50,851 nt of DNA from a virus. The number at the start of each line of letters is the position of its first letter. Position 1 is the stretch's first letter. Position numbers and translations under genes: made by a program. Location: IMG/VR virus record IMGVR_UViG_3300003873_000049, positions 1-50,851 of that record; one strand, 5' to 3'. Positions 1-50,851 of this stretch are shown here, one piece after another. Under the pieces are notes generated by a model. It was not told the DNA's origin and ran no database searches. It saw only the letters and a list, made by a program, of their open reading frames with translations.

Positions 1-74
1 ATATCCTAATTTTAATTTATCAAAAAAATAAGTTACAAAACAATATTATGGAAGAACCTAAGCTAATAGATTCT

Positions 75-461
75 TCATATAAAATCACTAAACTTAACTA
101 CTTCTCTTTCATCCATTATTTTCTGAGTTATAGCAGTGTGTTTTTCATACATAAATTTATTAATATTTTCTATTAACTCACTACCTACCCGACTAAAATC
201 ATACTCATCACCGAAATACATTTCTATAAGTTCTTCAGGAGTTAGTTTTTTCATCTCTTCTTTAAGATTAAAGGTTAGTGGAACTTGTTGTTCTATAACA
301 GGTTCAACTATTACTTGTTGTGATTCAACTATTTCTTCAACTTCAACATTGTTATTAAAGTCTTCAGGTGTAGCTGTATATATACGGTTACTATCTTCTT
401 CAGATTTAGGTTTAATTATAATACTATCTAAATCTAGAGTATTCATTCCTGCTAATGCCAT
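75..461 (-). CDS. Hypothetical acidic protein, 128 aa
   Basis: I do not recognise this protein. It is rich in Glu and Val, with a low-complexity stretch of V, E, Q and I around residues 38-60 followed by a helical, charged C-terminal half. It has no Cys and no membrane segment. The ATG is supported by AAAGGA eight bases upstream. It lies alone, directly downstream of a recurring promoter-like block and hairpin (477-560). The acidic composition would suit a scaffold or an interaction partner of virion proteins, but that is only a guess. Confidence 0.75.
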   Translation of the reverse strand: MALAGMNTLDLDSIIIKPKSEEDSNRIYTATPEDFNNNVEVEEIVESQQVIVEPVIEQQVPLTFNLKEEMKKLTPEELIEMYFGDEYDFSRVGSELIENINKFMYEKHTAITQKIMDEREVVKFSDFI

Positions 462-476
462 TTTAAATCCTTTATA

Positions 477-525
477 TTTATTTACATATTAGTTATATAT
501 GTCTATAAATAATTGGAAGTTAAAA
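477..525 (-). promoter_or_regulatory. Recurring AT-rich promoter-like block
   Basis: Read on the minus strand this contains ATTTATAG, then ATATATAACTAATATG, then TAAATAAA, ending just before the ribosome binding site of the 128-aa gene. Nearly the same block occurs upstream of the genes starting at 17958, 28372, 33620 and 48947, always in the same orientation relative to the gene. This is why I read it as a promoter. Confidence 0.5.
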
Positions 526-530
526 TGGTA

Positions 531-560
531 GTAACTAAGACTCTTACGAGTCTTAGTTAC
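531..560. terminator. Hairpin of the common family (GTAACTAAGACTC arm)
   Basis: The arms are GTAACTAAGACTC and its exact reverse complement around a TTAC loop. It lies between the stop of the gene at 590 (minus strand) and the promoter-like block at 477-525. It belongs to the repeated palindrome family seen at 19364, 20755, 25681 and 33703. No long U-tract follows, so it may be an RNA-processing or stability hairpin rather than a classical terminator. Confidence 0.6.
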
Positions 561-589
561 GTAGTAATAGATAAATCTATTTCTTTTTT

Positions 590-997
590 TCAGTGTAAAT
601 ACTGAGTTAATTCAGAATATGATTTCCTATTACGGATATTACAGATAAGTGTTTTACTAACATTGAAGTATTTAGCTATTTTATTAAACGACAATTTAGG
701 TTTTTCATTAAACTTAGTATCTAATTCTTCTATAAATTTTTTATCTATATGTCTCACATCATCTAACCCTTTTATTTTGGGTAAGAACACTTCAGACACT
801 ACTTGATGAGGAGGTAATGCTTGTCTATTTTCAGCACTCTTAACTTTTTCATCTTTAGTAAATAACCATACATATTTACCATTTCGTTTAGTATAGTCGT
901 ATAACTTCTTATCTACACCATCTTTAACCCTACGGTTACCTAGATTACTTATTTCGTAATCTGGGAACCTAGGGAACACTTTCCATTCTTCTTTCAT
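590..997 (-). CDS. Remnant NUMOD4/HNH homing endonuclease, 135 aa
   Basis: Residues 4-25 match the NUMOD4 DNA-binding motif of phage HNH homing endonucleases (EEW, FPDYEISNLG). Residues 64-85 resemble the first half of an HNH fold (HQVVSEVF, LDDVRHID). The second half (the NN...NLEW segment) is missing, and the chain passes straight into a helix-turn-helix-like tail (residues 103-122). The N-terminal 85 residues closely resemble the first module of the endonuclease at 15323-16894, sharing DYE.SN, DKKLY, TKD, NRQ, HQ.V.E and LDDV.H. It looks like a deletion derivative that has probably lost nuclease activity but may still bind DNA. The start has an AGGAG ribosome binding site. It is free-standing rather than in an intron. 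Confidence 0.7.
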   Translation of the reverse strand: MKEEWKVFPRFPDYEISNLGNRRVKDGVDKKLYDYTKRNGKYVWLFTKDEKVKSAENRQALPPHQVVSEVFLPKIKGLDDVRHIDKKFIEELDTKFNEKPKLSFNKIAKYFNVSKTLICNIRNRKSYSELTQYLH

Positions 998-1049
998 AGC
1001 AACTCCTGCGTACTGTAATTTTGTTTTTTATATAATTCATTAATGTTCC

Positions 1050-1094
1050 TTATCTATCTTATTAGTTATATAGTGTTGAAATAAAATGGAGTTC
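1050..1094 (-). promoter_or_regulatory. Promoter-like block upstream of the HNH remnant
   Basis: On the minus strand the block begins with GAACTCCATTTTATTT directly after the hairpin at 1095-1124 and continues with CTATATAACTAATAAG. This is the same order of elements as in the other cassettes of this window. Confidence 0.4.
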
Positions 1095-1124
1095 ATAACT
1101 AATACTCTTAAGAGTATTAGTTAT
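1095..1124. terminator. Perfect palindrome hairpin
   Basis: A 30-base perfect inverted repeat with arm ATAACTAATACTCTT. It sits just after the stop of the gene at 1136 on the minus strand and differs from the commonest copy only by an A-for-G change in each arm. Confidence 0.6.
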
Positions 1125-1135
1125 ATAAATATATA

Positions 1136-2692
1136 TTACTTACGAGACCAAAGTCTAGCTGATTCTTTTACAATATGACCAAACTTAGAACGCCCTAGTT
1201 CAGTAGCTACTATAGCATTACCATTAGAAGTAGCACGGATACCGCTAATAATTAAACCAGATACCTTTTTAAATAAAGCTAACTGTATTTCAGCTGCACC
1301 TTTTTTATTCTTGTCCTTCTCATTATCAACATTATCTCTCTCGTATTTTTTAGAGTTAGTCTCTACAACTTTTTCGGAAGCATCTACAGCTTTTTTAATA
1401 GCCGACAAGTTCTTATCAACATCTTTACTTTGTGCTTTAAGTTTTTTAGCAATAGCTAAACACTCGTTAACTTCAAGTGGTTTGATGTTTTTCTTATCGT
1501 CTAAGTAATCTTTACTGTCTACAGATAAAATTTTAGAAACTACATTAACACCACTAATCATTTTACCAACAGTTGACTTATAAGAAGCTATATCTTTAAT
1601 TTCGTCACCTTTAATATTTTTAATTTCGTCTATATTATCTTTAGCTAATGCGTCGTATGCTTCCTTGGCCTCTGTACTAACAGTTAAAACTGTGTAAGAA
1701 ATTTTATTAGGAGCTTTATTAATTTCTAAAACTGATACTGACCAATTATCATCGACAAGTTTATCTATTTCGCTATTACCTATTTCACCTAACGTACCAG
1801 CTGTAGTAGTTCCATTATACTGTGTATCTGCCGATGTCCACATAACTGCTGGATTTTTAGCAGTAGATGTTAGAGCTGCTGCTATTTTTTCAATAATTAC
1901 CTTTGAACTTGTTTTAGATGCAGCATTATCGTCTGTTTTATCAATACTACCATCCTTACCAAACCAAGCCTCAATAATATTGGTTACTTTATCAGCTTCA
2001 ACTACACGCTTATCATCAGCAAAATCACCAGCTACAGTATTAGATACTGTCATTTTATCAATAAATTCTTCGATTACAGAACCAGTAATACTTTTCCCAG
2101 ATTGTGACATTAGTACAACGGGTATCTCTTTTGCAAGCATAGTTTGTATAGTTTCACTGAACTCATCAACATCAAGCTTGATGCGACCATCATTTTTAGC
2201 ATCTTTTACAAGTTGCTCAATATCGTCACTAGTAGATTCTTTTTTACCGAATAGACCTTTTAAGAAGTTCATAACTTTTACTAAAAGTACTCTAGCAAAT
2301 TCAAATGCTTTTTTAGCATACTTTTTGATAGTATCCATAACTTTCTTAGCCATGTCTGAGATAGACTCAACACCAGCTGTAACAGACTCTGCACCAGCAA
2401 CAATTTGACCAGCATCGCCATAACCGATAAGTCCCATAGCCATACTGAACGACTCAGCACCAACAGTAACTGCAACAGCTTGGTCACCAGTAGCATCAGC
2501 AACAGCCATAGCTAATGTGTTACCACGTTCGATATTAGCAGCGGTCATCTGTAACATATCTAACTGAGCTGCATTTTGAGCAGATGCCTCAACAGCAGCT
2601 ACAACTTCACCATAAGCGTCTAATGAGTTAAAATCTTTAGCAGCCACACCGTGAACACTAGATTCTAATCCTAAATCAATTTTTCCAAACAT
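1136..2692 (-). CDS. Putative processed internal head protein, 518 aa
   Basis: The N-terminal 110 residues are Ala/Ser/Val-rich and carry repeated G-x-E-S signatures: GLES at 8-11, GAES at 78-81 and 100-103, GVES at 107-110. G/A/S-x-E is the cleavage consensus described for the phiKZ head-maturation protease, so these may be propeptide processing sites. Residues 115-150 form a strongly amphipathic Lys-rich helix ending in a short hydrophobic stretch. The rest is hydrophilic and helical. The gene downstream (2791-4587) shares this plan. This suggests inner-body proteins packed with the DNA, but there is no family match I can name. AAGGA lies seven bases before the ATG. Confidence 0.5.
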   Translation of the reverse strand: MFGKIDLGLESSVHGVAAKDFNSLDAYGEVVAAVEASAQNAAQLDMLQMTAANIERGNTLAMAVADATGDQAVAVTVGAESFSMAMGLIGYGDAGQIVAGAESVTAGVESISDMAKKVMDTIKKYAKKAFEFARVLLVKVMNFLKGLFGKKESTSDDIEQLVKDAKNDGRIKLDVDEFSETIQTMLAKEIPVVLMSQSGKSITGSVIEEFIDKMTVSNTVAGDFADDKRVVEADKVTNIIEAWFGKDGSIDKTDDNAASKTSSKVIIEKIAAALTSTAKNPAVMWTSADTQYNGTTTAGTLGEIGNSEIDKLVDDNWSVSVLEINKAPNKISYTVLTVSTEAKEAYDALAKDNIDEIKNIKGDEIKDIASYKSTVGKMISGVNVVSKILSVDSKDYLDDKKNIKPLEVNECLAIAKKLKAQSKDVDKNLSAIKKAVDASEKVVETNSKKYERDNVDNEKDKNKKGAAEIQLALFKKVSGLIISGIRATSNGNAIVATELGRSKFGHIVKESARLWSRK

Positions 2693-2790
2693 ATTAATTC
2701 CTTAATTTTAAGTTTTATTTTTAGGCACTATACCTACAAGCACATAGTAGCTTATTAATGTTTACATTTATCTCAACTAATAATATAGTA

Positions 2791-4587
2791 TTAACTATTA
2801 TTAGTTAAAGTATCTTTAACTCCGATAGTAGCTTTATACTTTGTTAATTTTTCCATTAACTTATATATACTAAAATCTGATTTGTTATTTATTACTTTTA
2901 GAGAGTCATTCATAAATCCCGTTATAGCTTTATGATTACTAGTTCTATTGGACATAACTGTTGTTAGAGTATTAGTTATTATAGTTATGGAATCTAGAAA
3001 ATCAGTTTTGGATACTTCACTAAAATCCTTTTTTATTTTCTTTATATCAGATTCTTGCTGTTTTAATAACCTAATAACTTTATCATGATAAGCTTTATAC
3101 TCGTTTATCATACTACTTATACCGTCACTTACTTCTTTGTACCCGACACCAACTTCAGTAATGATTGAATTTATATCACCGTTACTGTTATCTTTAAAAA
3201 TAGTTAACCTACTAATATCGTCATTAATATTACTGTCTAATAAATCAAATATCTTTACAGGAACTATTTTTATATCCCCTACACTTGCTATTAACTTTAT
3301 AAACGATGCATACTTAGTAAATATTTCTTTAGGATTCTTACCATCAAAATGCTTACCACCTACAGCACTAGTTCTTAAGTTATCTAAAGCTTTTACCATA
3401 TCAGTACTACCATCGAAACCTTTAACACTACCATAAATAAACTCAACAATCTCAGATATTTCTTTAGTAAATGTTTCTAAATCTATTTTTTGTGATGCTA
3501 TGATAATAAATATCTCTACAGGATTACTACTCACAGCTATCCAATCGTTACTATTATTAACTTCATTAGGATACTTGTCTTTTAGAAATGGTGTAAGTTT
3601 ATCACCTAAACTATCTGAATATAATACTCTATCTTTGAAATTTGAATAAAGTACTTCTTTAAAGTTAATATATATTTCAATTAGTTTCTCCGTACTTAAA
3701 TCCATTTTACTATTATATGTACTAAGATAATCTTCCATAGCTCTTTTAGATATTGATGCTATAACTTCTGGAGTACTTTTTATATCAATACTAGTAATAA
3801 CTCCTAAATAACCTATAATAGCACCAGCTACAGTATCGTCGTCTTTATCAGTATTAAAAATAACTTTATTTAAAATCTTTTCAGAAAGTAAATCCATACT
3901 AACATGAACCATATTTTCTAAACCATTTTTAAAATCTGTTAGGTAACTATTAATAGTCGATAAGTTTATATCATCATTTTCTATATAGCGATTACCACTA
4001 TGTTTTTCTTTACCATAAATAATCATAGGATTAACTGCTAGTATCTCCTTAATCTCTTTCTCTAAGATTTCTAATGTACTATCTAAAGGTTTACTAAAAT
4101 CTTTACCATGTTCTCTAGCATTATTAGTTTCAGCGACTACTTTAGCTTTAGTTTCTTCATATACTTTTGTTAGTTTTTCAGAAGTAGTTTCTTTATCTTT
4201 CTTTTCATCAGAGATTAACTCTTTAAAGAACTTAACAATCTTTTCAACTATCTTAGCTAAAGTATCTACTATAGATGAAATTATAGAAGAGATAACATCG
4301 AAGATACCTTTTATAAGTCTAACTATACTATCACCAAAAGATTCGACTCCTTCAGTTATATCATATACTTCTCTATCTACACCAGTTAACTCATATATAG
4401 TACGAGCCTGCATTCTTAATAAGTCTACTGATACTGGCATCTCCTTAACTTCACAACTATCGACATAATTAGTTAAAGCAACAGCAGACTCTAGTCCTAC
4501 TGTTGCTTTAGATAAGTCTATGTGTTGTGAGCTATATTTACTTTCTAAATCCATTATATCTAAATAATCATTTTGATTATAACTCAT
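2791..4587 (-). CDS. Putative processed internal head protein, 598 aa
   Basis: It has the same plan as its neighbour at 1136-2692. A short N-terminal region carries GLES (31-34) and GVES (80-83). It is followed by a long amphipathic Ile/Val/Lys-rich segment (about 87-130) and a largely helical hydrophilic remainder. G-x-E fits the phiKZ-type prohead protease consensus. The ATG has GAGGAG upstream. It follows the genes at 4598 and 5543 in what looks like one minus-strand operon. The head role is inferred from the repeated cleavage-like motifs only. Confidence 0.45.
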   Translation of the reverse strand: MSYNQNDYLDIMDLESKYSSQHIDLSKATVGLESAVALTNYVDSCEVKEMPVSVDLLRMQARTIYELTGVDREVYDITEGVESFGDSIVRLIKGIFDVISSIISSIVDTLAKIVEKIVKFFKELISDEKKDKETTSEKLTKVYEETKAKVVAETNNAREHGKDFSKPLDSTLEILEKEIKEILAVNPMIIYGKEKHSGNRYIENDDINLSTINSYLTDFKNGLENMVHVSMDLLSEKILNKVIFNTDKDDDTVAGAIIGYLGVITSIDIKSTPEVIASISKRAMEDYLSTYNSKMDLSTEKLIEIYINFKEVLYSNFKDRVLYSDSLGDKLTPFLKDKYPNEVNNSNDWIAVSSNPVEIFIIIASQKIDLETFTKEISEIVEFIYGSVKGFDGSTDMVKALDNLRTSAVGGKHFDGKNPKEIFTKYASFIKLIASVGDIKIVPVKIFDLLDSNINDDISRLTIFKDNSNGDINSIITEVGVGYKEVSDGISSMINEYKAYHDKVIRLLKQQESDIKKIKKDFSEVSKTDFLDSITIITNTLTTVMSNRTSNHKAITGFMNDSLKVINNKSDFSIYKLMEKLTKYKATIGVKDTLTNNS

Positions 4588-4597
4588 AATAACTCCT

Positions 4598-5533
4598 CTA
4601 TCTTATTTCAGACAGTTTTTTAATTTTTAGATTAAGCTTATTAGCTTTTTCTTCATAATATTTAATAGCTTTATTAATTTCTGCATCTGGTTTTCCTTCA
4701 GCATTATTCTTAAGCTCTAATATACGAAGTTCAGTAATACGAGCATCATTCTTAATACTAGCTAATCTTAACGATTGTAAATCAATAATAAGTAACTGGA
4801 TATGATATAAAGGATTACCAATAAAGCTTCTACTAATGTCTTTATGAGTTTTCTTTTCTTCTTTATAATGGAAGTAGCCTAGAAATCTTTTAAGCAAAGT
4901 AGTTGTGTAGAAGTCTTTGATTTTGAATGTATCTTTAAAGAAGTCTAATACTAACTCAGTTGGTATAGTTGAAGTCTCTTCATATCTTAAAGTTTTCAAT
5001 GTTGGTACTTGTCCTATAGTATCAACTATCTGTTTAAAGTTAGCTTTCTCTAGTTCAGGTATAATCTTAACTAAAATAATAAGTTGGTGTGATAATTGTT
5101 GTTTAACCTTAGGGTCTAAATCAGAAGGTTCTTCTGAATAATATCTACCAGTTAAATAGTTGATAACTCTAATAAGTTCTGTAGATAAAAAGATACCTTC
5201 AGATATTAAAGCAAAAGCTATTTTAGTATTGACATTATGAGTGTTAGAAGTTACTGTATCTGATAACTCGTCTGAAATCTTAGATTTAAGAATCTGTAGG
5301 ATAGCTACATACTTCTTAACAACAGTCTCTACTCTCTTAAAGAAAATAGAATCATCTTTTAAGTTTAAAGTATTAAATAATACATTCTCACTAAGTTCTG
5401 TCTTACCTTCAGTTACTTTAATAAGTTCTGTAAGGTTAGGTAAAACATCTTTATTAATAGTTGTATCTACAGTTTCAACTACTTCTATTAAATCATCTTG
5501 AGTATAAATGATAGGGGCAAATCTCTTTTTCAT
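4598..5533 (-). CDS. Conserved-looking phage protein of unknown function, 311 aa
   Basis: A soluble, mostly helical protein with no cysteines and no recognisable catalytic motif. The last 60 residues are highly charged and predicted helical, with a Lys-rich end. It is second in a four-gene minus-strand run (5543, 4598, 2791, 1136) with short spacers, which suggests a shared late or structural role. AAAGGA precedes the ATG. Confidence 0.6.
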   Translation of the reverse strand: MKKRFAPIIYTQDDLIEVVETVDTTINKDVLPNLTELIKVTEGKTELSENVLFNTLNLKDDSIFFKRVETVVKKYVAILQILKSKISDELSDTVTSNTHNVNTKIAFALISEGIFLSTELIRVINYLTGRYYSEEPSDLDPKVKQQLSHQLIILVKIIPELEKANFKQIVDTIGQVPTLKTLRYEETSTIPTELVLDFFKDTFKIKDFYTTTLLKRFLGYFHYKEEKKTHKDISRSFIGNPLYHIQLLIIDLQSLRLASIKNDARITELRILELKNNAEGKPDAEINKAIKYYEEKANKLNLKIKKLSEIR

Positions 5534-5542
5534 AGTGTTCCT

Positions 5543-6661
5543 TTAAAACGGTGGTTTATTTTGCATTAATTCTTTAACAACTTTAGATATATCAGAATCT
5601 TTTTCTTTCTTAAGCATATCATAGTTAAGAACTGAAAATCCTGGGATACCGTCTAGTAACATAGTAACTTCTTCAGCCTCTACATCTACCATAGTTAATG
5701 AGAATGCTGATAACTTGTTAGTAACAGTATTTTTATACTTATCTTTTAAGATATTACCTTTAACTAACTTGTTTAATGTAGGTGTAAAAGAACTATCGAA
5801 TATATACATATTAAAGTTCTTAGAGAAAGAATTCTTATTATGGATTAAGTCTTTAACAGAATGAATCTTATCTACCTTATTAAGATATGTTGCGAAATCA
5901 TTTTCATTATCAAGTTTCTTTTTACGATACTCTTTAACTAAACTTGTAGCAAATACTAAATCTGATAATGATTTTAATCCTGCTCTATAATCATCAAGAA
6001 CATCGAAGAAACCTTTACCGTGTTTACTATCTACCATATTCTCCATTAGTGTATCCATCTTAGTATAAAGAATATTAGGATATATAATAATAGGTAAAGT
6101 TATAACTCTCTTATTACCTTTAGAAGATTCAAAGCTTAACTGTAACTCATAGCTATTGATAAAACTACTTACATCTTTTTGAATATAATTATTATTCTCT
6201 AATGTACTTTTAGTAACATCTTCTCTATCAGAACTTTCAAGAGCTGGTAATACATCATTGTTTAATAAATCGCCTACATAATCAAAAGCTTCATTACCTA
6301 TAGCGAATTGTCTAACAGCTTCTAAGTCTTCTAGTACACTTGATTTATTTACTTTATCTATAGCTACAACAGGATTTATACCATGTATCTCTACCATAAT
6401 ACGAATGGCTTGTGTTACAATACCAGTAAATGTCATCATCTCAGTTTTCATAAGGTTATTGAAAGTTTTAGTTTCCATATATCTTAAGTTATTATCTACT
6501 ACAACATTAGGTGTTATAATAAATTTAGATAGAACATTGGTAATTCTACCATTAGCAGCTATATCAGGTTCTAATTGAAGTGCTGTATCGTCTTCATTAT
6601 AAATTTTCTTTATAATATTCCCTAGGGTTTGTAATCCACTTTTAGTAATGCCATTCAACAT
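5543..6661 (-). CDS. Probable virion-associated protein, 372 aa
   Basis: First gene of the minus-strand run that leads to the putative internal head proteins. It reads as a globular alpha/beta protein. It has no membrane segment and no motif I can assign. AAGGAG lies six bases before the ATG. It is divergent from the plus-strand structural gene at 6783, so the 121-bp gap must hold two promoters. A structural role is suggested by context only. Confidence 0.5.
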   Translation of the reverse strand: MLNGITKSGLQTLGNIIKKIYNEDDTALQLEPDIAANGRITNVLSKFIITPNVVVDNNLRYMETKTFNNLMKTEMMTFTGIVTQAIRIMVEIHGINPVVAIDKVNKSSVLEDLEAVRQFAIGNEAFDYVGDLLNNDVLPALESSDREDVTKSTLENNNYIQKDVSSFINSYELQLSFESSKGNKRVITLPIIIYPNILYTKMDTLMENMVDSKHGKGFFDVLDDYRAGLKSLSDLVFATSLVKEYRKKKLDNENDFATYLNKVDKIHSVKDLIHNKNSFSKNFNMYIFDSSFTPTLNKLVKGNILKDKYKNTVTNKLSAFSLTMVDVEAEEVTMLLDGIPGFSVLNYDMLKKEKDSDISKVVKELMQNKPPF

Positions 6662-6782
6662 TGATACTCCTTAATGTACTTAATTTCATTATAATACTAC
6701 TATCTTGTTAATAACTAACTTAATACTTAAGTTATATAAACTATAAGGTTTTTTCATTTGAAAATTAATATAAGGATTTAAT
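6662..6782. promoter_or_regulatory. Divergent intergenic region
   Basis: This 121-bp, almost pure AT gap separates divergent genes. It includes a short inverted repeat (AACTTAATACTTAAGTT-like) and ends with AAGGATTTAATATG for the plus-strand gene. No clear copy of the minus-strand promoter block was found here. Confidence 0.35.
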
Positions 6783-7862
6783 ATGGCTGTTATAAAAAAC
6801 ATACATGATTTTATGGAAGGTAACGGTTTAGAAAACTCTTTGAAAGTTGTTACTGATACATTATATGGTTTTAACCATACCAAACAGATACCGATGTTAC
6901 CATCTAATAAAGATTATAATGGGTATACATTTTTTACAAGACCGCAGTTAAATCTTACTGACGATAACATACGTAATATAAGAGGATTCTATAAGTTCTT
7001 GAGTAATAGTCAGTATAGTTCTGAACGACTAGTTAGATTATTATTAGACCCTAGATTAGCTTACGGTATGGATACTGATTTATATAAACAGACTAGTCTA
7101 GATAGTCCGTTAGTAGATAAGTATAATGTGTTCTTACCTGTATTAAGTAATACCCTAGAAACATTATCAGGATGGCCAGATATAGTTACACCTACTTACA
7201 CTTCAGCACCTGGTCTTAGAAAAGAACAATGGGCTATGGTTGATGGTGCTTATAGTATATATGATGTGTTTGAGTTAACAGCTACTTTTAAGAACTTTGC
7301 TGGCGAACCTACTGGGCAGTTGTTTGAGTTATGGAACAGATACCCCTCGTTAGTATTTGAAGGACTATTAAATGTTTATAACGATTTTCTCTTGGCTAAT
7401 GAGTTTGATTATAATACTAGAATATATAGATTCATTACTGACGAGTCAGGTAGATTTATTAAAAAATCTGCTACTACTGGAGCTTCTTTTCCTACTGGTG
7501 AAGCTACGGGTAAAGTATTTGATTTTAATAGGAACACTAGTTACAGCGATCAGACCAAATCTATTACTACTAAATTCATTTCAGCGGGAGCAGTGTATAA
7601 CGACGATATAAGTTTATTAGAATTTAATACAGCTGTAGCTACATTTAATCCTATGGTCGCTATGTATTTAAAAGGTAATAAGAAATTATCTAATTTAGAA
7701 AAGATACCTTATGATTTATTACCTGCTTTTAATAATAGAGGTTATCCTGTAATAAATCTAGATACTAATGAATTAGAGTGGTTGATAGATAAAACTAGTC
7801 CATCATATCAGAAGATAGTTAATATACTAGTAGATAATAAAGAAACTAAAATTTATGTTTAA
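6783..7862 (+). CDS. Virion structural protein, 359 aa
   Basis: An alpha/beta protein with a Pro- and aromatic-rich N-terminal third, including an FFTRP.LNLTDDN segment around residues 50-65 and an LLDPRLAYG segment near residue 95. It has no enzymatic motif. It is followed ten bases later by the 952-aa gene, so the two are co-transcribed. Proteins of this type sit with tail or baseplate genes in giant myoviruses as far as I recall, but I cannot name the family. The start is set by AAGGA eight bases upstream. Confidence 0.55.
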   Translation: MAVIKNIHDFMEGNGLENSLKVVTDTLYGFNHTKQIPMLPSNKDYNGYTFFTRPQLNLTDDNIRNIRGFYKFLSNSQYSSERLVRLLLDPRLAYGMDTDLYKQTSLDSPLVDKYNVFLPVLSNTLETLSGWPDIVTPTYTSAPGLRKEQWAMVDGAYSIYDVFELTATFKNFAGEPTGQLFELWNRYPSLVFEGLLNVYNDFLLANEFDYNTRIYRFITDESGRFIKKSATTGASFPTGEATGKVFDFNRNTSYSDQTKSITTKFISAGAVYNDDISLLEFNTAVATFNPMVAMYLKGNKKLSNLEKIPYDLLPAFNNRGYPVINLDTNELEWLIDKTSPSYQKIVNILVDNKETKIYV

Positions 7863-7871
7863 GGAACAATA

Positions 7872-10730
7872 ATGACTTACGAAGAACTAACGAACTTACA
7901 AAGAACAAATATATATGACCCTAACTTATTACAGATTAGAAGCATGGATGCATTAAGACAACATCTAGATAACAAAGGAACCATTCCTGACCCTACTAAC
8001 CCTTTTACATTCTTATTAGAGAATAATGCTATGATTACTAGTAGTGCTATGAAAGAAGTTAGTATAGCTATGCGAAAATCTTACCCTGTATTAGCTAGTA
8101 CTAAGGAAGACTTATATGGTTACTTAAACACTACTGAAATGAATAACATATACAGTACTCCTAGTAAAGCTATATTTAATATTTATCTAGGTCTTAATGA
8201 AGTTAGAAGATTTGGTACTTCTGTTAATAACTATAGTTATATTAAAATACCTAAATATTCTAATATAGAAGTAGATAATAACATTTTTACTTTACTTAAC
8301 GATGTTTCTGTATATGTATATGACAACAATACCGTATTCGCTAAATACGATTTTAATAAGAATGATTTAGGTGTTAACACTGACACTATACTAGATGCCA
8401 CAGTGGTTAAGACGGCTGATACTAAAGAATGGGTTATGTTAACATTAGAAATACAACAAATTAGAAGATATTCTTTTAAAGAAACATTCTTTAACTCAGT
8501 ACCTTATCAGAGTAAAATTAAGATTTCTAGTAACGAGTTATTCACATATATACAGGCTACCAGTATTAACGGTACCACTAGTGATATTGTAAATATGAAT
8601 ATAACTTTCAGTGAATTTGTTTATGACCCTGTTTCGCCAACACTATTAGTTAAACCTGTTAATAATGAAGTTAATATTGAAATACCGTTTACATATATGA
8701 TAAGTAACTATGTTAGTTCATATGTAGATATAAATCTATTTACTACTACAGGTTTTTTAGTTTTACCTATTAATAAATATAAAACTACTGACTTTACCTT
8801 TAATTTAGTTTTACCTACAACTACAGATACATCTATAATCGGTATAGAGAATATACCTACTATGGTTAGTGGTAATGGTTTTACTTATGGTGGTAAAGAT
8901 GAGATTAGTTTCATAGATTTAAAGAACAAAATAACTAACTATAGTACTGGAGATAATAAACTCCCTATAACCAAGTATGAAATTAAAGATAGAGTTAATC
9001 AATTAGGCTTTACTTTTAAGAAAATAGAAAAGACTTTATTAAAACATGATGTACTAGTAACTAAACATATAGGTACATTAGGTTATGATTTATATACTAA
9101 TATGGATACTATGGGCTCATTTATTAATTTAGATATGAGTAAAGTTGTTAGTGATAAAATAAACTTAGTAGCTGGTAATAAGCTAACTATAGAACCTTAT
9201 CAATTGTTTAATAAAGAAGTTAATGGTTTAGTCCCTATGAGTAACTCTGAACGAGATGTTTATAATACCTTAGCTAATACTGACTTACCTACTTATAATT
9301 TACAGAAAGTTTATTTTAATCTTTATAAGTATGTATTAGATTATGATAACTTACTAAGTATAAGAGCTTATGATGTTAATACTCCTGCCGTACTAGACTA
9401 TAACAACACATACACAACATCATATCTAAATACACCTATGGTTATAACAGATAGATTTATAATTAATACTGGTAGTAAATATGAACTTAATTTCGTAATA
9501 CAAACTAATCCAGATATAGTAAATCTTGATATTACTAAGTTATTCGGAGAGTTCTATTACGAACTAGGTGTAACTGATAAGTTATACTTTAAAGGTAGTG
9601 CTAGTATAGATAATTATAATAATGTTAATATCAAGTTTATACTAGATAACGATACTTATATAGATAGTAATAACTTAATGAAAATTAAAACTACCGTTGG
9701 AGATATACCTAGTGCTTTAGTTAATATAGTTAATAAAGGTGTGTTTAGTATCTATAGTACTGATGTTAATATAACTGATACAAGTAATACCTCAGCTATA
9801 GATATAACTATAGATACTGCTTCAATTTTATTTTATAAAGAAGAATGTACTGTTAGTCTAGGTAAGTATTTAGAAAATCTTTATACTGAATATACTGTTA
9901 ACTATACAGATAGAAAGTTTAGCAAATACACTAGTAAAGTATTTAAAACCTATGATACTGATGTTTATGAAACTGACTCTACTGGTATTGTTAAATTAAT
10001 AGGTATAGATACTACAGGTGATGGTGTTAACAATGATGTAACTGTTAATAAGTTACATAGTAAAGGCGATGTTATGTTAGATACTACTGGTAATCCTATA
10101 GTATTACATAACATAGGTGATACTATTTTAGATGATTTTAATAAGCCTATAATAGACCCTCTAATAGGTCTAACACATAAACTTTTTATACTATTGTTAG
10201 AAGATAGTTTTTTAAGGGTTAGTGACAAAGTTAGTAAAGATTATAGAGTTGATTTCTTCTTGAATTTAACAGATACTATTACTAAAACTATAGCTCCTAT
10301 AAATAATGAGTTATTAGATAACACTTTTATTAAATTTACTCCTGATATTATAGATAGTGATGTAGAGGTAATAATTAATGACAAGAGTGTATTCTTCCCT
10401 AACTCGATTAGCCCTGTTGTTACACTGTATACTGCTACAAATAGTCTATTTAGTCTAGATACTCTTACTGAAAAGAAGTTATATACTAAACTACAAGAAG
10501 AATTGTCTTTAGATAATACTATAGGTAATATTGAGCAACAATTAAAAAACTTGTTACCTAGTACTATATTATCTGTTAAGGTTACTAATATTACTACTAA
10601 TGATGTTCTTAACATTATTAAATATACTCCTGAAAGTAGTAGGTTCTTTATAAATAAATTACTTGTTACTAATGAAGTTAATGATAGAATCGTTAAACCA
10701 GATGTAAAAATATCTATAATAACTATATAG
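7872..10730 (+). CDS. Large virion protein, baseplate-wedge-like candidate, 952 aa
   Basis: A very large beta-rich protein full of Thr, Asn, Asp and Val, with long stretches of alternating polar and hydrophobic residues. This is typical of phage baseplate or neck components. The N-terminal 110 residues are helical. It has no signal peptide, no Cys cluster and no enzymatic motif. It follows the 359-aa gene by ten bases with its own AAGGA. The stop codon lies inside the palindrome at 10721-10746, shared with the convergent gene. Baseplate assignment is inference from size, composition and neighbours. Confidence 0.45.
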   Translation: MTYEELTNLQRTNIYDPNLLQIRSMDALRQHLDNKGTIPDPTNPFTFLLENNAMITSSAMKEVSIAMRKSYPVLASTKEDLYGYLNTTEMNNIYSTPSKAIFNIYLGLNEVRRFGTSVNNYSYIKIPKYSNIEVDNNIFTLLNDVSVYVYDNNTVFAKYDFNKNDLGVNTDTILDATVVKTADTKEWVMLTLEIQQIRRYSFKETFFNSVPYQSKIKISSNELFTYIQATSINGTTSDIVNMNITFSEFVYDPVSPTLLVKPVNNEVNIEIPFTYMISNYVSSYVDINLFTTTGFLVLPINKYKTTDFTFNLVLPTTTDTSIIGIENIPTMVSGNGFTYGGKDEISFIDLKNKITNYSTGDNKLPITKYEIKDRVNQLGFTFKKIEKTLLKHDVLVTKHIGTLGYDLYTNMDTMGSFINLDMSKVVSDKINLVAGNKLTIEPYQLFNKEVNGLVPMSNSERDVYNTLANTDLPTYNLQKVYFNLYKYVLDYDNLLSIRAYDVNTPAVLDYNNTYTTSYLNTPMVITDRFIINTGSKYELNFVIQTNPDIVNLDITKLFGEFYYELGVTDKLYFKGSASIDNYNNVNIKFILDNDTYIDSNNLMKIKTTVGDIPSALVNIVNKGVFSIYSTDVNITDTSNTSAIDITIDTASILFYKEECTVSLGKYLENLYTEYTVNYTDRKFSKYTSKVFKTYDTDVYETDSTGIVKLIGIDTTGDGVNNDVTVNKLHSKGDVMLDTTGNPIVLHNIGDTILDDFNKPIIDPLIGLTHKLFILLLEDSFLRVSDKVSKDYRVDFFLNLTDTITKTIAPINNELLDNTFIKFTPDIIDSDVEVIINDKSVFFPNSISPVVTLYTATNSLFSLDTLTEKKLYTKLQEELSLDNTIGNIEQQLKNLLPSTILSVKVTNITTNDVLNIIKYTPESSRFFINKLLVTNEVNDRIVKPDVKISIITI

Positions 10731-10746
10731 CCTAGGCTATATAGTT
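10721..10746. terminator. Bidirectional palindromic terminator containing both stop codons
   Basis: A 26-base perfect palindrome with arm AACTATATAGCCT. The TAG of the 952-aa gene and part of the TAA of the convergent gene both fall within it. It is placed to stop transcription from both sides. Confidence 0.6.
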
Positions 10747-11212
10747 ACATACATTTTCTAAAGTCTACTGAATTATTACGAATTAAATCTAAATCATCTT
10801 TAGCTAAGAATGATTTACCTAATAATGTTTCACTGATAATAGGTAAAGTTTGTCTATATACATTTAACTTATATCTTAACATATTAGTTACTATCTCTAA
10901 GTATTCAGTAACATTAATAGTTATGAATTCAGAAGTAGTTAGTATAATAGCTTTAGCTAAATTATTAATATATTTTGTAATACTATCTTCAGTAATATCT
11001 TCTGATAAATCAAAGATTAGTTTATCACAAAGTCCTGCAAATAACCCTAACTTACAAACTTTACTTTTATCACCCGTAGGGTCCATATTAAAATCTATAC
11101 TATAAACACTAGTTACATTTCTAATATGTCCTGATAATGCTTGATGAATCTCTTCTACACCTACATTATATCCTATATCACAATCTTCAGTCTTTACACC
11201 AAACTCATCCAT
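10745..11212 (-). CDS. Hypothetical protein, 155 aa
   Basis: Unrecognised soluble protein, acidic at the N-terminus and helical at the C-terminus, with four scattered cysteines that do not form a zinc-ribbon pattern. It lies ten bases downstream of the membrane protein at 11222-12616 and is probably co-transcribed with it. AAGGA precedes the ATG. Confidence 0.65.
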   Translation of the reverse strand: MDEFGVKTEDCDIGYNVGVEEIHQALSGHIRNVTSVYSIDFNMDPTGDKSKVCKLGLFAGLCDKLIFDLSEDITEDSITKYINNLAKAIILTTSEFITINVTEYLEIVTNMLRYKLNVYRQTLPIISETLLGKSFLAKDDLDLIRNNSVDFRKCM

Positions 11213-11221
11213 CTTATTTCC

Positions 11222-12616
11222 TTATTTTAGTAAATCAAATTTAGCACCAAAATAGTGCAACTCATTTTCCTGTAGACTCTCAAGTATGTCGTTAATGTTG
11301 TCTTCTTCAGATAAATTAGGTATATAACCATATTTATTAAGACTAGCAATATTCTCTTTCATCATATCTAATAATGTAGATATTTCATCTATCTGATTTG
11401 TTAAATACTTTCTATCTTCTTTATTAACAGTAGTTGTTCTAAGATTTCTTATTAACTCTATTTTTATACGAGATATACGATTAGTAGCTATCTCAAATAG
11501 TTTATCATCACTAGAAGATGTTCTGAATAATATAGATAATACTGATGCTATAGTTTTAAATATAAACTTGATAATAAATCCTATTATCTTAACTACTACA
11601 AAAACTAACATAAAAAGAAAACCTATAACAAATAGTAGTAACATTATTATAGCTGTTATGGTTACTAGTATCATATCTATAGCATTATTTAAGAAAGAGT
11701 TATCGAAAGGACCCTCATCTTCTTTCATAGATATAGTACCATCACTAGCTCTCTTAGCTAATATGTTAGCCATCTCTGTACCTAACCCAAATCTAGTAAC
11801 AAAAATATCAGCACTTCTATCATACTCTATTTTAATATTCTTTTTTACAGGGTCGATATTAAAAGTATTAAGCATAAATGGTTCTAACTCTTCTAATAAT
11901 GTTATACTATCTGAATGATGTTTCTTATCTACTTTCTTCATAGCTATAGATAAACTCTTTATAGGATTATCATCGTTTTCAAATCTACTATTAATAAATG
12001 TATCTAATAAAGTAAATGTGTTATTAGTAGTATTAGTTATATATTCTATATAAGCAAATATCCTACCTACCTCATGAAGTAATAGTGAAGTCATCTCTTC
12101 AGGACTTGTATTAAAATAGAACATAGTTAATAAGTCTAGGTTAATAATAAAATTAGCTTTATCTAAACCATAAACATAAGCTCTATCAAAATTGATTTTT
12201 AAAGTCTCTTGCTGTATAGATGTTCTTACTTCTGCTAATGTATCATAAATAGCAACCTCACTATTAGTAGCCATAGTATGCCATAGAGTATCTCCTAGCT
12301 TCTTCTTAGGGAAAAGGTCATCTAATCTATTTAAAGCTATATTAGCTGTCTTATAATTAAGATTAGGCATAATGATACTAGATAACTTACTATCTTTCAT
12401 CCTTAAATTATTTACAGACACACCAAACCCAAATCTATCTTTAAGTAAAGAGGCTAATTCATCTAAGTCTTTTCTTAACATAGTATTTCTAGCTACCTTA
12501 GAATAATCCTTATCAGTAAACTCTCCTTTAGTCTCACTTCTCATTATATCTTTTATCTTGTTATTAAGAACATTAAGTTCTAGTACTATTCTAGTATTAT
12601 GTTGTTTATTAATCAT
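11222..12616 (-). CDS. Membrane protein with degenerate M48-like peptidase signature, 464 aa
   Basis: Residues 178-188 read LLLHEVGRIFA. M48-type zinc peptidases have HExGH at this point, so the second metal-binding His is replaced by Arg185. About 80 residues later IEYDRSAD (263-270) resembles the E..AD segment that supplies the third ligand, here altered to D. Residues 311-365 form a very hydrophobic double segment (about two or three membrane passes), and the C-terminal 100 residues are charged and helical. This could be an inactive, membrane-anchored peptidase relative, or a chance resemblance. The start has TGGAG upstream. Confidence 0.5.
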   Translation of the reverse strand: MINKQHNTRIVLELNVLNNKIKDIMRSETKGEFTDKDYSKVARNTMLRKDLDELASLLKDRFGFGVSVNNLRMKDSKLSSIIMPNLNYKTANIALNRLDDLFPKKKLGDTLWHTMATNSEVAIYDTLAEVRTSIQQETLKINFDRAYVYGLDKANFIINLDLLTMFYFNTSPEEMTSLLLHEVGRIFAYIEYITNTTNNTFTLLDTFINSRFENDDNPIKSLSIAMKKVDKKHHSDSITLLEELEPFMLNTFNIDPVKKNIKIEYDRSADIFVTRFGLGTEMANILAKRASDGTISMKEDEGPFDNSFLNNAIDMILVTITAIIMLLLFVIGFLFMLVFVVVKIIGFIIKFIFKTIASVLSILFRTSSSDDKLFEIATNRISRIKIELIRNLRTTTVNKEDRKYLTNQIDEISTLLDMMKENIASLNKYGYIPNLSEEDNINDILESLQENELHYFGAKFDLLK

Positions 12617-12683
12617 GATAACTCCAGTTTTGTAATCAATAAATAAAGTCTGATATTTATTGATTAATTTTAAAGGACTTTTT

Positions 12684-13058
12684 ATGGCAATGTTTCGTAT
12701 AGAAGATTTTAGTATATATAATAGTTTTACAGATATAACAGCAGTTAGTTGGGAAGTATCTTTAAATAGTGATTTTAGTACTTTAATAGATAGTACTTAT
12801 AAAGACGAGACAGCTGTAAATGGTTGGTACTCTAAATTACCTAAACCTAATAATAATGGATACTATGATAACCATACTGTTATGTATATAAGATGTAAAA
12901 TATACGTGGATAATCATGCTCAGAGTTACGGTGAAAGTAAGTGGTTTACTAATGTTATCAACGATACATTTACTAGAAAAGTTAGAATAAGAAAAGGTAA
13001 AAAAGTAATATCTGAAATAGAATACGATGAAAAAATGAACATAACTAAACTATGGTAA
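12684..13058 (+). CDS. Small fibronectin-type-III-like protein, 124 aa
   Basis: A single domain with the pattern of phage fibronectin-like modules: DITAVSWEVSLNSDF near the start, a central W.SKL, then VMYIRCKIYVD and ESKWFTN. The N-terminal domain of the appendage protein at 42108-43901 has the same layout. Such domains decorate phage heads or tails and bind weakly to surfaces. The end is Lys/Arg-rich. ATG at 12684 is chosen because AAAGGA lies just upstream; the in-frame codon at 12660 lies before that site. A hairpin overlaps the stop region. Confidence 0.55.
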   Translation: MAMFRIEDFSIYNSFTDITAVSWEVSLNSDFSTLIDSTYKDETAVNGWYSKLPKPNNNGYYDNHTVMYIRCKIYVDNHAQSYGESKWFTNVINDTFTRKVRIRKGKKVISEIEYDEKMNITKLW

Positions 13059-13082
13059 AGAGTCATTAAGACTCTTTACCAT
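13052..13082. terminator. Hairpin between convergent genes
   Basis: Arms ATGGTAAAGAGTC and reverse complement around ATTAA. It includes the TAA of the fibronectin-like gene and lies just beyond the stop of the polymerase gene, so it can serve both strands. Confidence 0.6.
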
Positions 13083-13087
13083 ATATG

Positions 13088-15232
13088 TTATAGGTCATAA
13101 TTTTCTAATTCGTTAAGTAGACAACTGTTTTCCTTTACAAAAAATCCTAATGTCTCGAGCATCATATATAATGCTCCACAGTTATCTCTTATAACTCTTT
13201 TATAATCAATTATATCTTTCAGAACATCAGGTATACCATTATTATAAACTATTATTAACGGTAATCTAAATATAGTTATCTGAGATTTGTCGGCAGTACC
13301 CATAACCTTTCTTAAGTTATTTGCTATATAATCATCTTCTATACTATCTAACCATTCTTTCATTAATCCTTTAGTATACAGTGTTGTCGGCAATTTTATC
13401 GCCATATACTGTGGTTCAGGTGCTTTACCATACTGTAATTCAAAAACATTTGTCCATAATGTATGATGAAAGTAAGGAGATTTGTTAGGTCCTAGTTTAT
13501 AAGCTGTGGCACTCTTAATTTTCTCTAGTTTTAATACATCGGGTGAACCGTCTTTTATCATATTATAAACAAGTCTTTCTCCTTCTAATACCTTATTAAG
13601 ATAATAGCTTAGCTCTAACTTTTCGTTATTAGATACTTTATTCGTTATATCTAATTGTAACTCACTACCTAACTCTCTCATAGGACCATATATGTTGCTA
13701 CTTATCAAGTTCACACCCTTAACTTCTAGTGCTTTTAAAGGGTTATCTTTATAATCCAAAACATTTCCTTCCTGTATATTTATTTTTGCGAAGTAGTGTT
13801 TACTAACATTAGTATTAACAAAAACTTTCCAAAAGAATTCGTTCTTCATAGCTAGAGGTTTAGTATCGTCATATAGTATATTCATATTTACTGCAAATGC
13901 TTTTATATAATGATCTACTACCTGAGAAGTTATAGACATAACCGTAGCTGTTAATGAAACCGCGTCATCCGTAAATACATCTTTCCCGTAATACCATACT
14001 ACCCAGTTCCTATATGTCGCACAAGTACTATCTGTGTCGGATAAGACAATAGCTTCTCTAACCATCTCTTTAACATAAGCAACACTAACAGGGAAAATAT
14101 CTGTTACTAGAAATGTTTTTAATAAAGGTTCATAATCAAATATATTATTTCTGAAGTTTTTTATAAATGAAGCTATATGTCGTTTATCTGTTAATGAGAA
14201 ATCATCAGGTTTTTTACCTATAATTAATGAACTAGCAACATGTATTGCTAAGTTCATTAACCAATCTTCAGAAGACTTCATAATCTTATCACATTCTTCT
14301 TCAGATATATTTTCTATATCAAACTTTATAAGTGTAGTCATTAACTTTCTTACTAGACTATCGTTAAACTCTCTTAAGTGATATAAATCATTATGGTAAA
14401 GTACATAAGCTCTTTGATAACCATCTAGTTTTCTAAAGTAATCTAAAAGGATAGCTTCTTTTTCAACATCTCTCCAATATTTAGCAGATGATTTTAGCAT
14501 AGCCATAAGTAACTCTTCAGGAGTTGGTACTCGTAACCTATAATCTATAATTACCTTTTTAACTTTATTATAATCCATAGATGAAACTATAGTCGCTATA
14601 TGGTTAAATGTAATATCAGGATTTCTGTAATGTCTATTACCAGAAATAATAGATTCAGACAAAGCGTTCCCAATTCCACTAATAATTCTTGTCATACTTG
14701 TCAAAGTATAATGGGCGGAGGGATTAGCGAGAATTGTCGATCCAGAAGCGTAACTTCCTGATAACGAGTTGTTAAAAATCTTTTTAACTTTTTGTATAAC
14801 ATTATGATAGTTGAACTTATCGTAGTTCTTTTCTTGTCTATACTTAAAAGCTAACTTCTTATGTCTAGACCTATCCTTAACATTAATATCAATGAATTCT
14901 GAGTGTAATGATTGTTTTTCTTTACGACTAAAGTAGACTGTAAAACTAGGCACCATAATCCTACCAGTTTTCTTAACATGACTTATATAGTTATTAAGAG
15001 TGTCTACTTTAATACCTCTATCGCCCTTTAAATCTCTTTCCCAAAACTTAACTTTAGGATTGCGGTATTGCTTAGTTTCCTTTATATAGTTCTTAATCTT
15101 TTCAGTAGCATTAGTAATACCTGTAATTTTAGATACTACTCCTGAAGCTATACTGAAATAATCTCTTATAGGGTTAATTTTATTCTTATATTCTTCTTTT
15201 TTATACCTAAATATATCTGATACACTTCTCAT
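13088..15232 (-). CDS. Family B DNA polymerase, C-terminal fragment (split gene), 714 aa
   Basis: Polymerase motifs are in the right order. Residues 93-120 look like the fingers region after motif A. Motif B is K151-x3-N155-S156-x-x-G159, followed by an AHYTLTSMTR helix. Motif C is SDTDS at 398-402. The KxY motif is KHY at 478-480, and EVKG at 503-506 leads into the thumb. Motif A and the 3'-5' exonuclease are absent: the chain begins roughly 150 residues before motif B. Motifs B and C are about 240 residues apart, against roughly 60 in RB69 gp43, so there is a large insertion. The reading frame has its own AAGGGAG site, so it is probably translated as a separate subunit. The N-terminal piece is not in this window. 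A homing endonuclease lies directly upstream. Confidence 0.75.
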   Translation of the reverse strand: MRSVSDIFRYKKEEYKNKINPIRDYFSIASGVVSKITGITNATEKIKNYIKETKQYRNPKVKFWERDLKGDRGIKVDTLNNYISHVKKTGRIMVPSFTVYFSRKEKQSLHSEFIDINVKDRSRHKKLAFKYRQEKNYDKFNYHNVIQKVKKIFNNSLSGSYASGSTILANPSAHYTLTSMTRIISGIGNALSESIISGNRHYRNPDITFNHIATIVSSMDYNKVKKVIIDYRLRVPTPEELLMAMLKSSAKYWRDVEKEAILLDYFRKLDGYQRAYVLYHNDLYHLREFNDSLVRKLMTTLIKFDIENISEEECDKIMKSSEDWLMNLAIHVASSLIIGKKPDDFSLTDKRHIASFIKNFRNNIFDYEPLLKTFLVTDIFPVSVAYVKEMVREAIVLSDTDSTCATYRNWVVWYYGKDVFTDDAVSLTATVMSITSQVVDHYIKAFAVNMNILYDDTKPLAMKNEFFWKVFVNTNVSKHYFAKINIQEGNVLDYKDNPLKALEVKGVNLISSNIYGPMRELGSELQLDITNKVSNNEKLELSYYLNKVLEGERLVYNMIKDGSPDVLKLEKIKSATAYKLGPNKSPYFHHTLWTNVFELQYGKAPEPQYMAIKLPTTLYTKGLMKEWLDSIEDDYIANNLRKVMGTADKSQITIFRLPLIIVYNNGIPDVLKDIIDYKRVIRDNCGALYMMLETLGFFVKENSCLLNELENYDL

Positions 15233-15284
15233 TATTACTCCCTTATTTCAACTATATATCCTCTATGAAAAAAAGAAATAAGTT

Positions 15285-15315
15285 ACAACTAGGACCTTTA
15301 AAAGGTCCTAGTTGT
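15285..15315. terminator. Hairpin between homing endonuclease and polymerase gene
   Basis: Arms of about 14 bases (ACAACTAGGACCTT) around a short loop. On the minus strand it is followed by TTTCTTTTTTT, giving a good intrinsic terminator for the endonuclease gene, and then by the polymerase ribosome binding site about 45 bases on. Confidence 0.7.
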
Positions 15316-15322
15316 AGTAACA

Positions 15323-16894
15323 TTACCAGATATAATCCTTAGTTAACTTCTTATGTATTTTACGAGCTTTAATTTTAAGTATAGACGAACTATTGACTCC
15401 GTACTTTATACCTAACACTACACTCGATATACTAGGTACTTTCTTAAAATCCTCTATAAGTTTACCTATATTATCCTTGGTAAATATAGGTGGTTTCTTA
15501 TCTTTAAACTTATATAGTTTACTAATACTACCATGTCTAGTGCCGTTCTTAATCATATCTATAACACCAACAGATACATTAAACTTAGCTGCTAATTCAA
15601 ATCTACTTAGTTCTTCAGACACTAAGTACTTACAAATATCATGAACATTCTCTGTAGTTAATTTCTCCTGATTACGGCTTGGGAAACTGTAATCATTAGA
15701 TATATGTAACCAAGTCTTATGTTCAAATATAGACCTTATAGTAGCTGGTGCTACATTAAACTGTTTAGCTATATTAATAACAGGTATATTCTTATCCATT
15801 AATAATTCACAGACCTCTTTAACATCGTTATCATTTAGCTTAACCTGACTTCTATCTGGGAAGTTATAGTCTTTACTTATATCATTATGACTTGTTCTAC
15901 CTAGTATCGTGTGTACTACTCTGAAACTGACTCCTACTATCATAGCTATATCTGCAGTACTATTATTTAAGTCCGTTAATAACTCGCATACTTGTAACAC
16001 CTGTTCTCGTGTTGTTGTTCCTACTACTCTATATGGGAAATTATAGTTTTTAGTAATATGTTTCCAAGCACTACCGCTAACTATATTACGTATGTCCGTA
16101 CCGATTACACCACAACCAATAGTTATCTCCTTATAAGTTAATCTTGGATTCATTAGCTTGTTACTGATACATATAACTTCTTTCTCTGTTAGTTTAGAAC
16201 TAGTACTATCTTCTCCTCTATTATTTTGTAGTCCTGTATCTATAGCGTGATGTACATTTTCAATATGTGTAACCCACTCTAAATTTATAGCTACATTATT
16301 ATTAGTAACCCCGTCTATATGATTAACCACATCCCTACCTATTGGTTTAGGTATAAAAGCACTAGCTATTAACCTATGTACTAATAATCTTTTCTTACCA
16401 TCGTAATTAGTTAAGACTACTCTTATATACCCGAAGTTATCCTCTTTTAAACTTAATAAGTTACCAGATACTATATTCTTAACCTTACCTAGATTACTTA
16501 CTTTATAATTAGGATAGTCCTTTACTACCCTCCATTCTTCTTTTATCTTCTTTCTGATTATTGGATATATAAGTCCAAAATCATCAGACCTACACCATTT
16601 TAGATTAGTAACATTGTTATTACTCTCGTTGAAATCTAAGTGTTTCACATCATCTAACTCATCTACTTTATCTAGATATAACTCAGCTACTAGTTGATGT
16701 ATACTAAATACCTGTCGATTATTAACATCTAATACATCGTTATCTTTAGTTAAGATATATATCTTATGTTTCTTGTTATTGGTATGTGAGTATAACTTTT
16801 TATCTATACCAACTACAACTCTTATTTTACCTGTGTTACTAACTTCATAGTCAGTAAAGTCAGGTACTGTTTTCCATAATTCTTTTAAGCCCAT
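15323..16894 (-). CDS. HNH homing endonuclease with duplicated module and HTH array, 523 aa
   Basis: There are two NUMOD4-HNH modules. The first (about 5-105) is altered (HLDF instead of HIDG). The second (118-215) is intact, with WRVVKDYPNYKVSNLGKV, then LVHRL (His173), NHIDG (His192), TNNN and INLEW (about 203-207). Residues 233-523 hold five tandem units of about 55 residues. Each has a helix-turn-helix-like core, and most close with a W.HIS.DY.FP-like segment (units ending near 287, 346, 405, 463 and 523). The array would give a long DNA recognition surface. It is free-standing and immediately upstream of the polymerase fragment, a classic position for an endonuclease that targets the gene it splits. 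Confidence 0.85.
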   Translation of the reverse strand: MGLKELWKTVPDFTDYEVSNTGKIRVVVGIDKKLYSHTNNKKHKIYILTKDNDVLDVNNRQVFSIHQLVAELYLDKVDELDDVKHLDFNESNNNVTNLKWCRSDDFGLIYPIIRKKIKEEWRVVKDYPNYKVSNLGKVKNIVSGNLLSLKEDNFGYIRVVLTNYDGKKRLLVHRLIASAFIPKPIGRDVVNHIDGVTNNNVAINLEWVTHIENVHHAIDTGLQNNRGEDSTSSKLTEKEVICISNKLMNPRLTYKEITIGCGVIGTDIRNIVSGSAWKHITKNYNFPYRVVGTTTREQVLQVCELLTDLNNSTADIAMIVGVSFRVVHTILGRTSHNDISKDYNFPDRSQVKLNDNDVKEVCELLMDKNIPVINIAKQFNVAPATIRSIFEHKTWLHISNDYSFPSRNQEKLTTENVHDICKYLVSEELSRFELAAKFNVSVGVIDMIKNGTRHGSISKLYKFKDKKPPIFTKDNIGKLIEDFKKVPSISSVVLGIKYGVNSSSILKIKARKIHKKLTKDYIW

Positions 16895-16977
16895 TTTAGA
16901 CTCCTAATGTTTTATTATATGATTATTGTTCTGTAACCCATAACAGGTTATTCTACTAAAAAATAGTATTGTATTTC

Positions 16978-17012
16978 TTATAAGTAATATATAGGTATAA
17001 GTAATTAGAATC
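16978..17012 (-). promoter_or_regulatory. Promoter-like block upstream of the homing endonuclease
   Basis: The minus strand reads GATTCTAATTACTTATA then CCTATATATTACTTATAAG, directly after the hairpin at 17015-17041. The order matches the other hairpin-promoter cassettes. About 85 bases remain to the start codon; they show no further gene. Confidence 0.4.
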
Positions 17013-17014
17013 TC

Positions 17015-17041
17015 TAACTAATACTCCTAGAGTATTAGTTA
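17015..17041. terminator. Palindrome hairpin
   Basis: Arm TAACTAATACTC and its reverse complement around CTA. It is a near copy of the palindrome at 1095-1124. Confidence 0.5.
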
Positions 17042-17106
17042 TTTACTTAAGTTATTTTTTTTTTCTTGACTAACTTATAAGTAAGTTATTTGACTGTCTG
17101 TATTAA

Positions 17107-17146
17107 AAAAAAACTACAGCATGACAGTAGACTCATAAAAGTCTAC
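17107..17146 (-). terminator. Intrinsic terminator of the 145-aa gene
   Basis: GTAGACT and AGTCTAC arms at 17127-17146 are followed on the minus strand by a run of nine T residues. It lies five bases after the stop codon. Confidence 0.7.
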
Positions 17147-17151
17147 GGTAC

Positions 17152-17589
17152 TTATTCGTTTACAGGGTTAAATAACCCAGTATAGTCGTACTTAAATAAC
17201 TCGAAGTTCTTTTTAGACATGAAAGTAACTATGATGTAGTTAATAATATCATAAGTACTATCAACTATTCCGAGATGTTTTTTTAACTCTTTTTTTGTTA
17301 AGTTCCTGTATTTCTTATATAAAAACTCTTTCTTTAAGTACTTTTCATACAGTATATAGAACCTGTTAATTATAAAAATCGACTGTCTCACCATAGCTCT
17401 ATCCATTATATCGCTTATTTCATTAACGGCAAGACGGTGTGCGACATCTTTAGATAATGTCTCAGGATAACCTGATTCTTTTTCTTTAAGTAAATTATCA
17501 TAGTATTCTTGGCTTTTAAAAATATTATTCTCTGAACATTCGATATATTTTTTAAGCCCATTACCTTCATCCAATTTATCTTTACACAT
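17152..17589 (-). CDS. Hypothetical helical protein, 145 aa
   Basis: Unrecognised. It is Lys- and Tyr-rich and predicted mostly helical, with two cysteines near the N-terminus. AAGGAG precedes the ATG. It is transcribed after the gene at 17626, with a hairpin (17607-17632) between them. Confidence 0.65.
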   Translation of the reverse strand: MCKDKLDEGNGLKKYIECSENNIFKSQEYYDNLLKEKESGYPETLSKDVAHRLAVNEISDIMDRAMVRQSIFIINRFYILYEKYLKKEFLYKKYRNLTKKELKKHLGIVDSTYDIINYIIVTFMSKKNFELFKYDYTGLFNPVNE

Positions 17590-17606
17590 AATTACTCCTT
17601 ATATAT

Positions 17607-17632
17607 TAGCTAAGAGTTTAAACTCTTAGCTA
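17607..17632. terminator. Perfect palindrome overlapping a stop codon
   Basis: Arm TAGCTAAGAGTTT and its reverse complement, 26 bases with no mismatch. The TAA of the 110-aa gene is within it. No U-tract follows, so read-through into the 145-aa gene is likely. Confidence 0.45.
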
Positions 17633-17958
17633 TTTATTTGCTTCTTATTTTTCTTAAGGTTTTCGTATTTTTCCTTATTGAAATTAAACACCTTTATATC
17701 GTTCACATCACACCACTTGAATATTTTAATACTAAGATTATCCCTATTTTCACTAATATATTTATTCGTGAAAATAGTTATTAGATATCTACCATCATGT
17801 GGCTCATCAACAACTAAGTTTAAATATAACTCACTTAAAAACTTTCTATACGGTCGTGTCTCTTTATTAATTATAATATTTTTCACCTTAATAGTGTCGC
17901 CAGTTTTAAGGAACTTTTTTATAGCTATTTCTAATAACTCAACTTTTGTACTTTTCAT
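17626..17958 (-). CDS. Hypothetical basic protein, 110 aa
   Basis: Unrecognised small Lys-rich protein with a predicted alpha/beta fold and no cysteine pattern of note. It starts at an ATG with AAGGAG and has a typical promoter-like block at 18004-18050. Confidence 0.65.
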   Translation of the reverse strand: MKSTKVELLEIAIKKFLKTGDTIKVKNIIINKETRPYRKFLSELYLNLVVDEPHDGRYLITIFTNKYISENRDNLSIKIFKWCDVNDIKVFNFNKEKYENLKKNKKQINS

Positions 17959-18003
17959 AATAAACTCCTTATAAGACTAACATACCTCTAGGATATGTAG
18001 TCA

Positions 18004-18050
18004 TGTTTATTTACATATTAATAATATATACTTATAAATATTTAGAATTC
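18004..18050 (-). promoter_or_regulatory. Promoter-like block, well-conserved copy
   Basis: The minus strand reads GAATTCTAAATATTTATA, then TATATATTATTAATATG, then TAAATAAA. It begins directly after the hairpin at 18051-18080 and ends about 45 bases before the start at 17958. It is one of the closest matches to the window consensus. Confidence 0.5.
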
Positions 18051-18080
18051 ATAACTAAGACTTTTAAAAGTCTTAGTTAT
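18051..18080. terminator. Palindrome hairpin of the common family
   Basis: Arm ATAACTAAGACTTTT and its reverse complement. It overlaps the TAA of the gene at 18077. Confidence 0.6.
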
Positions 18081-18625
18081 TTACTTAAGTTATCTTCTAA
18101 TATCTTTCTTTCAGCTTTTAAATCTCTGATAGTAGCATCTCTACTTGTAAACTTATTAGGATATCTTTGTTGTAGTTTTAAGATGTTAGTTCTCATAACT
18201 ACTTCAACATTACTATCGAAATGTTTAATATTATTTAAAGTATCTATATACTTACTATATAAGATTCTTCCACACATATCTATATCAAACTTAGTACCAT
18301 AGAATAAAGACCTCTTAGCTAGGTCTAACATATCGTTTTCTAAAATAGAAATAGTGTCTGAGTTTTCTTCTTGGAGTAAGTCAGTAAGATTTAACTCGTC
18401 TGCTAATGTAGCCATATAGTAAAGTTTATCACCCATCTCTTCTAAGGCATTGATTATATCATTGTTATGTTTAGCTAAGTCTAACTCAAAATCCTCAGTA
18501 GTTATACCTATAATAGAGTGTAACATTCTATTTGTTAAACCTGTGTTCTCAGTTACCTCTTTAGTAAGTGGTTGTTTAATAGACTCCGTTAATAATGCTA
18601 GTCCAGTGTATTCTTTAAAATCCAT
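18077..18625 (-). CDS. Hypothetical helical protein, 182 aa
   Basis: Unrecognised. It is almost entirely helical, with heptad-like Leu/Ile spacing over the middle (a coiled-coil candidate) and a charged C-terminus. It has one Cys. AAAGGA sits before the ATG. Confidence 0.65.
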   Translation of the reverse strand: MDFKEYTGLALLTESIKQPLTKEVTENTGLTNRMLHSIIGITTEDFELDLAKHNNDIINALEEMGDKLYYMATLADELNLTDLLQEENSDTISILENDMLDLAKRSLFYGTKFDIDMCGRILYSKYIDTLNNIKHFDSNVEVVMRTNILKLQQRYPNKFTSRDATIRDLKAERKILEDNLSK

Positions 18626-18639
18626 AGTAATCCTTTTAT

Positions 18640-18699
18640 ATTATATTCAGATTAAAATATACGAGTAAAAAAAAAGAAATTAGAGGAATTAACCTCTAA
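18640..18699 (-). terminator. Terminator followed by promoter-like sequence
   Basis: TTAGAGG and CCTCTAA arms (18680-18699) are followed on the minus strand by TTTCTTTTTTTTT, a strong intrinsic terminator for the gene at 18706. The next bases (CGTATATTTTAATC) lie where the promoter of the 182-aa gene should be. Confidence 0.65.
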
Positions 18700-18705
18700 C
18701 TATTT

Positions 18706-19239
18706 TTATCTATGGTTATGATAAAGCTCAGAGTTTACTGAGTATTTATTGTATAGATAATCGTGTAGCATAGATAAATCGCATTTGAACTCATCTTCTT
18801 CAGAGTTAATACCATACTTCTTAAAGTATTTATCAATACCTATAAAAGGTTCTTGAGTTACTCTATTAGAGGATTCTAAATACTTCTTAAATTCTATATC
18901 GCTATTATAGAAGTTATTAGATAGGAACATTTCTTCCCTATCAAAAGTCTTATTGATAAATGTATTAACATCAATATTTTTTAAAGACTCTATATAATCT
19001 CTAACTAAGATGTTATTAACAGTAACTCTAGCGAATCCTGTATTTATTAATTCTTTAGTTACCCAGAATAGAATCTTGCTACCGTTAACAAGACTATCAT
19101 CAAAGCCATTAAGTGATCTAGAATCATGGAAGAATATTTTACCTGCTTTATTCTTTATGATATATGTACCAGGTTCTTTATTAGATTCATAGACTGTTCC
19201 TTCTTGTATTACGTTATATCTTTCTTTAGCCTTGTTCAT
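18706..19239 (-). CDS. Hypothetical protein, 177 aa
   Basis: Unrecognised soluble protein. The N-terminal half reads as a small beta barrel-like domain (a run of Val, Tyr, Ile and Lys alternation up to about residue 75); the C-terminal half is helical, acidic and aromatic. AAAGGAG precedes the ATG. Confidence 0.65.
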   Translation of the reverse strand: MNKAKERYNVIQEGTVYESNKEPGTYIIKNKAGKIFFHDSRSLNGFDDSLVNGSKILFWVTKELINTGFARVTVNNILVRDYIESLKNIDVNTFINKTFDREEMFLSNNFYNSDIEFKKYLESSNRVTQEPFIGIDKYFKKYGINSEEDEFKCDLSMLHDYLYNKYSVNSELYHNHR

Positions 19240-19322
19240 AAGTTCTCCTTTAGAGATTACCGTTATGTATCGGTTGTGATTTAAGTCACTATGGTTTAGT
19301 TATATTAACTAACAAAAGGTTA

Positions 19323-19362
19323 CATGCATATAAGTTATATATAGTTATAGACATTTAGAAAT
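19323..19362 (-). promoter_or_regulatory. Promoter-like block upstream of the 177-aa gene
   Basis: The minus strand reads GATTTCTAAATGTCTATA then CTATATATAACTTATATG, starting directly after the hairpin at 19364-19393. Confidence 0.45.
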
Positions 19363-19363
19363 C

Positions 19364-19393
19364 ATAACTAAGACTCTTAAGAGTCTTAGTTAT
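19364..19393. terminator. Common-family palindrome, exact copy
   Basis: Arm ATAACTAAGACTCTT and its exact reverse complement, identical to the copies at 20755 and 25681. It lies at the end of the 319-aa gene, just before a promoter-like block. Confidence 0.6.
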
Positions 19394-20353
19394 TTAATCA
19401 CCTACTATCTCACCTTTATAAACATCCATTAGGAACTTAGATAACTCTTTAGGTTTAGTAGTTCTTTTACTATTATCTAAAATCTTTCTTATATTACTTT
19501 TACTATTAATACCTTCAGTTATAACCATAACTAAAACTGCTATTAGACTAGGTAAGTCTTCTACCATAGCTATAGATAATGTTTTAGAGTCGATACCATA
19601 AAAGCTTCTAGATAAACTTTGTATCATCACATCTTCAGTAATACCATCAGCTCTATCATTATCAACAGCTACTTTAATATTATCTACTAATGAACCTATA
19701 GTGGTACTAGGTATCTCTAACTTATTATCATCAGCAGCTTTATTAAGCTTTCTATAGAGTTCTTTATTTTCACCATGAAGCATACTATTAATATCTTCTC
19801 TATTAAGTTTCTCGATTATATGTTTTAATCTATGGTCTTTATCATTAAAGGAAACTGATAATAGATGTAATTTAGATACCATTTCTACTGGTGTAGTTAT
19901 AGTTTTATCATATAGTATCATACCGACTGTTGTTGATATAATCTTTGAAAATGATTCTAATAACTCATTCTTAACATGTGAGAACCAAGTAGTATCTTCA
20001 TCTAGTATAAGCTTAGTAAACACTAGTCTATATAAAAGTAATGTACCATTATATTTATCTTGTAACTTTTCTCTAACTGTTATCATATCAGTTAAGTTAG
20101 ATACCATATAAGGTCTCATATCTATAGCTACTGTAGTTTCTCTTCTAGTGTTAGTATAGATGATAGGATGTTGCCAATTAGGTAAAGCTTTCTCTTCATC
20201 GTTCTTACCTGTTATGATAACTATCTTAGTTCTATCAGTAGCGAATTCATAACTTAAACTTTCAGTTTGATTTATAGCATACTCTGTAAGTTTGAATATA
20301 ATCTCTCTAGTATCGAACAATGTTCCAAGGGTACCATTATATAGGTCTCTCAT
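19394..20353 (-). CDS. Hypothetical protein, 319 aa
   Basis: An unrecognised alpha/beta N-terminal part (about 1-110) is followed by a helical region. A hydrophobic segment near residues 262-282 (SIAMVEDLPSLIAVLVMVI) is probably a buried helix rather than a membrane pass. It has no Cys. AAGGA precedes the ATG. It stands alone between the common hairpin and a divergent small gene. Confidence 0.6.
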   Translation of the reverse strand: MRDLYNGTLGTLFDTREIIFKLTEYAINQTESLSYEFATDRTKIVIITGKNDEEKALPNWQHPIIYTNTRRETTVAIDMRPYMVSNLTDMITVREKLQDKYNGTLLLYRLVFTKLILDEDTTWFSHVKNELLESFSKIISTTVGMILYDKTITTPVEMVSKLHLLSVSFNDKDHRLKHIIEKLNREDINSMLHGENKELYRKLNKAADDNKLEIPSTTIGSLVDNIKVAVDNDRADGITEDVMIQSLSRSFYGIDSKTLSIAMVEDLPSLIAVLVMVITEGINSKSNIRKILDNSKRTTKPKELSKFLMDVYKGEIVGD

Positions 20354-20429
20354 TTTGTAATCCTTATCTGGTTAATTTCAAGAAAATATAACTTATATAC
20401 TTTTTTGATACTAACTCAAAAGGATTAAT

Positions 20430-20753
20430 ATGGAAAATGGTAGTAATGATGGGTTTAAAAATGAATTCTATAAATTAAAGAAATATGTAAAAGATGTAGA
20501 CACTCTAGCTGAGTCATTAGGCTTAAGCGGATTTAACTTTAATGTACTTAAATCTTTATTCGGTATAAACAAGTCTAGACATAATGGTACTACTCCTGAA
20601 AGAGATTTGAATAAGATGTTACATTATAGTATGCGAAGTAATATCGAGTTCAGACGAAAGAAAGATGAAACTTATAGTGAAGCTGATATAGTGTTCTTAA
20701 TGTATACTAAATTAGATAAGAAAGAAAAAGAGAAGTTTAACAATCTATATTAA
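20430..20753 (+). CDS. Hypothetical basic helical protein, 107 aa
   Basis: A small, Lys- and Asn-rich, helical protein with no motif I recognise. The ATG has AAAGGA eight bases upstream. It is a single plus-strand gene between minus-strand units and ends at the shared palindrome 20755-20784. Confidence 0.65.
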   Translation: MENGSNDGFKNEFYKLKKYVKDVDTLAESLGLSGFNFNVLKSLFGINKSRHNGTTPERDLNKMLHYSMRSNIEFRRKKDETYSEADIVFLMYTKLDKKEKEKFNNLY

Positions 20754-20754
20754 G

Positions 20755-20784
20755 ATAACTAAGACTCTTAAGAGTCTTAGTTAT
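20755..20784. terminator. Common-family palindrome between convergent genes
   Basis: Exact copy of the 19364 palindrome, immediately after the plus-strand stop and four bases before the minus-strand stop at 20788. Confidence 0.6.
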
Positions 20785-20787
20785 CTA

Positions 20788-21126
20788 TTAATACATCTCA
20801 CTATTTAGAAGTAAATTAGGTTTTAAATAATCATCAACTATTCTAATAAAAGATTTATCATCATAGAAACCCATTGGGTATATAAACATTGATAAATCTT
20901 CAATAGTAGCTGGTTTGTTATTTGACACATAAAAGTTAAGGAGGTCTATTAGTAATAACTTCCACATACCAGGGTTATTAAGATTAAACGCTATAGCTAG
21001 TGTGACAGCTATATTTAAATTTACTTTCTCCTCTAGACCATAAGCGACAATATTACCTTTCAATATCTTGTACATTGGACTACATTTAAGTTCGTCAGCA
21101 TCATTAATAAAATCAAGATTTTTCAC
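20788..21126 (-). CDS. Hypothetical protein with GTG start, 112 aa
   Basis: Unrecognised helical protein. The start codon is GTG (21124-21126). It overlaps the 35-aa gene upstream by 14 bases, suggesting translational coupling, and it is the last gene of a three-gene set (21663 to 20788). Confidence 0.55.
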   Translation of the reverse strand: MKNLDFINDADELKCSPMYKILKGNIVAYGLEEKVNLNIAVTLAIAFNLNNPGMWKLLLIDLLNFYVSNNKPATIEDLSMFIYPMGFYDDKSFIRIVDDYLKPNLLLNSEMY

Positions 21127-21220
21127 TAGCCATAATTAATACTTTTATACCATCTTCTGTTAGCGGACTAAATGTTAAACCTGGAATATCTCTTGTTGAT
21201 TTTAAAATTTCTTTACTCAT
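21113..21220 (-). CDS. Microprotein, 35 aa, overlapping both neighbours
   Basis: ATG at 21218-21220 overlaps the stop of the upstream gene as ATGA, and its TGA lies 11 bases inside the next gene. The product begins MSKEILKSTRDIPG and ends MASEKS. The double overlap and the lack of other coding sequence in this gap make it a likely real gene. The function is unknown. Confidence 0.5.
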   Translation of the reverse strand: MSKEILKSTRDIPGLTFSPLTEDGIKVLIMASEKS

Positions 21221-21663
21221 ATTCTACCTTTGTCTCTGTATATAATTTCTATAATATCTGGTAAAGCTGATTTTAGCATAAAAGTATCACCAGGCTCACC
21301 TATATCCTCATAAGCTGCCTCATTAAATTCATCCCTGATATCTTCTATAGTATCGACATCTATCATTATTAAGATACCATGTATATTCCTACCAGTACCC
21401 TCTTCATCTATTAATTCTTCACCTTTAGGCGTGCCGTTACTTATGACCCATGAGGTTTTATAGTTAATAATTGCATTTGCCAACACATCATTTTCTAATG
21501 AATTCTTTAAAAATAACGTAGCGTCTCTGTTACTTGTAAAAATTGATATTATATATACAGGTAACTGTTTAATAAGAACATCATATCTATAAACTGTTTC
21601 AGTATCAGATATGTCTAGCTCTGCACGGGTGATTTTAAAATCTAAGTCAATTCTTTTTGACAT
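21217..21663 (-). CDS. Hypothetical acidic protein, 148 aa
   Basis: Unrecognised alpha/beta protein, rich in Asp, Glu and Ile, with no Cys. AAGGA lies eight bases before the ATG. It directly follows the terminator of the 616-aa structural gene and heads a translationally coupled three-gene set. Confidence 0.65.
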   Translation of the reverse strand: MSKRIDLDFKITRAELDISDTETVYRYDVLIKQLPVYIISIFTSNRDATLFLKNSLENDVLANAIINYKTSWVISNGTPKGEELIDEEGTGRNIHGILIMIDVDTIEDIRDEFNEAAYEDIGEPGDTFMLKSALPDIIEIIYRDKGRI

Positions 21664-21690
21664 TTTATTTCCTTAAAAAAATAAGATTAT

Positions 21691-21715
21691 ATACATACAG
21701 ATTATCTGTATGTAT
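21691..21715 (-). terminator. Terminator of the 616-aa structural gene
   Basis: A 25-base perfect inverted repeat (arm ATACATACAGAT, one central base) is followed on the minus strand by seven T residues, which run into the ribosome binding site of the next gene. Confidence 0.7.
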
Positions 21716-21730
21716 ATTGTTAATATTTAC

Positions 21731-23581
21731 TTAGTAAGACATAGGTCTAGAAGTTGCATTAGCGAAACCATTATAACCTTGATTACCACCATTATTCATT
21801 TGTCCAAATTGTAGGTTACCTATATTAGAAGTATATGCTTGTGACACTACTTGCATATTAGCACCTGCTATAGCACTTCCTGGTAAATTAACACTTGGTG
21901 CATATCCTTGTGTAATTGCTGTATCTGCCATAAAGCGAATGAGTTTATCATTAATGATAGCTCTATATGCTACTGATGTAAGTGTAATCTTAATACCTAG
22001 TTCCATAGACAATCTGTTCCAAACATCCATTTTAACTTCTAATGGTGTTTTACCAGTATAAGATGCACATGCATCAGCAGGGAAGTTACTGAAGTTCCAT
22101 AAATCTATTAGCGACTGGTCATTACTATTAGCCGCTATAAATACAGCATCAATCTCTCTAGCATCTCTAACATTATTATCAGAGTCTGTAAACTCACCAA
22201 TAGGTACTAGACAACCTTTAACAAGTTCAAATGGTAGTCTAGGTAACTTAACATCATTTAGTAGACCTGATACTTCTTTAAGAATTTTAAGATTAGCTGC
22301 TGTTGCTGTCTCAGGATTACTTAGAGCTACTATATCTTTACTGTAAGCGAAATCAGCACCGAACACTTCTATCTCTACAGCGAATAGTGGATCCATATCA
22401 AAGTGTGTATTAAGGAAATCTTTAATAACAGTCTGGTCAGCTGCAGTATCTTTGAAACTGAATCTCTTACCAATATGACCTTTCTCACCACCATAGTTTA
22501 ATTTACTGTTAAGACTACCAGCATCTTTTTCCATGATTAAACTTGTTAACAGGTTAGGAGATGTTAATGGGAATGCATTAATTAAAGATAGTAATACAAA
22601 TCTTAATGTTGGTGCCGCACCTAAGAACTCGTTCAAGATAACAATAGGTCTAGCACTTTCTACAGTAACACCTGGTAAACCATTAGCTACTTGCTTTGGA
22701 CTGATAACGAAGTCTAGGTAACCTGTAGCATATGTGATAGCTGATTTAGAAGACATAATGTCTATACCAAAGTTCTCAGTATTGGAAACTACACTAGACT
22801 CTAACACGAAGTCTGTCTTAACTGATTTACCAGAACGGTTAACAGTTGTACCGAATGTTGTAGATAACTCTACTTTAAGGAATCTCTTATCACGAAACTC
22901 AGCAATAGCTTTTAAAGATACATCTGGGATTTTACCTGTGTCTATATTAACTCTATTAAAGATAAGGTCATGAGCAAATCTAGTAACCGCTCTTGAAGTT
23001 TCTTCTACATTAATGTTTGATGGGATAACCTCACCGTCTAAACATACTCTTGGTAGATTACCATATTTACCAACAAGCACTTTGTCAAAGATTTCAACAA
23101 TTCTAGGATCAAAAGCATCAGCAGTTGTGGATAGTCTTGCGTTTGTTTTTCTAGAACCATTCATATTACCAGCCTCTTGTTCAGCCATAATATCAGATAA
23201 AAGTTTCGGTTCAACACCTGTCTTCTCTAGCACTACTGAGTAGTAGTAAATTTTGTTACTTGGTGCTTTGTAAGCATATACGATATATGTGAATAGTATA
23301 TCAAACTTTTCAGAAGAGATTTTAAGTGGCTCGATATCTAGTACCATATCTTCTAGTGTAGGTCTGATTTCATCTACGAACTCTTTAACGTATTTTGTAT
23401 GCATGTTATTGCCACCTGATAACATGTTGTAACCACTGTTTAATCCAGCCGCAAACATACTCATTTGTGGTGCAGGTCTACTAACTTCTTCGTTAACTGT
23501 TTCAGTACTAGTTGTGTCTTGTGCTATAGAAGATACGAACTCTTCTTTACCTGTGTTGTTTTGTCCATTGTTTAAAGCCAT
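21731..23581 (-). CDS. Abundant virion structural protein, major capsid candidate, 616 aa
   Basis: A large protein of balanced composition. It has a flexible Asn/Ser/Thr-rich N-terminus (1-55), an alpha/beta body, and a Gly/Asn/Gln-rich tail (about 565-616). Features suggest high expression: a strong AAAGGAG site, its own intrinsic terminator, monocistronic layout and its own promoter-like block of a class shared only with the gene at 47660. Codons also look less AT-extreme than neighbours. No enzymatic motif is seen. No other protein here is a better capsid candidate, but I do not see a diagnostic HK97-fold signature, so it could instead be a tail or decoration protein. Confidence 0.5.
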   Translation of the reverse strand: MALNNGQNNTGKEEFVSSIAQDTTSTETVNEEVSRPAPQMSMFAAGLNSGYNMLSGGNNMHTKYVKEFVDEIRPTLEDMVLDIEPLKISSEKFDILFTYIVYAYKAPSNKIYYYSVVLEKTGVEPKLLSDIMAEQEAGNMNGSRKTNARLSTTADAFDPRIVEIFDKVLVGKYGNLPRVCLDGEVIPSNINVEETSRAVTRFAHDLIFNRVNIDTGKIPDVSLKAIAEFRDKRFLKVELSTTFGTTVNRSGKSVKTDFVLESSVVSNTENFGIDIMSSKSAITYATGYLDFVISPKQVANGLPGVTVESARPIVILNEFLGAAPTLRFVLLSLINAFPLTSPNLLTSLIMEKDAGSLNSKLNYGGEKGHIGKRFSFKDTAADQTVIKDFLNTHFDMDPLFAVEIEVFGADFAYSKDIVALSNPETATAANLKILKEVSGLLNDVKLPRLPFELVKGCLVPIGEFTDSDNNVRDAREIDAVFIAANSNDQSLIDLWNFSNFPADACASYTGKTPLEVKMDVWNRLSMELGIKITLTSVAYRAIINDKLIRFMADTAITQGYAPSVNLPGSAIAGANMQVVSQAYTSNIGNLQFGQMNNGGNQGYNGFANATSRPMSY

Positions 23582-23628
23582 GGTGTGCTCCTTTATTATT
23601 TAATTTTGCAAAATTAAGACTATGTCTC

Positions 23629-23668
23629 TAATTAATAATGTATATGTAAAAAATGTTTGGATTCAATT
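23629..23668 (-). promoter_or_regulatory. Second-class promoter-like block (CCAAACATTTTTTA)
   Basis: The minus strand reads GAATCCAAACATTTTTTA, followed by ATACATTATTAATTAG. The same CCAAACATTTTTTA string with a similar downstream ATTACTAA occurs once more, ahead of the gene at 47660. It probably drives the 616-aa structural gene. Confidence 0.45.
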
Positions 23669-23693
23669 CTTTTCGATATATTCCTAATTACTA

Positions 23694-23711
23694 ATACTCA
23701 TTACTGAGTAT
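23694..23711. promoter_or_regulatory. Small hairpin in a divergent region
   Basis: ATACTCA, TTAC, TGAGTAT. It lies in the 232-bp gap between divergent genes, about 100 bases ahead of the plus-strand gene at 23814. It could be a regulator site or a leader hairpin. Confidence 0.3.
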
Positions 23712-23813
23712 CATTTTACATATGTTCATATTAAGTGTTAGTATAATATTTTTTATACTTAAACAATTAATTTAAACCTACAAATTAATTTGATATTTTA
23801 ATAAGGAGACTAT

Positions 23814-24872
23814 ATGTTAGATAGTTTATGGGAAAACGATAGAAGTAATAACACTATACATTACGGGAGATACGAGAGTCTTACATTTAAACATAATAGC
23901 TATCTTAATAAAGTACTTAGCTACTATGGTACTTCTTCTATGTATATTAAAAGACCTAACCCTATATTATCATTAATAAATTCATTAGGTATTAATTTTA
24001 ACTTACCTTATATAGAAATGTACGATTCTATAAGTAGCGATAGTAACTATCTAGCTAATACTATAGGATTTGTCAATACTACTAATAAGAATAGTAAACC
24101 TTTTAATAGTTCTATTATAAAGGATATGAATGAATATATTATCCTAGATGATAGTAGTTTTAACTTTAGTAATTACGACGAATGCTTAACCCCTATTAAA
24201 TGTATATATACTACATTAGATAGTATTTTCTTAACACACCCTACTAAGTACTCATCTACTAGTGAGGACGATTATAGTATTTATAGTATTAATATTAACA
24301 TGTTAGGTATGGCTTACTATTACTGGGGTAAGAGACAAATCTTCATAGAGAGAGATACTGATATAGCTAGATTTCTATTTGAAGTAATATTCACTAATAC
24401 TATACCTAGTATAAATGATTTATCTCTACTAAACAGGTTTACTAGATTAAAACTAGGTTCCGATGTTAGTTCGTTCATTAATGATAATCCTTTCGATGTT
24501 ATGAGGTTGGATAGGAATATTGATAGTATGTTTGAATGGATCATTAGTCATTATAAAAAACATAGTGTCAAGTATACTAGTTATTTAGAAAACATACCTT
24601 TATTAATTAGTAAAGATAGTCTAGAAGTATTACCTATAGATATAGGTTACTATAACAAGAGAAATAAATGGCTATTATGGTTAGCTAGGTTACCTTATAT
24701 AATATTCTTATTAGAGACTATTGATGATAAGGATAATAAGGATACTATAAATGATATAAGTATAGAGTTGGATTATGCTGAGAGGAATCAAGTGTTTAAT
24801 CTTAAAGATAAGAATACTATGTTAATACTTAATAACTTAGTAAGTAAAGTAAAATACCTTATAGGAAAATGA
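23814..24872 (+). CDS. Probable virion structural protein, 352 aa
   Basis: A soluble protein rich in Ser, Asn, Tyr and Asp with mixed predicted structure. It has no recognisable motif. AAGGAG lies seven bases upstream of the ATG. It is followed after one base by the 265-aa gene, so the pair is co-translated. Position next to the candidate capsid gene suggests a head or neck component, which is inference. Confidence 0.5.
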   Translation: MLDSLWENDRSNNTIHYGRYESLTFKHNSYLNKVLSYYGTSSMYIKRPNPILSLINSLGINFNLPYIEMYDSISSDSNYLANTIGFVNTTNKNSKPFNSSIIKDMNEYIILDDSSFNFSNYDECLTPIKCIYTTLDSIFLTHPTKYSSTSEDDYSIYSININMLGMAYYYWGKRQIFIERDTDIARFLFEVIFTNTIPSINDLSLLNRFTRLKLGSDVSSFINDNPFDVMRLDRNIDSMFEWIISHYKKHSVKYTSYLENIPLLISKDSLEVLPIDIGYYNKRNKWLLWLARLPYIIFLLETIDDKDNKDTINDISIELDYAERNQVFNLKDKNTMLILNNLVSKVKYLIGK

Positions 24873-24873
24873 T

Positions 24874-25671
24874 ATGTCAGCTATAAATACAAGTATAAGA
24901 AAAGTGATGGAGAAGATACCTAGAAAGATATTAGAGATAGCTTTCATGAGTAAACCTAAAGCATATAGAATAGAGACAACTATGGAACAACAAATCTTAG
25001 ATCTGGTTATAAATAAAACTGTACTACCTGATATTGATTTAGCTAATGGTATAACATTAAGATTAGATTTAAAAGATTGTTTTGTTACTGAGTATTTAAC
25101 TAATGAAACAACTAGAAACATTATTATTAAAGTTCCTTATAACCTAACTAATAACAAGAAGATAGTATCAGCTTTAAGTTTAACTATCAGTGACTATACT
25201 GATAACACTATGCCTAGTAGTCGTAACCCTATGTTAAATATGACAGCTAAGACATATAACCATATAGCTGGAAATGTTGGTGGTGCGGTTTATACTAATC
25301 TAGAGTTAATAAGTAGTAATACTATACTGGTTCATGACGATGTACTTTTTACTACATTCGGTGTAATAGAAATAACTGTAGGTAATAATAAAAACTTATC
25401 TAATATAAAACCTAAGACACAACTAGTGTTTAGTGAACTAGTAATATGGGCAGTTAAAGCTTTTATATATAATGAACTAATACTAGAACTAGGTGCTAGT
25501 ACATTATACTATGGACATAATATAAGTAAAATGGAAGATATTATAAATGGGTGGGAAACTGCTGGGGATGAGTACGATACTTTCAGAAAAGAGAAATATG
25601 GTAAAGTATCTTTCTTTAATGACGATGTAGCTATGAGTGAATACATATCACTATCTACTGGTGGATTATAA
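24874..25671 (+). CDS. Probable virion structural protein, 265 aa
   Basis: A basic amphipathic N-terminal helix (1-30) is followed by a beta-rich body with Thr/Asn-rich strands and a helical segment around 185-210. The function is unknown. Its ATG comes one base after the stop of the 352-aa gene, indicating translational coupling and a joint role, perhaps in the neck or head-tail connector. Confidence 0.5.
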   Translation: MSAINTSIRKVMEKIPRKILEIAFMSKPKAYRIETTMEQQILDLVINKTVLPDIDLANGITLRLDLKDCFVTEYLTNETTRNIIIKVPYNLTNNKKIVSALSLTISDYTDNTMPSSRNPMLNMTAKTYNHIAGNVGGAVYTNLELISSNTILVHDDVLFTTFGVIEITVGNNKNLSNIKPKTQLVFSELVIWAVKAFIYNELILELGASTLYYGHNISKMEDIINGWETAGDEYDTFRKEKYGKVSFFNDDVAMSEYISLSTGGL

Positions 25672-25680
25672 AAAAAAAAG

Positions 25681-25710
25681 ATAACTAAGACTCTTAAGAG
25701 TCTTAGTTAT
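25681..25710. terminator. Common-family palindrome with U-tract on the minus strand
   Basis: Exact copy of the ATAACTAAGACTCTT palindrome. On the minus strand it is followed by a C and nine T residues, giving a complete intrinsic terminator for the operon 28372-25710. It also follows the plus-strand 265-aa gene. Confidence 0.7.
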
Positions 25711-26138
25711 TAAACTATATTATCTTCGTTTCTAATTAATATACTTATACCATCTGAAAGTATTTTATCTTTAGATATAAACCTATCATTATTTATATTC
25801 GTTATACCGTCTTTACATACGTTATAAATTCCTGTACTTATAGACCCCATAGGCATTATATAATCGTACACCATAATATAACTATGGTTAAAGAAGTCTA
25901 AACCATCATATAGTGCAGAGACCTTAGTATCCATTAACAACTCTTCTATATTGTCGCCACCTCTCATAACATCTATATCTAACAAATTTAGTGTAGTGTA
26001 CTCGTACTTTTCTATATAATTAAATATCTCATTTTTAATCATATCTATATTTACACTATCTGTTGTAATATCGTACTTACTATTAGGTACATAGATATTT
26101 AATTTAAGCTCTTTGTTCTTGAGTAAACGATTTAGGTA
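25710..26138 (-). CDS. Hypothetical protein lacking a visible start codon, up to 142 aa
   Basis: The first ATG in frame (26040-26042) has no ribosome binding site, unlike nearly every other gene here. Upstream of it the frame stays open for 32 codons, with a protein-like sequence (LKLNIYVPNSKYDI) back to a TAA at 26139-26141, and contains no ATG, GTG or TTG. This open part overlaps the end of the 199-aa gene (26104-26703) by 35 bases in the +1 frame. Expression could need a +1 frameshift from that gene or a non-standard start. A sequencing error or a mutation is the alternative. The protein itself is unrecognised. Confidence 0.5.
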   Translation of the reverse strand, partial: YLNRLLKNKELKLNIYVPNSKYDITTDSVNIDMIKNEIFNYIEKYEYTTLNLLDIDVMRGGDNIEELLMDTKVSALYDGLDFFNHSYIMVYDYIMPMGSISTGIYNVCKDGITNINNDRFISKDKILSDGISILIRNEDNIV

Positions 26139-26703
26139 TTAGCATATATGTATTAAATACTCTAAGATGTATTATAAAGTAGTATGCTTTATTATTCTTG
26201 TTAACATTCTCTATATCCTGTCTGAACATATCCTTAGTATAACTATTGTTACCACTTTGTATATAAGTATAACTGAATGATGTAAATGGTCTAGGAGTCT
26301 TGTTATTAAACTCTATTATATTCTTATCATCCCTTATTGTTATATATTTACCCCTATCTTCATTTACTGGATGTGATTTAATTTTTATACGACTACCATC
26401 TGTCTTACCATAAAGAAATCTCTTTATCTTACCAATAAGATTCTTATCTACCCATTTATCAGAATATAAATGTATGTTAATGAGTTTACCTCTAGACTTT
26501 ATTATGCTATTATATCTAATTATAACATACTCGTAATCGTTTATAGTAAATAGTTTTATACTACTACTAATCTCTAGAGCTAAAATCTCTTTTAAAATTG
26601 TAGCACTATTTAATGCTTGTTCAGCACCATTACCTTTAACTATATCTAACATTGTAAAAACCTTAAACACAGGTACTCTATATCCTATTACATTTAAAAT
26701 CAT
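26104..26703 (-). CDS. Hypothetical protein, 199 aa
   Basis: Unrecognised alpha/beta protein, Lys/Ile/Asn-rich. The ATG overlaps the upstream zinc-ribbon gene stop as ATGA and has AAAGGAG upstream. Its frame ends in AGA GCT TAA, inside the open upstream extension of the next gene, which is in the +1 frame. Confidence 0.6.
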   Translation of the reverse strand: MILNVIGYRVPVFKVFTMLDIVKGNGAEQALNSATILKEILALEISSSIKLFTINDYEYVIIRYNSIIKSRGKLINIHLYSDKWVDKNLIGKIKRFLYGKTDGSRIKIKSHPVNEDRGKYITIRDDKNIIEFNNKTPRPFTSFSYTYIQSGNNSYTKDMFRQDIENVNKNNKAYYFIIHLRVFNTYMLIPKSFTQEQRA

Positions 26704-26957
26704 TTTGACTCCTTTACTATTTTAAAATTTTTAACATGACCACCACACTCACACTTATGATTATAAGGCATAAACTGTGTAACACCCTTACATAAACTAC
26801 ACATAAATCTTTTAACTATAACTCTTTTATTTTTAACTAAAGGTTTCTTTTTAAGAGATTTAAATCTACAACTATCGCATACTTTCTCATGCTTAACTAT
26901 CTCATCAAAACTATCCAAATGACTCTCTCTTAAACACTCTTTACATATAAACTTCAT
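26700..26957 (-). CDS. Double zinc-ribbon protein, 85 aa
   Basis: Cysteine pairs are at 5/8 (CKEC), 27/30 (CDSC), 53/56 (CSLC) and about 69/71 (CEC), suggesting two small zinc-binding units joined by a Lys-rich linker (34-50). Such proteins often bind nucleic acid or RNA polymerase. It is third-to-last in a tightly coupled operon, with its start three bases from the stop of the 54-aa zinc protein. AGGAAG precedes the ATG. Confidence 0.65.
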   Translation of the reverse strand: MKFICKECLRESHLDSFDEIVKHEKVCDSCRFKSLKKKPLVKNKRVIVKRFMCSLCKGVTQFMPYNHKCECGGHVKNFKIVKESK

Positions 26958-26959
26958 TT

Positions 26960-27124
26960 TTACTTCCTATATTTATTATCATTAGTTACAATACTAGATA
27001 CACTATATATTCTATCTAACTCGTTATTACACTTACTACAGACTTCCTTAGAACTTGACTCACTCATAGGTTTATCTATAGTTACCTCATATTTACATCC
27101 CTTACACTCATATCTGTACTTCAT
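26960..27124 (-). CDS. Small single zinc-ribbon protein, 54 aa
   Basis: The product starts MKYRYECKGCKYEV and has a second pair, CSKC, near residues 29-32. This resembles the FmdB-type zinc ribbon (Y.Y.C..C ... C..C). The ATG overlaps the stop of the 126-aa gene as ATGA. It is probably a nucleic-acid or protein-binding regulator; the target is unknown. Confidence 0.65.
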   Translation of the reverse strand: MKYRYECKGCKYEVTIDKPMSESSSKEVCSKCNNELDRIYSVSSIVTNDNKYRK

Positions 27125-27501
27125 AATACTGGGAACGATTTGTTTAGTAGTAATTTAATATCTTTAATAATATTTTCATCTACACATCCTTCATTAGAGG
27201 CTGCTCTTATACGGACTCTAAAACCATCAATATCGTTATCAGTCATACTTAATAAATATAATTTATCATAAGTTTCATAAAAATCCATAGTATCATAATC
27301 ATCTACAAACTTTTCTATATGTTTAATAACATTAAACCCACCACTTACTATAAAAGTAGTTGTGATCTCCATAACAAATTCTGACTTGAATATATGTCCT
27401 TTAGATATATCTAATAAAATATTATTAACTTCTATACCATGTGAAATCCATAAGTTATTGATATAATCTATAAAGTCCTCTTTTCTAAACTCTTCTTTCA
27501 T
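27121..27501 (-). CDS. Hypothetical protein, 126 aa, paralogue of part of the 280-aa gene
   Basis: Helix, strands, helix: the pattern (LWISHGIEVNN, a central FVMEITTTFIV strand pair, then IIKDIKLLLNKSFP) runs parallel to the first 130 residues of the neighbouring 280-aa protein (ETWLRFGYFIND, IISAKFITDV, VLEVIKTLNCLIP). This suggests an old tandem duplication. The function is unknown. AAAAGGA lies upstream of the ATG. Confidence 0.6.
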   Translation of the reverse strand: MKEEFRKEDFIDYINNLWISHGIEVNNILLDISKGHIFKSEFVMEITTTFIVSGGFNVIKHIEKFVDDYDTMDFYETYDKLYLLSMTDNDIDGFRVRIRAASNEGCVDENIIKDIKLLLNKSFPVL

Positions 27502-27529
27502 AACTTTTCCTTTTAGTTATTTTAACTAT

Positions 27530-28372
27530 CTAATAGTTCGTATTATAACCACAAGCACACTTTACATAAACATTACTAACTATTTTACCTGTATGTAGAT
27601 TATATACATTTATAATAGTATCTTTATCATGTGGTTTAAATTCTATAACACATTGACTATAAGACAATACTCTAATGGATGTCATAGTTTCAGATACTAA
27701 ATAGATCCTAATACCATAGAACTTAACCATATTAAGCAGTTCTTTGGTGGTAATACCTATAACAGTATCTCTGTTAATATATATAACTACAGTCTTTCTT
27801 AAAAGCTTCTCTATTCCTACTATGTTAACTATGTTGCCTGCAAATATGTCTGATCTAAATGTCTCCATACTATCATATATAATGTTATCAATACTACCTA
27901 TAGCTTTATTAAACATATCTAACTGTTCTTTTATAGGTATAACTAGATTATAAATTCCGCCTGTAGGGATTACAAAGCTAGCATCTATATTACCAGTAGG
28001 TATTAAACAATTTAAAGTCTTAATAACTTCTAACACTACCTCAGATTCTATATTAATAACCTCAATATTACTTATGACTAAATCAAAGCTATTACCAGTA
28101 AATCCAGTTATACTTAACATCTCTATATTAGTAGGAAATAAAACCTTATCATATCTTCTCTTCTTATCCATAAGTATATTATGGTACTTGTTTATAGACC
28201 TTTTTATTACATCAAGCATATCCTCACTTACATCAGTAATAAACTTAGCACTAATAATAACCTCGTCTGTTTCTACATTACTATATACCTTAGTATCGTT
28301 AATAAAGTAACCAAACCTTAACCATGTCTCTTGTAAAACCTTATCTAACTCATTGTTCTTTATCTCTTCCAT
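27530..28372 (-). CDS. Hypothetical protein, 280 aa, first gene of zinc-ribbon operon
   Basis: Residues 1-130 are related by pattern to the next gene (126 aa). Residues 130-280 form a second alpha/beta part ending in CACGY. No catalytic motif is seen. It heads the operon of six coupled genes and has a well-formed promoter-like block about 100 bases upstream (28469-28515) plus AAAGGATAGGAG. Confidence 0.6.
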   Translation of the reverse strand: MEEIKNNELDKVLQETWLRFGYFINDTKVYSNVETDEVIISAKFITDVSEDMLDVIKRSINKYHNILMDKKRRYDKVLFPTNIEMLSITGFTGNSFDLVISNIEVINIESEVVLEVIKTLNCLIPTGNIDASFVIPTGGIYNLVIPIKEQLDMFNKAIGSIDNIIYDSMETFRSDIFAGNIVNIVGIEKLLRKTVVIYINRDTVIGITTKELLNMVKFYGIRIYLVSETMTSIRVLSYSQCVIEFKPHDKDTIINVYNLHTGKIVSNVYVKCACGYNTNY

Positions 28373-28468
28373 AATATCTCCTATCCTTTAGTATAATTTA
28401 ATATATCTTTTATAGTAACTTAATACTACTAAACTATCCTTTATAACAATTACCTTTTAACTCCTTAT

Positions 28469-28515
28469 ATTTATTTACATCTTAATTATATATACCTATA
28501 AATTATTAGGTTTCA
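28469..28515 (-). promoter_or_regulatory. Promoter-like block upstream of the zinc-ribbon operon
   Basis: The minus strand reads CCTAATAATTTATA, then TATATATAATTAAGATG, then TAAATAAA. It is a close match to the copies at 477 and 18004. Confidence 0.5.
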
Positions 28516-28571
28516 CATAAAAAGCTCATATACATATACCATTAAAACACTATATACCTTATTAACTAATA

Positions 28572-28665
28572 TAAACTATAGTTACTTATAAAAGAATAAG
28601 TATATAGAAGATATATACTATAGTTACATACATAAGCTATAGGTACATACTATAAGAGTATTATA
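28572..28665. repeat. Imperfect short repeats around CTATAGTTAC
   Basis: Three related units begin at about 28575 (ACTATAGTTACTTATAAAAG), 28617 (ACTATAGTTACATACATAAG) and 28636 (GCTATAGGTACATACTATAA). Further AT palindromes follow, such as a TATACTATA/TATAGTATA pair near 28700-28730. Repeats of this kind can be binding sites for a replication or regulatory protein, but in sequence this AT-rich chance is a real alternative. Confidence 0.35.
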
Positions 28666-28907
28666 AGATATATCTCTATAAGTTATAACAACATATATAC
28701 TATACACCATAAGGCATATAGTATAGTTATGTCATTTATGTTCGATATTACGATGATTTATAAGTTGTAACCCTATATTACATTTCATCATAATAGAATA
28801 TTAATCAATATATAATAAAAAAATATATTTATTTATGTTTATATTACTATTTTATCTTTACAAGTAAATAGTACTAGTTAATTAAATATTACTATATAGC
28901 TAGTCAA

Positions 28908-29045
28908 ACGATGCCCCTCCTCATCTTTCGATAAGTAGTATGTATAGTAGGAGGGGTATTGTCTTTTTCATTCCGTTCTCGCCTTGGGGCTTCACTTCAT
29001 TCTGATACTGTGCCCTGAAAAAAGTTCAGGTCTTGGCTGAGTTAC
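28908..29045 (+). ncRNA. Candidate structured RNA in a GC-rich island
   Basis: About 45% G+C by my count, against roughly 28% around it. The 14-base arms 28908-28921 and 28949-28962 pair completely if two G-U pairs are allowed. Those two positions would be A-C mismatches in a minus-strand RNA, so the plus strand is favoured. The stem is followed by UCUUUUUC, like a terminator. Downstream, CCTGAA/TTCAGG (29014-29030) forms a second hairpin, and CTCGCC (28978-28983) can pair with GGCTGAG (29035-29041). No known RNA family is recognised. Confidence 0.4.
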
Positions 29046-29115
29046 TTTCGTTGTACACTATTCATAACTCATATAATATACTAACTAATAAAATAAAAAG
29101 TATTAAAGAACATAC

Positions 29116-29137
29116 ACAGATACCTAATAGTATCTGT
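29116..29137 (-). terminator. Hairpin after the 267-aa gene
   Basis: Arms ACAGATAC and GTATCTGT around CTAATA, seven bases beyond the stop codon at 29144. Confidence 0.5.
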
Positions 29138-29143
29138 ATAAGA

Positions 29144-29947
29144 TTATATTCCTAGTAGTTTCTTAAATAGCTTAAGCTGTATAGAGATAGTCTTCTCTTT
29201 TAGTATAAGTGTTGATAAAGCTTTAAAGTCTTTATAGTTGCTCATAGGTATTACAGATAACCCTTTTAGTATAAATGTAACCTCAGTACCTTCTGAACTG
29301 TTACTTAACTTTTCATTAAGTAATTTAGGTAGACTCTTAATACCCATAGTTTTACTAACATTAAGATACTCTGTAACATAACTATCTTTAATCTCTTTAA
29401 GTGTTCTGTATGTAGCTATAGGTTTAACATAACTATTACCACTCATACTTCTACCTACTTCTAATTTAACATAGTCGGTAAATAGCTCCTTATTCATTTT
29501 AGACTTGATACTCTTCTTAGTAACGATAAGTGAGTACATACTTCCACCAACTCTTATTTGTATAGGTTTGTTATTAGTATCATAAACAGATAAAGCTCCT
29601 TCCTCAGAATTAGTTTTAAAGAATGGGTTCTTATCAGTAACTATAAGTATACATGGTGTTCCAGACTCTATAGTAAAAACATCAGCTTCACTAACAGATA
29701 CTTTAGTATTATCTCGTATAGCTTTCTCTATAGCGGTCTTACCTAACTTAAGTATTTTCTTAATCATCTTAGACATTTCACCACTAGGTGTTTTGTTTAT
29801 CTTAGAGTATGCTTCGCCATAAGCCTTGTTAGCATCCTCAGTTCTCTTAGATGGTATGTTTAATGATATACTTATAGACTTTATATATTCGTCTATAGCC
29901 TCTTTCTTTAACTTACTATCTGTAAGTGGTACTAGTTTAATATTCAC
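29144..29947 (-). CDS. Hypothetical protein with GTG start, 267 aa
   Basis: Unrecognised, Lys/Ser/Thr-rich. It has a helical first 70 residues, a beta-rich middle (VFTIESGTPCILIVTD) and a basic helical end. The GTG at 29945-29947 is chosen because AAAAGGA lies six bases upstream; a nearer ATG is out of frame and too close. It is divergent from the helicase gene. Confidence 0.6.
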   Translation of the reverse strand: MNIKLVPLTDSKLKKEAIDEYIKSISISLNIPSKRTEDANKAYGEAYSKINKTPSGEMSKMIKKILKLGKTAIEKAIRDNTKVSVSEADVFTIESGTPCILIVTDKNPFFKTNSEEGALSVYDTNNKPIQIRVGGSMYSLIVTKKSIKSKMNKELFTDYVKLEVGRSMSGNSYVKPIATYRTLKEIKDSYVTEYLNVSKTMGIKSLPKLLNEKLSNSSEGTEVTFILKGLSVIPMSNYKDFKALSTLILKEKTISIQLKLFKKLLGI

Positions 29948-30022
29948 TTCATATCCTTTTATGTAATTTCAATCAAAAACTTAATGACCCTAAATTCATT
30001 GACAATATACTAAAGGATTAAT

Positions 30023-32158
30023 ATGGACATCCAAACATACGGACAGATAACATATAGCTATAATAATAGGACTAAACGATATAAGTTTATAACTAATCAT
30101 ACAGATGATTTTATTAAGGCCTTAAAAACACTTATAGGTAAGAGTTCTACTAACCTACTATTTATTAAACCTACTAAGGCTAGTTTTGAGTTCTATGATT
30201 TCTTTCTTTTAGAATTTCATTATCTTTTAAAATTAATATTGACTGATGAACATATACTTGGACTAGATATTGGAGCTACTCTATTACAAGAGTTTGTTAC
30301 CCTATTAGAAACTAAGACTTGGTTAGCAGAAAGAACTATAGATACTAGTAAAACATTTGATTATAAACTTATTACTAAGAATATGAAATACCCACCATTA
30401 GAACATCAATATGCTTTATTCGAGAAGTATGCTGAAATGCAAGCTTTAGGTGGTCTTCGTGGCGGATTAGCTGATGCTTCTGTAGGTTCTGGTAAAACTT
30501 ATAGTTCTTTAGCATTAGGAGAGATGTTAGGTTATGAAACTATAATTATAATAGCACCTAAAAATACTATATACCAAGTTTGGGTAGATAGTGTAACTGA
30601 GTCTTTATTTAAGAAAGCTCAAACCTTTGTTGTCTTAACAGGTAATGTTAAACATACTACTGAGAAGTATATCATAACTAACTATGAGTATTTAGAAAAG
30701 CTTATGAGGAATAAGAAAGAGGTTCGTAAACTTAAGAGATTAAAACCTATGTTAATCATAGACGAGTATCATAACTATAATGAGCTTAAGTCTAAAAGAA
30801 CTGAAACATTATTAGACTTTGTTAACTATATCAATTTTAAAGATATGATATTATTAACAGGTACTCCTATCAAGATGAACATTAAGGAGCTACATCCTTT
30901 ACTATACTTACTAGATAGTAAGTTCTATAAGATAAAAGATATATTTGAACAATTTTATAGGAATCTTAATTTTACTAAAGTTGACTTAATACAATATAGA
31001 TTTAATCTTTATAGAGAGCGAGTTGATATTGCTGATAAAGATAAAGGTGAGATAGATTTAGAGGAGTATAGATTAACTTTAGATAACGGTAACGATTATA
31101 CTTTATCAACAATTACAGCTAAGATGGATGAGTATAAACAAAACAGGTTATTAGAACTTTATGATAATATGGATACATATACTAGTGACTTCAATATCAT
31201 TCTAGATGAAGTTAAGTTAACCCTCACTAAAAGCAATTCTAATACCCTAGGAGAGATAAAAAGACTTCACGAGTACAAATCATTGGTTAAAACTATTAGA
31301 GCTAAATCTGATAACAATAGACTCTTTGAAGTTTATGATAAAGTATCAGAAGCTACACTTATAGAAACTGAAGTTATAGTTCCTAACTTATCGCCTATGG
31401 ATAAGATTAAGTTTAATAATATTAAATCTATTATAAAATATCCTAAGTTAAAAGTACTTGGAGAAGCTCTAGGTAAAATCTTATTAGGTACTCGTATAAG
31501 ATGTTATAAGGATTTAGCTAAGAATCTTGATTATACAAGTATGTTAAAGTTAACTAATAAAAAAGGTTTAATCTTCTCTAATTACATAACGGTATGTGAA
31601 GTAGCTATGAAAGAAACTAGTAATGAAGGTTTTAAACCAATAGGTGTATTTGGAGAGCATGTTAAACATTTAACTTCTACTGTAAATACTTTTAACGATT
31701 TAACTAATAAACATACACCATTAATAGCTACATTTAAAGCTCTATCAACAGGTAATCCATTAACAGCAGCTAATGTTGTAATCATAATGGATAATCCTTT
31801 AAGGTCACATACCTTAACCCAGAGTATAGCTAGAGCTTATCGTATAGGTAATAATGAGAAAGTATTAACATTCTTTATTATGCTAGATACTGGCGACGAG
31901 TTTAATATTACCGATAGAGATTTATTTATAGTAAATACTTCCGAAAGTAATATTGAAACTATTACTGGTAATAAGCCAATATTTGATATACCTAAACAAA
32001 CCTTAAGAACTGAAATAGAAGATGATGATATATTAGAGGATGATGTAGAGATAGTGCTGAAGGACATTATTAGTAAAGAGATGTCTAACATTAAGTATGA
32101 TATGATAAATCCTTTAACAGCCATCACTGAGCTTATGAAGAGGGTGTTTATAAAGTAA
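30023..32158 (+). CDS. SF2/SNF2-like helicase, 711 aa
   Basis: All key helicase motifs are present: Walker A SVGSGKT (153-159), motif II IIDEYH (245-250), motif III LTGTP (278-282) and motif VI Q600-S-I-A-R-A-Y-R-I-G. A Q-like segment (PPLEHQYALF) precedes the first motif. DEYH in place of DEAH and the QSIARAYRIG arrangement place it with SNF2/UvsW-type translocases used in phage recombination-dependent replication and repair. The N-terminal 120 residues are a separate unknown domain and the C-terminus is acidic (EDDDILEDDVE). AAAGGA lies eight bases before the ATG. Confidence 0.85.
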   Translation: MDIQTYGQITYSYNNRTKRYKFITNHTDDFIKALKTLIGKSSTNLLFIKPTKASFEFYDFFLLEFHYLLKLILTDEHILGLDIGATLLQEFVTLLETKTWLAERTIDTSKTFDYKLITKNMKYPPLEHQYALFEKYAEMQALGGLRGGLADASVGSGKTYSSLALGEMLGYETIIIIAPKNTIYQVWVDSVTESLFKKAQTFVVLTGNVKHTTEKYIITNYEYLEKLMRNKKEVRKLKRLKPMLIIDEYHNYNELKSKRTETLLDFVNYINFKDMILLTGTPIKMNIKELHPLLYLLDSKFYKIKDIFEQFYRNLNFTKVDLIQYRFNLYRERVDIADKDKGEIDLEEYRLTLDNGNDYTLSTITAKMDEYKQNRLLELYDNMDTYTSDFNIILDEVKLTLTKSNSNTLGEIKRLHEYKSLVKTIRAKSDNNRLFEVYDKVSEATLIETEVIVPNLSPMDKIKFNNIKSIIKYPKLKVLGEALGKILLGTRIRCYKDLAKNLDYTSMLKLTNKKGLIFSNYITVCEVAMKETSNEGFKPIGVFGEHVKHLTSTVNTFNDLTNKHTPLIATFKALSTGNPLTAANVVIIMDNPLRSHTLTQSIARAYRIGNNEKVLTFFIMLDTGDEFNITDRDLFIVNTSESNIETITGNKPIFDIPKQTLRTEIEDDDILEDDVEIVLKDIISKEMSNIKYDMINPLTAITELMKRVFIK

Positions 32159-32172
32159 AAAAGAAAACAATA

Positions 32173-32200
32173 ATACTAACCAGAATTAACTGGTTAGTAT
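32173..32200. terminator. Hairpin between convergent genes
   Basis: Arms ATACTAACCAG and reverse complement around AATTAA. On the minus strand it is followed by a T-rich run (TTTTCTTTTTT), so it terminates the gene at 32205 and probably the helicase gene too. Confidence 0.65.
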
Positions 32201-32204
32201 ATAG

Positions 32205-32969
32205 TTATTTAATTAACTTATTCGTGAACAAATCATTAGAATAAATTCTCTTTATAGTATATGTAGGTTGCCTATCTATAGTGAGTTTATCTATAATGAA
32301 AAGGTTATCTGTTTTACTATCAAGCATAATAGTTTCTCTATCTATTGTTTCGTTACCTATTTTAAGTAAATTAAAGTCGGTTACTTCTAATGTATCGCCG
32401 TCTAATAGGTTCTGGTTATTAAATACAGGTGACTCGAACGGTATGAAGTCGAATAGTTCGATATATACTAGAGGTAATGTATCTGTTTTATCATACTCTT
32501 TAAATAACTCTATAAGGTACTCTATAACTTCGTCGCCCTCACCTACTTCGTGTGTCATGATAGGTTTAAAAGTGTTAGCTAAGTAATTTAAACCTTTATC
32601 AGTGACACCTGCTTTTACTACTTCCTCCATATCTGTAGAGTACAGTGCTATAGTATACTTACGCTGTTTAAATACTTTGTCTGTGACCTCAGTCTGGTAT
32701 GTAAAGTTGCCTAACAATCTGTTTAATGTGTTAGTTAACTTTAAATCGTAATAGTCAAAAATATCTCTTCTGATAGCAGTATCTATCTCAGGTACACCAT
32801 TAGGAGACGTCTCAATAACATTACCTTCTTCGTAATAGGTCTCTTCTATATTTTTTCTTTTAACTAACTTATAGCTAATCGTAATAACACTACGTTTGTT
32901 ATAATTTTTATTAAGTTTTGATGCTTCTACAATATTAACTAAATCTCTAACATTTCTAATATAATCCAT
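32205..32969 (-). CDS. Hypothetical protein, 254 aa
   Basis: Unrecognised alpha/beta protein, acidic and rich in Asp, Thr and Ile, with no Cys. It is the second gene of a two-gene unit with the Asn/Gln-rich protein at 32973, three bases apart. AAAGGA precedes the ATG. A virion role is suggested by proximity to the portal gene but is not supported by a motif. Confidence 0.6.
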   Translation of the reverse strand: MDYIRNVRDLVNIVEASKLNKNYNKRSVITISYKLVKRKNIEETYYEEGNVIETSPNGVPEIDTAIRRDIFDYYDLKLTNTLNRLLGNFTYQTEVTDKVFKQRKYTIALYSTDMEEVVKAGVTDKGLNYLANTFKPIMTHEVGEGDEVIEYLIELFKEYDKTDTLPLVYIELFDFIPFESPVFNNQNLLDGDTLEVTDFNLLKIGNETIDRETIMLDSKTDNLFIIDKLTIDRQPTYTIKRIYSNDLFTNKLIK

Positions 32970-32972
32970 TTC

Positions 32973-33620
32973 TTATCCTTTATTATTAACTTTGAAAGTA
33001 ATAGCTTTTTGTTGTTCGTTTACGAACATCTCTAATTCTTGAACTGTTTCGTCATAAAGAGGAAGTAACGATGCATTATATTTACTATGGTATAAAATTG
33101 CAGTTTTAGGAACTGTATCAGCAACAGGCACTTGTTCATATTTTGGCGATGGTTTATTCTGTGGCGTGTCGATAAACAAATTATCTGTATCTATAGAACC
33201 CTTATCGTTATACGACATAGGTGTAACCGTGTCTGTAGATGTTGTTGAGGAATTATTATAAGCCGACGGTTTATTATAACTATTACTAACTGTGTTACTA
33301 GTGCTACCATAACCATTAGCTATTTGGTTATTGTTATTACTAGGGTTAAATGGTGTTAGTCTTTTATGAATGTCTAGAATATATTTATTACCAGATCTAT
33401 CTATAAATAGGTCAGGATTACCATTTCTGTCAGTACCTATTACCTTAATACCGTCTTGATTAAATCCATCATTTTGCTGAACATTATTTTGTATAACATT
33501 CCCATACTGGTCACACTGCACATATTGATTACCTTGTACAATGTAGAAATTACCACTAGGGTCTCTAAATACAGGGGCACCATTTGGAAGCTTACCAACT
33601 TCTGTTAATTGTAATTGCAT
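32973..33620 (-). CDS. Asn/Gln-rich low-complexity protein, 215 aa
   Basis: Two similar beta motifs occur: APVFRDPSGNFYIV near residues 14-27 and DLFIDRSGNKYIL near residues 70-82. A long disordered Asn/Ser/Thr-rich region (about 90-150) and a helical C-terminus that mentions EMFVNEQQK follow. It is probably a virion or scaffolding-related protein. The ATG at 33618-33620 is preferred over an in-frame codon 36 bases upstream, because AAAGGA lies just before it. Confidence 0.55.
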   Translation of the reverse strand: MQLQLTEVGKLPNGAPVFRDPSGNFYIVQGNQYVQCDQYGNVIQNNVQQNDGFNQDGIKVIGTDRNGNPDLFIDRSGNKYILDIHKRLTPFNPSNNNNQIANGYGSTSNTVSNSYNKPSAYNNSSTTSTDTVTPMSYNDKGSIDTDNLFIDTPQNKPSPKYEQVPVADTVPKTAILYHSKYNASLLPLYDETVQELEMFVNEQQKAITFKVNNKG

Positions 33621-33652
33621 ATACAATCCTTTATTTTTTATTTGCTTATTAG

Positions 33653-33698
33653 GCATATTAATTATATATAGGTAAATTTAAATAGAAATCATTTTTTA
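33653..33698 (-). promoter_or_regulatory. Promoter-like block upstream of 33620
   Basis: The minus strand reads GATTTCTATTTAAATTTA then CCTATATATAATTAATATG. It directly follows the palindrome at 33703-33730. Confidence 0.45.
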
Positions 33699-33702
33699 AT
33701 GT

Positions 33703-33730
33703 TAACTAAGACTCTTAAGAGTCTTAGTTA
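33703..33730. terminator. Common-family palindrome after the portal gene
   Basis: Arm TAACTAAGACTCTT and its exact reverse complement, 13 bases beyond the portal-like stop. No U-tract follows on the minus strand, so termination would need help, or the hairpin has another role. Confidence 0.55.
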
Positions 33731-33742
33731 TTTTGTTTTTAT

Positions 33743-36184
33743 TCAACTAGGTATATCTGGTGTGTCATCAGGATTATCTGTACTATCATCAACATTATCT
33801 ACGGGTTCATCCGTAGTATCACTATTAGTGTCGTTAGTATCAGAAACATCTTCGTTACTAGGAGATGTCTCTTCATCAGACCCTTCTTCTTTAACTGTAG
33901 TAGCCTTCTCAACATCCTTATTTGTCTCTTCAATATCTCCAGTTATCTCTTTGATAAATGGTAATGCTAATAACTTAAGAACATCTGTATGTGTATTAAA
34001 TTCATCTAACAAGTTTGAATCAGGTTTACCATTTTCATCAAGAGTAAACATTCTATTAAATTCAGGAAGTATTTTGTTATTAGCCATATATTTTTTAATA
34101 AGAACAGTTTTTAAAGCAGACTTAATATTACCGAGCTTACCGCTTAAGTCACCGATGAGCTCCTCTGGTAATGCATCTTCACTGAACAGTTTGTCTAATG
34201 TATCATCAAGCATATCTGTATAGTTACCGAACTTTTCTGTAGTGACTTCTTCTGCAGCAACATCAGGTTTTTGTAAACTTACTTTAGTATTGTTTATTAA
34301 TGAAAACATCAATCTTTTAACAAGTTGATCTTCATTAATATTCTTAACCTTTTTAGAGTCCAAAGTATTATTATTCTTAACCATCTTCTTTTTAATATCT
34401 TTTATATTACTAGTTAAAAGTGTTTCGAGTTTAGCTATAAGACTACCATCTAATAATAGTTTCTTTCTAATATCCACAGATAAAAGTTGGTTATATGTCT
34501 TCTGTATTTTCTTAACTCTTTTATTAAGTATAAAGAACTGTTGTCTAGCTTGAGTAGCGAAATCTGCATTATAACTCTCTTCTAACATTTCAGGAGAAAA
34601 ATACAGTGAAGTTAATATATGTTTGTCAATCTTTTCAAATAGTTCAGTATCCACAGGCTTCACTTCATTAGCAACTTCACTTAACTCTATATTCATATCT
34701 GGAAATTCTGGATGTTTAGTTTTAACTCTATAACCGAGCTTCCTAGTCCACTGTATAAAAGCATCAGCTTTTAACATTCTTATAGGTAGTTTATACTGTT
34801 GGTTCTTAACAACTTCAGCAAGTACTTTTTTAACAGTTTGTCGATAAGTAGGATCATCTGGGTCTAAGTCTATACTAACCTCTGTAGTACTAACACTACT
34901 TTTAACAAATGCTAGTATGTTAGTAAATGTCATAATACCTCTGATACTAGCTAATGTAGCAACTCGCTCTAATAATCCTTTACCAGTACCGTTACTTCTG
35001 TAATTGATAGCATAGTAACTAACTAATTCTTTAGGTAGATATATTACTTTCATATCAACTTTATCTATAACATACTCTGCCAAAGTTATTGCTAATGTAT
35101 CGTCTATCTCTATATTAATATCAGTATTAAAATCAAGCTTAGACTCTGTAACATACTCGTTAAGTTTATCTTTTAATAAGAATTTTTTCATATCCTGTAT
35201 GTTACTTAACTCAGGAACGTTATCTTGTCCTAGATTATTCTTGACAGTATTAATGTTAGTAAAAATACCTTTAAGATAATCTTCATCAGTTTTATCAGCA
35301 TTATTTATATTAGTACTAATATCTCTACCATCTTTACCTACTAAGTAAAAGTAACCATAATGTATTTTTGGATTATTAGCATCAGCTATAGGTATAATAC
35401 TAGAGGGATTTACTTTCTTAACTATAGGTTTATCTATATTACTATCTATATTAGTATAACCATTAGCAAACATTAAACTACCATCATAGACTAACGACTC
35501 TGTCCCAGATGATATAGTCTTATTACCAAACTTATTATTATAGAACTTAGTCTCAACACCTGATTTAATATCATTATTAGAGAGTGTACTAAGTGTTAGT
35601 TCCATCAATGAATCCGTTATTTCTATCTTTAGATTAGTGTCTTTTACTGTAGTAACGTTCTCAGTTCTCTCTTTAGCTCTAACATATGACTCTAACCCTG
35701 CTTTTAAGGTAGTCTTATTTAACTTCAACATGTCATTAATAAACATGGTAGGTATATTTAACTCTACATAGCTACCATGTGTATATAGAGATTCTTTAAT
35801 AATATCATCTAACTTATCTATGATATGGTATTCTTTATCTATATGAGTGTCAAACATGTCTCTAATACTAGATAAAACACTAGCAGGTAAATCATCGTTA
35901 TTTAACTCTACTAGAAGTGTTTCTGTTTCAGCATCATTAGGAGATATTATTAAAGAGGTCATGATTTCCATAACTAACTCTACTTCAGGATATAATTCTA
36001 TAATATCAGCAGCGATACTATTTATATTAACCATATTGTTACTAATAGCCTCTAACTCATGTAGAGGTACATTCTCTAATGTGTCACTATCAAGAACTGT
36101 CTTAGTCTGCGTCATATTCTCTATCTGCTTAGAGAACTTATCGGGTTTATGTTGTGAGTTGTGTTTTGGTTTATTCGTAGCCAT
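33743..36184 (-). CDS. Portal protein candidate, 813 aa
   Basis: The order of elements fits large myovirus portal proteins. An N-terminal helical region is followed by a MEIMTSLIISPND segment (about 73-85) and a long alpha/beta wing-like region. A stem-like stretch (YLPKELVSYYAINYRSNGTG, about residues 380-400) then leads to GKGLLERVATLASIRG. The region after it (KHILTSLYFSPEMLEE, ATQARQQFFILNKRVKKIQ) is typical of portal crown/clip helices. The last 60 residues are extremely acidic (Glu, Asp, Ser, Thr), probably disordered. The portal forms the DNA entry ring at one capsid vertex. AAAGG precedes the ATG. Confidence 0.65.
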   Translation of the reverse strand: MATNKPKHNSQHKPDKFSKQIENMTQTKTVLDSDTLENVPLHELEAISNNMVNINSIAADIIELYPEVELVMEIMTSLIISPNDAETETLLVELNNDDLPASVLSSIRDMFDTHIDKEYHIIDKLDDIIKESLYTHGSYVELNIPTMFINDMLKLNKTTLKAGLESYVRAKERTENVTTVKDTNLKIEITDSLMELTLSTLSNNDIKSGVETKFYNNKFGNKTISSGTESLVYDGSLMFANGYTNIDSNIDKPIVKKVNPSSIIPIADANNPKIHYGYFYLVGKDGRDISTNINNADKTDEDYLKGIFTNINTVKNNLGQDNVPELSNIQDMKKFLLKDKLNEYVTESKLDFNTDINIEIDDTLAITLAEYVIDKVDMKVIYLPKELVSYYAINYRSNGTGKGLLERVATLASIRGIMTFTNILAFVKSSVSTTEVSIDLDPDDPTYRQTVKKVLAEVVKNQQYKLPIRMLKADAFIQWTRKLGYRVKTKHPEFPDMNIELSEVANEVKPVDTELFEKIDKHILTSLYFSPEMLEESYNADFATQARQQFFILNKRVKKIQKTYNQLLSVDIRKKLLLDGSLIAKLETLLTSNIKDIKKKMVKNNNTLDSKKVKNINEDQLVKRLMFSLINNTKVSLQKPDVAAEEVTTEKFGNYTDMLDDTLDKLFSEDALPEELIGDLSGKLGNIKSALKTVLIKKYMANNKILPEFNRMFTLDENGKPDSNLLDEFNTHTDVLKLLALPFIKEITGDIEETNKDVEKATTVKEEGSDEETSPSNEDVSDTNDTNSDTTDEPVDNVDDSTDNPDDTPDIPS

Positions 36185-36236
36185 TTTATAATACCTTTTT
36201 TAATTTGAGTTATGTACTTACATATTGGGAGAAAAC

Positions 36237-38801
36237 ATGAATGATATAGAAGAGTATTTTAGAAATACAATAATATTTGTAAACAGTCTTGTTATCAAAA
36301 TAGACGAAATCAGAATACATCAGAACTACCATACTTATGTAAAGTATGGACTAACACCGCCTATTAGGTCTAGTAGTAAATACTATCAGAATATTACAGC
36401 TGTATTAAATAAAAATGATTATAATGTAGTACTATCTAACGGAGATATTTTAACTAGAGATTATCTTAATAATAATACTTACCTAAAAGAAACTTTAGAG
36501 AAGTACGAGTTAGAATTTGATACATTAGTTTTAGCTAACCCAGGTATGTCCGATTATATTAGAGGATGTATTAATAATGTGACCTTAGCACAAGTGGAAG
36601 CTTCCGAAGATTATAAGATTTTGTACTATAAGAAAGGTTATTTACAAGATAACGAGCTATCTATCATACCTAAATTAGAGAAGTTTATATATAACTATTT
36701 TAATACTTACGGTAACCGTAAGTTCATGATAGACGAGTTATTTCTGCCAGCACAACTTAGCGGACTTTATACAGCTTTAGTTTTATATATAATAACTTTA
36801 AAGTTTGATAATATTAAAACTCATAAGGTAGATAACTTTCACTTAGCTAATAGTCTGTTATCTTATAAAGATACTTATAACTATAGTAAGATATTTGATT
36901 TATCTACTAACATTTGGTTATATGGTAACATAGATAGGTTAAAGCATAATATAGGTAAAAATAAGATACTAGACGAAGTATTATATAAAGTTTTAGATAC
37001 TAATAATTACGGTATAGGTAACCTACAAGTGGAAGGATTAGTCCCTTTATTTAATCAAACAGACTTTGAAGATTATACTAAAGAGTTCTATAGTAATGAT
37101 TATAGACTAACTATTAAAGACAGTAATAGCTCTGTGTATAATATAAGTAATAAAGCATACACACTTGATGCATTTAGTTCAGTCCTAATTAATAATAAAC
37201 TTATATCTAACTATTCTAAGAGTAATTTAGATATTGAAGATACTTATATTAAAAACCAAACAGGGTTAAAGTTTACAGATATTTTTATTTTAGACCAACC
37301 TGAACATATACGAACCCATGAGTATAATATGTTTACATTTCTAATAAGTAATTTAATATACTTAATAAGAAGTAAAAAACCTACATTTGTAATAGATTAC
37401 TACAATCCTTTAGACACCAAGTTGTATAAGTTAAATGTAAAAGATATTGAAAACATTATAATATATAGTCTTTTTAAATTATATAACATACCAGATGGCG
37501 ATATGAGCTTAAAGTGTAGCGGTATATATGCTGAAGATACTTTTAACAAGAATAGTGTTTTACAGAAAACATGGTATAAGGATAGAATAAGTCCTGTATT
37601 AGACTATATTATAAATGTACCGAATTTGAATCTATATCCTAATAACCCGCTAACATTAACCTATAAGTTAAAAGCCATAAGGCAATTAGATTTAAGAACA
37701 TGGTTCGTATTGTCTAATATAGTAGACAATACCGCTAAGACAGATGTTAAATATATGATAAGTAATATCTTAACTAGTAAAGAATTTACATATAACACTA
37801 CGACTATAGCTAGTTATTTAAATAGTCATAAATTATCAGGGTTCTTAAATAATGTTACTATAGGTAGCTTATCAGATCTATTAACAAAAACTACAGGACT
37901 AGAAGTAGATGCTACTAAGATACTAACAGATAAGTTTAAGAAGGTTATTAACTTCTTCGATAACTTAACATCATATACTATTGATTTAACTATGGATAAT
38001 GAGTTCTTGGATAAGCTTATCGCTAATAGCTCTAGCGGCGGTATAAATATGGGATATAAACCATTTTTAGATATTAAGGATACTTCTATAAAGTTTTATG
38101 AAGAGCTAGATACCTATATAGAAGCAACAGGGTTCTTGGATACTGTTCTCGACTATACATTAAATAATACTATGTTAACTTCTGTTAAAGACATTACTAA
38201 CACTTTACCATGCTTAGTTAGTTCTGATATTATACAACCTGTAATAACCCATAGTAGTTCTAAATTATTGAGAGGTAAAAAATATGTTGTAAGTAGTTTT
38301 GTTTTAGACATGCTAGATAATGAGTTATTTAATAATCTAGACTATAATACTTTTGATACAAATATAGTTAAAGATACTTTACCAGTATACGGTGACTCTA
38401 GTAGTATTGATATTAACAATATAGTATCTGTAGAACCATTTATAAAATACAGAGGTGTCATATATACAGTACGAGGTATGAGTACGTACAGTAATCGTGA
38501 CAATAATAAAAGTATAAGTTATCTTAATATAGACAATATAACTAGAGTCACTGGTAGTTATGTACCTACAGTAGAGTTACAGCCTGAACTAGATGTAATT
38601 GATACTTTATCTATTAATAAAAGACTAGATAGAAACAAGTATAAGGTTGGTAGTAATGTAGTTAATATCGACGAAAGTAACATCTATACAAATATAATAG
38701 ACACAATGTCAGTAAGTAGTTACGATAATAATAATGTTGTAACAGGTACAAATGACGATGAAATCACAATGGATTTAGAAGTAACGGTTAAAAGTAAATA
38801 A
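36237..38801 (+). CDS. Large virion structural protein, 854 aa
   Basis: Tyr-, Asn- and Asp-rich with a helical first half and a beta-rich second half, and no Cys cluster or catalytic motif. It is divergent from the portal gene. The ATG at 36237 has GGGAGA upstream; an in-frame TTG at 36225 overlaps that site and is less likely. Size and composition match the 952-aa protein at 7872, and a baseplate or tail role is inferred. Confidence 0.5.
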   Translation: MNDIEEYFRNTIIFVNSLVIKIDEIRIHQNYHTYVKYGLTPPIRSSSKYYQNITAVLNKNDYNVVLSNGDILTRDYLNNNTYLKETLEKYELEFDTLVLANPGMSDYIRGCINNVTLAQVEASEDYKILYYKKGYLQDNELSIIPKLEKFIYNYFNTYGNRKFMIDELFLPAQLSGLYTALVLYIITLKFDNIKTHKVDNFHLANSLLSYKDTYNYSKIFDLSTNIWLYGNIDRLKHNIGKNKILDEVLYKVLDTNNYGIGNLQVEGLVPLFNQTDFEDYTKEFYSNDYRLTIKDSNSSVYNISNKAYTLDAFSSVLINNKLISNYSKSNLDIEDTYIKNQTGLKFTDIFILDQPEHIRTHEYNMFTFLISNLIYLIRSKKPTFVIDYYNPLDTKLYKLNVKDIENIIIYSLFKLYNIPDGDMSLKCSGIYAEDTFNKNSVLQKTWYKDRISPVLDYIINVPNLNLYPNNPLTLTYKLKAIRQLDLRTWFVLSNIVDNTAKTDVKYMISNILTSKEFTYNTTTIASYLNSHKLSGFLNNVTIGSLSDLLTKTTGLEVDATKILTDKFKKVINFFDNLTSYTIDLTMDNEFLDKLIANSSSGGINMGYKPFLDIKDTSIKFYEELDTYIEATGFLDTVLDYTLNNTMLTSVKDITNTLPCLVSSDIIQPVITHSSSKLLRGKKYVVSSFVLDMLDNELFNNLDYNTFDTNIVKDTLPVYGDSSSIDINNIVSVEPFIKYRGVIYTVRGMSTYSNRDNNKSISYLNIDNITRVTGSYVPTVELQPELDVIDTLSINKRLDRNKYKVGSNVVNIDESNIYTNIIDTMSVSSYDNNNVVTGTNDDEITMDLEVTVKSK

Positions 38802-38829
38802 ATAGTAACTACCATACGGTAGTTACTAT
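38802..38829. terminator. Hairpin between convergent genes
   Basis: Arms ATAGTAACTACC and reverse complement around ATAC, covering the stop of the minus-strand gene at 38826. Confidence 0.6.
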
Positions 38830-39488
38830 AAATCCATTTTCATATGCATCCCCGCTAGATAAGCCTTTAAAGTTTGCGATGTTCTAGTCTGTTCGCCATA
38901 TTTATCAACAACCTCATCAGGTATATCACCATACTTCTTTATACCTGATATTAAGATATTACTTCTCTGACTATCAGATCTATCTACGTTTAACTCAGTA
39001 GCTGTATCTGATAACCCCATACCTATTAGTATCTGTGTTTCAGGATTAGAAATCTTAGCAGAGGCAGATACACCAGATGGTTGTCCTGTTAACAAATCAA
39101 CATGCTTACTATCGGTACTAACACTAATACCCTTCTCAATAGTTTGCTTAGTTCTCCTAAATGGCATTATTTGTAAAAAGTTTTTATGTAAAGATACTGT
39201 ACTAGGCATGTCTTTATCGCCAACAGTAGTAACATGCTGGAACATAGGTCTACCGTATTTCTTAGCTATCTTTAAATTATTCTCAACTGTTATCTTATTT
39301 TTACTTTGGTCAGAATCAACAATGATATTTAATATATCGCCATCTCTAAATCTAATCATTAAATCAGTAAAATCTTTATCAGACATGTCCTTGAACATGT
39401 CCTTATATAGTTTAACATTTAAATCTGATTTAGTAACTTCTCTAATAAACTCTATAATGAAAGCTTCTTCTTTTTTAAATGAACTCAT
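38826..39488 (-). CDS. Small protein resembling the RNA polymerase beta-subunit C-terminus, 220 aa
   Basis: From residue 78 the order of features follows the end of bacterial RpoB: YG.PMFQ and VGDKDMP (78-95), an RRTK segment where RpoB has HAR, LLTGQPSG (132-139) for LVTQQPLGG, SNPETQILIGMGLSDTATE (147-165) for GEMEVWALEAYGAAYTLQE, SDSQRSN (171-177) for SDDVNGR, and SQTLKAYLAGMHMKMDL (204-220) for FNVLLKEIRSLGINIEL. The catalytic and bridge parts of RNA polymerase are absent. It could be a partner of host or phage RNA polymerase, a subunit piece, or a repurposed structural protein. AAAGGA precedes the ATG. Confidence 0.5.
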   Translation of the reverse strand: MSSFKKEEAFIIEFIREVTKSDLNVKLYKDMFKDMSDKDFTDLMIRFRDGDILNIIVDSDQSKNKITVENNLKIAKKYGRPMFQHVTTVGDKDMPSTVSLHKNFLQIMPFRRTKQTIEKGISVSTDSKHVDLLTGQPSGVSASAKISNPETQILIGMGLSDTATELNVDRSDSQRSNILISGIKKYGDIPDEVVDKYGEQTRTSQTLKAYLAGMHMKMDL

Positions 39489-39497
39489 AATAGTCCT

Positions 39498-40205
39498 TTA
39501 AATTAAAGGTATGAATATAAAGTTTTTACTAACATTACCGATATAAGTAACTTCTTTAGTATTCGCACCAGTAGTCACTATTGTATGTTTAGTTAAATCG
39601 GTTACTCCTAAATCAGCTTCAGTAATAACTAGTACATCTATAACATTAGCTTTATTACTTATTTTAACACCACCATCATCTATACGATAATTTGTAGGGA
39701 TATTCAAAGTTCGTAATCCGTTTATATCTAATGTAATAATTTCACCAGAAACACCCACTAGTTTTTTAGGAAGAGCTAAGCTATCGTTAATTACTTCTGC
39801 TGGAACATCTAAGTCTGTAATTGTTTTACTACTAAACTTACTATTACCGTAACTAAACGATGTTGTTTTAAGTTCTGTAAATTTAAAATCAGAACCAACT
39901 ACATCGTCTAGTATAGGTATATTTATAATCGTTTTAGTTAACCCATTGTAGAATAGATTGTTTCTAGTTTTCTTATAACTAGTTACCGAACCTAAAAAAG
40001 TTAATGCGTTAACACCATTACTATCATTCTTATATATAGTGTTAATACTATCCTCTATAACAACAGACATTCTTCTAATAGTGTTTCTGTTAACGAAAGT
40101 GTCAGTTAAACTAAGGATAGGTAAGTATCCTTGATTAACTATTGTTAAACTACAGTCACTGGGACCAGCATTAGCACCTGCTTGTATCTTAATTACATTT
40201 GACAT
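39498..40205 (-). CDS. Probable virion protein, 235 aa
   Basis: An almost all-beta composition (Val, Ile, Thr, Asn, Gly alternation) without Lys-rich helices, resembling phage decoration or tail-tip proteins. It starts MSNVIK, like the sheath protein, which is probably coincidental. It is part of a four-gene minus-strand unit with the RecA-like ATPase upstream. AAGGA precedes the ATG. Confidence 0.5.
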   Translation of the reverse strand: MSNVIKIQAGANAGPSDCSLTIVNQGYLPILSLTDTFVNRNTIRRMSVVIEDSINTIYKNDSNGVNALTFLGSVTSYKKTRNNLFYNGLTKTIINIPILDDVVGSDFKFTELKTTSFSYGNSKFSSKTITDLDVPAEVINDSLALPKKLVGVSGEIITLDINGLRTLNIPTNYRIDDGGVKISNKANVIDVLVITEADLGVTDLTKHTIVTTGANTKEVTYIGNVSKNFIFIPLI

Positions 40206-40217
40206 TTAATATCCTTA

Positions 40218-40589
40218 TTATTTAGTAATAAACGGCAATACATTATGTTCTACAAGGTATAACCATTCATCAGTGTTCATCAAGCAATTACATAATGGTA
40301 TCAGATTACTAACTTCTCTACTATGGCTACTAGGCATAGATAACAAAGTACTAAGTAAAACCTTATTAATAATTACCTGTTGTATAGCATCTTCTTTAGT
40401 GTTAAGTTTGGTATCCGCACTACCTATCTTAGCCACTAAAGCTATTTTACGTTTAGTATCCCCTTTAATTTTATTTATAATATCCATAAATAAATTTAAA
40501 ACTACTCCGTTACTATTAGACTCGTTATATTTTTCAACGCCTTTTTTAATACCGTCACTATTTACTATAGCATGTTTATTTTTTTTCAT
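40218..40589 (-). CDS. Hypothetical protein, 123 aa
   Basis: Unrecognised basic helical protein with two Cys in SNLIPLCNCL (about 95-105). The ATG overlaps the stop of the ATPase gene as ATGA, so the two are translationally coupled and may act together. Confidence 0.6.
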   Translation of the reverse strand: MKKNKHAIVNSDGIKKGVEKYNESNSNGVVLNLFMDIINKIKGDTKRKIALVAKIGSADTKLNTKEDAIQQVIINKVLLSTLLSMPSSHSREVSNLIPLCNCLMNTDEWLYLVEHNVLPFITK

Positions 40590-41998
40590 TTACTGTTTTC
40601 CCTTTTTTTAAACCAATATGGTGTATATAATTTCTTTCGTATTCTAAGTAAATCTAAAGTACTTAAGAAAAGTAAATCTGAGGTATACTGATTAGGTGTA
40701 TACCATCGCCTAGTGTTTTCCAATATAAAATCCCAATCGTAACCTAATTCTTTTATATCGTTATAAAGTTCCTCAGGTTCACATTCTAAATCTTTATATT
40801 GTTTCATGAATGTTCTCATTTGTAACATATCGCTAACGATACCTATAGCTCTCCTTAGCTTAGCATCCTCATCTATTTTCTTTCTAACAGTAGTTCTACT
40901 AATTTTAACATCAGGGTAAACTGCTACAGCATAGTTTTGTACACTACCAACTAAACCAAATTTATTTGTTTTAATGTAATGGAACTCAGATAACTCTGGT
41001 AACACTCCTTCTACCTGACTAACAATTAATTCAGTTAAGTGACCACTAGGACCTGTCTTACTTCTTAGTGTTTTAAACTTAATAATATTTAAGTCAGTAG
41101 AGTTATCGTTAACAGAATCAGGATATTCGGGCATCTTGGTATTAGAATTTATTAAAGCCCTTGCAGACATAATGAAATAGAAATGTGTAGATAAATAAAA
41201 CAACTTACCAGTAACACCTTTAACCTTCATGTTAGCATTCATATGTTGCATCTGCTTAACAGGTTGCGGTGCAAATGGTCCGCTCGCCATATTAATAACT
41301 TCTCCAACATGAGCAGTTAAGTAAAAGTTTGTATTAGTCTTAACAGCTATAGTAGGTAAATCTTTCATTACCTTTGTTCTTAGTAATCCCTGTGCCATAA
41401 ACATAGTGTTAGATGAATTTATATTACCATCAGCAACAGTATCTTGTGTCTTACTGCCTTCTAATTCACTAAAACTATCAATACCTATACTAGACATATA
41501 AGGTAATACTAAAGGCTTCCCAGTAATCCTATTAATATAACCATGGTATGTTATGAAACTTTTCTTATCTTTAACCTTCTCTTTAACAGATTTATGAACA
41601 GTCTCTATCCAATCCTCAGCACTCATATCTGATTTAGATATAAATGACCATACATCGTCATCGTATAAAGGGTCTTTAGGAATAGATTTCATTCTAGATG
41701 TTAACTTGTTAATTCTATCTAAGTTAAATATCATATTATCTTCAGTATCATAGGTATGTACCATAGCCTTGCCCGTAGAATATGCTATGGTATCAGAACT
41801 CTTCATGGCTATGAAATGCATCAGAGTAGATTTAAACATATTACCTAACCCAGCTACAGCTGTAACAGCGGCCGCACCACCATTAAGTATTCGTTCACCT
41901 CGCTCACCCGTTATAAATGTACCTGTCGGTATATCCATCAATGCGCCTATATTTGTTAATGGTTTTATCGACATAGGGTTAGTAGATTTTATATTCAT
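40586..41998 (-). CDS. P-loop RecA/UvsX-like ATPase, 470 aa
   Basis: Walker A is GLGNMFKST (50-58), preceded by a beta strand (AAVTAVA), with Phe55 where most P-loops have Gly. An aspartate after a hydrophobic strand (SIGIDSF, about residue 170-176) is a plausible Walker B, and FYLTAHVGE (about 227-235) looks like the sensor strand. The N-terminal 40 residues recall the entry region of RecA-fold proteins. A role as a recombinase or a DnaB-like motor in replication is likely; I cannot separate the two. The C-terminal 100 residues are helical and basic. AAAGAGG precedes the ATG. Confidence 0.65.
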   Translation of the reverse strand: MNIKSTNPMSIKPLTNIGALMDIPTGTFITGERGERILNGGAAAVTAVAGLGNMFKSTLMHFIAMKSSDTIAYSTGKAMVHTYDTEDNMIFNLDRINKLTSRMKSIPKDPLYDDDVWSFISKSDMSAEDWIETVHKSVKEKVKDKKSFITYHGYINRITGKPLVLPYMSSIGIDSFSELEGSKTQDTVADGNINSSNTMFMAQGLLRTKVMKDLPTIAVKTNTNFYLTAHVGEVINMASGPFAPQPVKQMQHMNANMKVKGVTGKLFYLSTHFYFIMSARALINSNTKMPEYPDSVNDNSTDLNIIKFKTLRSKTGPSGHLTELIVSQVEGVLPELSEFHYIKTNKFGLVGSVQNYAVAVYPDVKISRTTVRKKIDEDAKLRRAIGIVSDMLQMRTFMKQYKDLECEPEELYNDIKELGYDWDFILENTRRWYTPNQYTSDLLFLSTLDLLRIRKKLYTPYWFKKRENSK

Positions 41999-42107
41999 GT
42001 TGCCTCTTTATGTTATATTTTCATATAATAAACATCCTAATAAAAAGGAATATCAAGTAGTTATAGTGATTAATTGATTAAATAAAAAATACCTATAGGA
42101 TTTAAAT

Positions 42108-43901
42108 ATGTTATTAACTATACCAAAATGGCCCTCAACAGGAGGTCTAAACCACTATGCAACTACATGGAAGCTAACTCGTGATTTACAGGGTAAGCAA
42201 GTAGAATTATTACTAACCGAGGATACTGTTAATTTATTAGCATTAGAAAATACTACAGTAATACCTACAGGTGCTGTCTGGTATATATCTGCTTTAAGAC
42301 ATCTTAAAGATGCTGCAGGTAATATTGTAAATAACAGTAAGTGGATAGGTCCTAAACCGATTATTAATGATAACAGTAATGTTAATGATTACTTAGCACC
42401 TGAATTTACTATTAGTAAACCATATATTAAAAGTCTTAATTATAATCCAGGTACGGGGTTAGAGTTTACACTAATACCAGTTGATGGTAATGTAGGTTAT
42501 AAAAATACTTTAGTGACTATTACAGATAGTGGTAAGAATACATTAATAAATAAAGTAGTAGATTTAACCACAAGTCAAAGTTTTAATATTAGTAATAATG
42601 AAGTAAACTTTGCTTTACATAATACTATACAAATAACGATTATTAATATAGGTAACCATTCTACTATCTCAGCTCCTTATGTAGAGACTATTAATTTAAA
42701 AGATGTCTACTATAGAGTCATTGGTAATACAACTAATCTTGACCCTAGAACTCTTAATACATTAGTATTTGAAAACAAAACCTCAGTACCTGTTACGATT
42801 GTCTCTGCGGATATATTAAACCTTAACGGAGACCTAATAGATAACTGTACAGTAGTTAACTCTAATGTAACATTGCCTTTAAATTTAGAATTCGGTGAAA
42901 GTTATAATATGTATACTACTCTAAGCTATAGAAACTCTTCTAATAAGATAGTAACCTTTAATGAAAGTGTATATGTCACAATCCGTAATAACGATGAAGA
43001 AATTCTAGTGGATAGTAATTTTAAGTATAAGAATGAAATTATAAAAGTTAAAGAGTTTGTATTAAGTAGTCAGGATAACAAAATAGATACAGCTCATTTA
43101 TTTAATAGTGAAGAATTCTTTACTAATTTAACACCTGTACCTAGTACGTCAGGAGATATTGATTTATTTATATTTGATAAAGAAACTAATCTTTTTAATA
43201 CAGCTAAATCAGCTTTTTATAATATTAACACTAACTTTAGTATAAGATTGTTTACTAAAACAAATGGTGTTATACAAATTCAAAACGGTTCGTCGTTAGA
43301 ACTAAGGTTCTTTAAATATGATTCTTATAAAGATACTATGAGTTTAATTCATACTGTAGCCTTACCTATAGTAGGGTATTCTCCAGAAGTTAACAAAATA
43401 TGTTATGTTGGTGGTAAGTTCTACTTAACAGGTGTTAGTAGTAGTAATAAGAAAAATATTCTTATTTACGAAGTTAACATAAGTACTGGTGGTACTACAT
43501 TAATACATACAGAATCTACAACTGTAAGTATGTCAGACTTAGCTGTAGCTCCTTATAAGACAGATAGTCTAATCATCACACCAGTTAACGGTAGTAGGTT
43601 AAAGGTATTTAATGTTAGTACTAAGAGTTTCAAAGATAGTATAGCGATACCTAGTAATTTTATTAGTAAGCACCAGTTTAGTACTATGCTTAATAATGGT
43701 AATATTTTTAATATTAGAATTAACGAGATTTCAGGAGTATTAGACTTCTTTATTATAGATATTTACAATAATATCATCATAACTAAGTCAGTACCTTATA
43801 ATAGTGGGGGTTCTATTAGAAATATGATTAAACTAAAAAATGGTAGTATACTACTAACTATAGCTAATAGTACTAAAAAGATGATTTTTGAGTTAGTGTA
43901 G
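42108..43901 (+). CDS. Tail appendage protein with fibronectin-like and propeller-like parts, 597 aa
   Basis: Residues 1-95 match the fibronectin-like layout of the 124-aa protein at 12684 (YATTWKLTRD..., VWYISALRHLKD, NSKWIGP). The middle (100-300) holds beta-sandwich-like segments. The C-terminal 240 residues show repeated strands (KICYVGGKFYLTGVS, LIITPVNGSRLKVFN, FNIRINEISGVLDFFII, MIKLKNGSILLTI), like blades of a beta-propeller. Proteins of this build are usually surface-exposed and bind host glycans. It lies just before the sheath gene. AGGA precedes the ATG. Confidence 0.5.
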   Translation: MLLTIPKWPSTGGLNHYATTWKLTRDLQGKQVELLLTEDTVNLLALENTTVIPTGAVWYISALRHLKDAAGNIVNNSKWIGPKPIINDNSNVNDYLAPEFTISKPYIKSLNYNPGTGLEFTLIPVDGNVGYKNTLVTITDSGKNTLINKVVDLTTSQSFNISNNEVNFALHNTIQITIINIGNHSTISAPYVETINLKDVYYRVIGNTTNLDPRTLNTLVFENKTSVPVTIVSADILNLNGDLIDNCTVVNSNVTLPLNLEFGESYNMYTTLSYRNSSNKIVTFNESVYVTIRNNDEEILVDSNFKYKNEIIKVKEFVLSSQDNKIDTAHLFNSEEFFTNLTPVPSTSGDIDLFIFDKETNLFNTAKSAFYNINTNFSIRLFTKTNGVIQIQNGSSLELRFFKYDSYKDTMSLIHTVALPIVGYSPEVNKICYVGGKFYLTGVSSSNKKNILIYEVNISTGGTTLIHTESTTVSMSDLAVAPYKTDSLIITPVNGSRLKVFNVSTKSFKDSIAIPSNFISKHQFSTMLNNGNIFNIRINEISGVLDFFIIDIYNNIIITKSVPYNSGGSIRNMIKLKNGSILLTIANSTKKMIFELV

Positions 43902-43914
43902 AAATACACTAGCT
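43891..43914 (+). terminator. Intrinsic terminator with GAAA tetraloop
   Basis: A ten-base stem (AGTTAGTGTA with TACACTAGCT, one G-U pair) closed by GAAA, then seven T residues about seven bases on. It contains the TAG of the appendage gene and precedes the sheath gene. Confidence 0.75.
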
Positions 43915-43987
43915 TGAAACTTTTTTTAAGTAATCTAATGATGGTTAATAATATTAATCAGGATAATAAATACTTAAAGGATAATAC

Positions 43988-46108
43988 ATGAGTAATGTAA
44001 TTAAAAACGCAGCGCCTCAGAATGTAAATCTAGGAGCATATGATAGAAGTATCAAACCAACTCCTCCTAAGCCTATTGTGATTAGTACACATACAGCTTT
44101 GATTTTTTCATACTCTGCAGGCGGACCTGTTACTAAGGAACTAGTAGACGGTGGTAGATTATTAGCTTTATATGGTAAAGAGACATTTGATAGAGCTCTA
44201 CCTTATTTCGGACACGGGACTAGACTAGCTGAAATTGTTTCAGGTGCTGGTAACTCATTAATGATGACTAGAATCATCCCACAAGATAATGATACGATTT
44301 CTAACGTAACACTTTATGCAGATGTACTACAAGATACTGTAAATGTTTACCAAAGAAATGACGATGGTAGTTTTGCTACAGATGCTGCTGGTGCTAAGAT
44401 AGTTGATTCAACTGTTACTGGTTATAGACTAAAGTTTATCACTGAGGTTAACGCTGATGATATCTTAACACCTATTGGTGCTAAGACAACTAAAACTGGT
44501 TATATGACTACATCAGGCGGTGCGACATCTAGTCTTATCCCTATTCTAGAACAAAGAGCTGCTTATAAAGGTAAAAAGTATAACAACTACGGTTTTACTA
44601 TTAATGTACCTACAGCTGATAATGCTCGTAGAACTATCATAGACGGAACTTTAGCATTACCTTATGAGTACGGTATAGTTAAAAGAGCTAATGTAAACTC
44701 AACTGGAACTTTCATTAACAATGTTTTTGCAGCACCTTTTGACCAATTTGCATTTAAACTTAATGGTAAAGATAGTGTAACAAATAGTCCAGTTGATTTT
44801 AACAAAGTTGTTAAAAAATGGTATTCTACTAATGATCCTTTAAGAGATTTAGTCTATCCAGTTTTAGATGCTCCTTTTGTATATAGAAATAACCTAAACG
44901 GTATTTTAGATAAACTTCTAGTGGCTGAACAAAACTTTGCTAATGCTAATGTAACTACTAAATCAGGAGCTACTGTTAATACTGGAGCTTGGTTAGATTT
45001 CGTAACTACTGCACCAGTATCTGAGCAAGCAGGACTTATTAACTTGTTTACTGCTAAGTCTATTAACAATGTTCCTGCATTTACTTTTGAGATAGATACA
45101 GCTACTGTAACTTTAGCATCTAATCATAAAGACGCATACTTTAGTAAATCAACACCTATCTATTTAGGCGGTGGTAAAGATGGTACATTAGATAAAACTA
45201 ACTTTGAAGCTGGTGTTTCATTATGGATGGATAAGTACTTAGATAGAAATAGTGAAGTTATGGATGCTGCTATTAATATTGAAAATGTTCTTTATGACTC
45301 TGGTTATACTTTACCTACTAAAGAAAATCTAGTTAACTTCATTACTGTAAGAAAGAATACATTCTTAGCTTTAGGTACACATATTGATGATGGTGATAAC
45401 TATGCAACACTTGATTATCAACGTGCAATTGGTGTTAGTTTAAAAGCTAGACTAGCTTTAGCTCCAGAATCTACATTCTTTAACACACATGTTGCAAGAG
45501 GCATCATCGTAGTTGGTTCAGGTCTGGATAGAAATGATCCTGAAAATAAACGCTATCCTTTAGTTATGGATATTGCTGGTAAAGCTGCTCGTATGATGGG
45601 TGGTGTTAAATGGAATAAGAACCTTATCTTTGATACTGGTGCTAAAAACATTATCACTAACTATACTGATGTAGAGCCTAAGTTTGTTCCAGGTGGTATT
45701 ATAGCTGACCTATGGGATATTGGTTTAATCTGGCCTGCTAACTATGACCGTGAGACTTCTTACTTCCCAGCAATTCAAAGCGTGTATGATAACGATACTT
45801 CTGTTATGAATAACTTCTATGCTGGTATGGCATTAACTGTTGATAACAATATCGCTTCTGCAGTATGGAGAACGTATACTGGTAATGTTAGTCTTAAACC
45901 TGCTGAATTTGTAGCGGCTGTTGAAGAAGACGCTAACAGAAGACTTAATGGTGTATTCGATGGTGTTATTACCGCAACTGCAAGAGTTGAAATAACTGAT
46001 TTCGATGCTGCTAGAGGATATAGTCATACATTAATTTCTAGTTTAACTGGAAATGTAATGAGAACTGTACAAACACACTATACTGAAATGTATAATAACG
46101 AAGTTTAA
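43988..46108 (+). CDS. Tail sheath protein, 706 aa
   Basis: The N-terminus follows the plan of contractile-phage sheath proteins: THTALIFSYSAGGP, GGRLLALYGKETFDRALPYFGHGTRLAEIVSGAGN and MMTRIIPQDN (about 35-100). The middle is a long variable domain, and the C-terminal part (about 480-706) has LAPESTFFNTHVARG, LWDIGLIWPANYDRE and the NRRLNGVFDG segment expected of the sheath core. Length is close to phiKZ-type sheath (about 695 aa). It forms the contractile outer tail tube. It precedes the tube gene by 30 bases, as is usual. AAAGGA precedes the ATG. Confidence 0.8.
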   Translation: MSNVIKNAAPQNVNLGAYDRSIKPTPPKPIVISTHTALIFSYSAGGPVTKELVDGGRLLALYGKETFDRALPYFGHGTRLAEIVSGAGNSLMMTRIIPQDNDTISNVTLYADVLQDTVNVYQRNDDGSFATDAAGAKIVDSTVTGYRLKFITEVNADDILTPIGAKTTKTGYMTTSGGATSSLIPILEQRAAYKGKKYNNYGFTINVPTADNARRTIIDGTLALPYEYGIVKRANVNSTGTFINNVFAAPFDQFAFKLNGKDSVTNSPVDFNKVVKKWYSTNDPLRDLVYPVLDAPFVYRNNLNGILDKLLVAEQNFANANVTTKSGATVNTGAWLDFVTTAPVSEQAGLINLFTAKSINNVPAFTFEIDTATVTLASNHKDAYFSKSTPIYLGGGKDGTLDKTNFEAGVSLWMDKYLDRNSEVMDAAINIENVLYDSGYTLPTKENLVNFITVRKNTFLALGTHIDDGDNYATLDYQRAIGVSLKARLALAPESTFFNTHVARGIIVVGSGLDRNDPENKRYPLVMDIAGKAARMMGGVKWNKNLIFDTGAKNIITNYTDVEPKFVPGGIIADLWDIGLIWPANYDRETSYFPAIQSVYDNDTSVMNNFYAGMALTVDNNIASAVWRTYTGNVSLKPAEFVAAVEEDANRRLNGVFDGVITATARVEITDFDAARGYSHTLISSLTGNVMRTVQTHYTEMYNNEV

Positions 46109-46119
46109 AAACTTCGTTA
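46096..46119 (+). terminator. Hairpin between sheath and tube genes
   Basis: TAACGAAGTT and AACTTCGTTA around TAAA, including the sheath stop codon. There is no U-tract, so it probably adjusts the tube-to-sheath mRNA ratio rather than ending transcription. Confidence 0.5.
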
Positions 46120-46138
46120 ATTAATAAAGGAAAATATT

Positions 46139-47095
46139 ATGGCACAAGTTTCAACTGTAAGTATTGGTAATGAATATTTAAACCCTAATGACACTAATCA
46201 ATATGTCGGGGACGGATTACCATCTATAGATATTAGACATGGTGGTCAATGGGGTGCTTTACCTATCATTGGCGGTATAGAAAATGGTAAATCTATTAAT
46301 GAATGGATGCATGAGCAAAAGTATCAAAAAAGACCTGTTATTCCTACTGTAATTTCAGTTCCTAAAATGTTTGATTTATTACCTAACGCAGAGGCATGGA
46401 AGTCAGCTGTTAAAGCTATGATTGAAGTACATGCTAAAACTATTACAGGTATTGACTCATCTTTAACTGTAGAGACTGCTGAAGCTGATTTAGGTATTAG
46501 TGGCGCTAAGTTTAGAGAGTCTGTTAAAGTTACAAGAGCTAGTACTACAATAGCTATCACTCTTGAAGAGAAAGTCGGTAATCCATTTGAGATTCTTCTT
46601 GATGTTTGGATTAGATATGGTTTAGAAGATCCTGAGCTAGGTGCTCCTCTTATTACACGTATTGTTGGTAAAGATAAGTTACCGAAAATCTGGTCTCCTG
46701 AATGGACAACTATGACAGTTCTTTATACTGAACCTGATGTATTCTTAAGAAAACCAGTTCATGCTTGGTTAGTATCTAATCACTTCCCAACCTCTAATCC
46801 AGATATTACTGGCGGTAAAGATAAAATGGCTTCTAGAGAGTTTAAAAATATCTCATTAGAACTAGGTGGTTTCGCTATTCCACATACTAACAAAAGAGTT
46901 AAGAAACTAGCACAAGTTGTTCTTAATAACTTAGAGTTATGGAATAAAGACCCTGAAGATATGTTATTACCTTCAGACACTGTTAACCCTTCTATAGCTG
47001 AATTAGATAATGTTAACATCTACTATGACGGTATAAAAGGTAATACAGATAGTAATGCTGGCGGTTCAGCTGGCTCAGCTACAACACCTGCATAA
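46139..47095 (+). CDS. Tail tube protein candidate, 318 aa
   Basis: It is immediately downstream of the sheath gene, the standard place for the tail tube subunit. The body is beta-rich with Trp-containing turns (RHGGQWGALPI, IWSPEWTTMTVLY, VHAWLVSNHFPT), and the C-terminal 20 residues are Gly/Ser/Ala-rich and flexible. At 318 aa it is longer than T4 gp19 (163 aa), but tube proteins of giant phages are often larger. The start has AAAGGA eight bases upstream. Confidence 0.6.
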   Translation: MAQVSTVSIGNEYLNPNDTNQYVGDGLPSIDIRHGGQWGALPIIGGIENGKSINEWMHEQKYQKRPVIPTVISVPKMFDLLPNAEAWKSAVKAMIEVHAKTITGIDSSLTVETAEADLGISGAKFRESVKVTRASTTIAITLEEKVGNPFEILLDVWIRYGLEDPELGAPLITRIVGKDKLPKIWSPEWTTMTVLYTEPDVFLRKPVHAWLVSNHFPTSNPDITGGKDKMASREFKNISLELGGFAIPHTNKRVKKLAQVVLNNLELWNKDPEDMLLPSDTVNPSIAELDNVNIYYDGIKGNTDSNAGGSAGSATTPA

Positions 47096-47109
47096 AAAAA
47101 AAGAAACTA

Positions 47110-47138
47110 TACATAACATAGCTTAGCTATGTTATGTA
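47110..47138. terminator. Hairpin between convergent genes, U-tract on the minus strand
   Basis: Arms TACATAACATAGCT and reverse complement with one central base. The minus strand continues ATAGTTTC and nine T residues, an intrinsic terminator for the gene at 47157. Confidence 0.7.
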
Positions 47139-47156
47139 AGTCTTTTAAAGTGTTTT

Positions 47157-47660
47157 TTACGAATTAATGATAGCTTTAGCTAAGTCATTACGTACTCGTT
47201 TTAAACTAGCCTTAGTCATACTAGAACTAGCTCTAGTTACTTCAACATTGATACTAGGTTTTGTAACCGTCTTATCCGTTCCTGGAATACGATGTGTTAC
47301 TTCGCGTTTAGTATAGACACCAATACTGTCATGTTTACCAGCACCGAAAGGTGTAACTACACCAACCTTAGTAATAGCTTTATCACCATTATATGTAGCC
47401 TCGATTACTTCGATAGATTTATCGAACATACCTTTTGAGTACTTAGCTTCAAATTCATTAACAGCATCAATAGTCTTAGCACTAATACCAACCTCTTCAG
47501 CTTTGTTATAATATAACTTAGCATCTTCAGGAACTACTGTAGCTACGTTATCAGCTACCTCTGTTTTAAATTTAACATCATCAAATTTTAAATCGTTTAC
47601 AGGTATAATACCTGATACTACCGCTGGTTCAACTTCAACATTATTTACTACTGTACTCAT
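47157..47660 (-). CDS. Probable virion-associated protein, 167 aa
   Basis: An acidic Val/Glu/Asp-rich first half is followed by a beta-rich half with a KHDSIGVYTKREV segment and a basic C-terminal helix (residues 145-165). No family is recognised. It has the same class of promoter-like block as the 616-aa structural gene, which suggests co-regulation with major virion proteins. AAAGGA precedes the ATG. Confidence 0.55.
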   Translation of the reverse strand: MSTVVNNVEVEPAVVSGIIPVNDLKFDDVKFKTEVADNVATVVPEDAKLYYNKAEEVGISAKTIDAVNEFEAKYSKGMFDKSIEVIEATYNGDKAITKVGVVTPFGAGKHDSIGVYTKREVTHRIPGTDKTVTKPSINVEVTRASSSMTKASLKRVRNDLAKAIINS

Positions 47661-47721
47661 GAGAGTCCTTTATTTTGATTAATCTTTATACATGTTTATA
47701 GGTACCATAACATATATAAGT

Positions 47722-47760
47722 CAACTTAGTAATATATTGTTAAAAAATGTTTGGACTCAT
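47722..47760 (-). promoter_or_regulatory. Second-class promoter-like block
   Basis: The minus strand reads GAGTCCAAACATTTTTTA, followed by ACAATATATTACTAAG, matching the block ahead of the 616-aa structural gene (23629-23668). It is the only other copy noticed. Confidence 0.45.
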
Positions 47761-47798
47761 TATTATAAATTAATTTGAATAACATAAAAGGATTAGCT

Positions 47799-48179
47799 AT
47801 GAGTTTATCAATATCCAAGATAATAAAAACTAATGTAGACCCTAGATTAGTTAGCGGTTTTACACTACCTAAGACACCTAACGATAGTAGTAAACATGCA
47901 AAAATAGATTTATGTAAAATACCTGATATGTCAGGATTAATTGGTTCTATTAATTTACCAAATTTTAATCTACCTAATTACACCATGCCAAATATACATT
48001 TTCCTAAATTTAGTATGCCTAATTTAGACTTCCCTAAATTCGATATGCCTGGTATAGATTTTACAAGTAACTTTGATTTCGACCTACCTGACTTTACTAA
48101 ATTTAAAATAGATGGTTTAAAACTTCATGGGTTATATAATCCATTTAAATGTAGTTTAGGTAAAGCTTCATGCTTATAA
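47799..48179 (+). CDS. Pentapeptide-repeat N-terminal part of a frameshifted virion protein, 126 aa
   Basis: Residues 53-87 are seven exact five-residue units of the form [LMF]-P-[NKG]-[FYIL]-[NTHSD], giving a regular Pro-rich rod-like stretch. Aromatic and Asp-rich sequence follows. The ATG at 47799 is chosen because AAAGGA lies just upstream; an in-frame TTG at 47775 lies before that site. The frame stops at TAA 48177-48179, but coding continues at once in the +1 frame (see 48160-48786), so this is probably the first half of one protein of about 330 residues. Confidence 0.6.
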   Translation: MSLSISKIIKTNVDPRLVSGFTLPKTPNDSSKHAKIDLCKIPDMSGLIGSINLPNFNLPNYTMPNIHFPKFSMPNLDFPKFDMPGIDFTSNFDFDLPDFTKFKIDGLKLHGLYNPFKCSLGKASCL

Positions 48180-48786
48180 AGCTGCTTATAGTAAGTTAGG
48201 TAACATAAACTGTAATGATAAAGGTGAAGCCGCTAGTGATAGTAAGTTAAAAAAACTAACATTATTAACAGCACTTAACTCAGGTAACTGTGCTAAAGTA
48301 GCTGCTAAGGTTGTTACTGAAACAGCTAAAGATTTAAGTTTGCTAGGAGTAGATACTAGTGCGGTAAGTAAAGGTATGCAAAATACAGTAGTTAAGTCTG
48401 TTGTTGATAATAAATTTGATATAGGTGCAGCTAGTAGTTTATTAACAGGTAATAATACAATAGGTATGATAGCCTCTAATATACAGACTTCTAGTACTCC
48501 ATTAGATAAGATAATTAAAGTTTCTAAAGCAACCAATATATTAAAAGATAAGACAAGTATAGTAGACTATGCTAGTAAAGTTAGTAGTAATAAGTCATTA
48601 TCTAAGTATGTAACAAGTCCGTTAATGAACCTAGCATCAAATGCTTCTAAAGATACAGCTAGTAGTGTATCAACACTCCCAACTACTAAGAGTTTAAACA
48701 ATAGTCAAAACTTAACCTTATTAGGTAAAGCTAGAGGATTGGTTAGTAGTAACAAGATGTTAGATATAAAGAAGATGATAGCATAA
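48160..48786 (+). CDS. Downstream +1-frame part of the pentapeptide-repeat gene, about 208 aa
   Basis: This frame is open from just after a TAG at 48157-48159 to the TAA at 48784-48786. Its sequence is protein-like throughout (for example KAAYSKLGNIN, GNCAKVAAKVVTETAKDLSLLG), helical and Ala/Ser/Lys-rich. There is no ATG or GTG with a ribosome binding site at the beginning; the first usable start would be a TTG at 48340, leaving 60 plainly coding codons unused. It overlaps the previous frame by only 20 bases. A +1 programmed frameshift, a one-base mutation or a sequence error would explain it. Confidence 0.55.
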   Translation, partial: VKLHAYKAAYSKLGNINCNDKGEAASDSKLKKLTLLTALNSGNCAKVAAKVVTETAKDLSLLGVDTSAVSKGMQNTVVKSVVDNKFDIGAASSLLTGNNTIGMIASNIQTSSTPLDKIIKVSKATNILKDKTSIVDYASKVSSNKSLSKYVTSPLMNLASNASKDTASSVSTLPTTKSLNNSQNLTLLGKARGLVSSNKMLDIKKMIA

Positions 48787-48802
48787 AAAAAAAAAGATAT
48801 TA

Positions 48803-48828
48803 CAACAAGGTCTTAATAGACCTTGTTG
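48803..48828 (-). terminator. Terminator overlapping the 44-aa gene
   Basis: CAACAAGGTC and GACCTTGTTG around TTAATA. The minus strand continues TAATATC and twelve T residues. The stop codon of the 44-aa gene (48813-48815) is in the loop. Confidence 0.7.
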
Positions 48829-48947
48829 CAACATCCTTCTTTAAAATGACTAAAGTATATGGCAGCATCACCTGCTGTTAATTTTTCATTCCACAAGTTT
48901 TGCTCTACCATAAAAGCTTTGAACGCGTAGTGTTGTTTCTTATTCAT
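48813..48947 (-). CDS. Microprotein, 44 aa
   Basis: Starts MNKKQHYAFKAFMVEQ, ends CCNKVY. AAAGGA lies seven bases before the ATG, and a full promoter-like block (49025-49070) and a terminator frame it. The stop codon falls in the terminator loop, so the last codons lie in the hairpin stem. The function is unknown. Confidence 0.6.
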   Translation of the reverse strand: MNKKQHYAFKAFMVEQNLWNEKLTAGDAAIYFSHFKEGCCNKVY

Positions 48948-49024
48948 AATTTATCCTTTAGATATTTTACCTTATGAGAGGCTGTACTTTAATGTACTAT
49001 ATAAGTTATATTTAATAACACGAT

Positions 49025-49070
49025 GTTTATTTACATATTAACTATATATAACTGTAAATATTTGGAGTTC
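49025..49070 (-). promoter_or_regulatory. Promoter-like block upstream of the 44-aa gene
   Basis: The minus strand reads GAACTCCAAATATTTACA, then TATATATAGTTAATATG, then TAAATAAA. Here it follows the stop of the 49073 gene directly, without the usual hairpin. Confidence 0.5.
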
Positions 49071-49072
49071 AT

Positions 49073-50851
49073 TTAGAAGTTCTCAGAATAGTTAACATTT
49101 TTTCTGCTACCAAACACTGAGAATATAGAAGTACCTACTAGTGTATCGCCTACTCGAGATGCCCAATAGTCTGACGACATTAATAATCCAGCTCCTTGGA
49201 AGTACCTACTAGCTTTAATCTTAGCTTTATCGAATTGATGAACAGTGCTATATAAGTCTCTTGCACATAAACTTTGTATATATTTACTTATACCTGATTC
49301 ATCATCGAACATAATATTACCACTACTGAATAAATCATCTACTACAGGAGCAGCTGTTAAAGTACTAAAATCAGTTACAGTAAATGTTATGTCTAGTCCT
49401 AATGTTCTTCTTTGTTTATTATAAGCTAGATTAGTAACACCTTTAGTAATAGAAACTGATGTAATCATACCTCTATCTATTCTTTGTGCACCTCTAATAA
49501 ACATATTAAGACCGAAAGGACTTGTATAAGACCTAGCACCTGTAGACATTGGTAAAGCCATAGCTAATATCGCTGCTGTAGGTATAAAAAGATTTTGTAG
49601 TTGTGCTATAGGGTGTGCCGATGGTGACCTTAAGCTTATTTTAAAACTTGTTGTAGGTAAACTTATAGAACTATTCTCCCATCTCTTTTCAGAACTAATA
49701 TTAGCACCAGCTAGAAAACTAGCTACGACATTAGTAGCACCTAATGTTAACCCGTCTGCAGTACCTACTAGTACATCAGTAGCAACACCAACAGCAGTTT
49801 TTAAAGTCTCACCACCAACAGCACCTAGGTTGAACTTAAGATTCCTCCAAGTACTACTAGCAGAGTTAACAGTTTCATCTAACCCAACACTAGTTGTACT
49901 GTTAGTAAAAGTAGTTGTAGATTGACCTAAATGCTCTACTCTAAAAACAGCATATCTGGCACCTTCGTTCCATACTGATTTAGTAGTCTCTAAGAAGTTA
50001 TCTGTCCATGTTGGAATGTCTTCATCTCTACCAGCTCTATTTATAGTACCATCTTTTTGTTTACCTACAAAGTTTTCAAAGTTATCTTTAGACTTATTTA
50101 TACTACTATTAATATCGTTTAATTCTAATGTTAAATCTGTAGCTTGGTCTTTACTATTAAACATCTTATCTTTACGTAATGTAGGCTTTATCTTTTCCCA
50201 TAAATCCCCAACTTGTTGGGATGTTATCATATCTATCTTCTTAGTTTTAACATTATAAAGATTAGCTTGCTCATTATTTAAATTTAATGTACTCAGTTCT
50301 TTAGTAGCCAACGCTTTCTGTTTTTGAAGTTTATTATACATTATCTGTGACCTAGCGACCATAGCATGTACATTAATAGCATTACCAGTAAGACCATCAC
50401 CTGTAGTAACTAATCCTGGCATAAGTTTATTCATAGATTGTATATCAACACTATCTGGTTTTAAAGGGACACCTAGTCTAGTAGGATCTTTTGTATCATC
50501 CATAAATACTGGAGCTAAAACTCCTAACTCAGTAAACATCATAGTAGCTATAGAGTTAACTGTAGACCAATATAAGAACATAGTAGGTTTTAAATAATAA
50601 TGGTCAAATCTACCAGGACCTGCAGTTAAGTTCGTTACAAGGTTTAAAGCAAACTTTGCTAGTAGTAAACCAATAGTTATTACAGGGAATGCTAAAAATA
50701 CAGCAGTAACTCCTATAAGTTTACCGCCATCATAAAAGATAGCACTTCTACCGCTATTAGCAATAACTGCTGTTTTATAATCTACAGCTGATAGTAAATG
50801 AAACAATATATTATTAGCTTTAAAAATACCTAGTTCAAAATAGACATGTGT
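49073..50851 (-). CDS. Large virion protein, 5' end beyond the window
   Basis: The frame stays open to the window edge (HVYFELGIFKANNI precedes a TTG at 50804-50806 that has no ribosome binding site), so the true start lies outside. A hydrophobic stretch near the visible start (GVTAVFLAFPVITIGLLLAK) is a candidate membrane or buried helix. The middle is helical with long charged segments. The C-terminal 150 residues are beta-rich and include RRTLGLDITFTVTDFSTL, resembling the LysM-less hub or tube-initiator domains of myoviruses only in outline. Probably a tail or baseplate hub component; low certainty. Confidence 0.45.
   Translation of the reverse strand, partial: THVYFELGIFKANNILFHLLSAVDYKTAVIANSGRSAIFYDGGKLIGVTAVFLAFPVITIGLLLAKFALNLVTNLTAGPGRFDHYYLKPTMFLYWSTVNSIATMMFTELGVLAPVFMDDTKDPTRLGVPLKPDSVDIQSMNKLMPGLVTTGDGLTGNAINVHAMVARSQIMYNKLQKQKALATKELSTLNLNNEQANLYNVKTKKIDMITSQQVGDLWEKIKPTLRKDKMFNSKDQATDLTLELNDINSSINKSKDNFENFVGKQKDGTINRAGRDEDIPTWTDNFLETTKSVWNEGARYAVFRVEHLGQSTTTFTNSTTSVGLDETVNSASSTWRNLKFNLGAVGGETLKTAVGVATDVLVGTADGLTLGATNVVASFLAGANISSEKRWENSSISLPTTSFKISLRSPSAHPIAQLQNLFIPTAAILAMALPMSTGARSYTSPFGLNMFIRGAQRIDRGMITSVSITKGVTNLAYNKQRRTLGLDITFTVTDFSTLTAAPVVDDLFSSGNIMFDDESGISKYIQSLCARDLYSTVHQFDKAKIKASRYFQGAGLLMSSDYWASRVGDTLVGTSIFSVFGSRKNVNYSENF

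Follow-up and report, generated by a model that had tools for sequence, protein, structure and literature searches.

The C-terminal subunit of a phiKZ-type split family B DNA polymerase encoded in a fragment of a chimallin-encoding phage

The DNA polymerases of phiKZ-type phages form a divergent family B cluster (PMC7544198), and a split-subunit enzyme has already been stated for phiKZ, OBP and SPN3US (PMC5105663, PMC5694885), the phiKZ case being mentioned in the first of these reports (PMC5105663). These divergent polymerases have been described as carrying an "unusually long multi-helical insert" throughout the family and as having no fused exonuclease, a separate exonuclease being encoded elsewhere in the genome of phages that also lack a recognised primase (PMC7824862). 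In an antisense knockdown plaquing screen, phiKZ 050 and 082, both annotated as DNA polymerase, score, as does 049, an SH3-domain protein described as a polymerase interactor (PMC12571901). The DNA polymerase of phage RAY, gp220, has been found in the phage nucleus, and the genomes of chimallin-encoding phages range from 167 to 322 kb (PMC10299810). No solved structure or biochemistry of the two-chain enzyme was found in the open-access literature.

The window analysed here, the whole stretch of 50,851 nucleotides, carries a gene for a 714-aa protein that is best explained as the C-terminal subunit of a two-chain, T4/RB69-like replicative polymerase, the source being a jumbo phage that is related to phiKZ and encodes chimallin, with a PHROG 3011 partner encoded far off on the same genome. 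This reading, to which a probability of about 95% is assigned, draws direct support from the identity and motif content of the gene, the complementary partner in relatives, the co-inheritance of the two and the family B fold. Specifically, residues 11-702 match the Pfam family PF20286, "Divergent Family B DNA polymerase", at 572 bits (E=2.3e-171; cut-off 25.7 bits), covering positions 2-695 of the 705 in the profile, so that this copy is full-length by the standard of its family and shows no losses; the PHROG 2927 "DNA polymerase" profile scores 584.6 bits (E=6e-175). Homologues were found by tblastn in 276 phage records, 272 of which cover at least 80% of the query in one place, and include phiKZ gp050, PhiPA3 gp047, OBP gp055, SPN3US gp18 and the proteins of Goslar and RAY. 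In IMG/VR, 382 relatives were found, the best 80 of which were used for metagenomic comparison. No NCBIfam model exists for either subunit, and plain sequence and profile searches with the 714-aa protein matched no polymerase in the PDB.

Table 1. Coordinates of features in the window and in related sequences
Feature	Sequence	Position	Strand	Remarks
C-terminal polymerase subunit gene (fingers, palm motif C, KxY, thumb), phiKZ-type split family B	window	13088..15232	-	714 aa, ATG start
Ribosome binding site AAGGGAG	window	15238..15244	-	five bases 5' of ATG; read directly
dNTP-binding pair R121-x3-K125, first fingers helix	window	14858..14872	-	invariant 39/39
Motif B KIFNNSLSG, K151-G159	window	14756..14782	-	K151, N154, N155, S158, G159 invariant 39/39
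Multi-helical B-to-C insert, about residues 163-393	window	14054..14746	-	AlphaFold helices, relatives' spacing
Motif C SDTDS, residues 398-402	window	14027..14041	-	D399, T400, D401, S402 invariant 39/39
KxY motif, KHY 478-480	window	13793..13801	-	invariant 39/39
Homing-endonuclease-like gene (NUMOD4 + HNH_3), immediately upstream of the 714-aa subunit gene	window	15323-16894	-	
Nuclear shell protein (chimallin)	window	21731-23581		phrog_4795, E=1.2e-11
C-terminal subunit interrupted past motif C	phiR1-37, NC_016163	109897-112172	-	g167 ends ...VNMKSE
Group I introns RF00028 at partner ORF break	L124	3845-4196, 4403-4774		tandem pair
Group I intron RF00028 at partner ORF break	L129	3823-4244		
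Group I intron RF00028 at partner ORF break	L140	3947-4240		
Group I intron RF00028 at partner ORF break	L160	3884-4209		
Group I intron RF00028	L168	5281-5663		weak match

An earlier note on this DNA, made from its letters, had recognised a family B polymerase with motifs B, C and KHY and a large insertion between the first two, all of which were found at the residues it gave (K151..N155S156..G159, 398-402 and 478-480). Conservation and spacing figures derive from an alignment of 39 relatives' sequences, across all of which K151, N155, G159, D399, D401, K478 and Y480 are unchanged. The note had likewise reported that the frame starts with its own ribosome binding site and holds neither motif A nor an exonuclease region; the start context reads directly as AAGGGAG-TAATA-ATG, and both regions are indeed absent from the 714-aa protein sequence. 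Its placement of the split before motif B requires correction. While the split is real, motif B is preceded by 150 residues, including a first fingers helix whose invariant R121/K125 pair lies 30 residues ahead of it and has the R-x3-K spacing of RB69 R482/K486. With this helix ahead of motif B, the two chains part between motif A and the fingers, and the 714-aa subunit, judged from its sequence, contains the whole fingers domain. The note had called the split unusual; it is not so in the sense of being new, given its publication for phiKZ, OBP and SPN3US (PMC5105663, PMC5694885).

Within motif B, Ser158 occupies the position of RB69 Tyr567, a base-selection residue. The residue is Ser in all 39 family members aligned, against Tyr in RB69 gp43, and phiR1-37 keeps Tyr. 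An effect of this replacement on fidelity is possible.

The spacing from K151 to D399 is 248 residues (245-295 among the 39 aligned relatives), as compared with about 61 between K560 and D621 of RB69 gp43. In the AlphaFold model of the subunit (mean pLDDT 90.8), residues 171-389 form a helix bundle for which pLDDT is mostly 90 or higher, and motif C sits in a tight beta hairpin with strands at 395-398 and 403-405. A Foldseek search of the PDB returned RB69 gp43 first, at a probability of 0.99-1.00, with other family B polymerases mostly next; the Foldseek E-value, at 7e-4, is modest, which the large insert probably explains. The model thus predicts a family B-like fold around D399/D401, where the earlier note had taken a palm-less model as evidence against its reading. 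As for the role of the insert, the simplest guess is that it contacts DNA, the SH3 protein or further components of the replisome. An unlikely, more elaborate idea is that the insert (about 187 residues) takes over a missing replisome function such as primer synthesis or processivity, and that assembly of a two-chain palm acts as a checkpoint on where or when replication starts.

The regions missing from the 714-aa chain are present in a second protein of its relatives. SPN3US gp44, a separate 594-aa protein of PHROG 3011, carries exonuclease motifs together with motif A (DADLTQAYPS), and homologues occur in 292 phage records, phiKZ gp082 and OBP gp099 among them. Members of this family contain a T4-like N-terminal domain, an exonuclease with the motifs D-x-E, WN..FD and YN..D, and a motif A of the form DxDxxxxYP. 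Nine aligned proteins agree without exception in D-x-E, WN, YN..D and D-x-D...YP. When the partner was modelled alone, its N-terminal and exonuclease regions were predicted confidently, with RB69 gp43 again the best match (E=1.8e-12), and residues 427-524, the palm piece with motif A, reached a pLDDT of only about 32. Such a low value would be expected, other causes being possible, if the palm folds only against the other chain, and is in this sense suggestive. The earlier note had reasoned that the enzyme is assembled from at least two polypeptides, which is also the reading favoured here, and had proposed a search for an ORF with exonuclease motifs and motif A that lacks motif B; such an ORF is found in the relatives, where the complementary PHROG 3011 partner is encoded, although it is missing from the window itself.

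Several observations bear on the relationship between the two genes. Of 25 metagenome contigs with the C-terminal subunit gene, 22 also carry PHROG 3011, at a distant locus. Across 14 genomes in which both subunits are full-length, the distance matrices of the two correlate with r=0.947, a value reached in none of 2000 permutations; this correlation is expected from shared descent and is compatible with co-evolution. Searches of the window in six frames with the PHROG profile and a custom HMM of 35 partners gave nothing significant, and the partner was likewise not found in the 106-kb contig of a relative with 52% identity. For the source phage, the partner gene was not recovered because the contig is an incomplete, 50.9-kb fragment, and it presumably lies in the unsequenced remainder of the genome.

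Consideration has to be given to the idea that the 714-aa protein is a decayed or inactive paralogue, replication being carried out by another, full-length polymerase; both were alternatives entertained in the earlier note. A chain without motif A and exonuclease cannot, on its own, form a family B active site, and the protein does not combine PF00136, exonuclease and motifs A, B and C as a canonical single-chain enzyme does. Decay is nevertheless extremely unlikely: the catalytic residues are all invariant in the 39 relatives, the family profile is matched over its full length, and knockdown of phiKZ gp050 impairs plaquing (PMC12571901). Nor was a full-length polymerase detected, PF00136 having no match anywhere in the window and neither PF00136 nor PF00476 rising above its cut-off in any of ten relatives, of which six are complete phage genomes; sub-threshold PF00136 matches in three of the ten fall on the same C-terminal subunit (fingers and motif B). 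A further alternative grants the 714-aa chain a first palm aspartate of its own and reduces the PHROG 3011 protein to a stand-alone exonuclease rather than a structural half, in keeping with the published description of a polymerase without fused exonuclease and with the exonuclease separate in the genome (PMC7824862). However, the separate protein bears motif A as well, along with a T4-like N-terminal domain: in the 80 partner loci, uninterrupted ORFs containing motif A end 67-149 residues past it, none extending into motif B. No conserved motif A candidate emerged in the 714-aa chain from its alignment with relatives, and this alternative is accordingly held to be very improbable.

A different question is whether an intact polymerase was broken recently in the source phage, by way of an intron or of the NUMOD4/HNH gene that lies directly upstream of the subunit gene. 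Homing elements do break phage replication genes, and some relatives have group I introns in their partner gene. The boundary of the split, however, is the same in phiKZ, OBP, SPN3US, Goslar, Ea35-70 and 22 metagenome contigs, and it is therefore ancestral and not caused by the adjacent homing endonuclease gene; Staphylococcus phage SA1 and Yersinia phage phiR1-37 also encode the halves separately. A fused polymerase gene was never seen among the partner loci of relatives, close relatives included. Within the window itself, the lack of any Rfam match and the contiguous, full-length gene ruled out both an intron and a recent split. Taken together, a recent break has next to no likelihood, and an ancestral two-chain enzyme remains the preferred reading. 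Given the separate halves in SA1 and phiR1-37 and the B-to-C spacing in the latter, both the split and an insert appear, from sequence comparison, to predate the chimallin-encoding group.

Additional interruptions were observed in both genes. In phiR1-37, where motif B is canonical (KILANSYYG) and the B-to-C spacing is 197, the C-terminal subunit is interrupted past motif C, the remaining family profile being found in a separate 244-aa frame; this points to a third split or else to an insertion. The homing endonuclease beside the 714-aa subunit gene bears no similarity to the one beside the phiR1-37 subunit. Among the 80 relatives, the partner ORF stops just short of motif A in seven (L124, L129, L140, L154, L160, L168 and L181), and four of these have group I introns at that position (Table 1), such that introns recur in the DNA coding for the active site of the split enzyme.

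The genomic surroundings of the subunit gene are those of a phiKZ-type phage. In addition to chimallin, the window encodes a tail sheath protein (phrog_3242), a virion protein (phrog_3004), a vertex-binding protein of the phiKZ type (PF25614) and other phiKZ-type virion proteins, as well as a UvsX-like recombinase, a helicase and a MazG-like protein. The presence of chimallin alongside phiKZ-type genes identifies the window as a fragment of a nucleus-forming phage. The place held by the NUMOD4/HNH gene is taken in the 52% relative (L001) by a different gene, by eye a candidate ThyX-like one. A profile search of the window found no PHROG 3235, the SH3-like polymerase neighbour, which was found in 10 of 11 relatives. 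PHROG 3235 normally adjoins the phiKZ-type polymerase gene and stands well away from it in three contigs (L013, L017 and L022; G002, G004 and G006); the two genes are therefore distant in at least part of the clade to which the window belongs.

In the mechanism proposed for the two-chain enzyme, the PHROG 3011 partner would contribute one set of metal-binding aspartates, in palm motif A, as well as the N-terminal domain and the 3'-5' exonuclease, and the 714-aa chain would supply the fingers (R121, K125, K151, N155), motif C (D399, D401), KxY and the thumb, its insert probably contacting DNA or the replisome. Association of the chains would bring motif A to face motif C in one palm, yielding a single proofreading polymerase that is presumably assembled and active in the source phage. 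Since the motif A and motif C aspartates reside on different chains, a working palm must form from two proteins of distant genes. What the present analysis adds is the exact site of the cut, which places the aspartates of motif A in one chain and motif C in the other at the same point in every phiKZ-related phage examined. Both the association of the subunits and the role of the insert are directly testable with phiKZ gp050 and gp082.

Among described systems, RB69 and T4 gp43 share with the two-chain enzyme the fold of both halves, the order of the motifs and the type of exonuclease, yet consist of a single chain. In group 2.2 jumbo phages, DNA polymerase III alpha is likewise encoded in two separate parts (PMC7824862), albeit of an unrelated, pol beta-like fold. 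The split polymerase of OBP and SPN3US (gp18 plus gp44 in the latter) has the same layout, with exonuclease and motif A in one chain and fingers, motif C and thumb in the other, and its two genes lie far apart, whereas the partner for the source phage does not lie within its contig. The closest counterparts are phiKZ gp050, PhiPA3 gp047, OBP gp055 and SPN3US gp18, equal to the 714-aa subunit in length and boundaries, and, as PF20286/PHROG 2927 polymerases of the phiKZ group, sharing its motif B, helical insert, motif C, KxY and thumb. The subunit differs from this group in the divergence of its sequence (about 26-32% identity to cultured phages and at most 57% to the best 80 of 382 metagenomic relatives), in its NUMOD4/HNH endonuclease neighbour and in the absence of PHROG 3235 from the fragment. 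The split and the large helical insert are already known features of the phiKZ group, of which this gene is an ordinary member.
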